Origin: Mycobacterium sp. Root265
Lineage (GTDB): Bacteria > Actinomycetota > Actinomycetes > Mycobacteriales > Mycobacteriaceae
Assembly: GCF_001428895.1 (NCBI RefSeq)
Contig: NZ_LMJA01000030.1
Location: forward strand, 459,020 to 523,019
Length of the DNA stretch: 64,000 bases
Direction of reading: 5' to 3'
Shown here: positions 1 through 64,000 of the stretch, one piece after another
Numbering within the stretch: the stretch's first letter is position 1
Layout of the letters: every line of letters begins with the position of its first letter
Program-made: the position numbers and the translations under genes
The notes under the pieces: generated by a model
What the model was told of the DNA's origin: nothing
What the model saw: the letters and a program-made list of their open reading frames with translations, nothing else
The model's database searches: none

Positions 1-663
1 GAGGAGGGCGCCTTCGAACTGGACACACCCGCAGGCCCGCCCGGTGCGACGGTGCGTCACCTGCTGGCGCACGCGTCGGGGGTGTCGATGCACACCGATC
101 AGGTGCTCGCCGCTCCAGGGACCCGGCGCATCTACTCCAACTACGGCTTCACTCTGCTGGCCGAAGCGCTGCAGAGTGCGGCCGAAATCGAGTTCGGCCA
201 CTACCTGCGGGAGGCCGTGTTCGAACCGCTCGGGATGGCGGCGTCGACGCTGGCCGGCGGCGCGGCGGCAGCCGGCTATGGCGGCGAGTCCTCGGTCGAG
301 GATCTGGCGCGTTTCGCCGCGGATCTGCTGCGCCCGGCGCTGGTGACGCCCCAGCTGCACACCGAGGCGACGACCGTGCAGTTTCCCGGTCTGAACGGGG
401 TGCTGCCGGGGTTCGGATCGCAGCGCCCGAACGACTGGGGGCTGGGGTTCGAGATCCGGGCTGAGAAATCGCCGCACTGGACCGGGACGTCCAACTCGGC
501 CCGGACCTACGGCCACTTCGGCCAGTCCGGCACGTTCCTGTGGGTGGATCCTGCCGCTGAGCTGGCCTTTGTGGTACTCACCGACCGGGACTTCGGGGAG
601 TGGACGTATCCGCTGTGGCCGGCCATCTCTGATGGAGTCCTGAGAGAATTCGGCGCACACTAG
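1..663 (+). CDS. Serine hydrolase, beta-lactamase fold (5' end outside window)
   Basis: C-terminal 220 residues of a protein that begins before the window. It belongs to the class C beta-lactamase/penicillin-binding-protein-fold hydrolases, which in mycobacteria are mostly esterases or peptidases of unknown substrate. Seen: HLLAHASG at residues 20-27 of the fragment, YSNYGF at 45-50 (the YxN motif with the catalytic Tyr), and HFGQSG at 172-177 in the position of the third HxG/KTG motif. The SxxK nucleophile must lie upstream and cannot be checked. The protein stops 110 bp before the DUF3145 gene on the same strand. Family assignment is firm; substrate is unknown. Confidence 0.85.
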   Translation, partial: EEGAFELDTPAGPPGATVRHLLAHASGVSMHTDQVLAAPGTRRIYSNYGFTLLAEALQSAAEIEFGHYLREAVFEPLGMAASTLAGGAAAAGYGGESSVEDLARFAADLLRPALVTPQLHTEATTVQFPGLNGVLPGFGSQRPNDWGLGFEIRAEKSPHWTGTSNSARTYGHFGQSGTFLWVDPAAELAFVVLTDRDFGEWTYPLWPAISDGVLREFGAH

Positions 664-773
664 CGCAACACGCGTCCCACGGGGCACAATAGACACGCGC
701 GAAACAGCTGCACAGTTCGGTAACGCCAGGTCGTTGGGGAAGACGTCCCTAGTGGAGCCGAAGGAGCAGATGT

Positions 774-1286
774 ATGCGTGCGTCGAACCAGTTCGCCGAG
801 GCGACAACTGGCGTGGTCTACGTTCACGCCTCGCCCGCGGCGGTATGCCCACATGTCGAGTGGGCTCTTTCGTCGACCCTGTCGGCGCGGGCGAACCTCA
901 AGTGGACGCCCCAACCCGCCATGCCCGGACAGCTGCGAGCCGTCACCAACTGGGTGGGCCCGGTGGGTACCGGCGCGCAGTTGGCCAACGCCTTGCGGTC
1001 GTGGTCGGTGCTGCGCTTCGAGGTGACCGAGGATCCCAGTGAGGGCGTGGACGGACACCGCTGGTGCCACACCCCGCAACTCGGTCTGTGGAGCGGCGCG
1101 ATGAGCGCCAACGGGGACGTGATGGTCGGCGAGCAGCGGCTGCGTTCCCTGATGGCCTCCGGCGCCGACGCGCTGGCCGCCGATCTGGACTCGGTGCTCG
1201 GCACGGCCTGGGACGAATCGCTGGAGCCCTACCGCGGCGGTGGCGACACCGGCGAGGTCACCTGGCTGAACAGGGGCGTCGGCTAA
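774..1286 (+). CDS. DUF3145 family protein
   Basis: Protein of 170 residues belonging to DUF3145, a soluble actinobacterial family of unknown function that is very conserved among mycobacteria (recalled as Rv2256c in M. tuberculosis). The start ATG has an AAGGAG ribosome-binding site 8 nt upstream. The protein has no signal peptide, membrane segment or known catalytic motif; aromatic and Gly residues are spread through a central part with GPVGTGAQLANALRSW. It lies downstream of the beta-lactamase-fold gene, as in other mycobacteria. Its stop overlaps by a few bases the end of the convergent DUF1905 remnant. No function can be assigned. Confidence 0.9.
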   Translation: MRASNQFAEATTGVVYVHASPAAVCPHVEWALSSTLSARANLKWTPQPAMPGQLRAVTNWVGPVGTGAQLANALRSWSVLRFEVTEDPSEGVDGHRWCHTPQLGLWSGAMSANGDVMVGEQRLRSLMASGADALAADLDSVLGTAWDESLEPYRGGGDTGEVTWLNRGVG

Positions 1287-1589
1287 CCCCCGACGCTCAG
1301 CCGCACCCGCACGGTGTCGCCGTCGTCGATACCTTCGGGCCGGCGCAGCGCCACCTTCAGCGGCACCAGGTACACATCGTCTTTCGGGATCAGCGATGTC
1401 GTCACCTCGGTGGCACCGATGCCCACCCGGGCCGGGATGACGCCCCACCCGTAAGTCAGCTCACCGAGGTGCGCGCGCAGGAAATCGTCGACCTCGGGCG
1501 GCGTCTCGACGAAGAAATGAAGAAATAGGGTGCCGGGCGGTGCCTTTCTGAGCCAACTGGAACACCGCACCGTCGAACTCCCAGTCCAC
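1283..1589 (-). pseudogene. DUF1905 protein, probably frameshifted
   Basis: The last 80 or so codons encode a good DUF1905 sequence (PPEVDDFLR, YGWGVIPARV, TTSLIPKDDVYLVPLK, GDTVRVRLSV), a small beta-rich family of unknown function. The N-terminal part is spread over other frames. WEFDG, typical of the family start, is at 1572-1583 in a second frame, and RPAPYFF is in a third. An exact 8-base tandem duplication (gaagaaat twice, 1511-1526) lies at the break. Removing one copy joins RPAPYFF directly to VETPPEVDDF, which reads like an intact family member. A second shift is still needed to reach WEFDG. A shorter protein starting at GTG 1570 is possible but would miss the conserved start. Sequencing error is not excluded. 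Confidence 0.55.
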
Positions 1590-1598
1590 GGCTCGATG

Positions 1599-2492
1599 CT
1601 AGGGCGTGAGGATCTTCAGCGCGCCCGGTACCGCGGTCACGGTGACGGGCAGCGGGCACACGTACTCGCCGTCGGCATAGGCGTTGATGCCCGGGCAGTC
1701 GACGGTGATCGTCGTCGCCCGCGCCGTGCGCACCTCGTCGAGATCGACATGGGTGCCCTTGAACACGGTGGGGAACAGCCGGATCAGCCTGGTCCGTGAC
1801 GCCGAGGCCACCATCGTCGCGTCGAGCAGGCCGTCCCGCGGGTCCGCGCCCGGACAGATCTTCATGCCCCCGCCGTAGCTCCTGGTGTTGCCGAACGCGG
1901 CCAGGGTGAGCTCGGTGACGAGTTCCTCACCACCGTCGAATGACAGCCGGAACGGCAGCAGCCGCAGCTTCGAGATCTCGGCCACCATGGCCAGGTTGTA
2001 GCGCATCCGGCCGTGCGGCCAGGTCATCCGGTTGGTGCGGTCGGTGACCAGCGAATCGAACCCGGCGGCCATCACGGTGCCGAACCAGCGGTCGGTGCCG
2101 TCGGCACCGGAGATTCGGCCCAGGTCGATCTCGCTGATGTTGCCATCGGCGATCACGTCGGCGGCGGCCGCGGGATCCTTTGCCGGGATACCGAACTCGC
2201 GGGCGTGGTCGTTGCCGGTGCCCGCCGGGACGATGCCCAGCGGGATCTCGGTCTGGGCGAGCACCTGCAACGCCAGCGAGATGATGCCGTCACCGCCGAC
2301 GACGACGAGCGCGTCCATACCGCGTTCCAGCGCGCCCTCGACGAGCTGGCGCGCATGTGCGGAGTCACGGCCCGCGATGGCCACCACATCGACGCCACGC
2401 CGGTGCAGCTGTGTGATGGCCCGCTCCGCGGCGTGCGGTGCGCTGCCGTGCCCCGACGCCGGGTTGGTCAGGACGGTGACCCGGTTGATCAC
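1599..2492 (-). CDS. Diacylglycerol kinase-like lipid kinase
   Basis: Protein of 297 residues of the DAGK/YegS/LCB5 family, which phosphorylates lipid hydroxyl groups with ATP. The M. tuberculosis counterpart (recalled as Rv2252) is reported to act on diacylglycerol and feed phosphatidylinositol mannoside synthesis. Seen: NPASGHG near the N-terminus, VVGGDGIISLAL (the GGDG nucleotide motif), and PLGIVPAGTGNDHARE (the GTGND motif). The GTG start at 2492 overlaps the TGA of the upstream FAD-oxidase gene by 4 nt (GTGA), and the usual family length fits this start. The upstream extension in this frame lies inside the oxidase gene and is not coding. Cytosolic, acting at the membrane. Confidence 0.9.
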   Translation of the reverse strand: MINRVTVLTNPASGHGSAPHAAERAITQLHRRGVDVVAIAGRDSAHARQLVEGALERGMDALVVVGGDGIISLALQVLAQTEIPLGIVPAGTGNDHAREFGIPAKDPAAAADVIADGNISEIDLGRISGADGTDRWFGTVMAAGFDSLVTDRTNRMTWPHGRMRYNLAMVAEISKLRLLPFRLSFDGGEELVTELTLAAFGNTRSYGGGMKICPGADPRDGLLDATMVASASRTRLIRLFPTVFKGTHVDLDEVRTARATTITVDCPGINAYADGEYVCPLPVTVTAVPGALKILTP

Positions 2493-4090
2493 GGAATCAG
2501 CTTGCCGGGGTTGAGGATCCCGGCCGGATCCAGGGTCGACTTGACCGATCGCAGGATCTCCACGCCGAGATCGCCGATCTCGGCCTGCATCCACGGCCGG
2601 TGATCGGCGCCGACGGCGTGGTGGTGGGTGATGGTGGCCCCGGTGCGCACCATGGCGTCCGAGGCGGCGGCCTTGGCGCGGCGCCACTGCTCGATCGGGT
2701 CACCCTGCTGGGCGGCGACGACGGTGAAGTACAGCGACGCTCCGGTGGGGTACACATGCGAAATATGGCACATCACCAGTGCCTGCCCGAGTGACTCGGA
2801 CAACGCCGCGGTGACGGCGGCCTTGAGCGCGGGGATGTTGGACCAGTTGGTCGCGGTTTCCAGGGTTTCGCACAGTGCGCCGGCCGCCAGCAGCGAATCC
2901 CGCAGGTACGGAGCGCCGAAGCGGCCGTGTTCCCACCCCTTGGCCGGTGCTTCACCCAGGGAGGTGGCGCCGTTGGCCCGCAGCAGCGCGGCGGTCTCGG
3001 CGTGGCGGCTCTCGGTGTGGGCCGCGGTCCCCTCGAACACGGTGATAGCCAGGCAGCCGCCGGTGATGGTCTGCTCGCCGATGCTCTCGGTGGTCGCCAG
3101 GTTGACGCCGGTTTCGGCCTCGTCGGAGAGCCGGAGCACCGTCGGGCCGGTGCCGGTCTGGATGACGGCACGCAAAGCGGCTGCGCCGGTGGCGAAATCG
3201 GGGAACGACCAGGCCTCGTAGCGGGTGGACTCGGACACCGGGTGCACCCGGACCCGCACCCTGGTGATGATGCCGAACACGCCCTCGGAGCCGACGATGA
3301 GCTGGCGCAGATCGGGGCCGGCCGCCGAGGCCGGCGCGCGGCCCAGGTCGAGCACGCCGGCCGGTGTCACCACGCGCAGCCCGCGGACCATGTCGTCGAA
3401 TCTGCCGTAGCCGGCGGAATCCTGTCCCGAGGACCGGGTGGCGGCGAACCCGCCGATGGTGGCGAACTGGAAACTCTGCGGGAAATGCCCGAGTGAGAAG
3501 CCTTGTGCGCCGAGCAGTTCCTCGGCGCGGGGGCCGGTGACGCCGGCGCCGAGTTCGGCCTCGCCGGATTCCGCGTCGAGGCTGTGCAGTGCGTCCAACC
3601 GTCGCAGGTCCAGCGAGATGACCGAGGCGAATCCGCCACGTTCGGGGTCGACGCCGCCGACCACGGTGGTGCCGCCGCCGAACGGGACGACGGCGATCCG
3701 GCGCTCGGAACAGACGCGCAGCAGTTCGACGATGTCATCCTCCCCGCCGGGAAGCAGCACCGCATCCGGAGCATCCTGCACACCGGTATCCTTGCGGCGC
3801 AACAGGTCCGGGGTGGACTTGCCACCGGCCCGCAGCAGCCTGCTGGTGTCGTCGGTGCGGCAGAACTGGTCTCCGACAACGGCTTCCAGCGCTGCGCGGT
3901 CCGCGTCGGTCAGTGCCGAGGGGCGCACCCGGACCTCGGTGATCGCCAGTTCGGGGGTGGCCGGGCCGTCGATACCCAGCGCCTGCTGCAGGAGCGCCTT
4001 GATGCCGTCGGAGAGTGGCTTGGCGGCCCGCGGGTCTCCCCAGGCATTCCACTTCATCGGGGGTTGCAGGGCGGCATCAACGGGCGTCAT
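2489..4090 (-). CDS. FAD-linked oxidase (GlcD / alkyl-DHAP synthase type)
   Basis: Protein of 533 residues of the vanillyl-alcohol-oxidase/PCMH superfamily, with an N-terminal FAD-binding half and a C-terminal oxidase half, like alkyldihydroxyacetonephosphate synthases and D-2-hydroxyacid dehydrogenases. Seen: the FAD-binding VVPFGGGTTVVGG, the PQSFQFATIGGFAATRSSGQDS stretch typical of the family (quoted only in part elsewhere), and a C-terminal HHHAVG histidine cluster near the flavin. It ends in a GTGA overlap with the lipid kinase, so both are probably one operon concerned with glycerolipids; glpD lies across the divergent promoter. The ATG at 4090 has no ribosome-binding site but a TAATAC -10-like box 8 nt upstream, so translation may be leaderless; Met at 4057 is an alternative start. 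Confidence 0.88.
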   Translation of the reverse strand: MTPVDAALQPPMKWNAWGDPRAAKPLSDGIKALLQQALGIDGPATPELAITEVRVRPSALTDADRAALEAVVGDQFCRTDDTSRLLRAGGKSTPDLLRRKDTGVQDAPDAVLLPGGEDDIVELLRVCSERRIAVVPFGGGTTVVGGVDPERGGFASVISLDLRRLDALHSLDAESGEAELGAGVTGPRAEELLGAQGFSLGHFPQSFQFATIGGFAATRSSGQDSAGYGRFDDMVRGLRVVTPAGVLDLGRAPASAAGPDLRQLIVGSEGVFGIITRVRVRVHPVSESTRYEAWSFPDFATGAAALRAVIQTGTGPTVLRLSDEAETGVNLATTESIGEQTITGGCLAITVFEGTAAHTESRHAETAALLRANGATSLGEAPAKGWEHGRFGAPYLRDSLLAAGALCETLETATNWSNIPALKAAVTAALSESLGQALVMCHISHVYPTGASLYFTVVAAQQGDPIEQWRRAKAAASDAMVRTGATITHHHAVGADHRPWMQAEIGDLGVEILRSVKSTLDPAGILNPGKLIP

Positions 4091-4110
4091 GCGTTACAGT
4101 ATTACATATC
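4091..4110. promoter_or_regulatory. Divergent promoter, oxidase / TetR
   Basis: Only 20 bp separate the two divergent start codons. The sequence is AT-rich for this genome. It carries TAATAC on the minus strand and a TATTAC-like box on the plus strand, suggesting back-to-back leaderless promoters. Arms GTTAC (4093-4097) and GTAAC (4121-4125) form a weak inverted repeat that could be the TetR operator. Direct evidence is limited to these short motifs. Confidence 0.4.
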
Positions 4111-4683
4111 ATGTCAATCAGTAACGATGAGTCGCTCGGCGATCGGATCCTCGATGCCGCCGCTGCCTGCGTGCTCGCCTACGGCATCGACCGGGTCACT
4201 CTGGCCGAGATCGCCCGTCGCGCCGGCGTCAGCCGCCCGACGGTCTACCGGCGCTGGCCGGACACGCCATCGATCCTGGCCGCCCTGCTCACCTCCAGGG
4301 TGACCCGCGTACTCGACGACGCCGGTGACCGCGAGGTCGGCCGGGAGGCGCTGGTCGCCCGCATCGTCGCGGTCGCCGAACGCCTGCAGCACGACGAGAT
4401 CGTGATGTCGGTGCTGCACAGCGCCCCCGAACTGGCGATGGTCTACATCGCCGAACGGCTGGGCACCAGCCAACAGATCCTCATCGATGCCACCGCCGGT
4501 CAGATCGAACTGGCCCAGGAGCACGGCAGCGTGCGTGCCGGCGATCCACGCCGGCTGGCCGCGATGTGCCTGCTCATCACCCAGTCGACCGTGCAGTCCG
4601 CGCAGATGGTCGAGCCCATCCTGGGCGCCGCCGATCTGGCCGCCGAACTCGCCCACGCCCTGAACGGATACCTGCAGCCATGA
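4111..4683 (+). CDS. TetR family transcriptional regulator
   Basis: Protein of 190 residues with an N-terminal TetR helix-turn-helix (VTLAEIARRAGVSRPTVYRRW, residues about 30-50) and a helical ligand-binding C-terminal part. It is divergent from the FAD-oxidase/lipid-kinase operon across 20 bp, and its stop overlaps the glpD start by 4 nt (ATGA). It is therefore co-transcribed with glpD and well placed to control both sides of a glycerol-3-phosphate and glycerolipid cluster. The start ATG 4111 places the HTH at the usual distance. The regulated genes are inferred from position only; the ligand is unknown (M. tuberculosis counterpart recalled as Rv2250c). Confidence 0.9.
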   Translation: MSISNDESLGDRILDAAAACVLAYGIDRVTLAEIARRAGVSRPTVYRRWPDTPSILAALLTSRVTRVLDDAGDREVGREALVARIVAVAERLQHDEIVMSVLHSAPELAMVYIAERLGTSQQILIDATAGQIELAQEHGSVRAGDPRRLAAMCLLITQSTVQSAQMVEPILGAADLAAELAHALNGYLQP

Positions 4684-6215
4684 ACCCTGCACCCATCGAG
4701 GACAGCGCCCTCAACCGCGAGCGCCGCAGCACCGAACTCACTGCCCTCGCAGACGGCGGGCCCGTCGATGTCCTGGTCATCGGCGGCGGGATCACCGGCA
4801 CCGGCATCGCCCTCGACGCAGCGACCCGCGGGCTGCGGGTAGTCCTGGTGGAGAAACACGATCTGGCGTTCGGCACCAGCCGCTGGAGTTCCAAACTCGT
4901 GCACGGCGGGCTGCGCTACCTGGCCACCGGCAATGTCGGCATCGCCCGCCGCAGCGCCATCGAACGCGGAATCCTGATGACCCGCAACGCACCTCACCTG
5001 GTATCCGCCATGCCGCAGCTGGTTCCGTTGCTACCCGGTATGAACCGGGCCTCCCGCGCTCTGGTCCGGGTCGGGTTCGTGGCCGGCGACGGGCTACGCC
5101 GATTGGCGGGGACCTCGGTCAAGACGCTCCCGCGGTCACGCCGGGTCGATGCCGCCCGCGCGGTGGAGCTGGCGCCGACGGTGCGCCGTGACGGACTCGA
5201 CGGCGCCTTCCTGGCCTACGACGGTCAGCTGATCGATGACGCCCGGTTGGTCACCGCGGTGGCCCGCACCGCCGCCCAACACGGAGCCACGGTGTTGACC
5301 CGGGTTTCCGCCCATGGCGCCCAGGGTGATTCGGTTCGCCTGGTCGACGAGCTCACCGGTGAATCGGTGGACGTGCGCGCCCGCGCGGTGATCAACGCCT
5401 CCGGTGTGTGGGCGGGGGAGGTGGACCCGTCGATCCGGCTGCGGCCCAGCCGTGGCACCCACCTGGTCTTCGACGCGGCCACCTTCGGCAATCCCACTGC
5501 GGCACTGACCATCCCGATACCGGGGGAGCTCAACCGGTTCGTCTTCGCGATGCCCGAGCAGTTGGGCCGGGTGTACCTGGGCCTGACCGACGAGGACGCA
5601 CCCGGGCCGATTCCCGATGTGCCGCAACCGACGCAGGCCGAGGTGTCCTTCCTGCTCGACACCGTGAACACCGCACTGGACACCGCGCTGACGCAGGCCG
5701 ATGTCCGTGGGTCCTACGCCGGGCTGCGGCCGCTCATCGAATCCGGCGGGCACACCGCCGACGTGTCCCGTGAGCACGCGGTGACCGAATCACCCCACGG
5801 CGTGATCAGCGTGATCGGCGGCAAGCTCACCGAATACCGCTACATGGCCGAGGACGTGGTGGACCGCGCGGTGGCGCTGCGCGGGCTGGCCGCCACCGAA
5901 TGCCGCACCCGCAACCTGCCGTTGGTGGGTGCGCCCGCCAATCCGGTCGCCACCCCCCGGGCGCCGTCGGACATGCCGTCCTCACTGGTGGCGCGCTACG
6001 GCGCCGAGGCCCCCAACGTCATCGCCCGGGCCACCTGCGACCGGCCCACCGAGCCGGTCGCCGAGGGAATCGATGTCATCCGCGCCGAATTCGAGTACGC
6101 GGTGACCCATGAAGGCGCGTTGAGCGCCGAGGACATCCTGGACCGCCGCACCCGGATCGGCCTGGTGGCCGACGACCGCGGGCGTGCCGAAGCCGCGGCC
6201 GCGGAATTCGTCTGA
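4680..6215 (+). CDS. glpD: Glycerol-3-phosphate dehydrogenase, FAD-dependent
   Basis: Protein of 511 residues that oxidises sn-glycerol 3-phosphate to dihydroxyacetone phosphate at the membrane and passes electrons to quinone. Seen: the FAD-binding motif VLVIGGGITGTGIALDAATRG near residue 30, GTSRWSSKLVHGGLRYL (the GlpD signature with substrate/FAD contacts) near residue 65, and a C-terminal GlpD_C helical domain. Length matches mycobacterial GlpD1 (recalled as Rv2249c, 516 aa). It overlaps the TetR gene by 4 nt, so the two are one transcript. It ends 3 bp before the convergent SDR gene. Confidence 0.95.
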   Translation: MNPAPIEDSALNRERRSTELTALADGGPVDVLVIGGGITGTGIALDAATRGLRVVLVEKHDLAFGTSRWSSKLVHGGLRYLATGNVGIARRSAIERGILMTRNAPHLVSAMPQLVPLLPGMNRASRALVRVGFVAGDGLRRLAGTSVKTLPRSRRVDAARAVELAPTVRRDGLDGAFLAYDGQLIDDARLVTAVARTAAQHGATVLTRVSAHGAQGDSVRLVDELTGESVDVRARAVINASGVWAGEVDPSIRLRPSRGTHLVFDAATFGNPTAALTIPIPGELNRFVFAMPEQLGRVYLGLTDEDAPGPIPDVPQPTQAEVSFLLDTVNTALDTALTQADVRGSYAGLRPLIESGGHTADVSREHAVTESPHGVISVIGGKLTEYRYMAEDVVDRAVALRGLAATECRTRNLPLVGAPANPVATPRAPSDMPSSLVARYGAEAPNVIARATCDRPTEPVAEGIDVIRAEFEYAVTHEGALSAEDILDRRTRIGLVADDRGRAEAAAAEFV

Positions 6216-6218
6216 GCG

Positions 6219-6998
6219 CTACTTGGTCGTATAGCCGCCATTGGCCAGAATGGTCTGGCCGGTGATCCACCAGCCCTCGCCGACCAGGAAGCGTACTAGC
6301 GGAACGATATCGGCCGGATCGGTCAGACCCGTCGAGGTGAACTTCGACAGGTCGGCAGCATTCTGGTTGTACTCGGCCGACTCTGTGCTTTCCTGACCGT
6401 AGAAGAACGGTGTCTCCATCGGACCCGGCGCAATGGCTGTCACTGAGATACCGCGTGGGCCGAATTCCTTGGACGCTGCCCGTGTGAAGTGCTCCACGGG
6501 GGCCTTTGATCCGGCGTAGATGGAATACAGGCCGGTGAAGGCGCCGAGCAGGGATGTAACAACGGTCGTGAGCTTCCCGCCGTCCGCCAAGTGTTTGCCA
6601 GCCTCCTGCATGAAGAAGAACGCCGTCTTGGCGTTGATGGCGAAGATCTTATCGAAATCGTCCTCGGCGATATCCCCGAACGGCTTCTTGATCACCATGC
6701 CGGTGGTGTTGATGGCGATATCAACGCTGCCCATCGCGCCTTTGGCATCGGTCCACAACTGGGTGACCGCTGCCGCGGTGGTCAGGTCGCCCTGGAGCAG
6801 AAACGCCTCCGCGCCAAGGGCCCGCACAGCAGCGGCGGTCTCGTGGGCGGCTGCTCTGCTGCCCTCGCTGTTGTAATGCACGGCAACCGCCGTGGCGCCC
6901 TGCTCGGCCAGGTCACGGGAGATCAGGCCCCCCAGATTCTTCGCACCGCCGGCGATCAGCACATTCTTACCCGCGATGGTGCGGCCCGGACTTGTCAT
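6219..6998 (-). CDS. Short-chain dehydrogenase/reductase
   Basis: Classical SDR of 259 residues with a Rossmann fold. The nucleotide-binding glycine motif is NVLIAGGAKNLGG near residue 14, slightly unusual against the common TGxxxGxG. The catalytic tyrosine-lysine pair is in YAGSK, with TSLLG as the active-site Ser region. The C-terminal GGYTTK tail is typical of the family. Substrate cannot be told from sequence. It is divergent from an AraC-type regulator 102 bp away, which probably controls it. The start ATG follows a GGAGGGT ribosome-binding site. Confidence 0.88.
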   Translation of the reverse strand: MTSPGRTIAGKNVLIAGGAKNLGGLISRDLAEQGATAVAVHYNSEGSRAAAHETAAAVRALGAEAFLLQGDLTTAAAVTQLWTDAKGAMGSVDIAINTTGMVIKKPFGDIAEDDFDKIFAINAKTAFFFMQEAGKHLADGGKLTTVVTSLLGAFTGLYSIYAGSKAPVEHFTRAASKEFGPRGISVTAIAPGPMETPFFYGQESTESAEYNQNAADLSKFTSTGLTDPADIVPLVRFLVGEGWWITGQTILANGGYTTK

Positions 6999-7100
6999 CG
7001 ACCCTCCTGAATTGTTTGCCCGAGGCTAAGGCCGTGGAGGTGCCGGACGCCTTCGAAAAAACTATGGTGGTTGCGGAAAACATCCACCGGGGGAGAGTTC

Positions 7101-7949
7101 ATGCGGGTTTGGCAGGGGGAACGACCCAGGACGCCGCGAACGGTGCTCGCCCGCCGTGGTCTCGCGGCCCAGGGCATGAACTTTTCCTTTGTATCCGAAC
7201 GCATAGCGACGCCCACCGACTGGTGCTTTTCCGAGGGACACCATGTGCTGGTCGTGCATCGTGACGGCCGGCTGAAATCGATGGAGAGTGAGTTCACCTC
7301 CGGCCCGACCGGGCGGATTCTGCCGCGCGTCGGCGACGTATGGGTGATACCGGCTGACCACCGATACGCGGCACTGGCCACTGGCGATACCGTGGGATTT
7401 TGTGAAATTGCTCTTCCCGCAACAGCTTTGCCGAGCAGGCAGTTGACGCCTCGAATAGGGCAGCTCGACCCGTTCCTGCACCGATTGACCGACAGGCTCG
7501 CCGGGTTGGCCGATCGTCACGATGCGATGTCGCGCCTGATGCGGGACAGCATCGCCGAGACTGTCCGGCTGCACATCGTCGACAGCTACACCGCAGAAGG
7601 CGCCTGCGCCCGATCGCCGCGAGATCTGGATGCCTCGACAAAAAATGCGTTGGTCGAGCATCTGGAGACAAGTCTTGACGCCGACATCACCCTGGCGTCG
7701 ATGGCCGACTTCGCGGAAATGGCTCCCGCCGACTTCATCCGCGCATTCGCGGCTGCCTTCGGCACCACACCGCACCAGTACCTGATCGAACGCCGCATCA
7801 ACCGGGCCAAGACGCTGCTTTCGGCCAGCGTCGCGTCGATCACCGAGATCAGCATGAGCGTCGGCTTCTCAACGCCGAGCCATTTCGCGACGACGTTCAA
7901 ACAGCGGGTCGGTGTGACACCGTCGGCCTACCGGGCCGCCGCGGGCTAG
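7101..7949 (+). CDS. AraC family transcriptional regulator
   Basis: Protein of 282 residues with an N-terminal cupin-like sensing half and a C-terminal AraC DNA-binding half of two helix-turn-helix units (LASMADFAEMAPADFIRAFA and ITEISMSVGFSTPSHFATTF, about residues 195-270). It ends in the usual TPSAYR element. The ATG at 7101 follows GGGAGAG; an in-frame TTG lies 30 nt upstream. It is divergent from the SDR gene, the likely target. Ligand unknown. Confidence 0.88.
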   Translation: MRVWQGERPRTPRTVLARRGLAAQGMNFSFVSERIATPTDWCFSEGHHVLVVHRDGRLKSMESEFTSGPTGRILPRVGDVWVIPADHRYAALATGDTVGFCEIALPATALPSRQLTPRIGQLDPFLHRLTDRLAGLADRHDAMSRLMRDSIAETVRLHIVDSYTAEGACARSPRDLDASTKNALVEHLETSLDADITLASMADFAEMAPADFIRAFAAAFGTTPHQYLIERRINRAKTLLSASVASITEISMSVGFSTPSHFATTFKQRVGVTPSAYRAAAG

Positions 7950-7964
7950 GCACGTCTGAAACGC

Positions 7965-8021
7965 CGAAACTGTATTCCAGAAGGCGAATGACGAGTGAGG
8001 GCCTTCTGGAATACAGTTTCG
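7965..8021. repeat. Perfect 21-bp inverted repeat between convergent genes
   Basis: Arms 7965-7985 and 8001-8021 are exact reverse complements of 21 nt, separated by a 15-nt loop (7986-8000). The element fills most of the 85 bp between the convergent araC-like and accD6 genes. It could act as a bidirectional terminator, although the stem is less GC-rich than most terminators here and there is no U-tract. Its length also allows an operator or a mobile-repeat remnant. Confidence 0.8.
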
Positions 8022-8034
8022 CGGGAAATACGGG

Positions 8035-9456
8035 TTACAGCGGGATGTTCTTGTGGCGGCCGCGTCGTGCGGGCGCCTCGGCCAGCGCCTGGGTGATCAC
8101 GCTGCGGGTGTGGGCGGGATCGATCTTCGCGTCCACCACGCCGATCTCGATGGCGCTGTCCACGCCACCGGCGATCCGCTCGTGCTCGGCGGCCAGCTCC
8201 TCGTGCAGGGCCTCGCGCTCGTCGTCGGCGGCGGCGGCCAACTTGCGCTTGTGCAGGATGCCGACCGCGGCCTTGGCGCCCATGACGGCGACCTCGGCGT
8301 CCGGCCAGGCGAAGACCTTGGTGGCACCGAGTGACCGCGAGTTCATCGCGATGTAGGCACCGCCGTAGATCTTGCGGGTGACCAGCGTGACGCGCGGAAC
8401 GGTGGCCTCACCGAACGCGTGCAGCAGCTTCGCGCCGCGGCGCACCACGCCGCCCCACTCCTGGTCCACACCGGGCAGGTAGCCCGGGACGTCGACGACG
8501 ACGACCAGCGGGATGCCGAACGCGTCGCACAGGCGCACGAAGCGCGCCGACTTCTCGGCGCTCTCGGAGTTCAGGCAGCCGCCGAGGCGCAGCGGGTTGT
8601 TGGCGATGACGCCGACGGTGCGACCGGCCAGCCGGCCCAGGCCGACCACGATGGACGGCGCCCAGCGGGACTGGAACTCCTCGAAGTGGGTGTCCTTGTC
8701 CAGCAGTGCCTCGACGATCGGGTGCACGTCGTAGGCGCGGCGCGCGGACTCGGGCATCAGGGCCTTGAGGTCGGTGTCGCCGGCCTCGGCCTTGCTGCGG
8801 TCGAAGTGACCCTGCTGGCAGAACAGCCCGACGAGGCGGCGGCCGCGCTCGTAGGCGTCGAGCTCGCCATCGGCGACGATATGGCAGACACCGGACTTCT
8901 TGTGGTGGGCTTCCGGGCCGCCGAGGGACACCATGTCGACGTCCTCGCCGGTCACGCTGCGCACCACATCGGGCCCGGTGACGAAGACCTTGCTGTCCGG
9001 CGCCATCACGATGACATCGGTCAGCGCGGGGCCGTAGGCGGCGCCACCGGCGGCGAAGCCGACGACGATCGAGATCTGCGGGACATACCCGGAGGCACGG
9101 ATCATGGCCTCGAAGACCAGTCCGACCGCGTGCAGGGCCTTGACGCCCTCGGCCAGGCGCGCGCCACCGGAGTGCCAGATGCCGACGATCGGGCTCTGCT
9201 CCTCGATGGCGACGTCATAGGCGTTGACGATGTGCGCGCAACCCTCGACGCCCATCGCGCCACCCATGACGGTGCCGTCGGTGCAGAACGCGACGGTCTT
9301 CACGCCGTTGACGGTGCCGGAGGCGGCCAGCACACCGGACTTGTCACGCTCGTGCAGCACGGACACGCTGCCGTCGTCGAAGAACATCTTCAACCGGAGC
9401 AGTGGGTCGCGCGGGTCGAGCGACTCAGCTGCTGCCTCGGGAGCCATAGTGGTCAT
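8035..9456 (-). CDS. accD6: Acyl-CoA carboxylase beta subunit AccD6
   Basis: Carboxyltransferase subunit of 473 residues that makes malonyl-CoA for fatty-acid and meromycolate elongation together with a biotinylated AccA subunit. N- and C-terminal crotonase-fold halves each carry oxyanion-hole glycines; seen are GTVMGGAMG, HSGGARLAEGV, GFAAGGAAYGPAL and VVVDVPGYLPG. It is the last gene of the fabD-acpM-kasA-kasB-accD6 operon, 53 bp after kasB, with a strong GAGGAGGA ribosome-binding site. Length and position match mycobacterial AccD6 (recalled as Rv2247). Confidence 0.95.
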   Translation of the reverse strand: MTTMAPEAAAESLDPRDPLLRLKMFFDDGSVSVLHERDKSGVLAASGTVNGVKTVAFCTDGTVMGGAMGVEGCAHIVNAYDVAIEEQSPIVGIWHSGGARLAEGVKALHAVGLVFEAMIRASGYVPQISIVVGFAAGGAAYGPALTDVIVMAPDSKVFVTGPDVVRSVTGEDVDMVSLGGPEAHHKKSGVCHIVADGELDAYERGRRLVGLFCQQGHFDRSKAEAGDTDLKALMPESARRAYDVHPIVEALLDKDTHFEEFQSRWAPSIVVGLGRLAGRTVGVIANNPLRLGGCLNSESAEKSARFVRLCDAFGIPLVVVVDVPGYLPGVDQEWGGVVRRGAKLLHAFGEATVPRVTLVTRKIYGGAYIAMNSRSLGATKVFAWPDAEVAVMGAKAAVGILHKRKLAAAADDEREALHEELAAEHERIAGGVDSAIEIGVVDAKIDPAHTRSVITQALAEAPARRGRHKNIPL

Positions 9457-9509
9457 CCAGTCCTCCTCATTACGCGTCGGAATGGTGACCGGCGCCTTCG
9501 GTACTTCTG

Positions 9510-10763
9510 TCAGTACTTTCCGAAGGTGAGCGCCACATTGTGCCCACCGAATCCGAACGAGTTGTTGATCGCGTACTTGTAGTCACCGGTACGGGGCTCG
9601 CCAGCCACCACGTCCAGGTCGATCTCGGGATCCAGATTCTTAAGGTTAAGCGTCGGGGGGATGATCCCGTCGCGCAAGGCGAACACTGTGAGAATGGACT
9701 CCACTGCGCCGACAGCGCCCACGGAGTGACCCAGCGCCGACTTCGGCGCGTACACCGCGGGCTTGTGGCCCTTCATCGCGTTGTTGATCGCCACGCCCTC
9801 GGCGACGTCACCGACACTGGTGCCGGTCGCGTGGGCGTTGATGTGGTCGATATCGCTGGGCTGCAGGCCGGCGAGCTGGATGGACCGCGACATCGCGTAG
9901 CCGGCCTGCTCGCCGTTGGGGTCCGGCGCCACGATGTGGAACCCGTCGGAGGTGACGCTGGCACCCATGATGCGGGCCAGGATGTTGGCACCGCGCGCCT
10001 TGGCGTGCTCTTCGGTCTCGATGACCATCATCGCGCCGCCCTCGCCGAACACGAAACCGTTGCGGTCCCGGTCGAACGGCCGGCAGGCGCCGGCCGGGTC
10101 ATCGTTGGTGTTGGAGAGCACGATGCGCATCTGGGCGAAGCCTGCGATCGGCACCGCTTCGATCTTCGTCTCGACACCACCGCAGATGGCGATGTCGGCC
10201 TCGCCGAGCACGATGTTGCGCCAGGCGTTGGCGATGCCCTCCGAACCCGATGCGCAGGCTGAGATGACGGTGCTGACACCGGCTTTGGCCTTGCGTTCGA
10301 GTCCGACGGCAGCGGCCGCGCCGTTGGGCATGTACATCTGCACCACCAACGGTGAGACCGCCCGCAGGCCCTTGGCCCGCATGCCGTCGTAGGCGAAGAC
10401 GAGTTCCTCGGCCGATCCCAGACCGGTGCCGATGGAGACCATCAGACGCTTGGGGTCGACTTCGGGGGAGCCTGCGTTCTCCCATACCCGACGGCCGATG
10501 ACCGTCGACATCTTCTGCAGATAGGACAGGCGACGCAGTTCGACCCGGTTCAGCTCGCTGTCGAAGTCCTCGAGCAGATGGCCGCCGATGCGTACCGGCA
10601 GGTCGTACATCTCGATGAAATCGTCTTCGAGTGTCCGGATGCCGCTTTCACCCGCCAGCAGCTTCTTCCACGTCGTATCTGCGTCGGTCGCCAACGCGGT
10701 CGTCATGGCTACGCCAGTGACGACCACGTTGGGAAGACCGTTCCCCGTTGAGAGCCCAGTCAC
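9510..10763 (-). CDS. kasB: Beta-ketoacyl-ACP synthase KasB
   Basis: Thiolase-fold condensing enzyme of 417 residues. KasB carries out late elongation of AcpM-bound meromycolate chains with malonyl-AcpM in FAS-II. The Cys-His-His triad is visible: Cys in SACASGSEG, His in [11 protein letters not shown], and His in [12 protein letters not shown]. The second of two tandem kas genes, it resembles KasB ([29 protein letters not shown]). The GTG at 10763 follows AGAGGTGGGG and aligns with the usual KasB start; a GTG at 10775 is an alternative adding 4 residues. It follows kasA by 67 bp. Confidence 0.93.
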
Positions 10764-10830
10764 GCTGTTCCCCACCTCTTACTGCCACATTCCTGCCGAG
10801 GACTCTCCTCTGAATCCCCGGTAACGATCC

Positions 10831-12081
10831 TCAGTAACGTCCGAACGCCAATGCCACATTGTGGCCACCGAAACCGAACGAGTTGTTGATGGCGTACTGG
10901 TAGTCGCCATAACGAGGCTCGCCCGCAACAACATCGAGATCGATCTCAGGATCGGGGGTCTCGTAGTTGAGGGTCGGCGGGATGACACCGTCACGCAGCG
11001 CCAGCACCGTCAGGATCGACTCCAGGGCGCCGACGGCACCGATCGAGTGACCCAGTGCCGACTTCGGCGCGTACACCGCGGCGTGGTCCACTCCGGCGAC
11101 GCGCAGTGCATTTGCCTCTGCGGTGTCACCGATCGGGGTTGCCGTGGCGTGTGCGTTGACGTGGCTGATGTCCTTGGGGGACAGCCCCGCGGTTTCCATC
11201 GCGCGCTTCATCGCCTGGCCGGCCCGAAGACCGTCCGGTGACGGAGCGACCATGTGGAACGCATCGGAGGTGATACCGGCACCCATGATGCGGGCCAGCG
11301 GCTTGGCGCCACGGGCCAGGGCGTGCTCCTCGGTCTCGATGACCATGAGCGCACCGGCTTCGCCGAACACGAAACCGTCCCGGTCCTTGTCGAACGGCCG
11401 CGAGGCCGCCGTCGGATCACCGTTGCGGGTCGACATCGCACGCATCATCGAGAACGCGGCGATGGGCAGCGCCTCGATGGCGCCTTCGACGCCACCGCAG
11501 ACCGCGATATCGGCGTCACCCATGACGATCTGTCGCCATGCGTGGGCGATGCCCTCGGAACCCGACGAACACGCCGACACCGGTGTGATGACACCGGCGC
11601 GGGCCCCGAGTTCGAGGCCGACCACGGCGGCTGCACCGTTCGGCATGACCATCTGAACGGCGAGCGGGGACACCTTGCGGGGCCCGCCCTCGTTCATCGC
11701 GTCATACATCTCGACGATCTTCTCGCCGCCACCGAGACCGGTGCCGATCACGACCGCAAAGCGGTCGGGATCGACCTCCGGACGTCCGATGCTGTCCCAC
11801 AGCTGATTGCCGAGGTACTTCGACATGCGCTGCACGTAGGACATGCGGCGGTGTTCCAGCCGCGACATCAGCGGATCGAGGGGCTCCGCGAGGTGGCCAC
11901 CGATCTTGACTGCCAGATCCCACTTCTCGACGAAATCGTCCTCGAGAATGCGGATGCCGCTTTCGCCTGCCAACAAGCCCTTCCACGTGCTCTCGATGTC
12001 CGGCGCGAGCGCAGTGGTCGCCGTGACGGCGGTCACGACGACGTTAGGGAAACCGCCATTAGCAGTGGAAGGACGTGTCAC
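10831..12081 (-). CDS. kasA: Beta-ketoacyl-ACP synthase KasA
   Basis: Condensing enzyme of 416 residues, the same length as M. tuberculosis KasA, which starts and drives FAS-II elongation of AcpM-bound acyl chains. The triad lies in SACSSGSEG (Cys about residue 171), [11 protein letters not shown] and [12 protein letters not shown]. The GTG start overlaps the acpM stop by 4 nt (GTGA), giving translational coupling of carrier protein and synthase. About two thirds of residues appear shared with the adjacent kasB by eye, consistent with tandem duplication. Confidence 0.95.
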
Positions 12082-12368
12082 TGTGCGAACTTCTCGCGCA
12101 GTGCGGCGGCAGCCTCGGGGTTCTCTTCTTCCAGCTTCTGGATGTAGGAGACGACGTCACCGACGGTGCGCAGGCCGGCCAGATCCTCATCGGGGATCTT
12201 CACGCCGTACTTGTCCTCGGTCTGCACGGCGATCTCCACCATCGACAGCGAGTCGATGTCCAGGTCGTCGACGAAGGACTTCTCCATCGTGACCTCGGAG
12301 GGCTCGATGCCGGTGACCTCTTCGATGATCTCGGCGAGGCCGGCGATGATTTCTTCTTGGTTGGCCAC
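12078..12368 (-). CDS. acpM: Meromycolate extension acyl carrier protein
   Basis: Acyl carrier protein of 96 residues that holds the growing chain on 4'-phosphopantetheine. The attachment site is Ser40 in the DIDSL motif. The four-helix ACP core ends near residue 80. The C-terminal extension ([14 protein letters not shown]) is much shorter than the one recalled for M. tuberculosis AcpM (115 aa in total). It lies between fabD (79 bp upstream) and kasA (4-nt overlap) and starts at ATG 12368 behind an AGAAGGAGC ribosome-binding site. Confidence 0.95.
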
Positions 12369-12447
12369 AATGGCTCCTTCTTGTTACGGCACTCCGGCTG
12401 TCGGAGTGAGGTTGTACGTCTTGGTGTTCGGGCAGTGCTACCCGGAC

Positions 12448-13371
12448 TCAGATCTCGGCGAGTCCGTCCAGGTCTGACGGGGCCTTCACCGCATGTGTCG
12501 GTGTGCCCTTCAGTTCTCGTTTGGCGATACCGACCAGGGTTCCCGCGGGCGGGAATTCCACGATGGCCGACACCTCCAGGCCGCGCAGCGTCTCGTTGCA
12601 CAGATCCCAGCGCACTGGCCGGGTCATCTGGGCGACGAGCTTGGTCATCGCGTCGGCCGCCGAAGCGACCGGCTTGCCGTCGGCGTTGGACAGCAGGGTC
12701 GCGGTGGGCTCGTTGGTGGCCACCGTGGCGGCCGCCGCGGCGTAACCCTCGGCCGCGGGAGCCATGTAGCGGGTGTGGAACGCTCCTGCGGTGGCCAGCA
12801 CCCGGACCCGGGCCTTGGCCGGCGGATCCTCGGCGAGCTTCTCCAGTGCCGCGACCGCTCCGGCGGCGACGATCTGGCCGGCGGCGTTGCGGTTGGCGGG
12901 GATGAGGTCCAGGGACTCCAGGCGGGCCAGCACCTCGGCCTCTTCACCACCGAGCACCGCGGCCATACCGGTCGGCTCCAGGGCGCAGGCCTTGGCCATT
13001 TCCGCACCGCGGGTGGCGGCCAGCTTCACCGCGTCATCGGCGGAGATGACGCCGGCGATGGCGTAGGCCGCGATCTCGCCGACCGAATGCCCGGCAACGG
13101 CGGCATCCTTATCGGCGATGAGGCCACGCTTGGTCAGTTCTTCGTGTGCCAGCAGGGTGGCGGCCACCACGAGCGGCTGGGTCACCGCGGTATCGGTGAT
13201 CTCCTCGGCGGTGGCGGTGGTGCCCAGGCGCGCCAGGTCCAGTCCGGCGATCTCCGACCACGCGCTCAGTCGGTCCGCCGCACCGGGCAGCTCCAACCAC
13301 GCGGTGAGCATGCCGGGGGTCTGAGAGCCCTGTCCGGGAGCAAGCAGAGCAAGCACAGTCTTTTGGGGCAC
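12448..13371 (-). CDS. fabD: Malonyl-CoA:ACP transacylase
   Basis: Protein of 307 residues that moves malonyl from CoA to AcpM. Nucleophile Ser96 is in GHSVGE and His199 in AFHTRYM; the N-terminal GQGSQ motif is present. First gene of the FAS-II operon, preceded by the MabR operator in the 130-bp gap to mabR. It starts at a GTG with no clear ribosome-binding site; a CATAAT-like -10 box lies about 40 nt upstream on the minus strand. Confidence 0.94.
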   Translation of the reverse strand: MPQKTVLALLAPGQGSQTPGMLTAWLELPGAADRLSAWSEIAGLDLARLGTTATAEEITDTAVTQPLVVAATLLAHEELTKRGLIADKDAAVAGHSVGEIAAYAIAGVISADDAVKLAATRGAEMAKACALEPTGMAAVLGGEEAEVLARLESLDLIPANRNAAGQIVAAGAVAALEKLAEDPPAKARVRVLATAGAFHTRYMAPAAEGYAAAAATVATNEPTATLLSNADGKPVASAADAMTKLVAQMTRPVRWDLCNETLRGLEVSAIVEFPPAGTLVGIAKRELKGTPTHAVKAPSDLDGLAEI

Positions 13372-13436
13372 GGATTAAGAAAACACTGTGAGAGCCTCTC
13401 AGCGCGGTGTAAGAGATTATGAACCTTGTCTTATTC

Positions 13437-13457
13437 TTTTGTGGAGTTTCCACAAAA
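13437..13457. promoter_or_regulatory. MabR operator upstream of the FAS-II operon
   Basis: TTTTGT (13437-13442), 9 bases, ACAAAA (13452-13457). This is exactly the TTTTGT-N9-ACAAAA inverted repeat described for MabR binding at the mycobacterial fasII promoter. The arms extend to 9 bp each (TTTTGTGGA and TCCACAAAA) around a 3-bp centre. It sits between mabR and fabD, about 65 bp upstream of the fabD start. Confidence 0.85.
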
Positions 13458-13501
13458 GCGCACGTGAAGCGACCGGGCCGAGACCGGACCGCGATCTGGA
13501 C

Positions 13502-14788
13502 TCATGGGGTGTATCCGCCCCAGCGGGTGATCTGTTGTCCGTTTGACGCCGCGGAATAGCCGTTTGGCGAGCTGAAGTGGCTTGCGTCACCTTTGAGCCG
13601 TCCCACCGTCGCGGCGACCCGCAGGATGTACGCATCGCGGGGGACGGTCGGATCCCGTCCGGTGAAATCGGTGATTCGCTTGAGGCGATAGCGCACGGTG
13701 TTTGGATGAACCGTCAATTTGCGGGCGCACGCCTCGATGGCCCCACCGGAATCGAGGTAGGCGTCCAGCGTCTTGGTGAGCGCGGGGTCGGCGTCGGCCA
13801 GGGGGCGCATCACCTCGGTGGCCAGCACGGCGATCGCGTGTGGGTCGCCGAGCAGCGCGCGCTCGGGCAGCAGTTCGCGGGACGAGACCGGACGCGGCGC
13901 GCCGCTCCAGCCTGCGACGGCGTTCATCCCGGCGATGGCTTCGGCGGCGCTGCGGTGGGCCGCGCCCAGTGTCGGCACGGTGGGTCCGATGACGACCGGG
14001 CCGTCGCCGAAGACGTTCATCAGCTCGGCAAGGAACCGTTCGGTCGGTGACAGCCCACCGGTGACGATGGTGACCAGCCAGGTGCCGTGCACATCCGACA
14101 GGGCGGCGCGACCGCACTTCCTGGCCGCGGCGTGCACGTCATCACCGGCCTGCTCGATCCGATCGGAGCGTGGCAGCCCGACGATGACGGTGGCCGGTGC
14201 GGTCGCGTCCCAGTTCAGTGCCGCCGCCTGGGACTGCAGCGCGGGTCCCATGTCCCCGCGGACCACGGCGTCGACCAGGTTGGCCTCCATCCGGGTGTCC
14301 CAGGCGCCGCGTGCCTCGGCCTGGTCGGCGTAGGCGGTGGCGGCGGCGAACGCCAGGTCGCGGCTGTAGCGCAGGATGCCCGCGGTCAGCGCCGTCAACT
14401 GCTCCTCGTTGCGGGCCAGCAGCGGCACGACTTCCTCGAAGTACTCCATGGTGACGCGCACCATCTCCACCGACTGACGCAGTGCGACACGACGGCGCAG
14501 ATCCTGAGGCACCACTTCGAAGGCCTGGGCGGTGTAGCCGACGTCGCTGTTGGGATCGCGCATCCATTCGACGAAGTTGATCACCGCGGTCTGCACGACC
14601 AGCTGCACGCTGGCGCGCTGGGAGGCCTCCAGGTCGGCGAAGAACGGCAGCCGGGTCTCCAGGGCGTGGACCGCCTCGGTCGCCAACCTGCCGGAGTACT
14701 GCTTGAGGCGGCGCAGCGCCGACTCGGGGACGCTCTGCAGCACTTCCAGCGTCGACGCCGGAGGCGGGGCGAACCGATTGTCGGGCAT
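13502..14788 (-). CDS. mabR: PucR-type FAS-II regulator MabR
   Basis: Protein of 428 residues with an N-terminal all-helical sensing part, a central GGDEF-like/PucR region and a C-terminal PucR helix-turn-helix (AIEACARKLTVHPNTVRYRLKRI, about residues 355-380). It belongs to the MabR family that controls the fabD-acpM-kasA-kasB-accD6 operon in mycobacteria, recalled as Rv2242. It lies directly upstream of fabD on the same strand, with its known operator motif in between. ATG 14788 (MPDNRFAPP) is preferred; a TTG 6 nt upstream is possible. The C-terminal 30 residues after the HTH are low in conserved features. Confidence 0.92.
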   Translation of the reverse strand: MPDNRFAPPPASTLEVLQSVPESALRRLKQYSGRLATEAVHALETRLPFFADLEASQRASVQLVVQTAVINFVEWMRDPNSDVGYTAQAFEVVPQDLRRRVALRQSVEMVRVTMEYFEEVVPLLARNEEQLTALTAGILRYSRDLAFAAATAYADQAEARGAWDTRMEANLVDAVVRGDMGPALQSQAAALNWDATAPATVIVGLPRSDRIEQAGDDVHAAARKCGRAALSDVHGTWLVTIVTGGLSPTERFLAELMNVFGDGPVVIGPTVPTLGAAHRSAAEAIAGMNAVAGWSGAPRPVSSRELLPERALLGDPHAIAVLATEVMRPLADADPALTKTLDAYLDSGGAIEACARKLTVHPNTVRYRLKRITDFTGRDPTVPRDAYILRVAATVGRLKGDASHFSSPNGYSAASNGQQITRWGGYTP

Positions 14789-14836
14789 CCCCAAAAGATA
14801 CGCCTGCTTTTTGTATGGATCCGTTTGTCAGGGGTT

Positions 14837-14877
14837 GTGGGAGCGTCAGCCGGGATGAGTCCGGCTGACGCTCCCAC
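14837..14877 (-). terminator. Terminator hairpin after aceE
   Basis: Perfect 17-bp GC-rich stem (14837-14853 with 14861-14877) and a 7-nt loop, 6 bp after the aceE stop. No U-tract follows on the minus strand, as is common for mycobacterial terminators. It separates aceE from the mabR promoter. Confidence 0.85.
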
Positions 14878-14883
14878 CACCCA

Positions 14884-17673
<2,790 letters not shown>

Positions 17674-17825
17674 CTACGGCTCCTCGGTTGAAAGGTGCTT
17701 GGTGTCGGATACTTGATGCTTGTGGCACCCTCTATCGTCCCCCTATCCTGCCGCAGATCACCGGGCGGGGTTGCCTACCGCAATGATCTGCCCATCCGGC
17801 GGGTGAACCGGTAAGTTTGGCCACG

Positions 17826-18407
17826 ATGGTGAACAGTTGGCGGGGGTCCGCAGCACCGACGCGGATGCGCATCGCTGCGCTGGCACTGGGAGCGCCCGCG
17901 GGCCTGGCCCTGGTCGTGGTGGGGTGCACGAGTGTCACCAGCGGTACCGCCACGGTGGACAAGGCCGACGCGCCGATCTACCAGGCCTCGGTGTCCGCGT
18001 CGATCGCCGAGTCGGTGGCGAGTTCCAGCGCCAAGGAGTCCGAGCGTCAGGTGTCCATCACCAACCGCGCCGTGCACACCTCGTGCGAGGCGATCAGCAA
18101 CAGCAGCGCGGACGCCATCAGTTCGGTCAACGGTTATGTCGACGCGTACAACCAGAACGCCGACGTGGTGGCCACGGCCGGCCCGGCGATCGCCGCGCTG
18201 AACGGCAGCGCCGACCTGGTCTCGGGCAGCCTGTCCGATCCGCTGGGGCCGGAGTTGAGCGGCGCGCTGACCCGCTGGGTCGACGCGGCGCGGGCGGTGG
18301 CGTCGGCGATCGAGACAGATATCGGCCCGAGTCCGTTCAACGACGCCATCAACGAATTGAACGATTCCCGGACCGTGGCGCTGGACCTGTGCGACGCCGC
18401 ATATTGA
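17826..18407 (+). CDS. Putative lipoprotein, function unknown
   Basis: Protein of 193 residues with a lipoprotein signal peptide: basic start, hydrophobic stretch ALALGAPAGLALVVV, and lipobox VVGC with Cys34. The mature part is helical and rich in Ser, Ala and Asn, with no enzyme motif. Two further Cys (in TSCEAIS and LDLCDAAY) could form a disulphide outside the membrane. Divergent from aceE across 152 bp. A corresponding gene in M. tuberculosis is recalled as Rv2240c. ATG 17826 is preferred over an upstream in-frame TTG. Confidence 0.8.
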   Translation: MVNSWRGSAAPTRMRIAALALGAPAGLALVVVGCTSVTSGTATVDKADAPIYQASVSASIAESVASSSAKESERQVSITNRAVHTSCEAISNSSADAISSVNGYVDAYNQNADVVATAGPAIAALNGSADLVSGSLSDPLGPELSGALTRWVDAARAVASAIETDIGPSPFNDAINELNDSRTVALDLCDAAY

Positions 18408-18517
18408 CGAACTCGATCAAACTTGCTGCCAGTGGGCAGCTACCACAACACGACGTGCGACGATAGGGCTCCAGAAGTTCGGAGGCACATACGAAGCAGG
18501 ATGAGGGAGGACAGAAG

Positions 18518-18952
18518 GTGGTCGCGGCGGGGAAGGATTCCGACCCGAATTACGCCCAGAAATTGGGCATCGAGAAGGGTCAGGTCGTCCAGGAGTTGGG
18601 CTGGGACGAGGACACCGACGACGATATCCGGGCCGATGTCGAGGATGTCAGCGGCGGCGAGATGCTCGACGAGGACTCCGACGAGGTGGTCGACGTCGTC
18701 CTGCTGTGGTGGCGCGATGACGACGGTGACCTGGTCGACCGGCTGATGGACGCCATCACCCCGCTCGCCGATGACGGCGTGATCTGGGTGGTGACACCGA
18801 AGACCGGCAAGCCCGGCCATGTGCAGCCTGCCGAGATCGCCGAGTCCGCGCCCACCGCGGGGCTCATGCAGACCTCATCGGCGAATCTGGGGGACTGGAT
18901 CGCCAGCCGGTTGGTACAGCCGAAGTCCAAGGCCGTCGCGAAGAGCCGGTAG
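18518..18952 (+). CDS. DUF3052 family protein
   Basis: Soluble acidic protein of 144 residues of the actinobacterial DUF3052 family (recalled as Rv2239c). Seen: YAQKLGIEKGQVVQELGWDED near the start, a run of Asp/Glu around residues 28-50, and VDVVLLWWRDDDGDLVD then VIWVVTPKTGK, an alternating fold resembling a small Rossmann-like domain. No catalytic residues are known. The GTG start at 18518 has GGGAGGA six bases upstream. It ends 2 bp before ahpE, so the two are one transcript. Confidence 0.9.
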   Translation: MVAAGKDSDPNYAQKLGIEKGQVVQELGWDEDTDDDIRADVEDVSGGEMLDEDSDEVVDVVLLWWRDDDGDLVDRLMDAITPLADDGVIWVVTPKTGKPGHVQPAEIAESAPTAGLMQTSSANLGDWIASRLVQPKSKAVAKSR

Positions 18953-18954
18953 GC

Positions 18955-19416
18955 ATGCTCGCTGTCGGCGACAGCGCGCCGGACTTCACGCTCAAGGACC
19001 AGCACGGCCGCGCCGTCACGCTATCCGGGTTGCGCGACAAAAATGTGCTGCTGGTGTTCTTCCCGCTGGCGTTCACCGGCGTGTGCCAGGGCGAACTCGG
19101 GGAGATCCGCGACCGGCTGTCCGAGTACCAGAACGATGATTCCGCGGTGCTCACCGTGTCGGTCGGACCGCCGCCCACCCACAAAGTCTGGGCCACCGAG
19201 AACGGGTTCGGATTCCCGGTGTTGTCGGATTTCTGGCCGCACGGGGCCGTGACGCAGGCCTATGGCGTGTTCAACGCCGACGCCGGCTACCCGAACCGGG
19301 GCACGTTCGCCATCGACCGCGGCGGGGTGATCCGGTTCGCGGAGATGATGCAGCCCGGCGAGCTGCGTGATCAGTCGGTCTGGCAGCAGGCCTTGGGGGC
19401 GTTGCGGGACGGCTGA
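18955..19416 (+). CDS. ahpE: One-cysteine peroxiredoxin AhpE
   Basis: Peroxiredoxin of 153 residues that reduces peroxides and peroxynitrite. The peroxidatic Cys44 lies in PLAFTGVCQGE, with the conserved Pro, Thr and Arg (RGTF region) of the family. No resolving Cys is present, so it is a 1-Cys enzyme; mycoredoxin/mycothiol is the reductant known for AhpE. Length equals the M. tuberculosis protein (recalled as Rv2238c). Starts 2 bp after the DUF3052 gene and is followed by tRNA-Val. Confidence 0.95.
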   Translation: MLAVGDSAPDFTLKDQHGRAVTLSGLRDKNVLLVFFPLAFTGVCQGELGEIRDRLSEYQNDDSAVLTVSVGPPPTHKVWATENGFGFPVLSDFWPHGAVTQAYGVFNADAGYPNRGTFAIDRGGVIRFAEMMQPGELRDQSVWQQALGALRDG

Positions 19417-19460
19417 GGATTTCACCGCACGCGGGCGCGACGTGTAAGTTGCCTGCGACG

Positions 19461-19535
19461 GGGCGCGTAGCTCAGTGGTAGAGCTCTGGTTTTACACACC
19501 AGTGGTCGGCGGTTCGATACCGTCCGCGCCCACCA
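19461..19535 (+). tRNA. tRNA-Val (anticodon UAC)
   Basis: A complete cloverleaf can be folded. The acceptor stem is GGGCGCG with CGCGCCC, the D-arm is GCTC/GAGC, and the anticodon stem CTGGT/ACCAG encloses a TTTACAC loop with anticodon TAC. The T-arm GGCGG/CCGTC encloses TTCGATA, and the CCA end is encoded. It lies 44 bp after ahpE and marks the left edge of the accessory gene block. Confidence 0.96.
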
Positions 19536-19653
19536 TCAAAACTGCAGTTCAGAGGGTTTTGCGTGCCGAACATCTGGTCCGTCGGCGGCGACCGTCTTAC
19601 TCGGAATCGGGCGTCGGAGCCTGCAAGCAGCAGAGCGCCGATCCGAACGGCCG

Positions 19654-20337
19654 TCAGTCCTCGATTCCGTGCAGCACGACACTTTCGCTCAGAGGCAGGC
19701 GATGCATATGAACGTCGTTCACCGGAGCCGCCGGATCAGCTGTGCCGAAGGAAATTCCGAACAGCAATTTGAGCTCGTCAGACAGGCCGAGTGCTTCGCG
19801 TACGACGTCGGCATACATACCCAGAATGGTCTGCGGGATGCTGTGATAGCCCCGGGCCGTGAGTGAGAGCAGGAGTGTCTGCGCGTACATGCCGATATCG
19901 CCGGCGGTGCGCACCCCGTCGCCGAGCTTGGGCATGAACAGGAACGCGACGTGGGGGGCGTCGTAGAAGCGCAGATTGTCGCGCACGACCCCGTGTCTGC
20001 CTTCTACGTCCGTGCGGGCGATCCCCCACGCCTCGTACAGCGTTGCACCGTGGGCGCGTGACCGTTCCCGGTAGGTGCCGTCGCCATAGTCGAAGGTGAA
20101 ATCGGCGGACTCGCGCCCGTCGTCGTAGGCCCGCAGGAGTTCGTCGCTGATGGCATCCCGCAGGGTGCCTGAGACGACATGCACCTGCCACGGTTGGGTG
20201 TTGCTGTTCGAGGGCGCGGTCTGTGCATCTTCGAGTACGGCGCGGATGTCAGACGCCGGCAGGGGAGTCGGCAGGAACTTCCGAGCCGACCGCCGGGACC
20301 GGATCACATTCACGAACGGCGTTGTGGTGCTGGTCAT
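19654..20337 (-). CDS. Nitroreductase family protein
   Basis: Protein of 227 residues of the FMN-dependent nitroreductase family. Seen: RRSARKFLPTPLPASDI near the N-terminus (FMN phosphate-binding Arg-Ser-x-Arg), APSNSNTQPWQVHVV, and a C-terminal GISFGTADPAAPVN. Such enzymes reduce nitroaromatics, quinones or enones with NAD(P)H. Last gene of a five-gene minus-strand group headed by a MarR regulator (marR-like, NAD(P)-binding reductase, LLM oxidoreductase, NmrA-like, nitroreductase). It ends 118 bp from tRNA-Val; that gap shows nothing else. Confidence 0.9.
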   Translation of the reverse strand: MTSTTTPFVNVIRSRRSARKFLPTPLPASDIRAVLEDAQTAPSNSNTQPWQVHVVSGTLRDAISDELLRAYDDGRESADFTFDYGDGTYRERSRAHGATLYEAWGIARTDVEGRHGVVRDNLRFYDAPHVAFLFMPKLGDGVRTAGDIGMYAQTLLLSLTARGYHSIPQTILGMYADVVREALGLSDELKLLFGISFGTADPAAPVNDVHMHRLPLSESVVLHGIED

Positions 20338-20404
20338 CTGTGGTCTCTTTCACGTCTCGTCGTCAAATCCGTTGTCATTGATTCGATTCTTTGGCTGATG
20401 GGGG

Positions 20405-21319
20405 TCAGCCTGCTGTCAGCTGGTCACGGTTCTCGATCGCCCATTCCCGCAGCGAGATCGAGGGGCGGCCGGTGACGAACTCCACGTCGTCGCGCACGGT
20501 GCCGATGTAGCCCATCCGCCCGTCGATGACTTGGCGGGTGAATTCCACACCCGCGTCGGCGTACCACGACTCCACCGCGGTGCTGCCGTTGGCGATCGAC
20601 GCCTTGAACTCCTCCGGGCCGCGCACATCGCAGCGAATCTCTCGATTGAGGACCTCGGAGAGGGTAATTGCCACTTCGGGTCCCGATGCCACCTCGGTGG
20701 ACAGCCAGTACTCCTTCCCGCCGTGTCGGGAAGGTCCCTGCCGCAACACCGTTGCCGCAACGGCGGCGATGTCGCGCGCGGCGATCCATCCGACACGGCG
20801 ATCACCCCAGAAGACTGAGAAGGCGCCATTGTCGACCGGCGTCATGGACGCCAGCCCCTCCATGAACACGTTGGGGTGCAGGTGGGTCCACTGCAGTCCG
20901 CTTCCCTCGATGTAGCGCTCGATCATCTGGTGCCAGACGAAGTGCGGATCGGTGACGTCCCAGTTGGCGAACACGCCCTGATGCACGATGTGGCTGGCAC
21001 CGGCCTTCACCGCGGCGTCGACGAGCGTCTTGCTCTGGGTCAGCATGGCAACGGTGTAACCGGTCAACAGGTATACCCGGTCCACGCCGTGCAGCGCGTG
21101 CGCGAAGGTGCTCGGATCGTCCAGGTCGAGGCGCACCGCGTCGCGTCCCGCCGCGCGCAGCTCGTCGACCTGCTGGGGTTTGCGTGCGGCATAGCGGACC
21201 CGGACGTTCCCGGGGTCACGGTCGAACTCCTCGACGAGGAGCTTGCCGACCTGGCCCGTCGTCCCGATGACGAGCACGAGGGGGCCCGTTGAATCAACTT
21301 CTGCAGCAGGGTTTCCCAC
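20405..21319 (-). CDS. NmrA-like NAD(P)-binding protein
   Basis: Protein of 304 residues of the NmrA/atypical SDR family. The Rossmann motif LVLVIGTTGQVGKLLVEEF is at residues about 10-28, followed by RYAARKP (NADP-type basic residues), and the tail carries SLREWAIENR as in many NmrA proteins. Members act as NADPH-dependent reductases or redox sensors. The GTG start at 21319 has GGAAGAGA upstream; longer readings run into the preceding gene. It lies 37 bp after the LLM gene in the same operon. Confidence 0.85.
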   Translation of the reverse strand: MGNPAAEVDSTGPLVLVIGTTGQVGKLLVEEFDRDPGNVRVRYAARKPQQVDELRAAGRDAVRLDLDDPSTFAHALHGVDRVYLLTGYTVAMLTQSKTLVDAAVKAGASHIVHQGVFANWDVTDPHFVWHQMIERYIEGSGLQWTHLHPNVFMEGLASMTPVDNGAFSVFWGDRRVGWIAARDIAAVAATVLRQGPSRHGGKEYWLSTEVASGPEVAITLSEVLNREIRCDVRGPEEFKASIANGSTAVESWYADAGVEFTRQVIDGRMGYIGTVRDDVEFVTGRPSISLREWAIENRDQLTAG

Positions 21320-21356
21320 GGTGTGTCTCTTCCGGTTCGAGTGGATCCGACGCGTT

Positions 21357-22256
21357 TCACAAGCCCAATGCGGCTGCGAGTGCCCGCAGATTGGGCAGCG
21401 GGTCGTCGGTCGGGTCGTCGACGGCGACCTGTACGACGACGTGGTCGGCGCCGGCGTCGAGATGTGCGGTGACCGAGGCGGCCGCCTCCTCGGCTGTTCC
21501 CATTCCGACCAGCGCACGTGCCAGCCGTTCGGAACCGCCGATCACCAGGTCGGTCTCGTCAAAACCCTGCCGCAGCCAGGAATTCCGGTAATTGTCCAGC
21601 CGCGAGTAGAGATCCAAGTGGCTGTGCGCGCGACGCAGTTGATCATCGACACTGCCGCCGATGGCGATGGCCTGCTCGGTGACGATCCACGGGTCTTCAC
21701 CCAGGATCGCACGGGTGTTCCGCGTCTGGTCGGGCAGCACCAGATACGGATGCGCGCCGTCGGCACCCTCACCGGAAAGTTCGATCATCTTGGGACCCAA
21801 CGCAGCCAACAGACGCGTTGGCCGCGAGCCGGATTCGAGCTCGGCCGGTACCGCGTTCATGCCGTCCAGATACGCCCGCATCATCGCCAGCGGCTTCCGA
21901 TAGGCGCCGCCGAGGGAACCTTCGACGAAGGGGGCGTGGCTGACACCCAGCCCGAGGACGAACCGTCCCGGGTACAGGGCGGTGAGCATCCGGGCGCCAC
22001 TTTCCGCCGCGGTGGGCAACCGGACGTGGATGTTGGCGATGCCGGTGCCGACCACCAATCGGTCGGTGGCACCGAGGAGTGCTGCGGATTCGACGAGCAC
22101 GTCCTTGCCGTTGCCCTCGGGCATGAACAGCGACCCGTACCCGAGCGCCTCGATCTCGCGGGCCATGTTCTGCGCATCGCGGATCGGCCAGGGTTCACTG
22201 TTCCAGAACACGCCGACCTTGGATGGAAAGTCAATGGTGCCAGGCTTGTTCGTCAT
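21357..22256 (-). CDS. LLM-class F420-dependent oxidoreductase
   Basis: Luciferase-like TIM-barrel protein of 299 residues. Seen: GVFWNSEPWPI and EALGYGSLFMPEG near the start, TDRLVVGTGIANIH, PGRFVLGLGVSHAPFVE and the C-terminal HVVVQVAVDD typical of mycobacterial F420-binding LLM proteins. It probably reduces or oxidises an organic substrate with cofactor F420. It sits next to an NADPH:F420-reductase-like gene, which would recycle F420H2. Start ATG 22256 has only a weak ribosome-binding site (GAAAGTG). Confidence 0.88.
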   Translation of the reverse strand: MTNKPGTIDFPSKVGVFWNSEPWPIRDAQNMAREIEALGYGSLFMPEGNGKDVLVESAALLGATDRLVVGTGIANIHVRLPTAAESGARMLTALYPGRFVLGLGVSHAPFVEGSLGGAYRKPLAMMRAYLDGMNAVPAELESGSRPTRLLAALGPKMIELSGEGADGAHPYLVLPDQTRNTRAILGEDPWIVTEQAIAIGGSVDDQLRRAHSHLDLYSRLDNYRNSWLRQGFDETDLVIGGSERLARALVGMGTAEEAAASVTAHLDAGADHVVVQVAVDDPTDDPLPNLRALAAALGL

Positions 22257-22288
22257 GATCACTTTCGTTTCGTGGAGTGGATGCACGG

Positions 22289-23035
22289 TCACATGAAGAT
22301 CGCGCGCGCCAGTCGGACGGCGTAGTCCGAGCTGAGATTCGGCATCCCGTCGCCAACGCGTTCGGCGATGGCGGCGATGGAGATGTCGCGGCGCTTGGGC
22401 AGCCGATCCTTCTCGGCCGCGGCGAGGGCATCGCCCATTTCCTCGCTGGTGAGATTCGTGCAATAGCACGGGGCGCCCGGTTGCTGACGCCACGACTCGG
22501 AGAGTGGGCCGGCATCGAAGCCGTCGAATCCGGTCTGATCGACCAGCATCATTGCGAGCGTGCGGTCGTCGGCGTCGTCGGCGGCGACCGGAATGGCGAT
22601 GCGGCCGGGGGTTCCTGCGGGCGCGCCCTTGTCGGCGAATGATGCCGACCCGATAGCGTTCCAGGCCTTGACAATTGGCCGTCCGATCTGCTGGGACAGC
22701 CATACGCTCTCGACCTCGCCGGCGTCGATGGGCTGAATCCGTTCATCGCGGTGCGGGTAGTAGTTCGAGGTGTCGATGACGACGGCGTCGGCCGGAGCCG
22801 CGGACAACGTCGATGCGAAGGCGGGCATGCGATTCAGCGGCATCGACAAGATGACCACCTCGACGTCGCGCACCGCATCGGCCGCGTCGACCGCGCGGGC
22901 GCCGGCGGACAGCGCCTCAGGGTCGATGGTCTCCGGGCCGCGGGAGTTGGCGATCTTGACGTCATGTCCCGCCGCACTCAATTTTCGACTCAACGTCTTG
23001 CCGATGTTGCCGGCGCCGACGATGCCGATTCTCAT
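22289..23035 (-). CDS. NADPH-dependent F420 reductase-like protein
   Basis: Protein of 248 residues of the COG2085 family (Fno/NpdG-like). The N-terminal dinucleotide-binding motif is RIGIVGAGNIGKTLSRKL, followed by NSRGPE, whose basic residue favours NADP. NVISTNYYPHRDERI-like and VKAWNAIG segments of the family are present (seen as VIDTSNYYPHRD and IVKAWNAIG). The C-terminal part is longer than in archaeal Fno, so it may act on another partner. Second gene of the operon after the MarR gene, 25 bp downstream; it pairs logically with the LLM protein. Confidence 0.82.
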   Translation of the reverse strand: MRIGIVGAGNIGKTLSRKLSAAGHDVKIANSRGPETIDPEALSAGARAVDAADAVRDVEVVILSMPLNRMPAFASTLSAAPADAVVIDTSNYYPHRDERIQPIDAGEVESVWLSQQIGRPIVKAWNAIGSASFADKGAPAGTPGRIAIPVAADDADDRTLAMMLVDQTGFDGFDAGPLSESWRQQPGAPCYCTNLTSEEMGDALAAAEKDRLPKRRDISIAAIAERVGDGMPNLSSDYAVRLARAIFM

Positions 23036-23060
23036 TCTCGCTCCTTCGTTGTGTTGTGTG

Positions 23061-23528
23061 TCAGTCGACGGCGGGGTGGGCGAGGCCCTCGAGCGTGCGT
23101 CGAAGGTCCTGGAGGCCGGGCTCGTCGAGCTGGCAGGCTGTTTTGATCTTGTCGGTGACGCCGCGGACCTCCGACTCGAGCGCGCGACCCGCAGTGGTCA
23201 GGTCGACCAGCACGCGCCGCTCATCGGTGCGATCTCGCACCCGCGACACCAACCCGGCAGCCTCCAGGCGCTTGACCAGGGGCGTGATGGTGCCGGTGTC
23301 CATGTCCAAGCAGGCACCAAGTGCGCCGACGGTCTGGGGGGCGCCGTCGAGCAGCGCCAAGATGACCAGGTACTGGGGGAAGGTCAGTCCCAACGGCTCG
23401 AGGAACGGCTTGTGCAGGCGAACCATCCGGTTCGCTGCACCGTAGAGCGCGAACGACAATTGCTCGCCCAGGCGGCCGTCTGTGCCCGGCGGAGTGGGTG
23501 AATGCAGATCTCCAGTGCGCGATTCCAT
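23061..23528 (-). CDS. OhrR-like MarR regulator lacking the sensing cysteine
   Basis: MarR protein of 155 residues, closest by eye to OhrR (GEQLSFALYGAANRM, LGLTFPQYLVILALL, LDMDTGTITPLVKRLEAAGL, DERRVLVDLT). In OhrR the first motif is QLCFALY, with the peroxide-sensing Cys; here Ser25 replaces it. The first of the two Tyr that stabilise the thiolate (TYPQY) is Phe. Other Cys lie in GACLDMD and TACQLDE. Head of the reductase operon and divergent from an HxlR gene; no ohr gene is nearby. A TATTAT -10 box (23539-23544) lies just upstream of the ATG. It probably senses a ligand rather than an organic peroxide. Confidence 0.88.
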   Translation of the reverse strand: MESRTGDLHSPTPPGTDGRLGEQLSFALYGAANRMVRLHKPFLEPLGLTFPQYLVILALLDGAPQTVGALGACLDMDTGTITPLVKRLEAAGLVSRVRDRTDERRVLVDLTTAGRALESEVRGVTDKIKTACQLDEPGLQDLRRTLEGLAHPAVD

Positions 23529-23537
23529 AGTGCACTA
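23528..23537. promoter_or_regulatory. Candidate MarR operator at the marR-like start
   Basis: Perfect palindrome TAGTGCACTA between the TATTAT -10 box (23539-23544, minus strand) and the start codon of the MarR-like gene. Placement is typical of an autoregulatory repressor site. Only 10 bp long, so moderate support. Confidence 0.5.
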
Positions 23538-23588
23538 GATAATAGCAGCACGGACGGGGTTAAGCGAGCCATGAAGGCGGCCAAGCGT

Positions 23589-23609
23589 TGAGTTTGATTG
23601 TCAAACTCA
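23589..23609. promoter_or_regulatory. Palindromic operator before the HxlR gene
   Basis: TGAGTTTGA, 3-bp centre TTG, TCAAACTCA: 9-bp perfect arms, 19 bp before the HxlR start. Symmetry, spacing and position are those of a winged-helix dimer site, most likely for HxlR itself. Confidence 0.65.
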
Positions 23610-23628
23610 CTTCTGGCACGCTGGCACC

Positions 23629-24018
23629 GTGTCAACCACACCGCTTGCCGACCTGGCGGGCCGTCCTTGCCCCATCGCGGCGGCCATGGAGGTCGTCGGC
23701 GAGAAGTGGTCCCTGCTCATCATTCGCGAAATCGCCCTGGGCTCAGTTCGTTTCGGCGCCATCGTGGCGGGCACCGGCGCACCGAGGGACCGCATCGCAG
23801 CTCGCCTGAAGACGCTGGAGGCCGCGGGGGTCATCGCCCGAACGGCCTATCAGGATCATCCTCCGCGTGACGAATACCGTTTGACCGCCTCCGGCCGGGA
23901 CCTTCTTCCCGTGCTGGACGCCCTACTGGCCTGGGGTGCCGATCACGCGGTGGCCGTCGACGATCCTCTCCGCCCACCCCGCTACCGATCCTTCGTCCGA
24001 ACCGAGGAGACACCGTGA
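23629..24018 (+). CDS. HxlR family transcriptional regulator
   Basis: Winged-helix regulator of 129 residues (DUF24/HxlR family). Seen: the N-terminal RPCPIAAAMEVVGEKWSLL with Cys14 at the position used for thiol or electrophile sensing in YodB/HypR-type members, then LIIREIALGSVRFGAI and DRIAARLKTLEAAGVI (recognition helix). The start is GTG 23629 behind the 21-bp palindrome. The stop overlaps the thioesterase start by 4 nt (GTGA), so it probably controls that gene, and perhaps the divergent operon too. Confidence 0.9.
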   Translation: MSTTPLADLAGRPCPIAAAMEVVGEKWSLLIIREIALGSVRFGAIVAGTGAPRDRIAARLKTLEAAGVIARTAYQDHPPRDEYRLTASGRDLLPVLDALLAWGADHAVAVDDPLRPPRYRSFVRTEETP

Positions 24019-24548
24019 CCACGCAAACCACTGAGACGACCGACAAGCGGGACGGCTGGGGCGAGGAACGCTCGAAGGTTGTCAACTGGCACGATCCGGC
24101 GCCGACCGCCGCGGCCGGCCTGGCCATGTCGGGCATCGACTATCTCCGTGCCATGACCGAGGGCACGTTGCCGCCGCCCCCGATCTCGGGCCTGATGGAC
24201 TTCACGATGGTGGAGGCAGAGCCGGGTCGCGTGGTCTTCACGTGTCGGCCCGACGAGTCGGCGTACAACCCGATCGGCGCCATCCACGGCGGATTGGTCT
24301 GCACGCTGCTGGACTCGGTGCTCGGCTGCGCACTGCACAGCACACTGCCCCAGGGCAAGGGTTACACGTCGATCGAGATCAAGGTGAACTACCTGAAAGC
24401 GGTCCGGCTCTCCAGCGGCCTACTCACCGCGACGGGCACCGTGGTCAAAGCGGGATCGCGCGTCGGTTTCACCGAGGGCGTCGTCACCGACGCGGCGGGC
24501 GCCGTCGTCGCGACCGCGTCGAGCACGCTGCTGGTATTCGACCTCTGA
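24015..24548 (+). CDS. PaaI-type hotdog thioesterase
   Basis: Protein of 177 residues with the hotdog fold of the PaaI acyl-CoA thioesterases. Seen: NPIGAIHGGLVCTLLDSVLGCAL, whose HGG and Asp/Ser residues form the active site, then YTSIEIKVNYLKAVR and a C-terminal ATASSTLLVF strand. It hydrolyses aryl- or acyl-CoA esters; substrate unknown. Co-translated with the HxlR gene. Convergent with lhgO, separated by 39 bp containing only a weak hairpin. Confidence 0.88.
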   Translation: MTTQTTETTDKRDGWGEERSKVVNWHDPAPTAAAGLAMSGIDYLRAMTEGTLPPPPISGLMDFTMVEAEPGRVVFTCRPDESAYNPIGAIHGGLVCTLLDSVLGCALHSTLPQGKGYTSIEIKVNYLKAVRLSSGLLTATGTVVKAGSRVGFTEGVVTDAAGAVVATASSTLLVFDL

Positions 24549-24587
24549 GCGTCACCGGACCACGCCGGTCTCGAGAAAGTGCGTTTG

Positions 24588-25808
24588 TCACAGCTCTACC
24601 TCTGCCGCATCGATGGTGGACACGACGTGTTCGGCGATCGCGAGCGCCGATGTGGCCGCGGGGGAGGGCGCATTGCGCAAGACGACGATGCGGTCGCGGA
24701 AGCTGATCCGGAAGTCGTCGACCAGGCCGCCATCGGCATCGAGGGCCTGGGCCCTGATCCCGGACGGCCCGGGCACCACATCGTCGTCCGCCAGGTCGGG
24801 CACGTAGGCGCGTGCAGCCTCGACGAATCGATGCTTGCTCAGCGACCCGCGCATTTCGCGGATCCCGGTCCGCCAATGCTGGCGGGCGAACCGCCAGAAC
24901 GCCGGTGTACGCGCCACCCCCACCAGATCGGGTACCGACACCTTGCGCCAGGTGTAGCCCTCCCGGGCAAGGGCCAGAACGGCATTGGGTCCGATCAGCA
25001 CCTGTCCGTCCACGCGCGGGGTGACGTGGACGCCGAGGAACGGGTAACGCGGATCGGGCACCGGGTAGACCAATCCATTGACCAGGTCCCGGCGCTCCGG
25101 CTTGATCGTCCAATACTCGCCACGGAACGGCATGATCACCGGATCCGGCCCGTCGCCGGCCATCTCGGCCAGCCGGTCGCTCTGCAGCCCTCCACAGGCG
25201 ACCACCCGATCGAACGTGGTCGCCGCTGTGCCTCCGGCGGTACGTGAGGTCACCACCACCTCCGCGCCCATGGTGCGCAGGCCGGTGACCTCGTGGCCCA
25301 ATTGCACCGTGGCGCCTGCCGCGGTCGCATCGACCGCCAGCGCCTCAGTGACCTGGCCGTAATCGACGATCGAGGTCGATGGGGAGTGCAGGGCGGCGAT
25401 GCCGCGCACATGCGGTTCGAGTTCGCGTAGTTCGTCGGGTCCGACGATGCGGATCCCAGGGACACCGTTCGCGAGTGCGCGTTCCTCGATATCGAGCAGC
25501 CGGCCCCGCTCCTCCTCGTCGAGTGCGACCAGCACCTTGCCGCAGGCGATGCGGGGGATCGAGTGCTCGGCGCAGAACTCCTCGAGCAGCCCGACGCCGC
25601 GGCGGCACAACCGTGCCTTGACCGACCCTGGCTGGTAATACAGACCGGCATGGACGACACCGCTGTTGCGTCCGGTCTGATGCGCGGCGAGTCGGTTCTC
25701 CTTCTCGAAGACCGTCACCTCCGCGTCGGGATGGCGCGTGATGATCTCGCGGGCGATGGCGATCCCGACGATTCCGCCGCCGATTACTGCAATCCGCATG
25801 TGTGTCAC
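24588..25808 (-). CDS. lhgO: L-2-hydroxyglutarate oxidase
   Basis: FAD-dependent DAO-family protein of 406 residues that oxidises L-2-hydroxyglutarate to 2-oxoglutarate. Seen: the FAD motif IAVIGGGIVGIAIAREI, GRNSGVVHAGLYYQPGSVKARLC (the LhgO signature), and VIMPFRGEYWTI. The GTG start overlaps the TGA of an upstream gene stub (GTGA) and has GAGGGGG before it; ATG 25799 is an alternative. In other bacteria lhgO is often partnered by the glutarate hydroxylase gene csiD (glaH), which is not seen here. Final Glu-Leu-rich tail normal. Confidence 0.9.
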   Translation of the reverse strand: MTHMRIAVIGGGIVGIAIAREIITRHPDAEVTVFEKENRLAAHQTGRNSGVVHAGLYYQPGSVKARLCRRGVGLLEEFCAEHSIPRIACGKVLVALDEEERGRLLDIEERALANGVPGIRIVGPDELRELEPHVRGIAALHSPSTSIVDYGQVTEALAVDATAAGATVQLGHEVTGLRTMGAEVVVTSRTAGGTAATTFDRVVACGGLQSDRLAEMAGDGPDPVIMPFRGEYWTIKPERRDLVNGLVYPVPDPRYPFLGVHVTPRVDGQVLIGPNAVLALAREGYTWRKVSVPDLVGVARTPAFWRFARQHWRTGIREMRGSLSKHRFVEAARAYVPDLADDDVVPGPSGIRAQALDADGGLVDDFRISFRDRIVVLRNAPSPAATSALAIAEHVVSTIDAAEVEL

Positions 25809-25909
25809 TGGGCCCCCTCGGCCCGAGCGTAATAGCCGGTGAACACCTCGTCCTGGTGGGCGGCGAGGGTGGGATGCGGCAACGTCAGCACCACGATGTC
25901 GCGGACGTG
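25805..25909 (-). pseudogene. 3' stub of a lost gene, coupled to lhgO
   Basis: An open stretch of 34 codons without a start codon reads HVRDIVVLTLPHPTL, AAHQDEVF, TGYYARAEGAQ and a TGA that overlaps the lhgO start as GTGA. Composition and the precise stop/start coupling suggest it is the C-terminus of a former upstream operon gene whose body has been deleted. Upstream of about 25910 the frame turns Arg/Pro-rich and no longer looks coding. The family was not recognised. Confidence 0.5.
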
Positions 25910-26024
25910 ACTCGGTCGGCCGGAGGTCGGCCGTCGTGTAGGCCCTGGGGAGTGGCGCGCCGAACCGTGAATTCAGTACGCCGACACCGACGAATTCCGA
26001 GCGTCGTCGAAAAACTCGTCAAAC

Positions 26025-26065
26025 AAGTAAGGGCGGGTCCGAATATTTCGGACCCGCCCTTACTT
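26025..26065 (-). terminator. Strong terminator after the small lipoprotein gene
   Basis: Perfect 19-bp stem (26025-26043 with 26047-26065) and a 3-nt TAT loop, 12 bp after the stop of the lipoprotein gene on the minus strand. The stem ends are AT-rich and the centre GC-rich. The 115 bp between it and the lhgO stub contain no recognisable feature. Confidence 0.9.
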
Positions 26066-26077
26066 CCATGAATTAGA

Positions 26078-26326
26078 TCAGTCGTTCGGACCCTCAACGG
26101 TCTGCTGCGGGGCCGTCACCGGAGGTGTGAATACACCGCCACCGGGGTTCAGCGACTTCTCGGTCGGGGTCAGCGAGACCTCCGTGGTGGTCGTGGTCGT
26201 GGTGGGCGACTCTTCGGGCTTGTCGCTGTCACTGCTGCACGCCGCGGTGAAGCCGATCATCGCGATGATGGCGCCACCGCCAACCGCTGCCGAAATCCGA
26301 CGACGAGCCAGACGATTTAATGCCAT
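26078..26326 (-). CDS. Small lipoprotein with Thr-rich linker
   Basis: Protein of 82 residues. Basic start (NRLARRR), hydrophobic stretch AAVGGGAIIAMIGF and lipobox TAAC with Cys30, so it should be exported and lipid-anchored. The mature part is only about 53 residues: an acidic stretch (SSDSDKPEES), a run of seven Thr, and a Pro/Gly-rich tail (GGGVFTPPVTAP). It looks disordered, with no domain. ATG 26326 follows GAAGGACGGAAG. Monocistronic, with its own strong terminator. Function unknown. Confidence 0.75.
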   Translation of the reverse strand: MALNRLARRRISAAVGGGAIIAMIGFTAACSSDSDKPEESPTTTTTTTEVSLTPTEKSLNPGGGVFTPPVTAPQQTVEGPND

Positions 26327-26555
26327 CTTCCGTCCTTCTCCTGGTGTCAATGTGGTGAAACTCCGGCAGCCGCGATGTCCGCGAAAACCGGGTGCAACAA
26401 TCCCATTTTACGCTGGGATCTGGCGTCAGAAACTGTAACGCAGTGCCTGTATCAGTGCATTCCCTCACTCCTGCTATGTAGGGGTTGTTTTGACGGGTTG
26501 TGTGTTCGTTCTGGAGCCCACGCGGTTCCGGGCATGGCCGCGGGTGTACCGTAAT

Positions 26556-26574
26556 AAGATACGGACCGTATCTT
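26556..26574. promoter_or_regulatory. TetR-type operator before the CocE-like gene
   Basis: AAGATACGG-A-CCGTATCTT, a 19-bp palindrome with perfect 9-bp arms, 38 bp before the CocE-like start. Its size and symmetry are typical of a TetR dimer site. The TetR gene ends the same operon, so autoregulation is the simple reading. The rest of the 286-bp gap to the lipoprotein gene shows nothing clear. Confidence 0.75.
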
Positions 26575-26612
26575 GATCGGTCGAGGCTTCACGAGGAACC
26601 GGGGGGTGCGCG

Positions 26613-28355
26613 ATGAGCACCGAACATCAGATGATCTTCACGCCATCGCAACCGCTGCCCGCGGCGCGCACCGGCGTGTTGACGGGATTCGATCCGGGCA
26701 CGCGCACGTTGGAGGCCGGCTATCGGGTGGCGCCGCAGTTCCAGCCGATACCGGTCGACATCGTTTTCGAGAAGGACGTTGCGGTCCGGCTGCGCGATGG
26801 TGTCACGATCCACGTGGATATGTTCCGCCCCGCGGGTGCCGAACAGGTGCCCGTCGTGGTGGCATGGAGTCCGTACGGCAAGGGGCAGGGGTCCTCGGCC
26901 AGTGTCATGGGGGTGTTCGCCATGGTTGGACTGGACAACGGGATCGTCTCGGGACTGGAGAAGTTCGAGGGGCCCGACCCGGCGTACTGGTGTGCCCATG
27001 GCTATGCCATCTGCAACCCCGACATTCGCGGTGTGGTCGACTCTGACGGCAACAGTGTGTTGTGGGACCGCCAGGAGGGCCGTGATTGCCATGACCTGAT
27101 CGAGTGGCTGGCCGAACAGCCCTGGTGCAGTGGCAAAGTCGGGATGAGTGGAACCTCCTACCTGGCCGTGTCGCAGTGGTTCACGGCAGCCGAGCAGCCC
27201 CCGCACCTGGCGGCGATCAACCCATGGGAGGGCGTCAGTGACGTCTACCGCGATCTGGTGATGCGCGGAGGCATGCCGGACACCGGGTTCGCCCGGCAGT
27301 TGCAGGAAGGAAGCTTCTTCGGCACCAACATGAAGGAAGATGTACTCGCCGAGGCGGAGCGTTACCCACTGATGAATACTCTGTGGGAGAACAAGATCCC
27401 GGATTTCGAGAAGATCACCGTGCCGGCCTACGTGGTGGCCAGCTACACGAACACCCTGCATACTGCGGGAACGTTCCGTGCCTGGCGGCGGATGGCGTCG
27501 CAGCACAAGTGGCTGCGCATCCACAACGGTCAGGAGTGGCCCGATTACTACGACGAGACGAACCGCGAAGATCTGCGCCGATTCTTCGACCGGTATCTCA
27601 GGGACATCGACAACGGGTGGGAATCCACACCCCGCGTTCGGTACTCGATTCTCGACCTTCGCGGTGGCGATCAGGTCGGAGTCGCCGCGGACCGGTTCCC
27701 GCCCACCGGGTTCGTCTCGACCAAGTTCTACCTCGACGGTGCCGCGCGGGTATTGAGCACCCAGCCGACATCGGCGGACGTAGAGGTCGGCTACGCCGTC
27801 GACGCCAATCCGAATGCGGTGTCGTTCATCGCTCGCTTCGACGAGGAGACCGTCATGGTCGGCTATCCGAAGGCGCACCTCTGGGTCGAAGCGCGCGGCG
27901 CCGACGACATGGATCTCTTCGTGCTCGTGCAGAAGCTCGACGCGTACGGCACCCCACTGCAGCAGTTCACCGTGCCCAACCAGGACGCCCGAATCCACGA
28001 CCTGACCGACCACGGAGCAACCGTGCTGCGGTACAAAGGATCCGACGGACGGCTGCGCGTCTCTGCCCGACACCTCGACGGCGAGTTGTCCACATGGGAT
28101 GTCCCGGCGCACACCTTCGACCGGGTCGAAAAGCTCGTCGAAGGCGAGCCCGTCGAGATCGAAATCGACCTGTTGCCCATCGGTCTCGCCTTTCATCCCG
28201 GCGAACAACTGCGCTTCGTCATCAGCTCGGCCACCCTGCTGGGCCCGTTGATGCCCGCAATCCGGGAATACACCGGCGCCAACAGCGGGCAGCACGTCAT
28301 TCACACCGGCGACTCGCACCCGTCGTATCTGCAGCTACCCGTTCGGAAGCCTTGA
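26613..28355 (+). CDS. CocE/NonD family hydrolase
   Basis: Protein of 580 residues of the S15/CocE alpha/beta-hydrolase family. Seen: VRLRDGVTIHVDMFRP at about 55-70 (first strands of the fold), PDIRGVVDSDG, nucleophile Ser179 in GKVGMSGTSYLA, and a C-terminal PepX_C jelly-roll domain (LWVEARGADDMDLFVLVQKLD, HPGEQLRFVISS). Members hydrolyse esters, amides or acyl-peptides; substrate unknown. No signal peptide, so cytosolic. The ATG at 26613 has GGGGGG seven bases upstream. It is followed 8 bp later by tetR and preceded by a palindromic operator. Confidence 0.88.
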   Translation: MSTEHQMIFTPSQPLPAARTGVLTGFDPGTRTLEAGYRVAPQFQPIPVDIVFEKDVAVRLRDGVTIHVDMFRPAGAEQVPVVVAWSPYGKGQGSSASVMGVFAMVGLDNGIVSGLEKFEGPDPAYWCAHGYAICNPDIRGVVDSDGNSVLWDRQEGRDCHDLIEWLAEQPWCSGKVGMSGTSYLAVSQWFTAAEQPPHLAAINPWEGVSDVYRDLVMRGGMPDTGFARQLQEGSFFGTNMKEDVLAEAERYPLMNTLWENKIPDFEKITVPAYVVASYTNTLHTAGTFRAWRRMASQHKWLRIHNGQEWPDYYDETNREDLRRFFDRYLRDIDNGWESTPRVRYSILDLRGGDQVGVAADRFPPTGFVSTKFYLDGAARVLSTQPTSADVEVGYAVDANPNAVSFIARFDEETVMVGYPKAHLWVEARGADDMDLFVLVQKLDAYGTPLQQFTVPNQDARIHDLTDHGATVLRYKGSDGRLRVSARHLDGELSTWDVPAHTFDRVEKLVEGEPVEIEIDLLPIGLAFHPGEQLRFVISSATLLGPLMPAIREYTGANSGQHVIHTGDSHPSYLQLPVRKP

Positions 28356-28363
28356 GGACTGTC

Positions 28364-28957
28364 ATGGACGGGGAACCGAAGACGCGACGCCGCAACGACG
28401 CGCTGATGACGGCGATCCGGGATGCGGTCAGGGCCGAGCTCACCGAACACGGCTATGCGGCCCTGACTTTCGAAGGAGTGGCCCGGCGGGCGAAGACCAG
28501 CAAGCCGGTTCTCTACCGTCGTTACCGGACCCGGGCCCACATGGTCGTGGACGCGTTGCCCAATCTCCGATGGGAACCCGACGATCTCGTGTTCGACGCG
28601 ACGGAATCGTTGCGGGAAAACCTGCTGACCCTGTTCGCCGCGATCGTGGACAACTTCGTGGCCATCGGCGTGGACAACTATCGGCGGCTGGTCGCAGACG
28701 CTGACGACGACCTGCTGGACCTTCTGCATGCGCAGATCATCGGCTTGGCCGAACGCACCGTCTATCCGGCCCTGGCCCGCGCACGCGAACGGGACGAGAT
28801 CGGGCCCAGGGAGATCTCGCGCCTGCCCGCGATGTCCATCGGGTACCTGCTGCGAGACCGACTGCTGTTCACCCGCGCCGAGGTGGGCCGCGACGCGATC
28901 GCCGAGATCCTCGACACTGTGTACCTGCCGCTGATCAGCACCGTATCCAGGCTGTAG
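28364..28957 (+). CDS. TetR family transcriptional regulator
   Basis: Protein of 197 residues. The N-terminal HTH (LTFEGVARRAKTSKPVLYRRYRT, residues about 33-55) is followed by a C-terminal TetR ligand-binding domain (EISRLPAMSIGYLLRDRLLF). The ATG 28364 follows GAGG within the end of the CocE-like gene; the two are 8 bp apart and must be co-transcribed. It probably represses the operon through the 26556-26574 palindrome in the absence of an inducing substrate. Confidence 0.9.
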   Translation: MDGEPKTRRRNDALMTAIRDAVRAELTEHGYAALTFEGVARRAKTSKPVLYRRYRTRAHMVVDALPNLRWEPDDLVFDATESLRENLLTLFAAIVDNFVAIGVDNYRRLVADADDDLLDLLHAQIIGLAERTVYPALARARERDEIGPREISRLPAMSIGYLLRDRLLFTRAEVGRDAIAEILDTVYLPLISTVSRL

Positions 28958-28965
28958 ACCCTTCG

Positions 28966-28988
28966 GTCCCTGGGGATAACCCCCGGAC
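28966..28988 (+). terminator. Hairpin after tetR
   Basis: GTCC and GGGG pair with CCCC and GGAC around an ATAA loop, with a small internal bulge, 8 bp after the tetR stop. A plausible transcription terminator without U-tract. Confidence 0.55.
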
Positions 28989-29297
28989 GACTCTCGGGAT
29001 TCCTACCTGGACAACCACCTTCAGAAAATTCGACCATATATGTGGAATGTCCACCGGTTGGGAAGTGTTGGTGATTCATATGAGTGTCGTGACAGCGATG
29101 ACTCGCACTCATACGTTGAGAGACATGAACACGTCTGGTTCAGCGGAAGGCGGGTCACGTGCCTGAAACCTACTGATATGCAAGTAAATAACACCTAGAA
29201 GACACAAGCCACAACTTCACAAACTCACAGAGTTCTGCCCCCGGGTGCCCACGATGCACCGCCGGGTGGCTCAACCCTGCTCGAAAGGAACACGAAA
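28989..29297 (+). other. Long AT-richer intergenic region before the secreted protein gene
   Basis: About 310 bp with no credible gene on either strand and clearly lower GC than its neighbours. It contains an inverted repeat TATGAGTG (29079-29086) / CACTCATA (29106-29113) with 19 bp between arms, several AT-rich boxes (for example CATATATG near 29036) and the AAAGGA ribosome-binding site of the next gene. It probably holds the promoter and a long 5' leader of the secreted protein gene. Confidence 0.5.
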
Positions 29298-29576
29298 ATG
29301 CAGAAAATCATCCTCGCCTCGGCAGCCTTCATGGCTTTGGCCGGCGGTTCATTCGGGATGGCGGCCACCGCGTCGGCGGCGCCGGCCGGCGCGTCGTCGG
29401 TCGAGGAAACCATCTATGACCTGCGCACTCAGGGCTATAACGTGCAGCTGAACGGCACCCGCAACGGGCCGCTGTCCAACTGTTCGGTCGACTCGGTGCG
29501 CGGCGCGTCCGACGCGGCGGTCCCGGGTGCGACGGTCTACGTCGACCTGTCCTGCCCGGCCGAGTACCAGTACTGA
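29298..29576 (+). CDS. Small secreted protein
   Basis: Protein of 92 residues with a Sec signal peptide: MQKIILASAAF, hydrophobic stretch, and cleavage after ATASA near residue 30. The mature form is about 60 residues with two Cys (in SNCSVDS and LSCPAE), probably one disulphide. The YDLRTQGYNVQLNGT motif is shared with a family of small exported mycobacterial proteins of unknown function. AAAGGA lies 11 nt upstream of the ATG. It stands alone with a long upstream region. Confidence 0.8.
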   Translation: MQKIILASAAFMALAGGSFGMAATASAAPAGASSVEETIYDLRTQGYNVQLNGTRNGPLSNCSVDSVRGASDAAVPGATVYVDLSCPAEYQY

Positions 29577-29600
29577 TTCGCGCCGGGGGCGCGGTGCTGC

Positions 29601-30227
29601 TCACCCCGTGAGCGGCACCGCGACCTCGTTGCGTCGGCGGAACGGCAGGGTCCACGGCGGGTCGTAGAACCATGCCACCGGCTCTCCGTCGGTGTGGAAT
29701 TCGGTGCCGTGCAGTGCGGTCAGCAGTTCGGCTGACTTGGCGGTGACGGACGTCGGACTGCGGTCACCGCTGAACCGCAGCACGGCGAAGCGCTCGGCAG
29801 GCACCTCCACCACGGTCACCGAGCTGTCATCGGGTTCGGGCAGGGTGTCCAGCGACCACTTCGACGGCATGTAGAAGCGGATGATCGAGTCGCCGCTGTC
29901 GTCGGCGCGGGCCTGCGATACCGGGGCCGTCATGGCGATCCTCTCGCGGTGTTGTGCCACCGGGGCCGTCATCGCGATCTTCGCCTTGCGATGGTTGCCG
30001 CCGAAGATGTAGCCCGCCAGACGACGGAAGCCCGCGCTGCGGGCCTCCTGACCGTTGCCCTTCACGCTGGTCTGCGCGGCGACGCGCGGCCCATACCGAC
30101 GGATCTCGATCTCGCCGACCCGGCCTTCGAGCACAAAGAGCGGTTCCTCGGTGCCGACACGGATACCGAAGACACCCCCGACGCCCTCGACGAACTGGGT
30201 GGCGGCACCTGCGATCTTGGTCAGCAT
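29601..30227 (-). CDS. SOUL family haem-binding protein
   Basis: Protein of 208 residues of the SOUL/HBP family. Seen: EIRRYGPRVAAQTSV near residue 45, FRRLAGYIFGGN, the repeated KIAMTAPV/RIAMTAPV motif, RFYMPSKWSLDTLPEPDD, and the C-terminal WFYDPPWTLPFRRRNEVAVPL, all hallmarks. These bind haem or other tetrapyrroles weakly. The preceding hydrophobic start could anchor it, but no clear signal peptide is seen. The ATG 30227 lacks a good ribosome-binding site. It follows the VOC gene by 28 bp on the same strand. Confidence 0.9.
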   Translation of the reverse strand: MLTKIAGAATQFVEGVGGVFGIRVGTEEPLFVLEGRVGEIEIRRYGPRVAAQTSVKGNGQEARSAGFRRLAGYIFGGNHRKAKIAMTAPVAQHRERIAMTAPVSQARADDSGDSIIRFYMPSKWSLDTLPEPDDSSVTVVEVPAERFAVLRFSGDRSPTSVTAKSAELLTALHGTEFHTDGEPVAWFYDPPWTLPFRRRNEVAVPLTG

Positions 30228-30255
30228 GCCTAGGAAGTACCCAACTCGGCGGGGA

Positions 30256-30651
30256 TTACTCCGGCGGGGCGAAGAACTCCAGCGCGACACCGTCGGGATC
30301 GCGGAAGCTCAGACCGGATCCGTAATGCGCGTCGACCACACCGCCGTGCGCGATACCGAGATCGTCGAGGCGGCCGGCCCACTGCTGTAGCTCGGCACGG
30401 GTCTCGCAGCCGAACCCGACGTGATCGAGGCCCGCCCGGAACTCGGTGAACTCACCGGGGGAGATGGACCGGTCGTGCTGATGGATCCCGAACAGCGTGC
30501 CGTTGCCGAACGACCACACCAGATGGCGGAATCCGCCGTCGGTGTGCTCGTCGAGAACGGGGTCGGCTCCGATCAGCGCGCGGTACCAGGGCCCGCTCAC
30601 CTCGATGTCGCTGACCGTGACGGCCACATGGTTGAGCGCTGCAATTGCCAT
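30256..30651 (-). CDS. VOC (glyoxalase-fold) family protein
   Basis: Protein of 131 residues with paired beta-alpha-beta-beta-beta units of the vicinal-oxygen-chelate fold. Seen: NHVAVTVSDIEVSGPWYRALIG (metal-site His at the start), GLDHVGFGCET and the C-terminal SGLSFRDPDGVALEFF with the conserved Glu. Substrate unknown; members include glyoxalases and dioxygenases. ATG 30651 has AGGAGA five bases upstream. It lies in a minus-strand run with the MpaB-like gene (downstream of which it does not overlap) and the SOUL gene. Confidence 0.88.
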   Translation of the reverse strand: MAIAALNHVAVTVSDIEVSGPWYRALIGADPVLDEHTDGGFRHLVWSFGNGTLFGIHQHDRSISPGEFTEFRAGLDHVGFGCETRAELQQWAGRLDDLGIAHGGVVDAHYGSGLSFRDPDGVALEFFAPPE

Positions 30652-30677
30652 GGAAGTCTCCTGCCTGATAGTTCGGT

Positions 30678-31505
30678 TCACACCACCCGTTTGCCACGTC
30701 GCGCACGGGACCGCATATCCCAGAGGTAGAGCTGATAGCCGAACAACCACAGATCGCGCGGGACGACGCGGTCGGCGATCCGTAGCGCGCCGATCAACGC
30801 GTCGAACGCCCGCTGTTGGCGGCTGGTCCAGCGCAACCGCATCAGGGTGCGGAACTCAGCGGGCAGGAATCCGGTGGTCGCGAACAGGTTCAGCGGACCG
30901 GCCACCTGGCGCAAGGGGGTCGGCAGGAAGACCAGCGCCGCGACCCCGTGCAGATGCCTGCGCACGGGCTCGTCGATCCGCAGCTCCTCCAGCGACCGTT
31001 TCCAGTATTCCTCGAACGCGACCCGGTCCGCAGGCCACATGTCCTGGTGTACCTGCAGTGTGGTGCCGAGCCGGGCGGCGTCCCCGTACACCGCGTCGGC
31101 CGACTCGTCATCGAGTGGGCCGTAGAGGAATTCGTGCTGATCGACGTAGTAGCGGTACAGGCAGGCCGCCACCCACAGTTGCAGCGTGGGATCGAATGCG
31201 TTGTAGCGCACCGGGCTGTCCGGGCCGGACCTGACCTGGCGGTGCGCGGTGTCGACCGCCCCGCGGATCAGGGCGCGGTCGTGGTCGGTGCCCACGGTGG
31301 CCGCCGCCAGATAGGTGCCGGTGGTGCGGGCCCGCTTGAACGGATGCTTGTAGACGTTGCCGCGGTCCACCGGGCTTTCCAGGACGCCGTACCCGACACC
31401 CGGGGAGGCCAGTTGCATGATGACGTTCGCGGCAGGTGCCAGCGCCGCGGCCGGATTGATCAGATCGGCGACGCGCCTCGGATTCCGCGGGGGACCGAGC
31501 CTCAT
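30678..31505 (-). CDS. Oxygenase MpaB family protein (DUF2236)
   Basis: Protein of 275 residues of the MpaB/latex-clearing-protein-like family (ER-bound oxygenase, DUF2236). Seen: [23 protein letters not shown], a helical core with [23 protein letters not shown], and a His in [17 protein letters not shown]. Family members with known activity use a b-type haem to cleave unsaturated chains; whether all ligands are present cannot be told by eye. The counterpart in M. tuberculosis is recalled as Rv2237. It starts 36 bp from the divergent cobD, which restores the conserved mycobacterial gene order after the accessory block. Confidence 0.85.
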
Positions 31506-31541
31506 GGAATTGAGTACACCACCTTGTGAGACGCTGCCGAC

Positions 31542-32504
31542 GTGTTTGTGCCCAATAGCTCTGCCCGTGCGATCGGCTTGGCGGCCGGCTATCTGGCCGA
31601 CGTGTGCCTGGCCGACCCCCAGCGCGGTCACCCCGTCGCCGCGTTCGGGTCTGCCGCGGCCGCACTGGAGCGCCGCACCTACGCCGACAGCCGGGCCGCC
31701 GGCGCCGCTCACACCGCCGCGCTGCTCGGGGCTCTGGGTGTGTTCGGACTGGCCGTCGAGCGTGCCGCGCGCCGGCGCGGCCCGGCGTGGACGGCCGCGG
31801 CCACCGCGGTGACCACCTACGTGGTGCTCGGCGGAACATCGTTGGCGCGCACGGGTGCCCGCCTGGCGGACACGCTGGAACGTGACGATATCGACGGCGC
31901 TCGGGCGCTGTTGCCCTCGTTGTGTGGTCGTGACCCGGCCGCCCTGGACGCCGACGGCCTGGCCCGTGCAGCATTGGAATCGGTCGCCGAGAACACCTCC
32001 GACGCGCAGGTCGCCCCGATCCTGTGGGGCGCAGTCGTGGGCGTGCCCGGCCTGCTGGTCTACCGCGGCGCCAACACCCTGGATGCGATGATCGGGCACA
32101 AGTCGCCCAGGTACCTGCAGTTCGGCTGGGCGGCAGCACGATTCGACGATGTCGTGAACTACGTGGGGGCCCGCGCGACCGGGCTGGTGGTGCTGGCGGT
32201 CGGTGGCGCGCCGAGCGCCACCTGGCGGGCCTGGCAACGCGACGCGGGCAAACATCCCAGCCCCAACGCCGGCGTCGCCGAGGCGTCCTTCGCCGGAGCG
32301 CTCGGGGTGCAGCTCGGTGGTCCCACCCAATATGCGCACCGCCTGGAGATGCGTCCGACCCTGGGCGACGGGCCTGCTCCCACCGCCGCCGACCTGCGTC
32401 GCGGCGTGCGATTGTCGCGGGCGGTTCAGGCCGGCGCGACGGTGCTGGCGGTGGCCGTCAGTGCCGTTTGCCGTACCGGTCGGCGAGCTTCTGCTCGGTG
32501 CTGA
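31542..32504 (+). CDS. cobD: Adenosylcobinamide-phosphate synthase
   Basis: Membrane protein of 320 residues of the CobD/CbiB family, which attaches the aminopropanol (phosphate) arm to adenosylcobyric acid in cobalamin synthesis. Seen: [64 protein letters not shown] (the family core, here quoted by its ends [11 protein letters not shown] and NTLDAMIGH), and five or so hydrophobic segments. GTG start at 31542. Its last 47 bp overlap the end of the convergent surf1 gene, so the final 15 residues ([12 protein letters not shown]) are antisense to surf1 codons. Confidence 0.93.
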
Positions 32505-33300
32505 CCGGCTTCGGCGCCGCTTCGCCGGGCTCGGGTTCGCCCTGCGGGTTGGCCAGTGCCTTCTCCCGGCGCCGGACCTTGACCTCGGCGAGGATGAAAT
32601 ACCCGACGCCGATCGGGGCGATGATGCCGAACGCGATCCACTGGATCCCGTAGGACAGGAACGGGCCGGCGTCCAGGACGGGCAGCGGGATCACGCCGAG
32701 TCCGCCGGGCTGGTCCTCGACCAGTTGCAGATAGGACCCCGCCAGCGGGACCCCGGTCACCTGGGAGACCTGCCCGGGATTGATCGAGTAGACCTGCATG
32801 GCGCCCTCGGCACGGAACGGATCCCTGCCGACGGCGAGCATCTCCGAATCACGCAACCGCGCGGTGATGGTCACCGGCTCGGCCGGGGCGGCCGCAATGG
32901 GCGGCACCGCGGTGCCCTGGTCGGGTTTGACGTAGCCGCGGTTGACCAGCACGGTCGGTCCGCCGTCGACGACGAACGGGACCAGCACCTCGTAGGCGGG
33001 CGCACCGTCCACCGACCGCAACCGGGCCAGCACCTGCGCCTCGGGCAGGTAGCGGCCCGAGGCCGTCACCCGCTGCCACTGATGGTCGTGCGCCGACGAA
33101 TCCTGCTGCGGCAGATAGTCGGTCAGTGGCACCGGGTCGGTGTTCAGCGAGTTGGCGATCTGAGTGTTCTCGCGTGAGGTCGTGGTGTTCTTGCCGAGCT
33201 GCCAGGGCGCCAGCACCGTGAAACACAGCCAGGCGAAGGCCGCCACCACGACGTACAGCGCCAGCCACTGCGGCCGGAAGAGGAATCCGAAGCGCTTCAT
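32458..33300 (-). CDS. SURF1 family cytochrome oxidase assembly protein
   Basis: Protein of 280 residues with the SURF1 layout: one N-terminal membrane helix ([25 protein letters not shown]), an extracytoplasmic domain ([29 protein letters not shown]), and a second membrane helix near the C-terminus ([20 protein letters not shown]). The final tail is basic. SURF1 helps insert haem a in cytochrome aa3 oxidase. ATG 33300 follows GAGGAAA at 7 bases. It overlaps cobD tail to tail by 47 bp and lies 25 bp after ptpA (recalled as Rv2235). Confidence 0.92.
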
Positions 33301-33325
33301 GGCTGTTTCCTCTTCGCGCAAGCGC

Positions 33326-33844
33326 TCATCGGTGCCGCCCCAGTTGGTGGTCGATCCAGTCGTGCAGGCCGGGCAGCGAGGCCTCTATGACGGCGAAGAC
33401 CGCCTCGAAATCGTCTGGCCCGCCGTAATAGGGGTCCTCGACATCCAGGGTGAAGGCGGCCGAGCGCGGGTCGAACGAACGCATCATCCGTAGCCGCTCC
33501 GGCGGCACACCCATGTCGGCGAGCATCCGGGCGTGGTTGCGTCCCATCGCGACGACCATGTCGGCGGCCAGGTGATCCTCGTCGAGCTGGGCGGCGCGGT
33601 GGGTGGTCGGATACCCGTGTGCCAGCAGGACGGCATTGGTCCGGTGATCGGCGCCGTCGCCGGCATGCCAGCCGCCGGTCCCGGCGCTGGTCACCCGGAC
33701 GCGCTCGGCGAGGCCGCGCCCCTCGATCTGGTGGGCCAGCATCTTCTCGGCCATCGGGGACCGGCAGATGTTGCCGGAGCAGACGAACGTCACATGCAGT
33801 GCCTGATCCCCCGGTCGCTGCGCTCCAGCCCGCCGGCTAGACAC
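33326..33844 (-). CDS. ptpA: Low-molecular-weight protein tyrosine phosphatase
   Basis: Protein of 172 residues. The phosphate-binding loop is FVCSGNICRSPMAEK (Cys-x5-Arg-Ser), and the general-acid Asp is in DVEDPYYGGPDDF. SFDPRS and a C-terminal LPGLHDWID helix complete the fold. In M. tuberculosis PtpA is secreted into host macrophages. Here the N-terminus begins with a 17-residue tail before the first strand, longer than usual. GTG 33844 overlaps the end of the HAD gene by 8 nt and has AAGGG upstream within that gene, giving translational coupling. Confidence 0.92.
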   Translation of the reverse strand: MSSRRAGAQRPGDQALHVTFVCSGNICRSPMAEKMLAHQIEGRGLAERVRVTSAGTGGWHAGDGADHRTNAVLLAHGYPTTHRAAQLDEDHLAADMVVAMGRNHARMLADMGVPPERLRMMRSFDPRSAAFTLDVEDPYYGGPDDFEAVFAVIEASLPGLHDWIDHQLGRHR

Positions 33845-34502
33845 CGAGCACCCTTCGCAGGTCCGCCATCGTCGCCACCCGGTGCAGCGGCGCGGGGGCA
33901 TCGGGCCCGTCGAAATCGGCGCCGCCGTATCCCCAGTCGACGACCACGGTGTCGATGCCGTGGAAGGAGGCGCCTTCGACGTCATGGCTGCGGTCACCGA
34001 CCATCAGCACCCGCTCCGGCAGCGGACCCAGCTGCGCCAGCGCGTAGGCGATCACCTCGGCCTTGGCGGCTCGGGTGCCGTCCGGGCTGGCGCCCGCGAT
34101 GACCTCGAAATATCCGTCCATCCCGAAGTGGGTGAGGATGCGCTGCGCGGTGGGCTGCGCCTTGGAGGTCGCCACTGCGAGACGCACGCCGGCGCGCTTG
34201 AGGTCTTCCAGCAGGTCGGGGATGCCGTCGAACAGGCGGTTCATCGACCAGCCGCGGGTGGTGTAGTCGGCGCGATAGGCGGTCATGGCCTCGTCGGCGC
34301 GGTCGCCGAGGCCCATCGAGGTCAGCGTGTGATGCATGGGCGGACCGACGATCCGGCCGGCGAGATCGCCGTCGGGAACGGTGGCGCCGATGGTCTCAAG
34401 TGCGTGGCGGAAGCTGGCGACGATGCCGTCCGCTGAGTCCGTCAGGGTGCCGTCGAGGTCGAACAGCACCAACTGCGGAGCTCGGGTCACGGTTTCAGTC
34501 AC
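33837..34502 (-). CDS. ptkA: HAD-superfamily protein, PtkA-like
   Basis: Protein of 221 residues with the HAD fold: nucleophile motif FDLDGTLTDS, cap region PPMHHTLTSMGLG, TSKAQPTAQRIL (motif II/III), and VMVGDRSHDVEGA (motif IV). The M. tuberculosis homologue (Rv2232, PtkA) is reported to phosphorylate PtpA on tyrosine and carries a long disordered N-terminal domain. That domain is missing here; only about 10 residues precede the first strand. Overlaps ptpA by 8 nt, so the pair is co-expressed. It could equally act as a small-molecule phosphatase. Confidence 0.85.
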   Translation of the reverse strand: MTETVTRAPQLVLFDLDGTLTDSADGIVASFRHALETIGATVPDGDLAGRIVGPPMHHTLTSMGLGDRADEAMTAYRADYTTRGWSMNRLFDGIPDLLEDLKRAGVRLAVATSKAQPTAQRILTHFGMDGYFEVIAGASPDGTRAAKAEVIAYALAQLGPLPERVLMVGDRSHDVEGASFHGIDTVVVDWGYGGADFDGPDAPAPLHRVATMADLRRVLGV

Positions 34503-34557
34503 CCCACCATTGTCGCCGATGTTCCGGTGCTGCTGGTCGGCGCACTACTGTCGTGCT

Positions 34558-35568
34558 GTGGTTCACGAGGTTCGGCAGGCGGCGCGCTATCACGGCGACC
34601 AGGCCGTCACGTCCGGGATGCTGGACTTCGCCGTCAACGTCCGGGCCGCCGGGCCACCGTCGTGGCTGGTCGAACGCCTCGGTGCGCGGCTCACCGATCT
34701 GGGGCACTACCCGAGCGCAGCCGATGTCGCCCGCGCCACCGAGGCGGTGGCCGCGCGGCACGGACGCGATGCCGACGAGGTCGTGCTGCTGGCCGGCGGC
34801 GCCGAGGGCTTCGCGCTGCTACCGAACCTGGACCCGCGGCTGGCCGCGCTGATCGCGCCGTCGTTCACCGAACCGGAGGCGGTGCTGAGCGCCGCCGGGG
34901 TGCCGATCCGTCACGTGGTCCTCGACCCGCCGTTCGGGCTGGCCGGTGCCGCGGTGCCCGCTGGGGCGGACCTGGTCGTGGTCGGCAACCCCACCAATCC
35001 GACGTCGGTGCTGCATCCGGTGCGCGACATCCTCGCGCTGCGCGCGCCCGGCAGGATCGTCGTGGTCGACGAGGCCTTCGCCGACGCGGTGCCCGGCGAG
35101 CCGGAATCGCTGGCCGGCATGTCGTTGCCCGATGTGGTGGTGCTGCGCAGCCTCACCAAGACCTGGTCACTGGCCGGGCTGCGGGTCGGCTACGCACTCG
35201 GCGCACCGCAGGTGCTGGCCCGGCTGACGACCCGCCGCGCGCACTGGCCGTTGGGCACCCTGCAACTCGAAGCCGTCGCGGCCTGCTGCACTCCGGAGGC
35301 GGTGGCCGAGGCGGACGCCGACGCGCGCAGGCTCGCCGCCCTGCGTGCGGAGATGGTGACCGGGTTGCGCGCCGCCGGAGTGGACGTGGTCGACGGTTGC
35401 GCACCGTTTGTGCTGCTCCGCGTCGACGATGCCGAACTGACCCGAAAGCAACTGGATAGCAGGGGGATTGCGGTGCGCCGGTGCGACACCTTCGTCGGTC
35501 TGGACGGCGAGTATCTGCGTGCGGCGGTTCGCCACGAATGGCCGCTGCTGGTGGAGGCCCTGACATGA
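34558..35568 (+). CDS. cobC: L-threonine-phosphate decarboxylase-like aminotransferase
   Basis: PLP-dependent class I/II aminotransferase-fold protein of 336 residues of the CobC type, which provides the aminopropanol linker precursor for cobalamin. Seen: YHGDQ at the start, [11 protein letters not shown] (PLP phosphate and substrate region), VVDEAFAD (Asp to pyridine nitrogen) and [15 protein letters not shown] with the Schiff-base Lys. The GTG start at 34558 has no ribosome-binding site and is 55 bp from the divergent ptkA-like start. The stop overlaps the next gene by 4 nt (ATGA). Works with CobD, encoded 2 kb away. Confidence 0.9.
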
Positions 35569-36695
35569 GCGTGTCTCTCGCCGAGGTGATGGACGTCCTG
35601 GACGCGGCGTATCCGCCTGCGCTGGCCCATGACTGGGACTCGGTCGGCCTGGTGGCCGGTGACCCGGCAGAGCCGGTCACCTCGGTGACGGTGGCGGTGG
35701 ACGCCACCGATGCCGTGGTCGCCGAGGTGCCCGAGGGCGGGCTGTTGCTGGCGCACCATCCGCTGTTGTTGCGGGGTGTGGACACGGTGGCCGCCTCGAC
35801 CGCCAAGGGTGCACTGATCCACCGGATGATCCGGTCCGGGCAGGCGTTGTTTACCGCACACACCAACGCCGACTCGGCCTCTCCGGGCGTCTCCGATGCT
35901 CTCGCCGAGACGCTGGGACTGGTGGTCGAGGACATTTTGTCCCGCGGCCCGTCCGGGCCCGATCTCGACAAGTGGGTGGTGTTCGTCCCTGTCGAACATG
36001 CTGCGCAGGTGCGGGATTCGTTGTTCGCCGCGGGCGCCGGGCAGATCGGTGACTACTCCTGCTGCAGCTGGAGCGCCACCGGCACCGGCCAGTTCCTGCC
36101 GCACGCGGGTGCGACGCCGGCCATCGGCGAGGTGGGCGCCGTCGAGCAGGTCACCGAGGACCGCATCGAGGTGATCGCCCCGGCGCGTCTGCGTGGGCGG
36201 GTGCTCACCGCACTGCGCGCCGCGCATCCCTACGAGGAACCCGCCTTCGACGTCTTCGCGCTGGCCCCACTGCCTGCCGATGTCGGGATCGGCCGGATCT
36301 GCACACTGCCCGAGCCCGAACCGTTGTCCACGTTCGTGTCCCGGGTGCGCGGCGCGTTGCCCGCGACCACGTGGGGCGTGCGGGCAGCCGGCGTCGCGGA
36401 CGCGGTGGTGTCCCGGGTCGCCGTCTGCGGCGGCGCGGGGGATTCACTGCTCGGCGCGGTCACCGGCGCCGGGGTACAGGCTTATGTGACCGCAGATTTG
36501 CGGCACCACCCGGCCGACGAGCATGGCCGGGTCTCTGATGTGGCACTGGTCGACGTCGCGCATTGGGCAAGTGAGTTCCCCTGGTGTCACCAGGCGGCAT
36601 CGCTGCTGCGCGGCAGTTTCGGCGAGGCATTACCGGTGCGCGTGAGTACCGTGCGCACCGATCCGTGGAATATCGATGGAGGTTCCCAATCATGA
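35565..36695 (+). CDS. NIF3-like GTP cyclohydrolase-type protein
   Basis: Protein of 376 residues of the NIF3/YbgI family with the dinuclear metal site and the inserted central PII-like domain. Seen: [25 protein letters not shown] (metal-binding His pair), [22 protein letters not shown] in the insert, and a C-terminal [13 protein letters not shown] and DVAHWASE. Biochemical role is unsettled. Second gene of a four-gene chain joined by 4-nt overlaps (cobC, this, zinc ribbon, RNase H). Recalled as Rv2230c. Confidence 0.92.
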
Positions 36696-37420
36696 AAGCC
36701 GAAGTGAGTCAGCAACGTTCACTGCTGGACCTGGCCGAAGTCGATGCCGAATTGCGTCGCGTCGACCACCGCGCCGCCAATCTGGCCGAACAGCAGGAAT
36801 TCGAACGCGTGCAGGCGCTGTACCAGGAGGCCAGCGACCAGGTGGCGGTGGTCGGCATCGCCCTGGACGACGTCGACGGTGAGATCGCCAAGTTGGAGAG
36901 CGAGATCGATTCGGTGCGCCAGCGCGAGGACCGTGACCGGACGCTGCTGCAGGGCGGGACGGTCAACGCCAAGCAGCTCAGCGAGCTCCAGCACGAGCTG
37001 GAGACGTTGGAGCGCCGGCAGTCGTCCCTGGAGGATTCGCTGCTGGAGGTGATGGAACGCCGCGAGGAGTTGCAGCGCCAGCAGTCCGAGCACCTGGCCC
37101 GTATCGACGCTCTGCAGAACGAATTGTCGGCGGCGCAGCTGGCTCGCGACGCGGCACTGGTGGATATCGACAACGTCCGTCAGGTGTCGGCGGGCCGGCG
37201 TGCGGAGCTGGCGTCGCTGCTGAACGCAGACCTGGTCACCCTCTACGAGAAGCAGCGCGCCGGTGGTGGACCCGGTGCCGGACTGTTGCAGGGAAAGCGG
37301 TGCGGGGCATGCCGTATCGAGATCGATCGCGGTGAAATGGCAAGGATCCAGGCCGCCGAGGACGACGAGGTGCTGCGGTGCCCGGAATGTGGAGCGATCC
37401 TGTTGCGGATCAAGCAGTGA
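36692..37420 (+). CDS. Coiled-coil zinc-ribbon protein (CT398 type)
   Basis: Protein of 242 residues. A long helical coiled-coil hairpin (residues about 5-175, rich in Glu, Gln, Leu and Arg) is followed by a C4 zinc ribbon: CGAC at about 206-209 and CPEC at about 231-234. The family is widespread in actinobacteria and chlamydiae and is thought to mediate protein or nucleic-acid contacts. Coupled by 4-nt overlaps to the NIF3-like gene before it and the RNase H gene after it, suggesting a shared task. Recalled as Rv2229c. Confidence 0.92.
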
Positions 37421-38475
37421 AGGTCATCATCGAGGCCGATGGCGGATCGCGCGGGAACCCGGGCCCGGCTGGCTATGGCGCGGTGGTGTTCAGCGGGGAC
37501 CGCTCAGCGGTGCTCGCCGAACGCAAGGAGTCGATCGGCCGGGCGACCAACAATGTCGCCGAATATCGCGGATTGATCGCCGGTCTGACCGCGGCGGCCG
37601 AACTGGGTGCCACCGAAGTGGTGGCGTTCATGGACTCGAAGCTGGTGGTGGAGCAGATGTCCGGGCGCTGGCGCGTCAAGCATCCCGATCTACTTGAGCT
37701 CAATCGTGAAGCCGCGCAACTGGCTCGGCAGTTCGGCCAGATCGAGTACGGCTGGATCCCGCGGGCCCAGAACTCACATGCCGACCGACTGGCCAACGAG
37801 GCGATGGACGCTGCGGCGGCCCCCGCATCGGCGCCCGCCTCGCCGGGCTGGAGCGGCGCCCGTGGGGAACCGACCCGGCTGATGTTGTTGCGCCACGGTC
37901 AGACCGAGCTCTCGGTGGACCGCCGGTACTCCGGACGGGGCAACCCGTCGCTCACCGAACTCGGACGCAGCCAAGCTGAGGCAGCGGCCCGCTACCTGGG
38001 GGAGAAGGGCGGCATCGACGCGGTCGTGTGCTCGCCCCTGGGGCGCGCCCACGAGACGGCCAGCGCCGCCGCGAAGGAACTCGGCCTCGACGTCGTCATC
38101 GACGAGGATCTCATCGAGACCGACTTCGGCAAGTGGGAGGGCTTGACGTTCTCCGAGGCGGCGCAACAGGATCCGGAGCTGCACGGCAAATGGCTGCGCG
38201 ATACCAGCGTGACGCCGCCCGGCGGCGAGAGCTTCGATGCGGTGGCGGAGCGGGTGCGCCGGGCCCGCAACCGGATCGTCGAGGAGTATGCCGGGTCGAC
38301 GGTGCTGGTGGTCTCCCATGTCACGCCGATCAAGACCATGCTGCGGCTGGCACTGGACGGCAACGCCGGGATTCTCTACCGGCTGCACCTCGATCTCGCG
38401 TCGTTGAGCATCGCGGAGTTCTATCCCGACGGGCTCGCGTCGGTGCGGCTGGTCAACCAGACCTCGTATCTGTGA
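37417..38475 (+). CDS. RNase HI / acid phosphatase fusion
   Basis: Bifunctional protein of 352 residues. The N-terminal RNase HI domain (1-130) has the DEDD carboxylates in EADGGSRGNPGP, NNVAEYRGL, FMDSKLVVEQ and SHADRLANEA. A Pro/Ala linker follows (about 132-145). The C-terminal histidine-phosphatase domain (about 150-352) has LLRHGQTELS and the second catalytic His in VVSHVTPIK; related domains act as alpha-ribazole phosphatase (CobC type), fitting the cobalamin genes upstream. GTG start in a 4-nt overlap. Recalled as Rv2228c, where both activities are reported. Confidence 0.94.
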   Translation: MKVIIEADGGSRGNPGPAGYGAVVFSGDRSAVLAERKESIGRATNNVAEYRGLIAGLTAAAELGATEVVAFMDSKLVVEQMSGRWRVKHPDLLELNREAAQLARQFGQIEYGWIPRAQNSHADRLANEAMDAAAAPASAPASPGWSGARGEPTRLMLLRHGQTELSVDRRYSGRGNPSLTELGRSQAEAAARYLGEKGGIDAVVCSPLGRAHETASAAAKELGLDVVIDEDLIETDFGKWEGLTFSEAAQQDPELHGKWLRDTSVTPPGGESFDAVAERVRRARNRIVEEYAGSTVLVVSHVTPIKTMLRLALDGNAGILYRLHLDLASLSIAEFYPDGLASVRLVNQTSYL

Positions 38476-39045
38476 TCAGCTGGAGTGCAGGTGTAGCCGT
38501 TCCCCGTGGACGTCGAAGATCATGATGGCCTCGACCGGTCCGTCGACGGTGCCGAACCAATGTGGCGTCCAGGTGGAAAACTCCACGGCTTCACCGGGTT
38601 TGATGATGAAATCGCGTTCGCCCAGCACCAGACGCAATTGCCCGGAGAGCACGTACATCCATTCCTGACCCTCATGGACGGGAAGCTCGGCCGGTGGCGT
38701 GTTGCGCTTGGTGCTCACCCGCACCTTGAACGTGTGCCGGCCGCCGGTCGGGCCCTGACGGGTCAACGGCCAGTAGGTGACCCCGTGGCGGGTGTGGGAG
38801 CTGCCCCGGACCCGCGGGTCTTCGGACTCCGGTTCGCGCAGCAGCTCGTCGGTGCTGACCGACAGCGCCAGGGCCAGCCGGGGCAGGTGATCCAGGGCCA
38901 GCCGCCGTTTCCCGGATTCCAGTCGGCTCAGTGTGGACACGTCGATGCTGGCGCGGGCGGCCACATCCTGCAGTGTCAGGCCTTGCTGGGTGCGCAGATC
39001 CCGTAACCGCTTGCGGACGGTGTCGTCGACGCTCTTTGCCTCCAT
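38476..39045 (-). CDS. XRE-cupin transcriptional regulator
   Basis: Protein of 189 residues. The N-terminal XRE helix-turn-helix (LRDLRTQQGLTLQDVAARASIDVSTLSRLESGKR) spans about residues 13-50. The C-terminal cupin_2 domain (LPVHEGQEWMYVLSGQLRLVLGERDFIIKPGEAVEFSTWTPHWF, seen by its HEGQEW and PHWF ends) would bind a small molecule or metal. It is divergent from the oxidoreductase-methyltransferase fusion across 47 bp with an inverted repeat, so it probably regulates it. It ends directly at the RNase H stop (convergent). Confidence 0.9.
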   Translation of the reverse strand: MEAKSVDDTVRKRLRDLRTQQGLTLQDVAARASIDVSTLSRLESGKRRLALDHLPRLALALSVSTDELLREPESEDPRVRGSSHTRHGVTYWPLTRQGPTGGRHTFKVRVSTKRNTPPAELPVHEGQEWMYVLSGQLRLVLGERDFIIKPGEAVEFSTWTPHWFGTVDGPVEAIMIFDVHGERLHLHSS

Positions 39046-39051
39046 GGCAAA

Positions 39052-39087
39052 CGAGCTTGGCATTTTGTCCGCTGATCGGCAAGCTCG
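39052..39087. promoter_or_regulatory. Inverted repeat in the XRE / oxidoreductase divergent promoter
   Basis: CGAGCTTG (39052-39059) and CAAGCTCG (39080-39087) are exact reverse complements 20 bp apart, centred in the 47-bp gap between the divergent start codons. They could be two half-sites, two turns of helix apart, for the XRE-cupin protein. They could also be a folded leader element. Confidence 0.45.
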
Positions 39088-39092
39088 ATGAC

Positions 39093-40625
39093 ATGAACAA
39101 CGAATGGGACTGCATCATCGTCGGTGGCGGCGCGGCCGGCCTGAGCGCGGCACTGGTACTCGGCCGCGCCCGGCGTCGCACGCTGGTCCTCGATGACGGT
39201 GACCAGAGCAACCTGGCTGCGCACGGCATCGGCGGACTGCTGGGTCACGACGGCCGCCCGCCCGCTGAACTCTACGAGGCGGGCCGCGCGGAACTCGCGG
39301 AATACCCGAACGTCACCTTCCGGCCGGTGCGGGTGACCGCCGCCAAAGCGGACGGGCCGGGCTTCGTCGTCGAACTTGCCGATGGCGGCCACGAACATGC
39401 GCGCCGCCTGCTGCTGGCGACCGGTATGCAGTACCAGCCGCCGCAGATCGCGGGCCTTGAGGCGCTGTGGGGCGGCTCGGCTTTCCACTGTCCGTTCTGC
39501 CACGGGTGGGAGGTTCGTGATCAGCCGCTGGCCGTGCTCGCCGATGGGGACCGCGCTGTGCACATGGCGCTGATGCTCAAGGGCTGGACCGACGATATCG
39601 TCGTGCTCAGCAATGGCGCGGGCCTGCAGAATGACCTGCTGACAGCCGCGGACATCGCCGTGGACGACCGGCAGGTCAGCGAATTCCATTCCGAGGGTGG
39701 CGTATTGACCGAGGTGCGGTTCGCCGAGGGCCCACCGCTGCCGCGGCGGGGTGTGCTGGTAGCCGCTGTCCTGCACCAGCGTTCCCACCTGGCAGCCCAT
39801 CTCGGGGTGGACTTCGCGCCGGCGAGTCCTGTTGCCGCCGATGCCATCGTCGTCGACCAGTTCCAGCGCACCACGGTGCCCGGGGTGTTCGCCGCCGGCG
39901 ATGTCAGCGTGCAGATGCCTCAGGTGGCGGCCGCGGTGGCCAGCGGATCGCTGGCGGCGGCTGCCGTGGTGCAGAGTCTGCTGGCCGATGACGTCGGGCT
40001 GCCCGTTCCGCCGTGGCCGGCGCCCGATGTCCAACAGCACTGGAACGAGCACTACGGCCAGCGCGATCGCGTCTGGAGTGGCCGGGTGAACCTCCGGCTC
40101 TCCGAGGTGGCGGAGTCGCTGGCACCCGGGCGCGCCCTGGACCTGGGATGCGGTGAGGGTGGCGACGCCATCTGGCTGGCGTCGCGGGGGTGGTCGGTGG
40201 TTGCGACCGATGTCTCACACGTGGCACTGGAACGGGCCGCCGCTGACGCGGGGGAGTTGTTGAGCCAGATCGACTTTCAGCACCACGATCTGGAGGTGAG
40301 TTTCCCGGACGGCGAGTTCGATCTGGTGTCCGCACAGTTCCTGCATTCGAAGATTCCGCTGGACCGGGCGCGCGTGTTGAAGCGGGCGGCGGTTGCGGTC
40401 GCGCCCGGGGGTCTGCTGGTGATCGTCGACCATGGCGAGGCTCCGCCCTGGTCGAACCACCGGCACGTCGAGTTCCCCGGTGCCGAGGAAGTGGTGGGAT
40501 CACTCGACCTTGACGACGGCTGGGAACGCGTGCAGGTTGGCCCGGTCGAGCGCGAGGCGACCGGACCCGACGGGCAGCCGGGGCATCTGATCGACAATGT
40601 GATGGTGCTGCGGCGGAGTCACTGA
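39093..40625 (+). CDS. Thioredoxin-reductase-like flavoprotein fused to SAM methyltransferase
   Basis: Protein of 510 residues. Residues 1-300 resemble thioredoxin reductase: FAD motif CIIVGGGAAGLSAALVLG, redox pair Cys133-Cys136 in HCPFCHGWE, and FAD motif TTVPGVFAAGDVS. The CPFCHG form resembles fungal/bacterial dithiol oxidases (GliT/HlmI type) more than the CATCDG of true reductases, and the usual NADPH motif GGGDSA is degenerate (LADGDRAVH). Residues about 310-510 are a class I SAM methyltransferase with Asp350 in DLGCGEGGDA and a TehB-like WNEHYGQRDRVW start. It may oxidise and S-methylate thiols or dithiols; this is inference. Overall fusions of this type are known as annotations without characterised function. 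Confidence 0.9.
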   Translation: MNNEWDCIIVGGGAAGLSAALVLGRARRRTLVLDDGDQSNLAAHGIGGLLGHDGRPPAELYEAGRAELAEYPNVTFRPVRVTAAKADGPGFVVELADGGHEHARRLLLATGMQYQPPQIAGLEALWGGSAFHCPFCHGWEVRDQPLAVLADGDRAVHMALMLKGWTDDIVVLSNGAGLQNDLLTAADIAVDDRQVSEFHSEGGVLTEVRFAEGPPLPRRGVLVAAVLHQRSHLAAHLGVDFAPASPVAADAIVVDQFQRTTVPGVFAAGDVSVQMPQVAAAVASGSLAAAAVVQSLLADDVGLPVPPWPAPDVQQHWNEHYGQRDRVWSGRVNLRLSEVAESLAPGRALDLGCGEGGDAIWLASRGWSVVATDVSHVALERAAADAGELLSQIDFQHHDLEVSFPDGEFDLVSAQFLHSKIPLDRARVLKRAAVAVAPGGLLVIVDHGEAPPWSNHRHVEFPGAEEVVGSLDLDDGWERVQVGPVEREATGPDGQPGHLIDNVMVLRRSH

Positions 40626-40678
40626 AAGTTATCCACAGGCTCACGCATTTCCCCTCGCCACATGTCGTGGCCGGGCGG

Positions 40679-40684
40679 TAAAAT
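40679..40684 (+). promoter_or_regulatory. -10 box of a leaderless promoter (13E12 HNH gene)
   Basis: TAAAAT lies 7 nt before the start codon at 40692, the spacing expected when transcription begins at the A of ATG. No ribosome-binding site is present, which supports a leaderless mRNA. Confidence 0.65.
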
Positions 40685-40699
40685 CGAACACATGTTCGA
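40684..40699. promoter_or_regulatory. LexA SOS box overlapping the start codon
   Basis: TCGAAC-ACAT-GTTCGA is a perfect match to the mycobacterial LexA box (TCGAAC-N4-GTTCGA). It overlaps the end of the -10 box, the predicted start point and the ATG at 40692-40694. LexA binding here would block transcription directly. Members of the 13E12 repeat family with SOS boxes are known in M. tuberculosis. Confidence 0.9.
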
Positions 40700-42320
40700 A
40701 GTCTTGGATCGGGCCGCACTCGCTGGGTTGAGCGATGACGCGCTCATCTCGGCGGTGACTGCGACGACCCGAAACGAGGCGTCGGTGGCGGCTTACCGGT
40801 TGGCGTTGATCGGTGAGGTGGTGGCCCGCCAGTGCGATGACGAGGATGACACGGTTGCCCATCAGGTCATTGATGGTTGGGCGTGGGCGCAGGCCGCGGT
40901 GGCGGCGGCCTGCAATCTGAATCCGCACGCGGCGTCCAAGCAGATGCGCATCGCCCAGGCTTTGCGTGACCGGCTGCCCCGCACCGCGGCCCTGTTCGCC
41001 AAGGGTGCGATCTCGATGGCGGTGATCGATGCGATCACCTGGCGCACCCACCTGGTCGTCGACGATGACGCTCTGGTGTTGATCGATACCGCGATCGCCG
41101 GGGAGGCGGGCGAGTACGGGGCGCATTCGGAGAAGCAGTTGATCGGTGCCATCGATCTGTGGGTGGAGAAGTTCGACCCCGAAGCCGTGGTGCGCTCAAA
41201 ACGTAACGCCAAGGACGTCTATGTCGAGTTCGACGATAAGGACGATCCCAACGGGGTCGCCTCGTTCTGGGGGCGGCTGCGTGTCACCGACAAAAAGGTG
41301 CTGGAGAAACGCCTCAATGACCTGGCGGACACCGTCTGTGGCAATGATCCCCGCGCGCGTGGCGAGCTACGTGCGGCCGCCTTGGCCGCGTTGGGTGTGG
41401 TGGGCCCGCAACTGGAACGGCTGGCGTGTGGGTGTGGGGATGCCGGCTGCCAGGGCAGCGGGAAGGATCCGCGCTCGACGGCGGTGACGATCTATGTGCT
41501 GACCGACCAGGTGCCCGCTGCCGGTGAAGGGTCTCCGCGGCACACCACCCCGGGCAGTGCGGGCACCCCGGAAACGCAGCCCGCCGAGACCGGACCGGCC
41601 GCGCCCGACGCCGAGCAGCAGGCACCGCCGGCGGAGAACGCGCCGCAGACGCCAGCAGCGGAGTCCGGGCCTGCTGCGCCCGCGGCCAACACCCAACCCG
41701 CGGCCTGCAACCCTAGCCCCGGCGTGATGCTCGACGGCGCCATCATCCCGGCCGCCATGCTGGCCGACCTCGTCGCGTCCGGCGCCACAGTGAAGCCGCT
41801 CTCCGAGATCGCCGACCTACCCGCCGAGCGCCAATACCGGCCCTCGACCGCACTGACCGCGTTCGTCCGCATGCGCGCCATGACCTGCAGCTTCCCCGGC
41901 TGCAACCGGGCCGCCCACCGCTGCGACCTCGACCACCTGACCCCATGGCCGGCAGGGGCGACCCATCCGGGCAACCTGGCACCGCTGTGTCGTCTGCATC
42001 ATTTGATCAAGACCTTCTGCGGCTGGACACCCACCGCCCAACCCGACGGCCGTATCCAATGGTCAGCACCGACCGGGCACACCTACACGAAGGCCCCCGG
42101 CGCGGCAATCATGTTCCCGCACTGGAACATCGAGACTCCCATCCCACGGAAACGCGCCATCCGGCTGATCAACGACGCCGACCTCCACACCAAGATGCCG
42201 GTCCGAAAACGCACCCGCGCACAAGACCGCGCCCAACGCATCAAAACCGAACGCACCCGCAACCAACTCGAACTCGCCCTCGAACTCGCCCAGAACGACA
42301 GCGACCCGCCACCGTTCTGA
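40692..42320 (+). CDS. 13E12/DUF222 family HNH endonuclease-like protein
   Basis: Protein of 542 residues with an N-terminal DUF222 domain (about 1-250) and a Pro/Ala-rich linker (about 280-345: PAETGPAAPDAEQQAPPAEN and similar). The C-terminal HNH domain runs CSFPGCNRAAHRCDLDHLTPWPAG to NLAPLCRLHHLIKTFCGW, with a Cys pair, the H-N-H residues and LCRLHH zinc ligands. Families like this occur in several copies in mycobacteria and are probably mobile. Perfect SOS box and leaderless start. Lys/Arg-rich tail. It ends 2 bp before the convergent VOC gene. Its cutting activity is not proven for the family. Confidence 0.92.
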   Translation: MFEVLDRAALAGLSDDALISAVTATTRNEASVAAYRLALIGEVVARQCDDEDDTVAHQVIDGWAWAQAAVAAACNLNPHAASKQMRIAQALRDRLPRTAALFAKGAISMAVIDAITWRTHLVVDDDALVLIDTAIAGEAGEYGAHSEKQLIGAIDLWVEKFDPEAVVRSKRNAKDVYVEFDDKDDPNGVASFWGRLRVTDKKVLEKRLNDLADTVCGNDPRARGELRAAALAALGVVGPQLERLACGCGDAGCQGSGKDPRSTAVTIYVLTDQVPAAGEGSPRHTTPGSAGTPETQPAETGPAAPDAEQQAPPAENAPQTPAAESGPAAPAANTQPAACNPSPGVMLDGAIIPAAMLADLVASGATVKPLSEIADLPAERQYRPSTALTAFVRMRAMTCSFPGCNRAAHRCDLDHLTPWPAGATHPGNLAPLCRLHHLIKTFCGWTPTAQPDGRIQWSAPTGHTYTKAPGAAIMFPHWNIETPIPRKRAIRLINDADLHTKMPVRKRTRAQDRAQRIKTERTRNQLELALELAQNDSDPPPF

Positions 42321-42322
42321 GG

Positions 42323-42757
42323 TCAGCTGAGGGCGCTCACGTCCGCGAGTTGGGTGAGCCGCACGCTGTTGCCCGACGGGTCACGGAACCCGCAATCGAT
42401 GCCATACGGCATCTGATGCGGCTCCTCGGTGAATTCCACTCCGCGGGAACGGAGTTCCTCGAATGAAGCCTGGCAGTCCTCGGTGGTGAGAAAAATCGTG
42501 CCGGCAAAGCCCTTCGCGGTGAGGTTGCGGACCTCCTGCTGGGTGGCCGCATCCATGACCGGCGGACCGGGCACCGCCATCAGCACGACCGAGACGTCGT
42601 CCTGGCCCCGCGGACCGACGGTCAACCAGCGGAAGGTGTTGTCGAGATCGGGTAGTGAAACATCCTGGCGTACTTCGAAACCGACCTTCTCGGTCCAGTA
42701 CTGAAGAGCGACGTCCTGATCGTGCACCCAAAGGTGCGCGCTTGCGATTTTGATCAT
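42323..42757 (-). CDS. VOC (glyoxalase-fold) family protein
   Basis: Protein of 144 residues. Seen: KIASAHLWVHDQDVALQYWTEKVGFEV at the start (His in AHLWVHD), a central LPDLDNTFRWLTVGP, and a C-terminal GIDCGFRDPSGNSVRLTQ where many relatives have a metal-binding Glu and here Arg follows. Probably a bleomycin-resistance/dioxygenase-like member of unknown substrate. It is 37 bp downstream of a short AraC regulator on the same strand, so the two probably form an operon. It ends 2 bp from the 13E12 gene. Confidence 0.88.
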   Translation of the reverse strand: MIKIASAHLWVHDQDVALQYWTEKVGFEVRQDVSLPDLDNTFRWLTVGPRGQDDVSVVLMAVPGPPVMDAATQQEVRNLTAKGFAGTIFLTTEDCQASFEELRSRGVEFTEEPHQMPYGIDCGFRDPSGNSVRLTQLADVSALS

Positions 42758-42794
42758 GCCGACAACGCTACGACCGATCGCCGGGCGCCGTCTT

Positions 42795-43220
42795 CTACCC
42801 GTGTGCTGTCTTGGACCGGCCGGCCGGGGCGCGCCGGGTATCGCGCTTGACGATGCAGCTGGGCACCCGGGCGTACACGCTCGCGGGCGGCAGGCTGGCC
42901 CGATAGGCCGCGGGCGGCCTTCCGTACACCCTGGCGAAGGTGGTGGTGAACGAACCCACACTCGTCAAGCCGACCATCGCGCAGATGTCTGCCACCGATC
43001 TGTCGGTGTGGCGCAGTAACGCGGCGGCGCGCTCCAACCGTCGGCTCTGCAGATACGCTCGCGGCGACTCCCCGAACGTCCTGGAGAACATCCGGCTGAA
43101 ATGCGCCCGGGACAGTCCGGCGGCCGCGGCGAGGTCGTCCACCGTGATCGGCTCCGCATACCGGGCATCTGCCAGATCCTTCGCATGCAGCAAATATCGG
43201 GCTGGAGGCACCTGCGCCAT
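42795..43220 (-). CDS. Short AraC-type regulator (DNA-binding domain only)
   Basis: Protein of 141 residues consisting of the AraC double helix-turn-helix (ITVDDLAAAAGLSRAHFSRMF and VADICAMVGLTSVGSFTTTF, residues about 25-105), ending at GRPPAAYR, plus a basic C-terminal tail (KRDTRRAPAGRSK). It lacks the usual sensing domain. Upstream of the VOC gene, its probable target. ATG 43220 sits only 25 bp from the 5' end of rnpB on the other strand, so the two promoters overlap. Confidence 0.88.
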   Translation of the reverse strand: MAQVPPARYLLHAKDLADARYAEPITVDDLAAAAGLSRAHFSRMFSRTFGESPRAYLQSRRLERAAALLRHTDRSVADICAMVGLTSVGSFTTTFARVYGRPPAAYRASLPPASVYARVPSCIVKRDTRRAPAGRSKTAHG

Positions 43221-43244
43221 GGCCCTAAGGGTACGGTGATCGGC

Positions 43245-43645
<401 letters not shown>

Positions 43646-43646
43646 C

Positions 43647-45107
43647 CTACTTCTTGACGGCCTTCTTCAGGGCCTTCAAGGCGTCGCCGATCCCGTCCTC
43701 GGCCTGCAGCGCCACCTCGGCCTCCTTCTCGTACAGCACACCGTAGGTGAAGGTGTCCTCGCCGGCGGCGTGCGCGGCGTCGGCCTCCTCCAGCAGATGC
43801 GTGCGGCTGACCACGCTGTCCTGGTGATCGCCGAGCAGGCTCTGGATGGTCTTGGCCTTGGCTTCCACCGCCGAATCCCCGGTCGCCGACGCCGTGTAGC
43901 GAAGCCGCTTGGCGCGCTTGCGAATCCGGTGCAGCGACTCGTCGGTGCCGTCATCTTCGGCCTTCTTCGCGGCCTTGTGGACCTTCTTGTACGCGGCCGC
44001 CACACTGGCCGCCGCGGATTCGTCGCCGGACTTGTCCCCGGTCGCAGACGGCGCGGCCACCAGCTCATCCAGCGCATCGAGCAGCCGGAAGTAGCGCTCG
44101 GAGCGCATCGCGAGCAGCGACCGCCGCCACCCGTTGGCGTAGCGCTGCTTGTTGCCCTCCACCAGCCGCTCGCGCACCCTGCCGCGCACCAACTCCGGCG
44201 CCAACCCGTCGAGCGCTTCCTCGTACTTCTCGGCCAGCACCTCGGCATCGCGCGCGACCCCGAGGATGCCGGCCAGCACCTTCAACTCATCGAGCACCCA
44301 GGCGTCATCGGCAAGGCCGAACGACTCGTCGGCGAGCAAGCTGCGGATCTTGCGGGTGGCGACCCGCATCTGGTGCACCGAATCCCAGACATCGGCGCGC
44401 ACCGCCCGATCCCACGAGATCAGTTCCTCGACGTTCTCGGCGACGGCCCGGCGCACCGGGTCGGAGGCCTCCACCGACGCTGCCTCCGGTTCGGCGGTGG
44501 CCAGCACTCTGGCCAGCTTGGAGCCGTGCCCGGCCGGTACCGCGCCCGCGTCGAACAACCGGTTCGACAGCCGGTCCAGGACGTCGGTGGAGCCGACGCC
44601 CTCGGCCAGTTCCAGCTCCCATTCCCGCCAGGTCTGCGGTTCGCTGTCCGGGCGCAGCGCGGCGGCGGTCACCTGGTCATCGCAGAACTCGGCGATCGGG
44701 GAGTCGTCGGCGCCGAACAGCAACGACACGGTGCGCTGCGTGGTGATGCGCGCGACCGCGCCCAGCGGACGGTCCCGGACGATCGCGGCGACCACATCGC
44801 GGATGTCCTCGGGTACGGAGTCGGCCAGCGGCGCGCGCACCTCGGTGCGGGCATCCGGGCCGGCCGGCAGCTTCACGTGCCAGCCGGCGTCGCCCCCGCC
44901 GGTGCGCCGGCGCAGCGTGATGCGCTTTGCGGCCAGGTCGTAGTTGGGAGTGTCGTAGTACACCGCTTCCAGCGTCAGGGTGGGCGCGTGTTGCACCCTC
45001 GACACCGCGGCGAGGCCTTCGAAGGACGGTGAGACGGTGGTCTCGACCACGTCGAATTTCCGTTCAACCTCGGTGTGGCGCGACGCTTTTGGCTTATCAG
45101 CAGGCAT
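43647..45107 (-). CDS. CYTH-CHAD domain protein
   Basis: Protein of 486 residues. The N-terminal CYTH domain (about 1-200) has the signature EVERK (ExExK) and basic/acidic residues lining a triphosphate tunnel (KRITLRRRTGG, WHVKLPAG, EWELELAEG). The C-terminal CHAD domain (about 215-480) is helical with conserved histidines and basic residues (VHQMRVATRKIRSLL, LHRIRKRAKRLRY). CHAD domains bind polyphosphate; CYTH domains hydrolyse or bind triphosphates. ATG 45107 follows AAGG. Recalled as Rv2226. The C-terminal end overlaps nothing but lies 1 bp from rnpB. Confidence 0.92.
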   Translation of the reverse strand: MPADKPKASRHTEVERKFDVVETTVSPSFEGLAAVSRVQHAPTLTLEAVYYDTPNYDLAAKRITLRRRTGGGDAGWHVKLPAGPDARTEVRAPLADSVPEDIRDVVAAIVRDRPLGAVARITTQRTVSLLFGADDSPIAEFCDDQVTAAALRPDSEPQTWREWELELAEGVGSTDVLDRLSNRLFDAGAVPAGHGSKLARVLATAEPEAASVEASDPVRRAVAENVEELISWDRAVRADVWDSVHQMRVATRKIRSLLADESFGLADDAWVLDELKVLAGILGVARDAEVLAEKYEEALDGLAPELVRGRVRERLVEGNKQRYANGWRRSLLAMRSERYFRLLDALDELVAAPSATGDKSGDESAAASVAAAYKKVHKAAKKAEDDGTDESLHRIRKRAKRLRYTASATGDSAVEAKAKTIQSLLGDHQDSVVSRTHLLEEADAAHAAGEDTFTYGVLYEKEAEVALQAEDGIGDALKALKKAVKK

Positions 45108-45249
45108 GTTCACCCTTGTTCGGTACCGCGTGTGTCAGGAGTTGTGAACAGCGTGCCACATCGAGGTGAACAACCCCGGGGCGTGCGAGGCCCTCGATTC
45201 TGGGGGCGCGTGTTACACATCACCACCCCGCCGTAATACGGTGAGCGCC

Positions 45250-46029
45250 ATGACCGCTTTCGAGACGCTGAAGTTCACCCGGGCCGGATCCGTCGTCAAC
45301 ATCGTCCTGGACCGGCCCGATGCCGCCAACGGGATGAACGCGGCGATGACGCGCGACCTCGCCGATGCGGCGTCGCTGTGCGACACCGCAGAGACGAAGG
45401 TGGTCACCCTGACCGGCGCGGGCCGGTTCTTCTGCGCCGGCGGTGACCTCAAGGCGATGGCCGCGGCCGACGACCCGGGCGTCTTCGTCAAGGGCATCGC
45501 CAACGATCTGCACCGCGCCATGTCGACCTTCGCCCGGATGGACGCCGTGCTGATCACCGCGGTCAACGGGGTGGCCGCCGGCGCGGGATTCTCCCTGGGC
45601 GTCTCCGGTGACCTGGTGCTGGCCGCGGAGTCGGCGTCGTTCACGATGGCCTACACGAAGGCGGGCCTGAGCCCAGACGGCGGCGCTTCCTACGTGCTGC
45701 CGCGACTGGTGGGCCTGCGGCGCACCCAGGAACTGATGATCACCAACCGGGTGCTCAAGGCCCCGCAGGCGCTGGAATGGGGCCTGGTGACCACCGTCGT
45801 TCCCGACGCCGACCTGCCCGCGAAGTTGGCGGAACTGGCGACCGAGGTCGCTTCTGGTGCAAAGGGTTCCAACTCGGCGGTCAAGCAGCTGCTGTTGACC
45901 AGTTACTCCGCGGGCTACGAGGCCCAGTTGGAGCATGAGGGACGCCATATTGCAGGCAATGCCTCCTCTCCCGACGGGAAAGAAGGCATCGCTGCGTTCC
46001 TGGGCAAACGCGCCCCGGAATTCGGCTGA
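45250..46029 (+). CDS. Enoyl-CoA hydratase/isomerase family protein
   Basis: Crotonase-fold protein of 259 residues. Seen: GAGRFFCAGGDLKAMA (first oxyanion-hole segment), AVNGVAAGAGFSLGVSGDLVLAAESASF (second), and SPDGGASYVLPRLVG, where the usual second catalytic Glu position is occupied by Asp in SPDGG. The activity may therefore be hydration, isomerisation or another CoA-thioester reaction. ATG 45250 (or GTG 45241); TAATAC upstream suggests a short-leader or leaderless promoter. Convergent with panB without a gap. Confidence 0.88.
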   Translation: MTAFETLKFTRAGSVVNIVLDRPDAANGMNAAMTRDLADAASLCDTAETKVVTLTGAGRFFCAGGDLKAMAAADDPGVFVKGIANDLHRAMSTFARMDAVLITAVNGVAAGAGFSLGVSGDLVLAAESASFTMAYTKAGLSPDGGASYVLPRLVGLRRTQELMITNRVLKAPQALEWGLVTTVVPDADLPAKLAELATEVASGAKGSNSAVKQLLLTSYSAGYEAQLEHEGRHIAGNASSPDGKEGIAAFLGKRAPEFG

Positions 46030-46860
46030 CTAGTAGGAGTGCTCCTCGGCGGGGAACACCCCGCTGGCGACCTCATCGGCGTACTGCGTTGCGGCACGGC
46101 GCAACTCGTTGCCGACCTCGGCAAACCGCTTGACGAACTTGGCGGTCTTTCCTGAGGTCAGTCCGGCCATGTCCTGCCACACCAGCACCTGGGCGTCGCA
46201 GTTCGGGCCCGCGCCGATACCGACGGTCGGGATGGTCAGCTTGCCGGTGATCTGGGTGGCCAGCTCGGCGGGCACCATCTCCAGCACGACGGCGACGGCA
46301 CCGGCCTCGGCCACCGCGATCGCGTCGTGGATGGTCTGATCGCCGGAGTCTCCGCGACCCTGCACCCGGAATCCGCCGAGGCCGTTCACGCTCTGCGGGG
46401 TGAAGCCGATGTGCGCGATCACCGGGATGCCGGCCTGGGTGAGCGCTGCGATCTGGGCGGCCACCCGCTCGCCGCCCTCCAGCTTGACCGCGTGCGCGCC
46501 GGTCTCCTTCATGAATCGCGTGGCGGTCTCCAGCGCCTGATCGGCACTGCGCTCGTAGCTGCCGAACGGCAGATCGGCCACCACCAGGGCGTGCTCGGCG
46601 CCGCGGACGACGGCCCGGACCAGCGGGATGAGTTCGTCGACGGTGACCTGCACGGTGGTGTCATAGCCGTACACGACGTTGGCGGCGGAATCGCCGACCA
46701 ACAGCACCGGGATACCGGCGTCATCGAAGATGCGGGCGGTGGAGAAGTCGTATGCGGTGAGCATCGACCACTTGTGGCCTTCGGACTTCCACTTCTGCAG
46801 GTGGTGGGTGCGTACCTTCACGGGCGCTTTGGTGGCACCATAAACGGACTGCTCAGACAT
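46030..46860 (-). CDS. panB: 3-methyl-2-oxobutanoate hydroxymethyltransferase
   Basis: Protein of 276 residues. PanB transfers a one-carbon unit from methylene-tetrahydrofolate to ketoisovalerate, the first step to pantothenate and so to the CoA and ACP prosthetic groups used by the FAS genes. Seen: [35 protein letters not shown] (Mg-binding Asp), VKLEGG and [13 protein letters not shown] (active-site region), and [10 protein letters not shown] with the catalytic Glu. Two ATGs in a row (46863, 46860) follow GAGGG; the second has better spacing. Divergent from the WS/DGAT gene. Confidence 0.95.
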
Positions 46861-47021
46861 CATTGTCCCTCGATGTGTGGTTGTCGGGTTGATCCTCGTG
46901 GCCCATCCGGGTCCCCGGGTCATCTGACGGTTACAAGTGTGCCACCCGGGCACGTGAAGGTGAACGCCGGAGTTGAGTGGATTTCCTCACATCGGCACCT
47001 CACGGTCCTAGCATCGGCAGC

Positions 47022-48413
47022 ATGCAACGGCTCAGTGGTCTCGACGCCAGCTTCCTCTACCTCGAAACCGCAGCCCAGCCCCTGCATGTCTGCTCGATCC
47101 TGGAATTGGACACCTCCACGATGCCCGGCGGCTACACCTTCGACCGGTTCCGCGACGAGCTGACCTTGCGGATCAAGGCGATGCCCGAATTCCGGGAGAA
47201 GCTCGCCGACAGCCGGCTGAACCTGGACCACCCGGTCTGGGTGGATGACACCGATTTCGACGTGCAGCGCCATCTGCACCGCATCGGGCTGCCGTCGCCC
47301 GGCGGGCGCGCCGAACTGTCCGAGATCTGCGGACACATCGCGTCGCTGCCGCTGGACCGCAGCCGCCCGCTGTGGGAGATGTGGGTCATCGAGAACGTCG
47401 CGGGCACCGACGCGCACTCCGGTGGGCGACTGGCATTGCTGACGAAGGTGCACCACGCCGCCGTCGACGGTGTCACCGGTGCCAATCTGATGTCCACGCT
47501 GTGCACCACCGAACCCGACGCGCCGCCACCGGACGCCGTCGAGGGCGTCGGGGGAGCCTCCGAACTGGAGATCGCGATCAACGGTGCGGTCAAGTTCGTC
47601 ACCCGGCCGCTGAAGCTCGTCAACATGCTGCCCGCGACGGTGTCCACGGTCGTCGACACCGCGCGCCGGGCCACCAAGGGCCTCACGATGGCGGCGCCGT
47701 TCGCCGCGCCCAAGACCGCCTTCAATGCCAATGTGACCGGGCACCGCAACATCTCGTTCGCCGAACTCGACCTGGCCGACATCAAGACGGTGAAGGACCA
47801 TTTCGGGGTCAAGGTCAACGATGTCGTCCTGGCCCTGGTGTCCGGGGTGCTGCGGCGCTTCCTGCTCGACCGCGACGAGCTGCCGGAATCGTCTCTGGTG
47901 GCGATGATCCCGGTCTCGGTGCACGACAAGTCCGATCGGCCCGGACGCAACCAGGTGTCGGGCATGTTCTCCTCGCTGCACACCAACATCGGAGATCCCG
48001 CCGAACGGCTGATGGCCATCGCGTCGGCCAATTCGGTGGCAAAACAACACAGTTCGGCGATCGGCGCGACCCTGCTGCAGGACTGGACCCAGTTCGCCGC
48101 GCCGGCGGTGTTCGGGGTCGCGATGCGGGTCTATGCCCGCAGCAAGCTCTCGGCGGCCGCGCCGGTGCACAACCTGGTGGTCTCCAATGTGCCGGGCCCG
48201 CAGGTGCCGCTGTACCTGCTCGGGTGTGAGGTCAAGGCGATGTACCCGCTGGGCCCGATCTTCCACGGCTCCGGGCTCAACATCACCGTCATGTCGCTGA
48301 CGGGCAAGCTCGACATCGGCCTCATCTCCTGCCCCGAACTGCTGCCTGACCTGTGGGAGATGGCCGATGACTTCGCCGTCGAACTGGCCGAGCTGGTGGC
48401 CATCAGCGGATAG
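47022..48413 (+). CDS. Wax ester synthase / diacylglycerol acyltransferase
   Basis: Protein of 463 residues of the mycobacterial WS/DGAT (Tgs) family, which makes triacylglycerol or wax esters from acyl-CoA. Seen: LSGLDASFLYLET at the start, the catalytic HHAAVDG beginning at His144, and the C-terminal NLVVSNVPGPQVPLYLLG and SLTGKLDIGLISCPELLPD motifs. There is no signal peptide; such proteins associate with membranes and lipid droplets. ATG 47022 lacks a ribosome-binding site, and a TAGCAT box 11 nt upstream suggests a near-leaderless message. It is divergent from panB and upstream of the two proteases. Confidence 0.92.
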   Translation: MQRLSGLDASFLYLETAAQPLHVCSILELDTSTMPGGYTFDRFRDELTLRIKAMPEFREKLADSRLNLDHPVWVDDTDFDVQRHLHRIGLPSPGGRAELSEICGHIASLPLDRSRPLWEMWVIENVAGTDAHSGGRLALLTKVHHAAVDGVTGANLMSTLCTTEPDAPPPDAVEGVGGASELEIAINGAVKFVTRPLKLVNMLPATVSTVVDTARRATKGLTMAAPFAAPKTAFNANVTGHRNISFAELDLADIKTVKDHFGVKVNDVVLALVSGVLRRFLLDRDELPESSLVAMIPVSVHDKSDRPGRNQVSGMFSSLHTNIGDPAERLMAIASANSVAKQHSSAIGATLLQDWTQFAAPAVFGVAMRVYARSKLSAAAPVHNLVVSNVPGPQVPLYLLGCEVKAMYPLGPIFHGSGLNITVMSLTGKLDIGLISCPELLPDLWEMADDFAVELAELVAISG

Positions 48414-48455
48414 CCTCACCTGCTCCGATGTCGGCGCATGGCAGCATGGTCAGCC

Positions 48456-49967
48456 ATGAACCTCACGCGCGGGGTCCCCGCGGCCGCCATGGTGCTGCTT
48501 CTGGTCGCCGGCTGTAGCAACGCGGTCGACGGCCGGGCCGTGATTTCTGCGCCCCGCCCCGGCACCCCGGTGCAGTGGGCGCCGTGCGAGGCCGCGTCGG
48601 GGGAGTCGCGAATCCCCTCGGGCGCGGAATGCGGGCTGCTCTCGGTGCCGGTCAATTACGACAACCCCGACGGCGACGTCGCGCAGATCGCGATGATCCG
48701 GATCAAGGCCACCGGCGAGAAGATCGGCTCGCTGTTCGTCAACCCCGGCGGCCCCGGCGAATCCGGTGTGGAGGCCGCGGTCAACCTGGTGGGCACCATG
48801 CCGCAGTCGGTGCGTGCGCGGTTCGACCTGGTCGGCTTCGACCCGCGCGGAGTGGGCCTGTCCAAGCCCGCGCTGTGGTGCAACTCCGATGAGGACAACG
48901 ACAAGCTGCGTGCCGACCCGACGGTGGAATACACCGACGAGGGCGTGAAGCACATCGAGGCCCAGACCAAGGAGTTCATCGACCGCTGCGTGGACAAGAT
49001 GGGCGAGGAATTCCTGGCCAATGTCGGAACCCAAAGCGTGGCAAAGGATCTCGATGCCATGCGGGAGGCCGTCGGCGATGAGAAGCTGACCTACCTCGGC
49101 TACTCCTACGGCACCCGCATCGGGGCGACCTACGCCGAACTGTTCGGTGACAAGGTGCGCGCGATGATCCTCGACGGTGCGGTCGATCCCAATGCCGACC
49201 CGGTCGAGGCCGACCTCCGGCAGGCCGCCGCCTTCCAGACCGCGTTCAACGACTACGCCGCGGACTGTGCGCAGGACCCGAACTGCCCGCTGGGCACCGA
49301 CCCGGCGAAGGCCACCGAGGTGTATCAGGACCTGGTCTTCCCGCTGGTCGACAACCCGGCTCCGACGAATGATCCGCGTGGCCTCGGCTACAGCGACGCG
49401 ATCGTGGGCACCATCCTGCCGCTGTACTCGCCCAACCTGTGGCGCCACCTCACCGACGGCCTGAGCGAATTGCGCGACGGCCGGGGCGACACGATGCTGG
49501 CCCTGGCCGACCTGTACATGGGCCGGGATGCCAACGGCCACTACAACAATTCGACCGATGTGCGGGTCGCCGTGAACTGCGTCGACGAACCGCCCATCAC
49601 CGACCGGGAGACCGTCATCGAACAGGACCGGCGCTCCCGCGAGGTCGCCCCGTTCCTGAGCTACGGCGAGTTCACCGGGAATGCTCCGATGGGCACCTGC
49701 TCGTTCTGGCCGGTACCGCCGACGTCCACACCGCACGAACTGAACGTGCCCGGCCTGCCGCCGACCCTGGTGGTGTCCACCACCAACGACCCGGCCACGC
49801 CGTATCAAGCGGGCGTCGACCTGGCCAAGCAACTCGGTGGCACGCTGCTCACCTTCGAGGGCACCCAGCACACCGTGGTGTTCCAGGGCAACGCCTGCGT
49901 GGATGACATCTCGGCCAAGTACGTGATCGACGGTGTCGTCCCGCCCGAGGGCACCCGCTGCAGATAA
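48456..49967 (+). CDS. caeA: Hip1/CaeA-type serine hydrolase lipoprotein
   Basis: Protein of 503 residues. Lipoprotein signal with lipobox VAGC, Cys20. Alpha/beta-hydrolase fold: oxyanion NPGGPGESG, VGFDPRGVGLS, nucleophile Ser217 in GYSYGT, Asp445 in TTNDPAT, His472 in TQHTVVF, with a TAP-type C-terminal domain (several Cys pairs likely bonded). The M. tuberculosis homologue (Rv2224c) is a cell-envelope protease/esterase affecting host responses. ATG 48456 gives the standard signal peptide. Followed 77 bp later by a paralogue. Confidence 0.93.
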   Translation: MNLTRGVPAAAMVLLLVAGCSNAVDGRAVISAPRPGTPVQWAPCEAASGESRIPSGAECGLLSVPVNYDNPDGDVAQIAMIRIKATGEKIGSLFVNPGGPGESGVEAAVNLVGTMPQSVRARFDLVGFDPRGVGLSKPALWCNSDEDNDKLRADPTVEYTDEGVKHIEAQTKEFIDRCVDKMGEEFLANVGTQSVAKDLDAMREAVGDEKLTYLGYSYGTRIGATYAELFGDKVRAMILDGAVDPNADPVEADLRQAAAFQTAFNDYAADCAQDPNCPLGTDPAKATEVYQDLVFPLVDNPAPTNDPRGLGYSDAIVGTILPLYSPNLWRHLTDGLSELRDGRGDTMLALADLYMGRDANGHYNNSTDVRVAVNCVDEPPITDRETVIEQDRRSREVAPFLSYGEFTGNAPMGTCSFWPVPPTSTPHELNVPGLPPTLVVSTTNDPATPYQAGVDLAKQLGGTLLTFEGTQHTVVFQGNACVDDISAKYVIDGVVPPEGTRCR

Positions 49968-50044
49968 CGGCGCCGTCACCGTCTGGTTCCCGGGTGGTCT
50001 CCTCCCCGATCCGCCGGTGAACCCGGCACGGTACCCGTGCGACC

Positions 50045-51541
50045 ATGTTCGCCATGTGGCTGGCGGGCAGGATTTTCGCAGTGCTGCTGGCCCTGCTCAC
50101 CACGGCCGGCATGCTGTGCGCACCGGTGCATGCGGCGCCGCCGTCCTGGGGTGGCTGCGCGCAGTTCCTCGGTGACGCCCCGGTGATCACCACGGCGCAG
50201 TGCACCACCATCGCGGTTCCGATCGACCGTGCCAATCCTGAAGGCGCACAAGCGCAACTGGCCGTCATCCGGATCCCCGCCGCGGGCGACCGGATCGGCA
50301 CGCTGATGGTCAATCCCGGCGGTCCCGGCGCCTCCGCGGTCGACACCGTCGCGCAGATGGGCACCGCCCTCGCCGCATCCCCGATCGGGCAGCAGTTCGA
50401 TCTGGTGGGCTTCGACCCGCGCGGCGTCGGCTACTCGACCCCGCAGCTGCGGTGCCGCACCGACGCGGGGTTCGACGCCTACCGCAGCGAACCGATGGCG
50501 GACTACAGCCCGGCCGGTGTCGCCCACATCGAGGAGGTCTACCGGTCGTTCGCACAGTCCTGCCTGGACAACATGGGCCCGGAATTCTTGGCCAACATCG
50601 GCACCGCCTCGGCCGCGCAGGACATGGACGCGGTACGTGCCGCCCTCGGAGAGGAACAACTGAGCTATCTCGGCTTCTCCTACGGCACCGAACTCGGCAC
50701 GGCCTACGCGCAGCGCTACCCGGAGCGGGTCCGGGCGATGGTGCTCGACGGTGCCCTGGACCCCGGTTCGGATCCGATCAGCGAAAGCGTGTGGCAGCTG
50801 ACCGGATTCCAGCGCGCGTTCGACGACTACGCGGCCGACTGTGCGCAGTCGGCGGACTGCCCGCTGGGCACCGACCCCGCCCAGTCCGTCGCGCGCTACC
50901 ACCAACTCATCGACCCGCTGGTGCAGCAGCCCGCGGCGACCCCGGATCCGCGCGGACTCGGATACGCCGACGCCATCACCGGAACCGCTAATGCCCTCTA
51001 CAGCAAGCGCTATTGGCCGTACCTGACCAGCGGGCTGCTCGGCTTGCAGCGCGGTACCGATCCCAGTGACCTGCTGCAGCTGGCCGACGACTACTGGCGC
51101 CGCGATGCCAACGGTCACTACCGCACGCAGCAGGACGCGTTCACCGCGATCCGCTGCGTCGACGCGCCGTTCCCGACGGACCCGGCGGCCTGGGTGGACG
51201 CCGACCAGCGCACCCGGGCGGCCGCGCCGTTCATGGAGTACGGCACCTTCACCGGCTATGCGCCGCGCGATACCTGCGCCATGTGGCCGGTGCCGTCGAC
51301 GTCGTCCCCGGCGGCCGCGACCTCGCCCGGCCCGGGGAAGGTGATCGTGGTGTCGACCACCCGCGATCCCGCCACCCCGTACGAGGCCGGGGTCGAGCTG
51401 GCCCGTCAGCTCGACGCGCCGCTGGTGACCTTCGAGGGCACCCAGCACACCGTGGTGTTCAACGGTGACGAATGCGTGGACACCACCGTGCTGGCGTTCC
51501 TGCAGGACCTGGTTCAGCCGCCGCCCGGTTTGCGCTGCTAG
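50045..51541 (+). CDS. Secreted paralogue of Hip1/CaeA
   Basis: Protein of 498 residues, clearly paralogous to the gene before it along its whole length: NPGGPGASA, VGFDPRGVGYS, nucleophile Ser212 in GFSYGTE, TTRDPATPY and TQHTVVF. It differs at the start: the signal peptide ends in APVHAAPP, a signal-peptidase I site, and has no lipobox, so it should be released or only loosely bound. Counterpart of Rv2223c. ATG 50045; a second ATG three codons later is possible. It ends directly at the convergent membrane-protein gene. Confidence 0.92.
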   Translation: MFAMWLAGRIFAVLLALLTTAGMLCAPVHAAPPSWGGCAQFLGDAPVITTAQCTTIAVPIDRANPEGAQAQLAVIRIPAAGDRIGTLMVNPGGPGASAVDTVAQMGTALAASPIGQQFDLVGFDPRGVGYSTPQLRCRTDAGFDAYRSEPMADYSPAGVAHIEEVYRSFAQSCLDNMGPEFLANIGTASAAQDMDAVRAALGEEQLSYLGFSYGTELGTAYAQRYPERVRAMVLDGALDPGSDPISESVWQLTGFQRAFDDYAADCAQSADCPLGTDPAQSVARYHQLIDPLVQQPAATPDPRGLGYADAITGTANALYSKRYWPYLTSGLLGLQRGTDPSDLLQLADDYWRRDANGHYRTQQDAFTAIRCVDAPFPTDPAAWVDADQRTRAAAPFMEYGTFTGYAPRDTCAMWPVPSTSSPAAATSPGPGKVIVVSTTRDPATPYEAGVELARQLDAPLVTFEGTQHTVVFNGDECVDTTVLAFLQDLVQPPPGLRC

Positions 51542-52462
51542 TCATCCCTTGCGAAAAGGGATCATCTCGCGGGACAACAACGCCCGCACCCGGGGATCAC
51601 GGCTGCACGCCACCGCGAAGACCGTCAGCAACACCCAGCTGCTCAGCGCGCTGGCCAGTACTAGCCCGAACGCGGCCCAATCCCCGCCGGCCAGTTCGCG
51701 GGCCGCGTACTGCCGTGACCAGAGCCGCCAGTAGATCATCAGGTTGACGGTCAGCCCGACACCGTAGGACAGCGCGAACGAGAACAGGAACGGTTTCCAG
51801 GTGCCGTCGTGCAGCCGGGCCGAAACCGGTTCGTGCCGAAGCGGGTACAGCACCGAGAGCACGTTCGCCACGCCCAGCCAGATGAACACCATCGTCACGA
51901 GCTGGTCGATCATGGCGATCGGATTGCCGTCCCCGATGGCGGTGAGGGCGCCGATCACCGGCAGGCCCGCGCCGATCACCAGCACCGCGATGGTGATGTT
52001 CTTGACGACCAGGATGCGCCAGATGCGCTCACCGGCCGCCAGCGCGTGACGCACCCGCTCGGCCTCGAAGCACAGCGCGTTGGTGCAGACCACGCTGCCG
52101 ACGATGGCCGCGAACAGGTAGAGCGTCAGCCGGCCGGCGTCATAGCGGACCAGGCCGGAGAAGTGATAGAAGCCGACCAGGGACAGCGCGATACCCAGGG
52201 TGATGGCGGTGCGGACCAGGATCGCGCGCGGCTTGTCGAGCACGACGTGACGCAGTTCGGCAACGACTCGGCGGCCCAGATCGGGCAGCAGCGGCCGGAC
52301 ACCGCGCACCACCGCGGTCCGGGTCGGCTCGGGTGCCACCTGGCGGGCCAGGGCCACCTGTGTCACCGCCTCGGCGACCGCCGCCCGCGCCAGCCCCACC
52401 GCCACCACGACGTTCGCCGCGGCCTGCTGCGGGGTCTGCGGCAGACCCCAGGTCGTCGCCAC
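51542..52462 (-). CDS. Multi-pass membrane protein, function unknown
   Basis: Protein of 306 residues from the GTG at 52462. At least six hydrophobic segments are visible (for example AILVRTAITLGIALSLVGFYHF, LYLFAAIVGSVVCTNALCF, ITIAVLVIGAGLPVIGAL, TMVFIWLGVANVLSVLYPL, FSYGVGLTVNL-like and LASALSSWVLLTVFAVAC), resembling the membrane part of an ABC-2 transporter. The real N-terminus may lie upstream: a coding-like stretch begins at GTG 52644 in another frame (MTADPGRESPSLAAIQELRA) and a one-base shift near 52490 would join it. No recognised family. Confidence 0.7.
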   Translation of the reverse strand: MATTWGLPQTPQQAAANVVVAVGLARAAVAEAVTQVALARQVAPEPTRTAVVRGVRPLLPDLGRRVVAELRHVVLDKPRAILVRTAITLGIALSLVGFYHFSGLVRYDAGRLTLYLFAAIVGSVVCTNALCFEAERVRHALAAGERIWRILVVKNITIAVLVIGAGLPVIGALTAIGDGNPIAMIDQLVTMVFIWLGVANVLSVLYPLRHEPVSARLHDGTWKPFLFSFALSYGVGLTVNLMIYWRLWSRQYAARELAGGDWAAFGLVLASALSSWVLLTVFAVACSRDPRVRALLSREMIPFRKG

Positions 52463-52689
52463 GGCGCTGGTGTGGCTTGCGGCGCGGGCCAGCGGGCCCG
52501 CCGGGCCTCCTCGGCGAGGGCCGCGTCATCACCCCATTCGGCGGCCGCGGCCGCCGCCTCGGCGGCCCGCAACGCCCCGGTCAGGGCACGTAGTTCCTGG
52601 ATCGCCGCGAGTGACGGGGACTCGCGGCCGGGGTCTGCGGTCACCGCATCACTGAATCACGTCCTGGTCGGCGGAACCGCGACGCGTGT

Positions 52690-52705
52690 GTAACACAGAT
52701 TTAAC
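52690..52705 (+). promoter_or_regulatory. GlnR-box-like motif before glnA2
   Basis: GTAAC-ACAGAT-TTAAC, 23 bp before the glnA2 start, keeps the AC-N9-AC core of actinobacterial GlnR sites, but the first base of the second half is T instead of G. Weak evidence. Confidence 0.3.
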
Positions 52706-52727
52706 AGCCGGTACCTAGGCTTCCAGC

Positions 52728-54065
52728 ATGGACCGCCAGAAGGAATTTGTGCTGCGCACGCTGGAGGAACGCGATATCCGCTTCGTCCGGTTGTGGTTCA
52801 CCGACGTGCTCGGATACCTGAAGTCGGTGGCTATCGCGCCCGCAGAACTCGAAGGCGCCTTCGAGGAGGGCATCGGCTTCGATGGTTCCTCCATCGAGGG
52901 CTTCGCCCGGGTCTCCGAGGCAGACATGGTCGCCCGGCCCGATCCGTCCACCTTCCAGGTACTGCCGTGGTCGGACAGCGCAGGCAGGCATCATTCGGCG
53001 CGGATGTTCTGCGACATCACCATGCCTGATGGCTCCCCGTCCTGGGCGGACTCCCGGCATGTGCTGCGCCGCCAGCTCGCCAAGGCCAGCGACCTCGGCT
53101 TCTCCTGCTACGTGCACCCGGAGATCGAGTTCTTCCTGCTCAAGCCAGGCGACGACGACTCGCTGCCCGTGCCCGCGGACAACGGCGGTTACTTCGACCA
53201 GGCCGTGCACGATTCGGCGCCCAACTTCCGCCGCCACGCCATCGACGCGCTGGAGCAGATGGGCATCTCGGTCGAGTTCAGCCACCACGAGGGCGCGCCC
53301 GGCCAGCAGGAGATCGACCTGCGCTACGCCGATGCGCTGTCCATGGCCGACAACGTGATGACCTTCCGCTACCTCGTCAAGGAGGTCGCGCTGGCCGACG
53401 GCGTGCGGGCATCGTTCATGCCCAAGCCTTTCGGCGAATACCCGGGTTCGGCCATGCACACCCACATGAGCCTGTTCGAGGGTGACACCAATGCCTTCCA
53501 CAGCCCCGACGATCCGCTTCAGCTCTCCGATGTCGCCAAGTCGTTCATCGCGGGCATCCTCGAGCACGCCAGCGAGATCAGCGCCGTCACCAACCAGTGG
53601 GTCAACTCCTACAAACGTCTGGTGCACGGCGGCGAAGCGCCGACCGCGGCCTCCTGGGGTGCGGCCAACCGCTCCGCCCTGGTCCGGGTGCCGATGTACA
53701 CCCCGCGCAAGGCCTCGTCGCGCCGTATCGAGGTGCGCAGCCCCGACTCGGCCTGCAACCCGTACCTGACCTACGCGGTGCTGCTCGCCGCCGGTCTGCG
53801 CGGTGTCGAGAAGAACTACGTGCTGGGCCCGCAGGCCGAGGACAACGTGTGGAGCCTGACGCCCGAAGAGCGTCGCGCGATGGGCTACAAGGAGCTGCCG
53901 GGCAGCCTCGGGGTGGCGCTGACCGAGATGGAGACCTCCGAACTGGTCGCGGAAGCGTTGGGGGAGCACGTCTTCGACTACTTCCTGCGCAACAAGCGTT
54001 CGGAGTGGGAGAGCTACCGCAGCACGGTCACCCCGTTCGAATTGAAGAACTACCTGTCGCTGTAG
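52728..54065 (+). CDS. glnA2: Glutamine synthetase GlnA2
   Basis: Type I glutamine synthetase of 445 residues. Seen: GFDGSSIEGFARVSEADM near the start, EIEFFLLK (metal-binding Glu), MHTHMSLFEG (His and Ser near the metals), NPYLTYAVLLAAGL, and a C-terminal helix. At the position of the adenylylation Tyr of GlnA1 (DLYELPPDE) it has NVWSLTPEE, so it should not be controlled by GlnE, although glnE lies 10 bp downstream. ATG 52728. Counterpart recalled as Rv2222c. Confidence 0.94.
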   Translation: MDRQKEFVLRTLEERDIRFVRLWFTDVLGYLKSVAIAPAELEGAFEEGIGFDGSSIEGFARVSEADMVARPDPSTFQVLPWSDSAGRHHSARMFCDITMPDGSPSWADSRHVLRRQLAKASDLGFSCYVHPEIEFFLLKPGDDDSLPVPADNGGYFDQAVHDSAPNFRRHAIDALEQMGISVEFSHHEGAPGQQEIDLRYADALSMADNVMTFRYLVKEVALADGVRASFMPKPFGEYPGSAMHTHMSLFEGDTNAFHSPDDPLQLSDVAKSFIAGILEHASEISAVTNQWVNSYKRLVHGGEAPTAASWGAANRSALVRVPMYTPRKASSRRIEVRSPDSACNPYLTYAVLLAAGLRGVEKNYVLGPQAEDNVWSLTPEERRAMGYKELPGSLGVALTEMETSELVAEALGEHVFDYFLRNKRSEWESYRSTVTPFELKNYLSL

Positions 54066-54074
54066 TTTGGGTGG

Positions 54075-57035
54075 GTGGCCAAACCCGCGACGCAGCGACC
54101 CAAACTGCCCGGCGTGGGCAGGCTCGGACTTGTTGAGCTCACCGCGCGGGAGGACCTGAACCGGCTCGGCTGGACCACCGACGACCACGTGGAACTGCTG
54201 TGGTCACTGTCGCGGGCCCCCGACGCCGACGTGGCGTTGCGCGCCATGGTGCGCCTCGCCGATGCGCTGGACTCCGACTGGGCCGAACTCAACCGGGCGC
54301 TGCTGAAGGACAAGGCGCTGCGCGGACGGCTGTTCTCGGTGCTGGGCGGATCACTGGCCCTCGGTGATCACCTGATAGCGCGGCCGCAGTCCTGGCACCT
54401 GCTGGCGGGTGCGGTCACGCTGCCACCCGTCGAGGAACTGCGCCGGACCTTCATCGCCGAGGCCGACAGCATCGCCGATCCGCGCACCGCGAGCCTGCCG
54501 CTGCAGACCCTCTACCGGGACCGGCTGCTGGTGCTCGCCGCGCTCGATATGGCGCCGACCGTCGAGAACGAACCGGTGCTGCAGTTCAGCACCGTCGGCG
54601 AACACCTCTCGGACCTGGCCGACGCCGCACTGGCCGCGGCGCTGACCATCGCCGTCAAGACCGTGTGCGGGGACGACACCCCCGCACCGGTGATCTCGGT
54701 GATCGCGATGGGCAAATGCGGTGCCCGCGAACTGAACTACGTCAGCGACGTCGACATCATCTTCGTGGTGGAGAAGGCGGATGCGATCACCACCCGCGTC
54801 GCGGGCGAGATGATGCGCTTCGCCGGCGACACCTTCTTCGAGGTGGACGCCGCTCTGCGGCCCGAGGGCAAGCAGGGCCAGTTGGTGCGCACCCTGGAAT
54901 CGCATGTCGCCTACTACGAGCGGTGGGCCAAGACCTGGGAGTTCCAGGCGCTGTTGAAGGCGCGGCCGGCTGCCGGCGATCCCGAGCTCGGTGCCCGCTA
55001 TATCGAGGCGCTGATGCCGATGGTGTGGACCGCCTGCGAGCGTGAGGATTTCGTCGTCGAGGTGCAGGCGATGCGCCGGCGCGTCGAGCAACTGGTACCG
55101 GCCGGGGTGCGGGCCCGCGAACTGAAGCTGGGCACCGGTGGCCTGCGCGATGTCGAATTCGCGGTCCAGCTCCTGCAATTGGTGCACGGCCGCAACGACG
55201 ACTCGCTGCACGTGGCCTCCACGGTCGACGCGCTGGCCGCGCTGAGCGCCGGCGGGTACGTCGGCCGTGACGATGCCGCCAACCTCACCGCTTCCTATGA
55301 GTTCCTGCGTCTGCTCGAACACCGGCTGCAGCTGCAGCGCCTCAAGCGGACCCACATGCTGCCCGAGGCCGATGACGAAGAGGCGATGCGCTGGCTGGCA
55401 CGCGCCGCGCACATGCGCCCCGACGGTCAGCATGACGCCCTCGGGGTGCTGCGCCAGGAACTCAAACGGCAGAGCATGCGGGTATCGCGCCTGCACGCCA
55501 AGCTCTTCTACCAACCACTGCTGGAATCGGTTGGCAAACAAGGTTTCTCGGGTGGACTGTCGACCGAGGCCGCCGAACGCCAGCTCGCCGCACTCGGTTA
55601 CGAAGGTCCGCAGAGCGCGCTGACCCACCTCGCGGCGCTGGCCAGCGAGGGCGGCAGGCGTGGCCGGGTGCAGCAGGTGCTGCTGCCCACGCTGCTGGAC
55701 TGGCTCTCCGACACCCCCGATCCCGATGCCGGGCTGCTGTCCTACCGGCGGATCAGCGAGGAACTGGGCGACCTGCGCTGGTACCTGGCCACGCTGCGCG
55801 ACGAGGGCGCGGTGGCCAAACGACTGATGCGGGTGCTCGGCATCTCGGCCTATGTGCCCGATCTGCTGATGAAGGCCCCCGAGGTCATCCAGCTCTACGC
55901 CGACGGCCCGCAGGGACCGAAACTTCTCGACGTCGACCCCGACACGGTCGGCCGCGCACTCGTGGCATCGGCGGGGCGGCACGAGAATCCGGCGCGGGCG
56001 ATCGCGGCGGCACGCACCCTGCGCCGCCAGGAACTGGCCCGTGTCGCCTCGGCGGATCTGCTCGGCATGCTCGAGGTGGCCGATGTGTGCCGCGCCCTGA
56101 CGTCGATCTGGGTGGCGGTGCTGCAGGCAGCGCTGGAGGTGGTGATCCGGGACCGCTCACCGCAGGGCGGAGCGCCGGCCCGCATCGCGGTGATCGGGAT
56201 GGGCAGGCTCGGCGGTCGCGAACTGGGATACGGGTCCGACGCTGATGTGATGTTCGTCTGCGAACCGGCCGACGGCGTCGAGGAATCCGTCGCGGTGAAA
56301 TGGTCGGTGACCGTCGCCGAACAGGTGCGGGCACTGCTCGGAACCCCCAGCGCCGACCCGCCTTTGGAGGTCGACATCGGCCTGCGCCCGGAGGGACGCA
56401 ACGGGCCGCTGGTGCGGACCCTGTCCTCCTATGAGGCCTACTACGCCCAGTGGGCGCAACCCTGGGAGATCCAGGCCCTGCTGCGGGCGCACCGGGTGGC
56501 CGGCGATGTCGAACTGGGGGAGCGGTTCCTGCTGATGATCGACAAGACCCGCTATCCCGAGGGTGGGGTGTCGGCCGAAACCGTGCAGGAGATCCGGCGC
56601 GTCAAGGCCCGGGTGGACGCCGAACGGCTGCCCCGCGGTGCGGATCCGAACACCCACACCAAGCTGGGTCGCGGCGGCCTCGCCGATATCGAGTGGACGG
56701 TGCAGCTGCTGCAGCTGCGCTACGGGCACAAGATTCCGTCGCTGCACAACACCTCGACCCTGGAGACGCTGGACGCCATCGGCGCCGCCGAACTGGTCGC
56801 CGAGGGCGATGTCGCGTTGCTGCGCGAGGCCTGGCTCACCGCGACCAGGGCCCGTAACGCGCTGGTGCTGGTGCGCGGTAAGCCCACCGACCAGCTGCCG
56901 GGCCCGGGACGGCAGCTCAATGCCGTTGCCGCAGCCGCCGGCTGGCCCGACGGAGACGGCGGGGAGTTCCTGGACAACTACCTGCGGGTGACGCGACGGG
57001 CGAAGGCCGTGGTGCTCAACGTCTTCGGGGGCTGA
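54075..57035 (+). CDS. glnE: Glutamine synthetase adenylyltransferase/deadenylase
   Basis: Protein of 986 residues with two nucleotidyltransferase domains. The N-terminal deadenylating domain has [15 protein letters not shown] at about 212-226 and the C-terminal adenylylating domain [17 protein letters not shown] at about 707-723. Each is followed by a four-helix GlnD/PII-uridylyltransferase-like part ([16 protein letters not shown]- and [16 protein letters not shown]-type repeats). It attaches or removes AMP on the GlnA1 tyrosine near residue 406. GTG start 10 bp after glnA2, so the two are one operon. Length matches mycobacterial GlnE. Confidence 0.95.
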
Positions 57036-57105
57036 CCTCAGCTCAGCTCGATAGGCGGCCAAGTACGCGTTTGGGTGGGGGACCGGCTACTGATAGAACC
57101 ATCTG

Positions 57106-57735
57106 ATGAGCCAGCAGTTCTCCGAGATCAGCGCCGACGAGCACGAACGGCAGCAGGCGGTGCACGGACCGCTGACGGCCGCGGTGCGACGACTGGTGGA
57201 AGCCAGCATCAGCACCGGTGCCGACAGCGAGACGATTCGTCGGGCGCAGGTGGCGCTGGAGGCGATCGCGGACACCCTCGAGGAGCAGCGGCACGACGGC
57301 CCCCGCACCATGCGGCACGCCGAGACCGGCCGGCCCATCACCTGGGCCGACCCGGTGATCGGGCTGCGCAATGCGATCGCGCCGCCGCTGGCGATCGAGC
57401 ACACCGAATCCGGGCGCTGCTGGACCGAATTCCACCTCGGTGCGCCCTACGAGGGGCCGCCCGGGCGCGTGCACGGCGGCATCTGCGCGCTGGTGCTCGA
57501 CCACATTCTCGGTGAGGTGGCCAGTGAAGGTCTGCGCAAGCCGCGTTTCACCGGCACGCTGACACTGAAGTACCTGCGCGGCACGCCGCTCGGCCCGCTG
57601 CGCGCCGAGGCCTGGGTGGAGCGCACCGAGGGCATCAAAGCCTTTGCGCGCGGCCAGATCCTGGATGCCGAGGGCGTGACGGTCGAGGCCGAAGGCATCT
57701 TCATCATGCCCGCGTGGGCGCGGGAAGCGGTCTAG
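57106..57735 (+). CDS. PaaI-type hotdog thioesterase
   Basis: Protein of 209 residues. The N-terminal third is helical (DEHERQQAVHGPLTAAVRRLVEAS) and the C-terminal part is a hotdog domain: PPGRVHGGICALVLDHILGEVAS (active-site HGG and Asp), RFTGTLTLKYLRGTPLGP, and VEAEGIFIMP. Probably an acyl-CoA thioesterase; substrate unknown. ATG 57106, 70 bp after glnE. It ends at a CTAG that also provides the stop of the convergent DoxX gene. Confidence 0.88.
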   Translation: MSQQFSEISADEHERQQAVHGPLTAAVRRLVEASISTGADSETIRRAQVALEAIADTLEEQRHDGPRTMRHAETGRPITWADPVIGLRNAIAPPLAIEHTESGRCWTEFHLGAPYEGPPGRVHGGICALVLDHILGEVASEGLRKPRFTGTLTLKYLRGTPLGPLRAEAWVERTEGIKAFARGQILDAEGVTVEAEGIFIMPAWAREAV

Positions 57736-58148
57736 CTCCGCCGCCGAAGGACACTGTCGAGCGCGATCGAACCGCCGCCGACGAACACCAGCAGGAAGAA
57801 CCCGAAGCAGAACAGCACTGCGGGTTCGCCGCCATTGTCGATCGGCCAGAACGCCTTGGGCAGATGCGCGCTGAAGTACGCGTAGGCCATCTCACCGGAG
57901 GCGATGAAAGCGGCGATGCGGGTGAACAGTCCGGTCAGGATCAGCAGACCGAGCACCAGTTCGATGACCCCGGCGTACCAGTACGGCCAGGTGCCCATCG
58001 GCACGGTGCCGCTTTCCATCGCGGTCGGGAAGCCGAGCAGCTTCTGGGTGCCGTGCAGCGTGAAGAGCAGTCCGAACACGATCCGGAAGATCGAGAGGAC
58101 GACGGGCGCGAACTGCGTCAGCTTGGTGTCGATATTGGGCGAGGCCAT
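57732..58148 (-). CDS. DoxX family membrane protein (1)
   Basis: Protein of 138 residues with four membrane segments of the DoxX fold (IFRIVFGLLFTLHGTQKLLGF, WYAGVIELVLGLLILTGL, IAAFIASGEMAYAYF and AVLFCFGFFLLVFVGGG). The HGTQK motif is typical. DoxX proteins are linked to thiosulphate oxidation or, in mycobacteria, to membrane-associated oxidoreductase complexes. It shares its fold and about half its sequence with the next gene, so it is a tandem duplicate. The stop is in the same CTAG as the convergent thioesterase stop. Confidence 0.9.
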   Translation of the reverse strand: MASPNIDTKLTQFAPVVLSIFRIVFGLLFTLHGTQKLLGFPTAMESGTVPMGTWPYWYAGVIELVLGLLILTGLFTRIAAFIASGEMAYAYFSAHLPKAFWPIDNGGEPAVLFCFGFFLLVFVGGGSIALDSVLRRRS

Positions 58149-58181
58149 CCGGCAATAATAGGACTACGGTCCGTTTTTGGT

Positions 58182-58607
58182 CTAGCCGGTGGCGGTACGG
58201 GTCCGCAACCGGTCCACGGAATAGGGGCCCGGCCCGGTGAAGACCAGCAGGAAGAAGACGAAACAGAACGCGATGGCGTCCAGTCCGCCGTTGCCGCCGT
58301 ACTCCGGCGGGGCGATCGGCCACAAGGCCAGCGGCTGGTGCTGCCAGAAATAAGCGACGGCCATCGCGCCGGAGGCGATGAACGCCGCTGCGCGCGTGAA
58401 CAACCCGACCATTATCAGCACGCCGGCGATCAACTCGATCAGGCCTGCGTAGAAGGCCGGCCACGACCCGGCGGGGATGGACATGGTGAGCGGCCAGTCG
58501 AAGATCTTCGAGGTGCCGAACACGGTGAACAGGAACCCGAACACGATCCGGACGAGGCTCAGAATCGACGGCGCCAGCGCGTCCAGGCGAGCGGACAGAT
58601 TGATCAT
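58182..58607 (-). CDS. DoxX family membrane protein (2)
   Basis: Protein of 141 residues, paralogue of the gene downstream, with the same four membrane helices (LVRIVFGFLFTVFGTSKIFDW, FYAGLIELIAGVLIMVGL, AAAFIASGAMAVAYFWQH and AIAFCFVFFLLVFTG). Its loop contains APPEYGGNGG, where copy 1 has DNGGEP. ATG 58607; longer readings have a poor N-terminus. It lies 33 bp before copy 1 and 19 bp after the small basic protein gene, all in one probable transcript. Confidence 0.9.
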   Translation of the reverse strand: MINLSARLDALAPSILSLVRIVFGFLFTVFGTSKIFDWPLTMSIPAGSWPAFYAGLIELIAGVLIMVGLFTRAAAFIASGAMAVAYFWQHQPLALWPIAPPEYGGNGGLDAIAFCFVFFLLVFTGPGPYSVDRLRTRTATG

Positions 58608-58626
58608 GGGTGCCAACCTACCGAGT

Positions 58627-58830
58627 TCACAGGAACGGCTCGCGTTGTTGGCGCTCCTGAGTCTCCTCGCGCTTGCGTTGTTTGTCTCGTTCCCGCTGCT
58701 CGCGCTCCCGGGCCTTGAAGCGGGCCTTGATCTCTTTCCGCTGCTTACGTGTTCCGTGATGGCGCAGAAACTGTTCTTCCTCACGGCTGTTCATGCCGCC
58801 GAATCCGCCCCCGCAATATCCATCGGTCAT
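58627..58830 (-). CDS. Small highly charged protein
   Basis: Protein of 67 residues. The start is Gly-rich with one Cys (DGYCGGGFGG), then a very polar, probably continuous helix rich in Arg, Lys, Glu and Gln (EEEQFLRHHGTRKQRKEIKARFKARE and on), ending REPFL. ATG 58830 follows a strong GGGAGGGGG. First gene of the DoxX pair transcript. Charge pattern suggests nucleic acid or acidic-protein binding, but the family was not recognised. Confidence 0.7.
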   Translation of the reverse strand: MTDGYCGGGFGGMNSREEEQFLRHHGTRKQRKEIKARFKAREREQRERDKQRKREETQERQQREPFL

Positions 58831-58898
58831 CGGGCCCCCTCCCAACCGTAGGGCGAAAGTCTAAGTCCGATGTGCTCACGGGGCGCGTCAACGACAAA

Positions 58899-58927
58899 GC
58901 CACCCGACCGCAGTGCGGCCGGGTGGC
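58899..58927 (-). terminator. Terminator after glnA1
   Basis: Hairpin with GCCACCCG and CCGC paired to GCGG and CGGGTGGC, one mismatch, loop of 3, starting 24 bp after the glnA1 stop; the minus strand continues TTTGTCG. A classical intrinsic terminator with a short U-tract. Confidence 0.88.
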
Positions 58928-58950
58928 GTCGTTTCGTGCAGACCTACGAC

Positions 58951-60387
58951 TTACACGTCGTAGTACAGGCTGAACTCGTACGGGTGAGGACGGATCTGGA
59001 TCGGCAGGATCTCGTTCTCACGCTTGTAGGAGATCCAGGTCTCGATCAGGTCCTCGGTGAACACGCCACCCTCGGTGAGGTATTCGTGATCCTCTTCGAG
59101 CTTGTCGATCACCGCGGCCAGCGAGGTCGGGGCCTGCGGGATGTTGGCGGCCTCGTCCGGCGGCAGCTCGTAGAGGTCCTTGTCGACCGGTGCGAGCGGC
59201 TCGATCTTCTTCTTGATGCCGTCGATGCCGGCCATCAGCATGGCCGCGAACGCCAGGTACGGGTTGCCCGAGCTGTCCGGGCAACGGAACTCGAGGCGCT
59301 TGGCCTTCGGGTTGTTGCCGGTGATCGGGATACGCACGCAGGCCGAGCGGTTGCGCTGGCTGTACACCAGGTTGATCGGGGCCTCGTAGCCCGGCACCAG
59401 GCGCTTGTAGGAGTTCACCGTGGGGTTGGTGAACGCCAGCAGCGACGGCGCGTGGTGCAGGATGCCGCCGATGTAGTGGCGCGCCATGTCCGACAGACCC
59501 GCGTAACCCGACTCGTCGTGGAACAGCGGCTTGCCGTCCTTCCACAGCGACTGATGGGCGTGCATACCCGAACCGTTGTCACCGAACAGCGGCTTGGGCA
59601 TGAAGGTGACGGTCTTGCCGTTCTGCCACGCGGTGTTCTTGATGATGTACTTGAACAAATTCACATCGTCGGCTGCGGCCAGCAGCGTGTCGAATTTGTA
59701 GTTGATCTCGGCCTGGCCGGCGGTGCCGACCTCGTGGTGGCCGCGCTCCAAAGTGAACCCGGCGTTCTGCAGGTTGGTGGCCATCTCGTCACGCAGATCC
59801 ACATAGTGGTCGTACGGCGCGACGGGGAAGTAGCCGCCCTTGGGGCGCACCTTGTAACCGCGGTTGGGGGAGCCGTCGGCCTCGTAGGGCTCGCCGCTGT
59901 TCCACCAGCCCGACTCGGAGTCCACCTCGTAGAAGGTGCCGTTGATCTTCGAGTCGAAGCTCACCGAGTCGAAGATGTAGAACTCGGCCTCGGCGCCGAA
60001 GTAACAGGTGTCGGCGATGCCGGTGCTGGTCAGGTAGTTCTCCGCCTTGCGGGCGACGTTGCGCGGGTCGCGCGAGTACGCCTCCCGGGTGAACGGATCG
60101 TGCACGAAGAAGCTGAGGTTCAGCGTCTTGGCCGCCCGGAACGGGTCGATGCGCGCCGTGTTGGGATCGGGCAGCAACATCATGTCCGACTCGTGGATCG
60201 ACTGGAAGCCGCGCACCGAGGAGCCGTCGAAGGCCAGCCCATCCTCGAACACGCTCTCGTCGAATGCCGCTGCCGGGATCGAGAAGTGCTGGACGACACC
60301 GGGCAGATCGCAGAACCGAATGTCGACGTACTCGACGTTCTCGTCCTTGATCAGCTTGAAGATGTCATCGGAGGTCTTTTCCGCCAC
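58951..60387 (-). CDS. glnA1: Glutamine synthetase GlnA1
   Basis: Type I-beta glutamine synthetase of 478 residues, the same length as the main M. tuberculosis enzyme. Seen: [76 protein letters not shown] (quoted by its ends), and the adenylylation Tyr in [11 protein letters not shown] near residue 406, the target of GlnE encoded 1.9 kb away. The GTG start at 60387 follows GGAGAA; the longer reading from 60453 covers the leader. Preceded by a GlnR-box match. Confidence 0.96.
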
Positions 60388-60459
60388 TACAAGTTCTCCT
60401 TTTCTGGTGACCCGCGCGTTGACGCTATGGACACGATGTTGCACGGTCATCAACCATAT

Positions 60460-60475
60460 GTTGCGTCGAAGTTAC
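60460..60475 (-). promoter_or_regulatory. GlnR-box match before glnA1
   Basis: On the minus strand GTAAC-TTCGAC-GCAAC, about 73 bp before the glnA1 start, fits the actinobacterial GlnR pattern gTnAC-N6-GnAAC. GlnR is known to control glnA1 in M. smegmatis. It lies between the divergent glnA1 and RDD genes. Confidence 0.6.
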
Positions 60476-60504
60476 GCAATGCCCTGCGTTCTATGCTTGG
60501 TCGT

Positions 60505-60981
60505 ATGGCCCGTGAGCTCTCATCCTGGTTGTCCGGACCGGAACCTTCAAGGTCGGGCAACCCCGCCGACGGGCCCGACGACTACCCCGGACACCGGCTG
60601 GGGCTACCCCGGCACGGGTCGGGGTCGATCGCCGGATTCGGGCGACGGACCGCTGCGCTGCTGGTCGACTGGTTGATCGCGTACGGTCTGGCCGCGCTGG
60701 CGATGAGCCTGGGGCTGCTGTCGCTGCAGACGCTGTCCACCGCTGTCCTGGTCATCTGGCTGATCCTGGGCGCGGCATCGGTGCGGTTGTTCGGGTTCAC
60801 ACCCGGCCAGATGGCCCTTGGGTTGATGGTGGTGTCTGCAGACAACCGCCAACATGTCGGGATCGGTCGTGCGCTGGCCCGCGGTGTGCTGGTGGCGCTG
60901 GTGATCCCGCCGCTGTTCACCGACAGTGATCAGCGCAGCCTGTCCGATCTGGCCACCAAGACCGCCGTGGTGCGGCGATGA
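60505..60981 (+). CDS. RDD family membrane protein
   Basis: Protein of 158 residues. After a 45-residue polar start (GPEPSRSGNPADGPDDYPGH) come membrane segments of the RDD domain: FGRRTAALLVDWLIAYGLAALAM (with the R-D pair that names the family), LSTAVLVIWLILGAASV and RALARGVLVALVIPPLF. Function unclear; some relatives act in ion or lipid transport. ATG 60505 with a TATGCT -10-like box 8 nt before suggests a leaderless mRNA. Divergent from glnA1. Recalled as Rv2219A. Confidence 0.88.
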   Translation: MARELSSWLSGPEPSRSGNPADGPDDYPGHRLGLPRHGSGSIAGFGRRTAALLVDWLIAYGLAALAMSLGLLSLQTLSTAVLVIWLILGAASVRLFGFTPGQMALGLMVVSADNRQHVGIGRALARGVLVALVIPPLFTDSDQRSLSDLATKTAVVRR

Positions 60982-60994
60982 GCGGAAAGCACCG

Positions 60995-62806
60995 TTAGCG
61001 TTCCTGGCGGATCTTGCCGTCCATCATCGTCATGGTGACGTTTGTGCGATGGATATCGTGCGGGTCGATATCCAGGATGTTGCGGTCCAGCACGATCAGG
61101 TCGGCGCGCTTACCGGCCTCCAGTGAGCCCACCAGGGCGTCCAGCCGGATCTGATACGCCGCGCCCAGGGTGTTGGCGTGCACCGCCTGCTGCACGGTCA
61201 TCCGCTGATCGGCCGGCGAGAGCACCTCGGCGTCCGGATCGCCGATCAGCCGGCGGGTCACCCCGATCTGGATCGAGTCGAGCGGCTTGTAGGTGGAGAA
61301 GTATCCGGCGGCCGGCCAGTCGGTGCCCAGCGACACCCGCCCGCCGGAGCGCAGCACGTCCTGGATCCGGTAGAAGTTGTCCTGGCGTGGCGCGCCGTAG
61401 CGGGCGGCCATGTTGGTGACGGTGTCGGGATCGGCCGACATCCAGTTCGCGGAGAACTGCGCGATGACACCGAGCTCACCGAAGCGCGCGCTGTCGGGAT
61501 CCTCGACGTAGACCAGGTGGGCGATGGTGTGCCTGCGCTCGCGCGGTGGATTCGCTGCGACGGCCGCCTCGATCGCGTCCAACGCGGTGCGCGCGGTGCG
61601 CTCGCCGCAGGCATGGACGTGCACGTCGAAGCCGGCGGCGTCGACTGACCCGATCAGTTGCTGCCACTGGTCGACGGTGAAGGGTGACGCGCCGATCGAA
61701 TCCGGCTTGTCCGCATAGGGTTCCAGCAGCCAGGCGGTGTACCCGCCCTGGGTGCCGTCGCCGATGATCTTCACCGCGCCGACCTGCACCAGGTCGGTCG
61801 AGATCCGGTCGCGGATGCCGGTGAGATCGGCCACGGCGGTGTCGACCGGCGGGGACTTCACGCTGTAGGACGCGACGACGCGGAACGGCAACGTGCCGTC
61901 GGCCTCGCGGTCGGTGTAGAGCTGTATCAGCGCGCCCTGGTCGTCACCGATGGGTGGCACGCCGGCGTCGAACACCGACGTGATCCCGGCCTCGGACGCC
62001 TTGGGCAGCCAGCCCCGCAGCAGGGTGCCCATCGTCTCCGGCGAGATCGGCTCGATGGCGTTGACCAACCCGAGGACCGCATTGACCTCCAGTACGTAGC
62101 CGGTCGGTTCACCGTCCTGGTCGCGGGCGTAGTAGCTGAATCCGGGGATCGGATCTTGGGTGGCACGGCTGACGCCGGCGATCTCGAGGGCCTTGCTGTT
62201 CGCCCACAGGCTGTGACCGTCGATGGCGAAGAAGAACCCGGGCCGGTCCGGCAGGACGCGGTCCAGGTCGGTGCGGGTGGGTCCATCGGGCCCGAACATG
62301 TCCACCCGCCAACCGAATCCACGCACCGGACCGTCCGGGTTCTCGGCGGCATACCGCTCGATCGCGGCCAGCGCGTCGGCGCCGGTGGGCACCTGCAGGT
62401 CGACGCCGGAGGTCAGGAACGCGCCGAGGAACGGGTGGATGTGGCCTTCGACGAAGCCGGGCATCAGCAGCTTGCCGTCGAGATCCACCACGCGGGTGTC
62501 CGGACCGGCCAGCGCCATGGCGCCGGCCTCGTCGCCGACATAGGAGATGGTGTTGCCGGTGACGGCCAGGCCCTGCGCCCAGGGATCGGTGCCGGCGACG
62601 GTATAGATCGGGCCGTTGTGGAACACGAAGTCCGCGAATGGCCCGTGCCCCGTAGCAGGCGCCGGCTCCTGATCAGCGGCACATGCCGCGAGCGTCCCGG
62701 CCGCCGTCGCCGCCAACACCACGGTGGCGGCGCGCAGCAACGTGCGGCGGTTCGAGGTCAGATTCAGTGCGGCGAAATGCGGTGCCCAGTCACATGCGGT
62801 GCACAT
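60995..62806 (-). CDS. YtcJ-like amidohydrolase, predicted surface lipoprotein
   Basis: Metal-dependent amidohydrolase of 603 residues (amidohydro_3, YtcJ-like). Seen: GHIHPFLG (first metal His pair), GDGTQGGYTAWLLEPY (carbamylated-Lys region variants), VHVHACGERT (metal His), and the C-terminal LGTDWPAAG with the metal Asp. The N-terminus has a Tat-like NRRTLLRAA and a hydrophobic stretch ending in LAAC, a lipobox, so it is probably folded inside and anchored outside. Substrates of such enzymes include N-acyl amines and hydantoin-like compounds. Start ATG 62806; one start later in the same frame is possible. It separates the RDD and DUF4191 genes that are adjacent in M. tuberculosis. Confidence 0.88.
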   Translation of the reverse strand: MCTACDWAPHFAALNLTSNRRTLLRAATVVLAATAAGTLAACAADQEPAPATGHGPFADFVFHNGPIYTVAGTDPWAQGLAVTGNTISYVGDEAGAMALAGPDTRVVDLDGKLLMPGFVEGHIHPFLGAFLTSGVDLQVPTGADALAAIERYAAENPDGPVRGFGWRVDMFGPDGPTRTDLDRVLPDRPGFFFAIDGHSLWANSKALEIAGVSRATQDPIPGFSYYARDQDGEPTGYVLEVNAVLGLVNAIEPISPETMGTLLRGWLPKASEAGITSVFDAGVPPIGDDQGALIQLYTDREADGTLPFRVVASYSVKSPPVDTAVADLTGIRDRISTDLVQVGAVKIIGDGTQGGYTAWLLEPYADKPDSIGASPFTVDQWQQLIGSVDAAGFDVHVHACGERTARTALDAIEAAVAANPPRERRHTIAHLVYVEDPDSARFGELGVIAQFSANWMSADPDTVTNMAARYGAPRQDNFYRIQDVLRSGGRVSLGTDWPAAGYFSTYKPLDSIQIGVTRRLIGDPDAEVLSPADQRMTVQQAVHANTLGAAYQIRLDALVGSLEAGKRADLIVLDRNILDIDPHDIHRTNVTMTMMDGKIRQER

Positions 62807-62889
62807 GCACCCGCCCAGATGTCATGCGAGACATCTAAGCAATCCGGCACCGCCGATGACGGGCAGTCGCCGAATGTTTGCGTTTGCGA

Positions 62890-63642
62890 CTATTTGCGAC
62901 GCACGGTGCGCTGCACGCCGCGCATCTTGGCGTTGCCCGGCATCGGGCCCTTCGGCATGGCGGCCGGGCCGATCTTGGAGCCCAGCGCCACCAGACGGGA
63001 CTCCAGGGAGTCGATCTGCTTGACGGTGATATTGGCCGGGAGCTTGTTCAGGTGACGCTCCAGCTTGGCCAGCGGGACCTCACCCTCGCCGTTGCCGACG
63101 ACGATGTCGTAGATCGGGACATCGCCGACCAGGCGCGCGGTGCGCTTCTTCTCCTGGGCCAGCAGCGGTTTGACGCGGGACGCCGCGCCTTCACCGATGA
63201 GCAGCACCCCCGGTCGGCCGATCACCCGGTGTACCGCATCGAAGTGCCCGGTGGCCGCGACGCCCGGAGTGACCCGCCACTTGCCGCGCAGATTGTCCAG
63301 CGCCCACGCCGCCGCGCCGGTCTGGCCCTCGGCCTTCTTGTACACCGACTTCTGCGCGCGGCGGCCGAAGATGATGAACGCCACCAGGGCGCCCAGGATC
63401 ACGCCGAGCGGGATCAGCAGATAGGTGGTGAAGCCACCGGCAACGATGCCCAGCGCCACCGACGCCGCGACGATGATGACGAAGGCGCCCACCATGTAGG
63501 GCAGCAGGCGCTTGTCCTCTTTGCGCTGGATCTGGAATGCCTGCCAGAGCTGACTGCGCCGCTGCTTGGAGGCCGCCTTGCGGGCGGCCTTCGCCTCGGC
63601 CTTGGCGGCCTTGGTCTGGGCGGGGTTACGCGATTTCGCCAT
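62890..63642 (-). CDS. DUF4191 membrane protein
   Basis: Protein of 250 residues, same length as the M. tuberculosis counterpart (recalled as Rv2219). It has a Lys/Ala-rich N-terminal helix (TKAAKAEAKAARKAASKQRR) and two membrane helices (PYMVGAFVIIVAASVALGI and TYLLIPLGVILGALVAFIIFG). A cytosolic C-terminal domain follows (HFDAVHRVIGRPGVLLIGEG, RLVGDVPIYDIVVGNGEG) with a basic tail. Family of unknown function, almost always next to lipA in mycobacteria. ATG 63642 is 4 nt after the lipA stop. Confidence 0.92.
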   Translation of the reverse strand: MAKSRNPAQTKAAKAEAKAARKAASKQRRSQLWQAFQIQRKEDKRLLPYMVGAFVIIVAASVALGIVAGGFTTYLLIPLGVILGALVAFIIFGRRAQKSVYKKAEGQTGAAAWALDNLRGKWRVTPGVAATGHFDAVHRVIGRPGVLLIGEGAASRVKPLLAQEKKRTARLVGDVPIYDIVVGNGEGEVPLAKLERHLNKLPANITVKQIDSLESRLVALGSKIGPAAMPKGPMPGNAKMRGVQRTVRRK

Positions 63643-63646
63643 TGGA

Positions 63647-64000
63647 TCAGGATACGGGTGGGGTGGCGGTTGCCCGAACCCGTGCCGCCTGCTCGTAGAG
63701 CCGGCCCGCGCGGTAGGAGGACCGGACCAGCGGACCGGCCAGCACGCCGGCGAATCCGACGTTCTCGGCGAACGTCGTGAACTCGACGAATTCGTCGGGA
63801 TGCACCCACCGGTCCACCGGGTGGTGGCGCGGCGACGGACGCAGGTACTGGGTGATGGTGACGATGTCGCAGCCGGCCTCGTGCAGGTCGACCAGCGCGG
63901 TGCGCACCTCATCGGGTGTCTCGCCCATGCCCAGGATGAGGTTGCTCTTGGTGACCAGACCGAAGTCGCGGGCGGCGGTGATGACATCGAGGCTGCGCTG
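63647..64000 (-). CDS. lipA: Lipoyl synthase, C-terminal part (5' end outside window)
   Basis: The last 117 codons of LipA, which inserts two sulphur atoms into protein-bound octanoate. Seen: [14 protein letters not shown] (radical-SAM barrel strand) and [25 protein letters not shown], with the conserved Arg and the SPRH region of the family; the final Ser-rich element that coordinates the auxiliary cluster is RSSYRAG. The CxxxCxxC motifs lie upstream of the window. Lipoate made by LipA is needed by the PDH complex that includes AceE. Same strand as DUF4191, 4 nt apart. Confidence 0.95.

Follow-up and report, generated by a model that had tools for sequence, protein, structure and literature searches.

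Bacterial and fungal flavoproteins that oxidize dithiols to disulfides are among the closest described relatives of the system reported here. According to the available text of PMC11317636, the dithiol oxidases described before DnoP all came from natural-product clusters, and DnoP (PA4170) protects P. aeruginosa from dithiol toxins made by others. A 2023 review describes the fungal dithiol gliotoxin as highly active on M. tuberculosis and, in the part of the review that we draw on, the bacterial enzyme that bis-thiomethylates holomycin as still undiscovered (PMC10500201). Deletion of hlmI is reported to yield mono- and di-S-methylated intermediates (PMC3826145). Methylation of simpler sulfur compounds is described for MddM1 (PP661493) of Mycolicibacterium poriferae, a 210-aa SAM methyltransferase, predicted to be cytoplasmic, that acts on sulfide and methanethiol, is induced by sulfide, methanethiol and H2O2, and has homologues mainly in Streptomyces, Mycobacterium and Mycolicibacterium (PMC12904073, in the portion available).

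The window analysed here is a 64,000-nucleotide stretch of contig NZ_LMJA01000030.1 from Mycobacterium sp. Root265, the other genes of which were mostly assigned by eye. The host is a soil-type mycobacterium. A single open frame on the + strand, running from an ATG at 39093 to a stop at 40625, encodes a 510-aa protein in which a flavoprotein half is followed by a class I SAM methyltransferase half, and a gene for an XRE-cupin protein lies divergent to it. A search of open-access papers turned up no study of the fusion protein or of this cassette. Pfam models match the whole protein as Pyr_redox_2 (66 bits) and as several methyltransferase families. The intact fusion, uninterrupted by a stop, is kept in 20 other genomes (198 searched) at 63–94% identity and is accompanied by the divergent regulator, which argues that it did not arise by chance and upholds the initial annotation in placing both halves on one polypeptide. 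The predicted structure of the full-length protein has a pTM of 0.65, so the mutual arrangement of the two active sites is not fixed by the model. RefSeq presumably gives such an architecture, automatically, the name 'bifunctional NAD(P)/FAD-dependent oxidoreductase/class I SAM-dependent methyltransferase'; this is a name only and carries no function. A suspected insertion at one locus (L167) proved to be a stretch of N.

Table 1 Features of the cassette (positions in the window).
Feature	Position	Strand	Basis
XRE-cupin regulator, start revised to 39045, 189 aa (listed ORF to 39063)	38476..39045	-	HTH_3, Cupin_2, conserved ATG
Putative operator, palindrome TTTGCC-N5-GGCAAA, over regulator start codon	39035..39051		Conservation
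Inverted repeat of the initial annotation, 8-nt arms 39052-39059 and 39080-39087	39052..39087		Letters only
Putative -35 of fusion gene, TTGGCA	39057..39062	+	Conserved promoter pattern
Putative -10 of fusion gene, CAAGCT, 7 nt 5' of ATG	39080..39085	+	Conserved promoter pattern
Flavoprotein half, dithiol-oxidase-like, residues 1-305	39093..40007	+	Profile and Foldseek
Redox CxxC, Cys133 and Cys136	39489..39500	+	Invariant in 25/25 fused homologues
LADGDRAVH, residues 149-157, in place of NADPH motif GGGDSA	39537..39563	+	Alignment, 25 rows
Class I SAM methyltransferase half, residues 312-510	40026..40622	+	Methyltransf_25/11/23, TPMT and TehB Pfam matches
SAM-binding motif I, LDLGCGEGGDA	40137..40169	+	Residues mostly invariant or nearly so

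The flavoprotein half was compared with known proteins by means of a profile built from 25 fused proteins. HlmI scored 333 bits, 3fbs 296, DepH 274, 4fk1 241 and GliT 207, whereas entries named thioredoxin reductase, HlmI and 4fk1 aside, reached at most 147 bits. The same five proteins led the Foldseek matches in a different order. Sequence, profile and fold all rank them above the thioredoxin reductases, as had been claimed from motifs; 3fbs and 4fk1, both uncharacterised, are as close as the solved dithiol oxidases. The annotated HCPFCHGWE motif is present, and LADGDRAVH occupies the place of the GGGDSA motif of thioredoxin reductase. Neither a GGGDSA-type motif at the aligned place nor HRR occurs in any of the 25 fused rows, one of which (L014) has a loose match to the NADPH pattern away from that place. 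A complete NADPH site, looked for by motif, was not found in the fused protein, while a separate, canonical thioredoxin reductase of the same genome (L005) carries both GGGDSA and HRR. With both NADPH motifs missing and a TIGR01292 score of 89 bits against a cut-off of 343, we rejected an identification as NADPH thioredoxin reductase (TrxB). By sequence, the closest family is that of the GliT/HlmI/DepH-type dithiol oxidases, and O2-dependent dithiol oxidation is predicted.

The methyltransferase half yielded a confident model of its own (mean pLDDT 92.9, pTM 0.90) and a less specific assignment. The Pfam TPMT and TehB models match all 46 family members; TPMT (PF05724) scores 36.0 bits on the whole protein and 38.2 bits on the half (gathering score 26), but generic methyltransferase models score higher, which makes this match weak evidence on the substrate. 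Foldseek placed TehB structures (2xvm, 4dq0) first (E 1.6e-14), yet at 22–23% identity, and the NCBIfam TehB model gave 43.3 bits, so far short of its cut-off of 218 that membership of that family was rejected. An echinomycin-synthesis methyltransferase that converts a disulfide to a thioacetal (4nec, which we take to be Ecm18) ranked ninth in Foldseek. VIA-align put METTL6 first with close scores; no more than two Z units separate METTL6, TehB, Rv0560c, the echinomycin enzyme, and N- and halide methyltransferases. As the leading match changes from TehB to METTL6 with the tool at near-equal scores, we did not assign a substrate by fold or profile. The earlier proposal of a thiol or chalcogen methyltransferase is thus sustained in part: it is plausible from the TPMT and TehB matches, while neither profile nor fold gave a clear grouping with S-methyltransferases, nor with the O- or N-methyltransferases that would have spoken against it.

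The divergent gene encodes an XRE-cupin protein, as annotated, with an N-terminal HTH_3 domain (50.2 bits) and a C-terminal Cupin_2 domain (49.6 bits), both above their cut-offs. Its start is most likely the revised one (MEAKSVDD...), because that ATG falls within a conserved palindrome. Among regulators of at least 60% identity, 90 of 93 have this palindrome with at most one mismatch, compared with 0.05% of mononucleotide-shuffled starts; below 60% identity (n = 22), 13 show 3–5 mismatches. The 6.67-Mb genome contains one such site, and the reversed control none. At three loci (L169, L255 and L258) a gene for a PF03601 transporter lies inside the cassette, between regulator and enzyme, and the palindrome also occurs before the enzyme gene, apart from the regulator start; at L258 the regulator itself has no copy with two or fewer mismatches. 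The initial annotation had placed control at the 36-nt inverted repeat, which spans the -35/-10 region. This repeat was rejected as an operator since its arms are perfect in only 2 of 91 distinct loci. The promoter pattern that overlaps it (TTGGC[AG] or TTGCCA, 17–18 nt, CAA[GC][CG]T) is found in 85 of the 91, and the fusion transcript is possibly leaderless. Judged by its conservation, the palindrome is the likely operator. The main text of PMC12565409, on XRE palindromes, contains neither TTGCC nor GGCAA. In the regulator homologues, H130 and H168 (195-aa ORF numbering) are invariant, D/E134 is present in 98%, and 104 of 113 aligned segments contain no cysteine.

Linkage of the parts was examined in the genus set of 198 genomes, which includes that of the window. 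A match to either enzyme half occurs in 151 genomes: in all 128 that have the XRE-cupin protein, against 23 of the 70 without it. Among 79 named loci, 65 combine regulator, flavoprotein and methyltransferase, 27 of them in fused form, and the palindrome with at most one mismatch is present at 64 of these 65 complete loci versus 1 of the other 14. The two halves are linked across many species, which supports the initial annotation on this point. The same regulator may adjoin the fusion, two separate genes or either enzyme alone. The regulator and a palindrome with no more than one mismatch are present at all 11 methyltransferase-only loci fetched from the genus, two of which were already known beforehand; 8 of the 11 genomes lack a second match at E 1e-40, indicating that joint action of the two enzymes is not obligatory. 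Conversely, at four loci (L015, L016, L017 and L019) the XRE-cupin gene adjoins the flavoprotein gene and the ~1.5 kb read contains no methyltransferase. The fused state requires seven changes on the tree, at least four of them forced by starred branches, so on this sequence tree fusion or fission occurred at least four times. For a system described by computation, the functional tie is firm, given that fusion was repeated and that the remaining arrangements share one regulator and one palindrome. Further afield, in the genus of G334, taken to be Streptomyces, 79 of 121 genomes have a match to the methyltransferase at E 1e-30, and at 15 of 30 methyltransferase loci the regulator and the flavoprotein are both absent from the flanking 1.5 kb. 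A single plasmid record covers 80% of the fusion protein, unannotated there, and no adjoining flavoprotein is annotated for a Streptomyces clavuligerus plasmid methyltransferase.

Sulfur genes lie inside or adjoin the cassette in a few clades only. We count the PF03601 transporter described above among them. The cysteine synthesis genes cysK-cysE accompany it at L256 and L257, a mycothiol-S-transferase gene adjoins the methyltransferase at L186, L190 and L191, and on a Rhodococcus plasmid DsrE, TauE/SafE and rhodanese genes lie next to a methyltransferase of 48% identity. A Pfam scan of 116 neighbouring proteins from 18 loci (119 listed, three dropped), pooled as a mock alignment, returned 142 families; of the 25 listed, 23 were matched by two or three proteins each and the others by a single one. 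Most neighbour families occur once, so sulfur neighbours are a minority, and the immediate neighbours at several loci, such as AraC regulators and an MscS channel, are unrelated. Open-frame clustering of mycobacterial neighbours recovered mainly synteny and antisense frames, and shared neighbours were dropped as a clue. In the window and at L169 and L255–L258 the cassette adjoins the same gene, which we take to be a housekeeping gene of RNase H/CobC type.

We propose, with a probability of about 0.6, that the cassette is a regulated system for the disposal of toxic small thiols, which would be S-methylated and oxidized in parallel. The flavoprotein half would use its CxxC, FAD and oxygen to convert thiols to disulfides without NADPH, paired thiols most readily, working as HlmI, DepH, GliT and DnoP do, and the methyltransferase half would turn free thiols into thioethers with SAM as the methyl donor. 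Parallel action on the same kind of compound would explain why either enzyme is dispensable in some species and why fusion has recurred. We infer that the XRE-cupin protein is a repressor of both genes, that it binds the palindrome, which covers the regulator's start codon and lies next to the fusion gene's -35, and that it is released once a ligand enters the cupin pocket; a thiol switch is not expected because most homologues have no cysteine. Since relatives encode these parts in separate genes, which in a few lineages have sulfur genes next to them, the system probably serves the disposal of toxic reduced sulfur compounds.

Two narrower forms of this explanation concern the substrate and jointly give the best account. 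Our tentative preference is for sulfide, methanethiol or small alkyl thiols: the methyltransferase half would be of MddM1 type and make dimethylsulfide, and the flavoprotein half would oxidize the thiols or persulfides of sulfide stress. The size, class and host range of MddM1 fit, as do the sulfur neighbours, which together put simple reduced sulfur compounds on at least an equal footing with dithiols of the holomycin kind. However, a dithiol-oxidase fold is unexpected for monothiols, and MddM1 is reported, in the text available, in 19.75% of Streptomyces (PMC12904073), whereas the family studied here is matched in 79 of 121 genomes in the genus of G334. The other form, put forward in the initial annotation, is possible but more doubtful: defence against the epidithiodiketopiperazines and dithiolopyrrolones of fungi and streptomycetes by re-oxidation to the disulfide and S-methylation. 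It gains from the closest characterised flavoprotein relatives, the rank of the echinomycin enzyme, the potency of gliotoxin on M. tuberculosis and the missing holomycin enzyme (PMC10500201, in part), and the S-methylated intermediates of the hlmI deletion (PMC3826145, in part). A biosynthetic pair making the methylthio or disulfide group of some metabolite in these bacteria is improbable, for although HlmI and DepH are biosynthetic and the methyltransferase is widespread in the genus of G334, the neighbourhoods examined have no shared biosynthetic gene set and the cassette repeatedly adjoins the presumed housekeeping gene. Just as improbable is a TehB-like role in which tellurite or selenite is methylated and the flavoprotein half acts as a reductase, since the TehB structural and Pfam matches stand against the low NCBIfam score, the loss of the NADPH motifs that a reductase would need, and the lack of any tellurite family in the 25 neighbour families listed (out of 142) or in 20 singly scanned neighbours.

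In a broader version, which we consider rather unlikely, the single fused polypeptide would neutralize reduced sulfur by O2 oxidation and SAM methylation at the same time and would stand at the centre of a sulfur-stress regulon that is widespread in actinobacteria and has a conserved operator. Its XRE-cupin repressor would sense by cupin metal coordination (H130, D/E134, H168) and not by cysteine oxidation, the regulon of some lineages would include the main cysteine synthase genes and the PF03601 transporter, and the family would contain the bacterial thiol methyltransferase, so far missing, that serves as a backup to HlmI-like oxidases. If the thiol-disposal reading is true, mycobacteria and other actinobacteria gain a dedicated, inducible means of toxic-thiol disposal, with a regulator and operator open to direct test; dithiol oxidases become tied to the methylation of thiols and the formation of dimethylsulfide; and candidates emerge for a bacterial dithiol S-methylating enzyme, undiscovered for holomycin according to the review cited above (PMC10500201).

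Compared with known systems, the flavoprotein half has the fold and the CPxC motif of HlmI (4ntd), DepH (4jn9, 4nte) and GliT of Aspergillus fumigatus (4ntc), with HG following the motif as in HlmI and DepH. These are described as single enzymes within biosynthetic clusters (PMC11317636, in part), whereas here a methyltransferase is attached, the XRE-cupin gene is divergent and no cluster is recognised. The methyltransferase half resembles MddM1, as published, in class, length (~200 aa) and host genera; MddM1 is described as stand-alone, whereas the fusion carries a flavoprotein, and the main text of PMC12904073 mentions no regulator (XRE), flavoprotein (oxidoreductase, thioredoxin) or fusion for it. 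DnoP, as described, is like the fusion in its proposed role, being a dithiol oxidase for defence in a non-producer, but it belongs to the DepH group and is induced by zinc starvation, and the word methyltransferase does not occur in the main text of PMC11317636. The pairing of an oxidase with a bis-thiomethyltransferase on one dithiol is described for GliT and GtmA/TmtA (PMC10500201, in part), where it is divided between two proteins.

Translation of the window gives one frame on the forward strand (39093–40625) that encodes 510 residues and consists of a flavoprotein part joined through a short linker to a class I methyltransferase part, so that both halves lie in one polypeptide, as the initial annotation had claimed. 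The genome search revealed a single fusion copy in the 6.67-Mb genome, and the named relatives at 93–94% are Mycolicibacterium sp. P9-22, M. vanbaalenii BC8_1 and M. frederiksbergense LB 501T. The next methyltransferase match in the same genome is a separate gene (G000:C29:125076–125681; L002, L071) with 41% identity to the methyltransferase half. A DUF222 (PF02720) protein, presumably of the 13E12-repeat kind, is located immediately after the fusion.

Features of the fusion locus and of selected loci in relatives
Feature	Position	Strand	Assignment
Fusion	39093–40625	+	510 residues
Flavoprotein part	residues 1–305	+	Pyr_redox_2 (Pfam)
Methyltransferase part	residues 312–510	+	class I methyltransferase (Pfam)
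Divergent regulator	opposite the fusion	-	XRE-cupin protein (Pfam)
Palindrome	39035–39051		putative operator
DUF222 protein	40662–42320		PF02720
cysK and cysE, L256	2881–4408		
cysK and cysE, L257	2593–4120		
Mycothiol-S-transferase, L186	4467–4964		PF04978
Mycothiol-S-transferase, L190	4483–4959		PF04978
Mycothiol-S-transferase, L191	4492–4980		PF04978

A flavoprotein profile built from 25 fused homologues scored highest against HlmI (333 bits), 3fbs (296), DepH (274), 4fk1 (241) and GliT (207), followed by AclR, an oxidoreductase with CXXH (166), Gll2934 (152) and other so-called thioredoxin reductases (147 or less). Foldseek with the predicted model of the fusion (mean pLDDT 88.7, pTM 0.65) placed the same proteins on top in a different order (3fbs, DepH, 4fk1, HlmI, GliT). 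Both methods therefore support the earlier assignment to the neighbourhood of GliT/HlmI dithiol oxidases rather than thioredoxin reductase. Cys133 and Cys136 are invariant in all 25 fused homologues, and none of the 25 has the NADPH motifs at the aligned places, in agreement with the proposed loss. The thioredoxin reductase of the same genome, a 29% match to the fusion, carries CATC, GGGDSA and HRR.

A match to either half was observed in 79 of 396 phylum-drawn genomes and in 151 of 198 genus genomes (E 1e-40; own genome counted). The 79 named loci come from the best 80 of 495 relatives and are thus biased toward close ones; 65 contain regulator, flavoprotein and methyltransferase together, including 27 fusions in the standard order, and 13 contain the flavoprotein alone. 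A further fusion, from Amycolatopsis (L163), lacks a regulator match at threshold. Regulator and palindrome accompany all 11 methyltransferase-only loci, which were chosen by match coverage and include two already known beforehand. In other families, the regulator adjoins the flavoprotein with no methyltransferase within the stretch read, and among 30 methyltransferase loci of a second genus, a flavoprotein lies within 1.5 kb in nine, a regulator in seven (both in one of these) and neither in 15. On a flavoprotein tree made by a quick method (102 rows; 147 found, near-copies dropped, stop-containing or short-coverage rows excluded earlier), the fused state requires seven changes, at least four of them forced by starred branches. 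The XRE-cupin regulator (E 1e-60) is present in 128 of the 198 genus genomes, and an enzyme match occurs in 128/128 of these versus 23/70 of the others (Fisher p 2e-28, a statistic that ignores shared ancestry). In 14 loci, nine flavoprotein-alone and five full-cassette (L121–L124, L126, L143–L145, L149, L150, L152, L158, L160 and L161), a gene recognised by eye as an MmpL-like transporter is located within 6 kb of the flavoprotein.

The palindrome TTTGCC-N5-GGCAAA has a single site in the genome (reversed control, 0). Near the starts of 93 regulators with at least 60% identity, it is perfect in 72 and has one mismatch in 18, two in two and three in one; mononucleotide-shuffled starts give at most one mismatch in 0.05%. 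At this tolerance it is found in 64/65 full-set named loci versus 1/14 others. In the window it overlaps the regulator start codon, which alone could account for part of the conservation. Among 22 regulators below 60% identity, including two other proteins of the window's genome, five have at most one mismatch, four have two and 13 have three to five, and the nine with two or fewer show other middles at other places. In Mycolicibacter-type relatives, the exact palindrome precedes the gene for the flavoprotein or the methyltransferase, at a site clear of any start codon. The enzyme-gene copy reads TTTGCCTTTTTGGCAAA at L169 (probably the same record as L254), where the regulator has a perfect copy of its own, and TTTGCCTGGATGGCAAA at both L255, where the regulator copy has two mismatches, and L258, where the regulator has none within two mismatches. 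The copies away from start codons and the divergent regulators argue against conservation through the start codon alone, the 13 of 22 notwithstanding. Palindrome-like sites with two mismatches also lie just upstream of the separate methyltransferase gene (L002, L071) and before the flavoprotein gene of L256, and a one-mismatch site precedes a lone flavoprotein gene at L139 (5944–5960), where the regulator was not found, perhaps as a relic.

Across the genus, 99/196 genomes contain the exact palindrome (87/126 with the regulator, 12/70 without; reversed control 13/196), with some copies away from the cassette. The 12 genomes lacking a regulator match (E 1e-60) are G399, G408, G438, G446, G474, G478, G520, G534, G547, G558, G559 and G574; their palindromes may reflect chance or another regulator. 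On the 3' side, TTGGC[AG] or TTGCCA, 17–18 nt and CAA[GC][CG]T follow in 85/91 distinct loci, selected for CATG within the palindrome.

Of 113 aligned regulator segments, 104 contain no cysteine, eight contain one and one contains two, which disfavours the XRE-cupin protein as a thiol switch. His130 and His168 are invariant and position 134 is Asp/Glu in 98%, a pattern of conserved residues that would be compatible with the binding of a metal or ligand.

Sulfur-related neighbours were found in few clades, chosen partly for readability. At L169, a PF03601 transporter (285 bits, cut-off 24.5) lies between regulator and enzymes; L255 and L258 carry homologues at 92–93%, and the NCBIfam YeiH model scores 126.8 on that of L255, under its cut-off of 232.6. 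At L257, the interval from regulator to flavoprotein holds cysK (447 bits against a cut-off of 351) and cysE (229 against 211); at L256, cysK (444 bits by scan) and a cysE-type gene, recognised by eye, separate the XRE-cupin gene from the genes for flavoprotein and methyltransferase. Apart from the cassette cysK, neither of these two genomes has a close cysK match; in three relatives the close cysK is on a different contig from the cassette. With L257 CysK as query, the window's genome gives only a 45% match at E 1e-60 and five relatives give 85–100%; the window's genome may lack the usual cysK or have a divergent one. In three genomes of one genus, a mycothiol-S-transferase gene is directly downstream of the methyltransferase; among the 30 loci of the second genus, L202 shows a weak match and the other 29 none. 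On a Rhodococcus plasmid, DsrE, TauE/SafE, rhodanese and CcdA surround a methyltransferase of 48% identity. An Rrf2 regulator precedes flavoprotein and methyltransferase in Deinococcus aetherius and adjoins them at L181 and L193.

The several arrangements under one regulator and palindrome, the repeated fusion and part of the sulfur-related neighbourhood are consistent with a module for disposing of thiols, whose parallel exits would be oxidation and methylation. No function of the fusion or cassette is on record in the open-access papers searched. The components are of known kinds; what sets this variant apart is their combination, with the fusion, a regulator, a putative operator and sulfur-related surroundings. 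The Pseudomonas aeruginosa enzyme DnoP shows that dithiol oxidases can have a defensive role in bacteria that do not produce such toxins (PMC11317636). MddM1 of Mycolicibacterium poriferae, likened here by description, is a methyltransferase of similar size to the fusion's half; its substrates are sulfide, methanethiol, ethanethiol and propanethiol, and it does not act on CoA, cysteine, glutathione or coenzyme M (PMC12904073). By analogy, the DnoP-type (dithiol) and MddM1-type (sulfide/methanethiol) precedents would both be compatible with the cassette.
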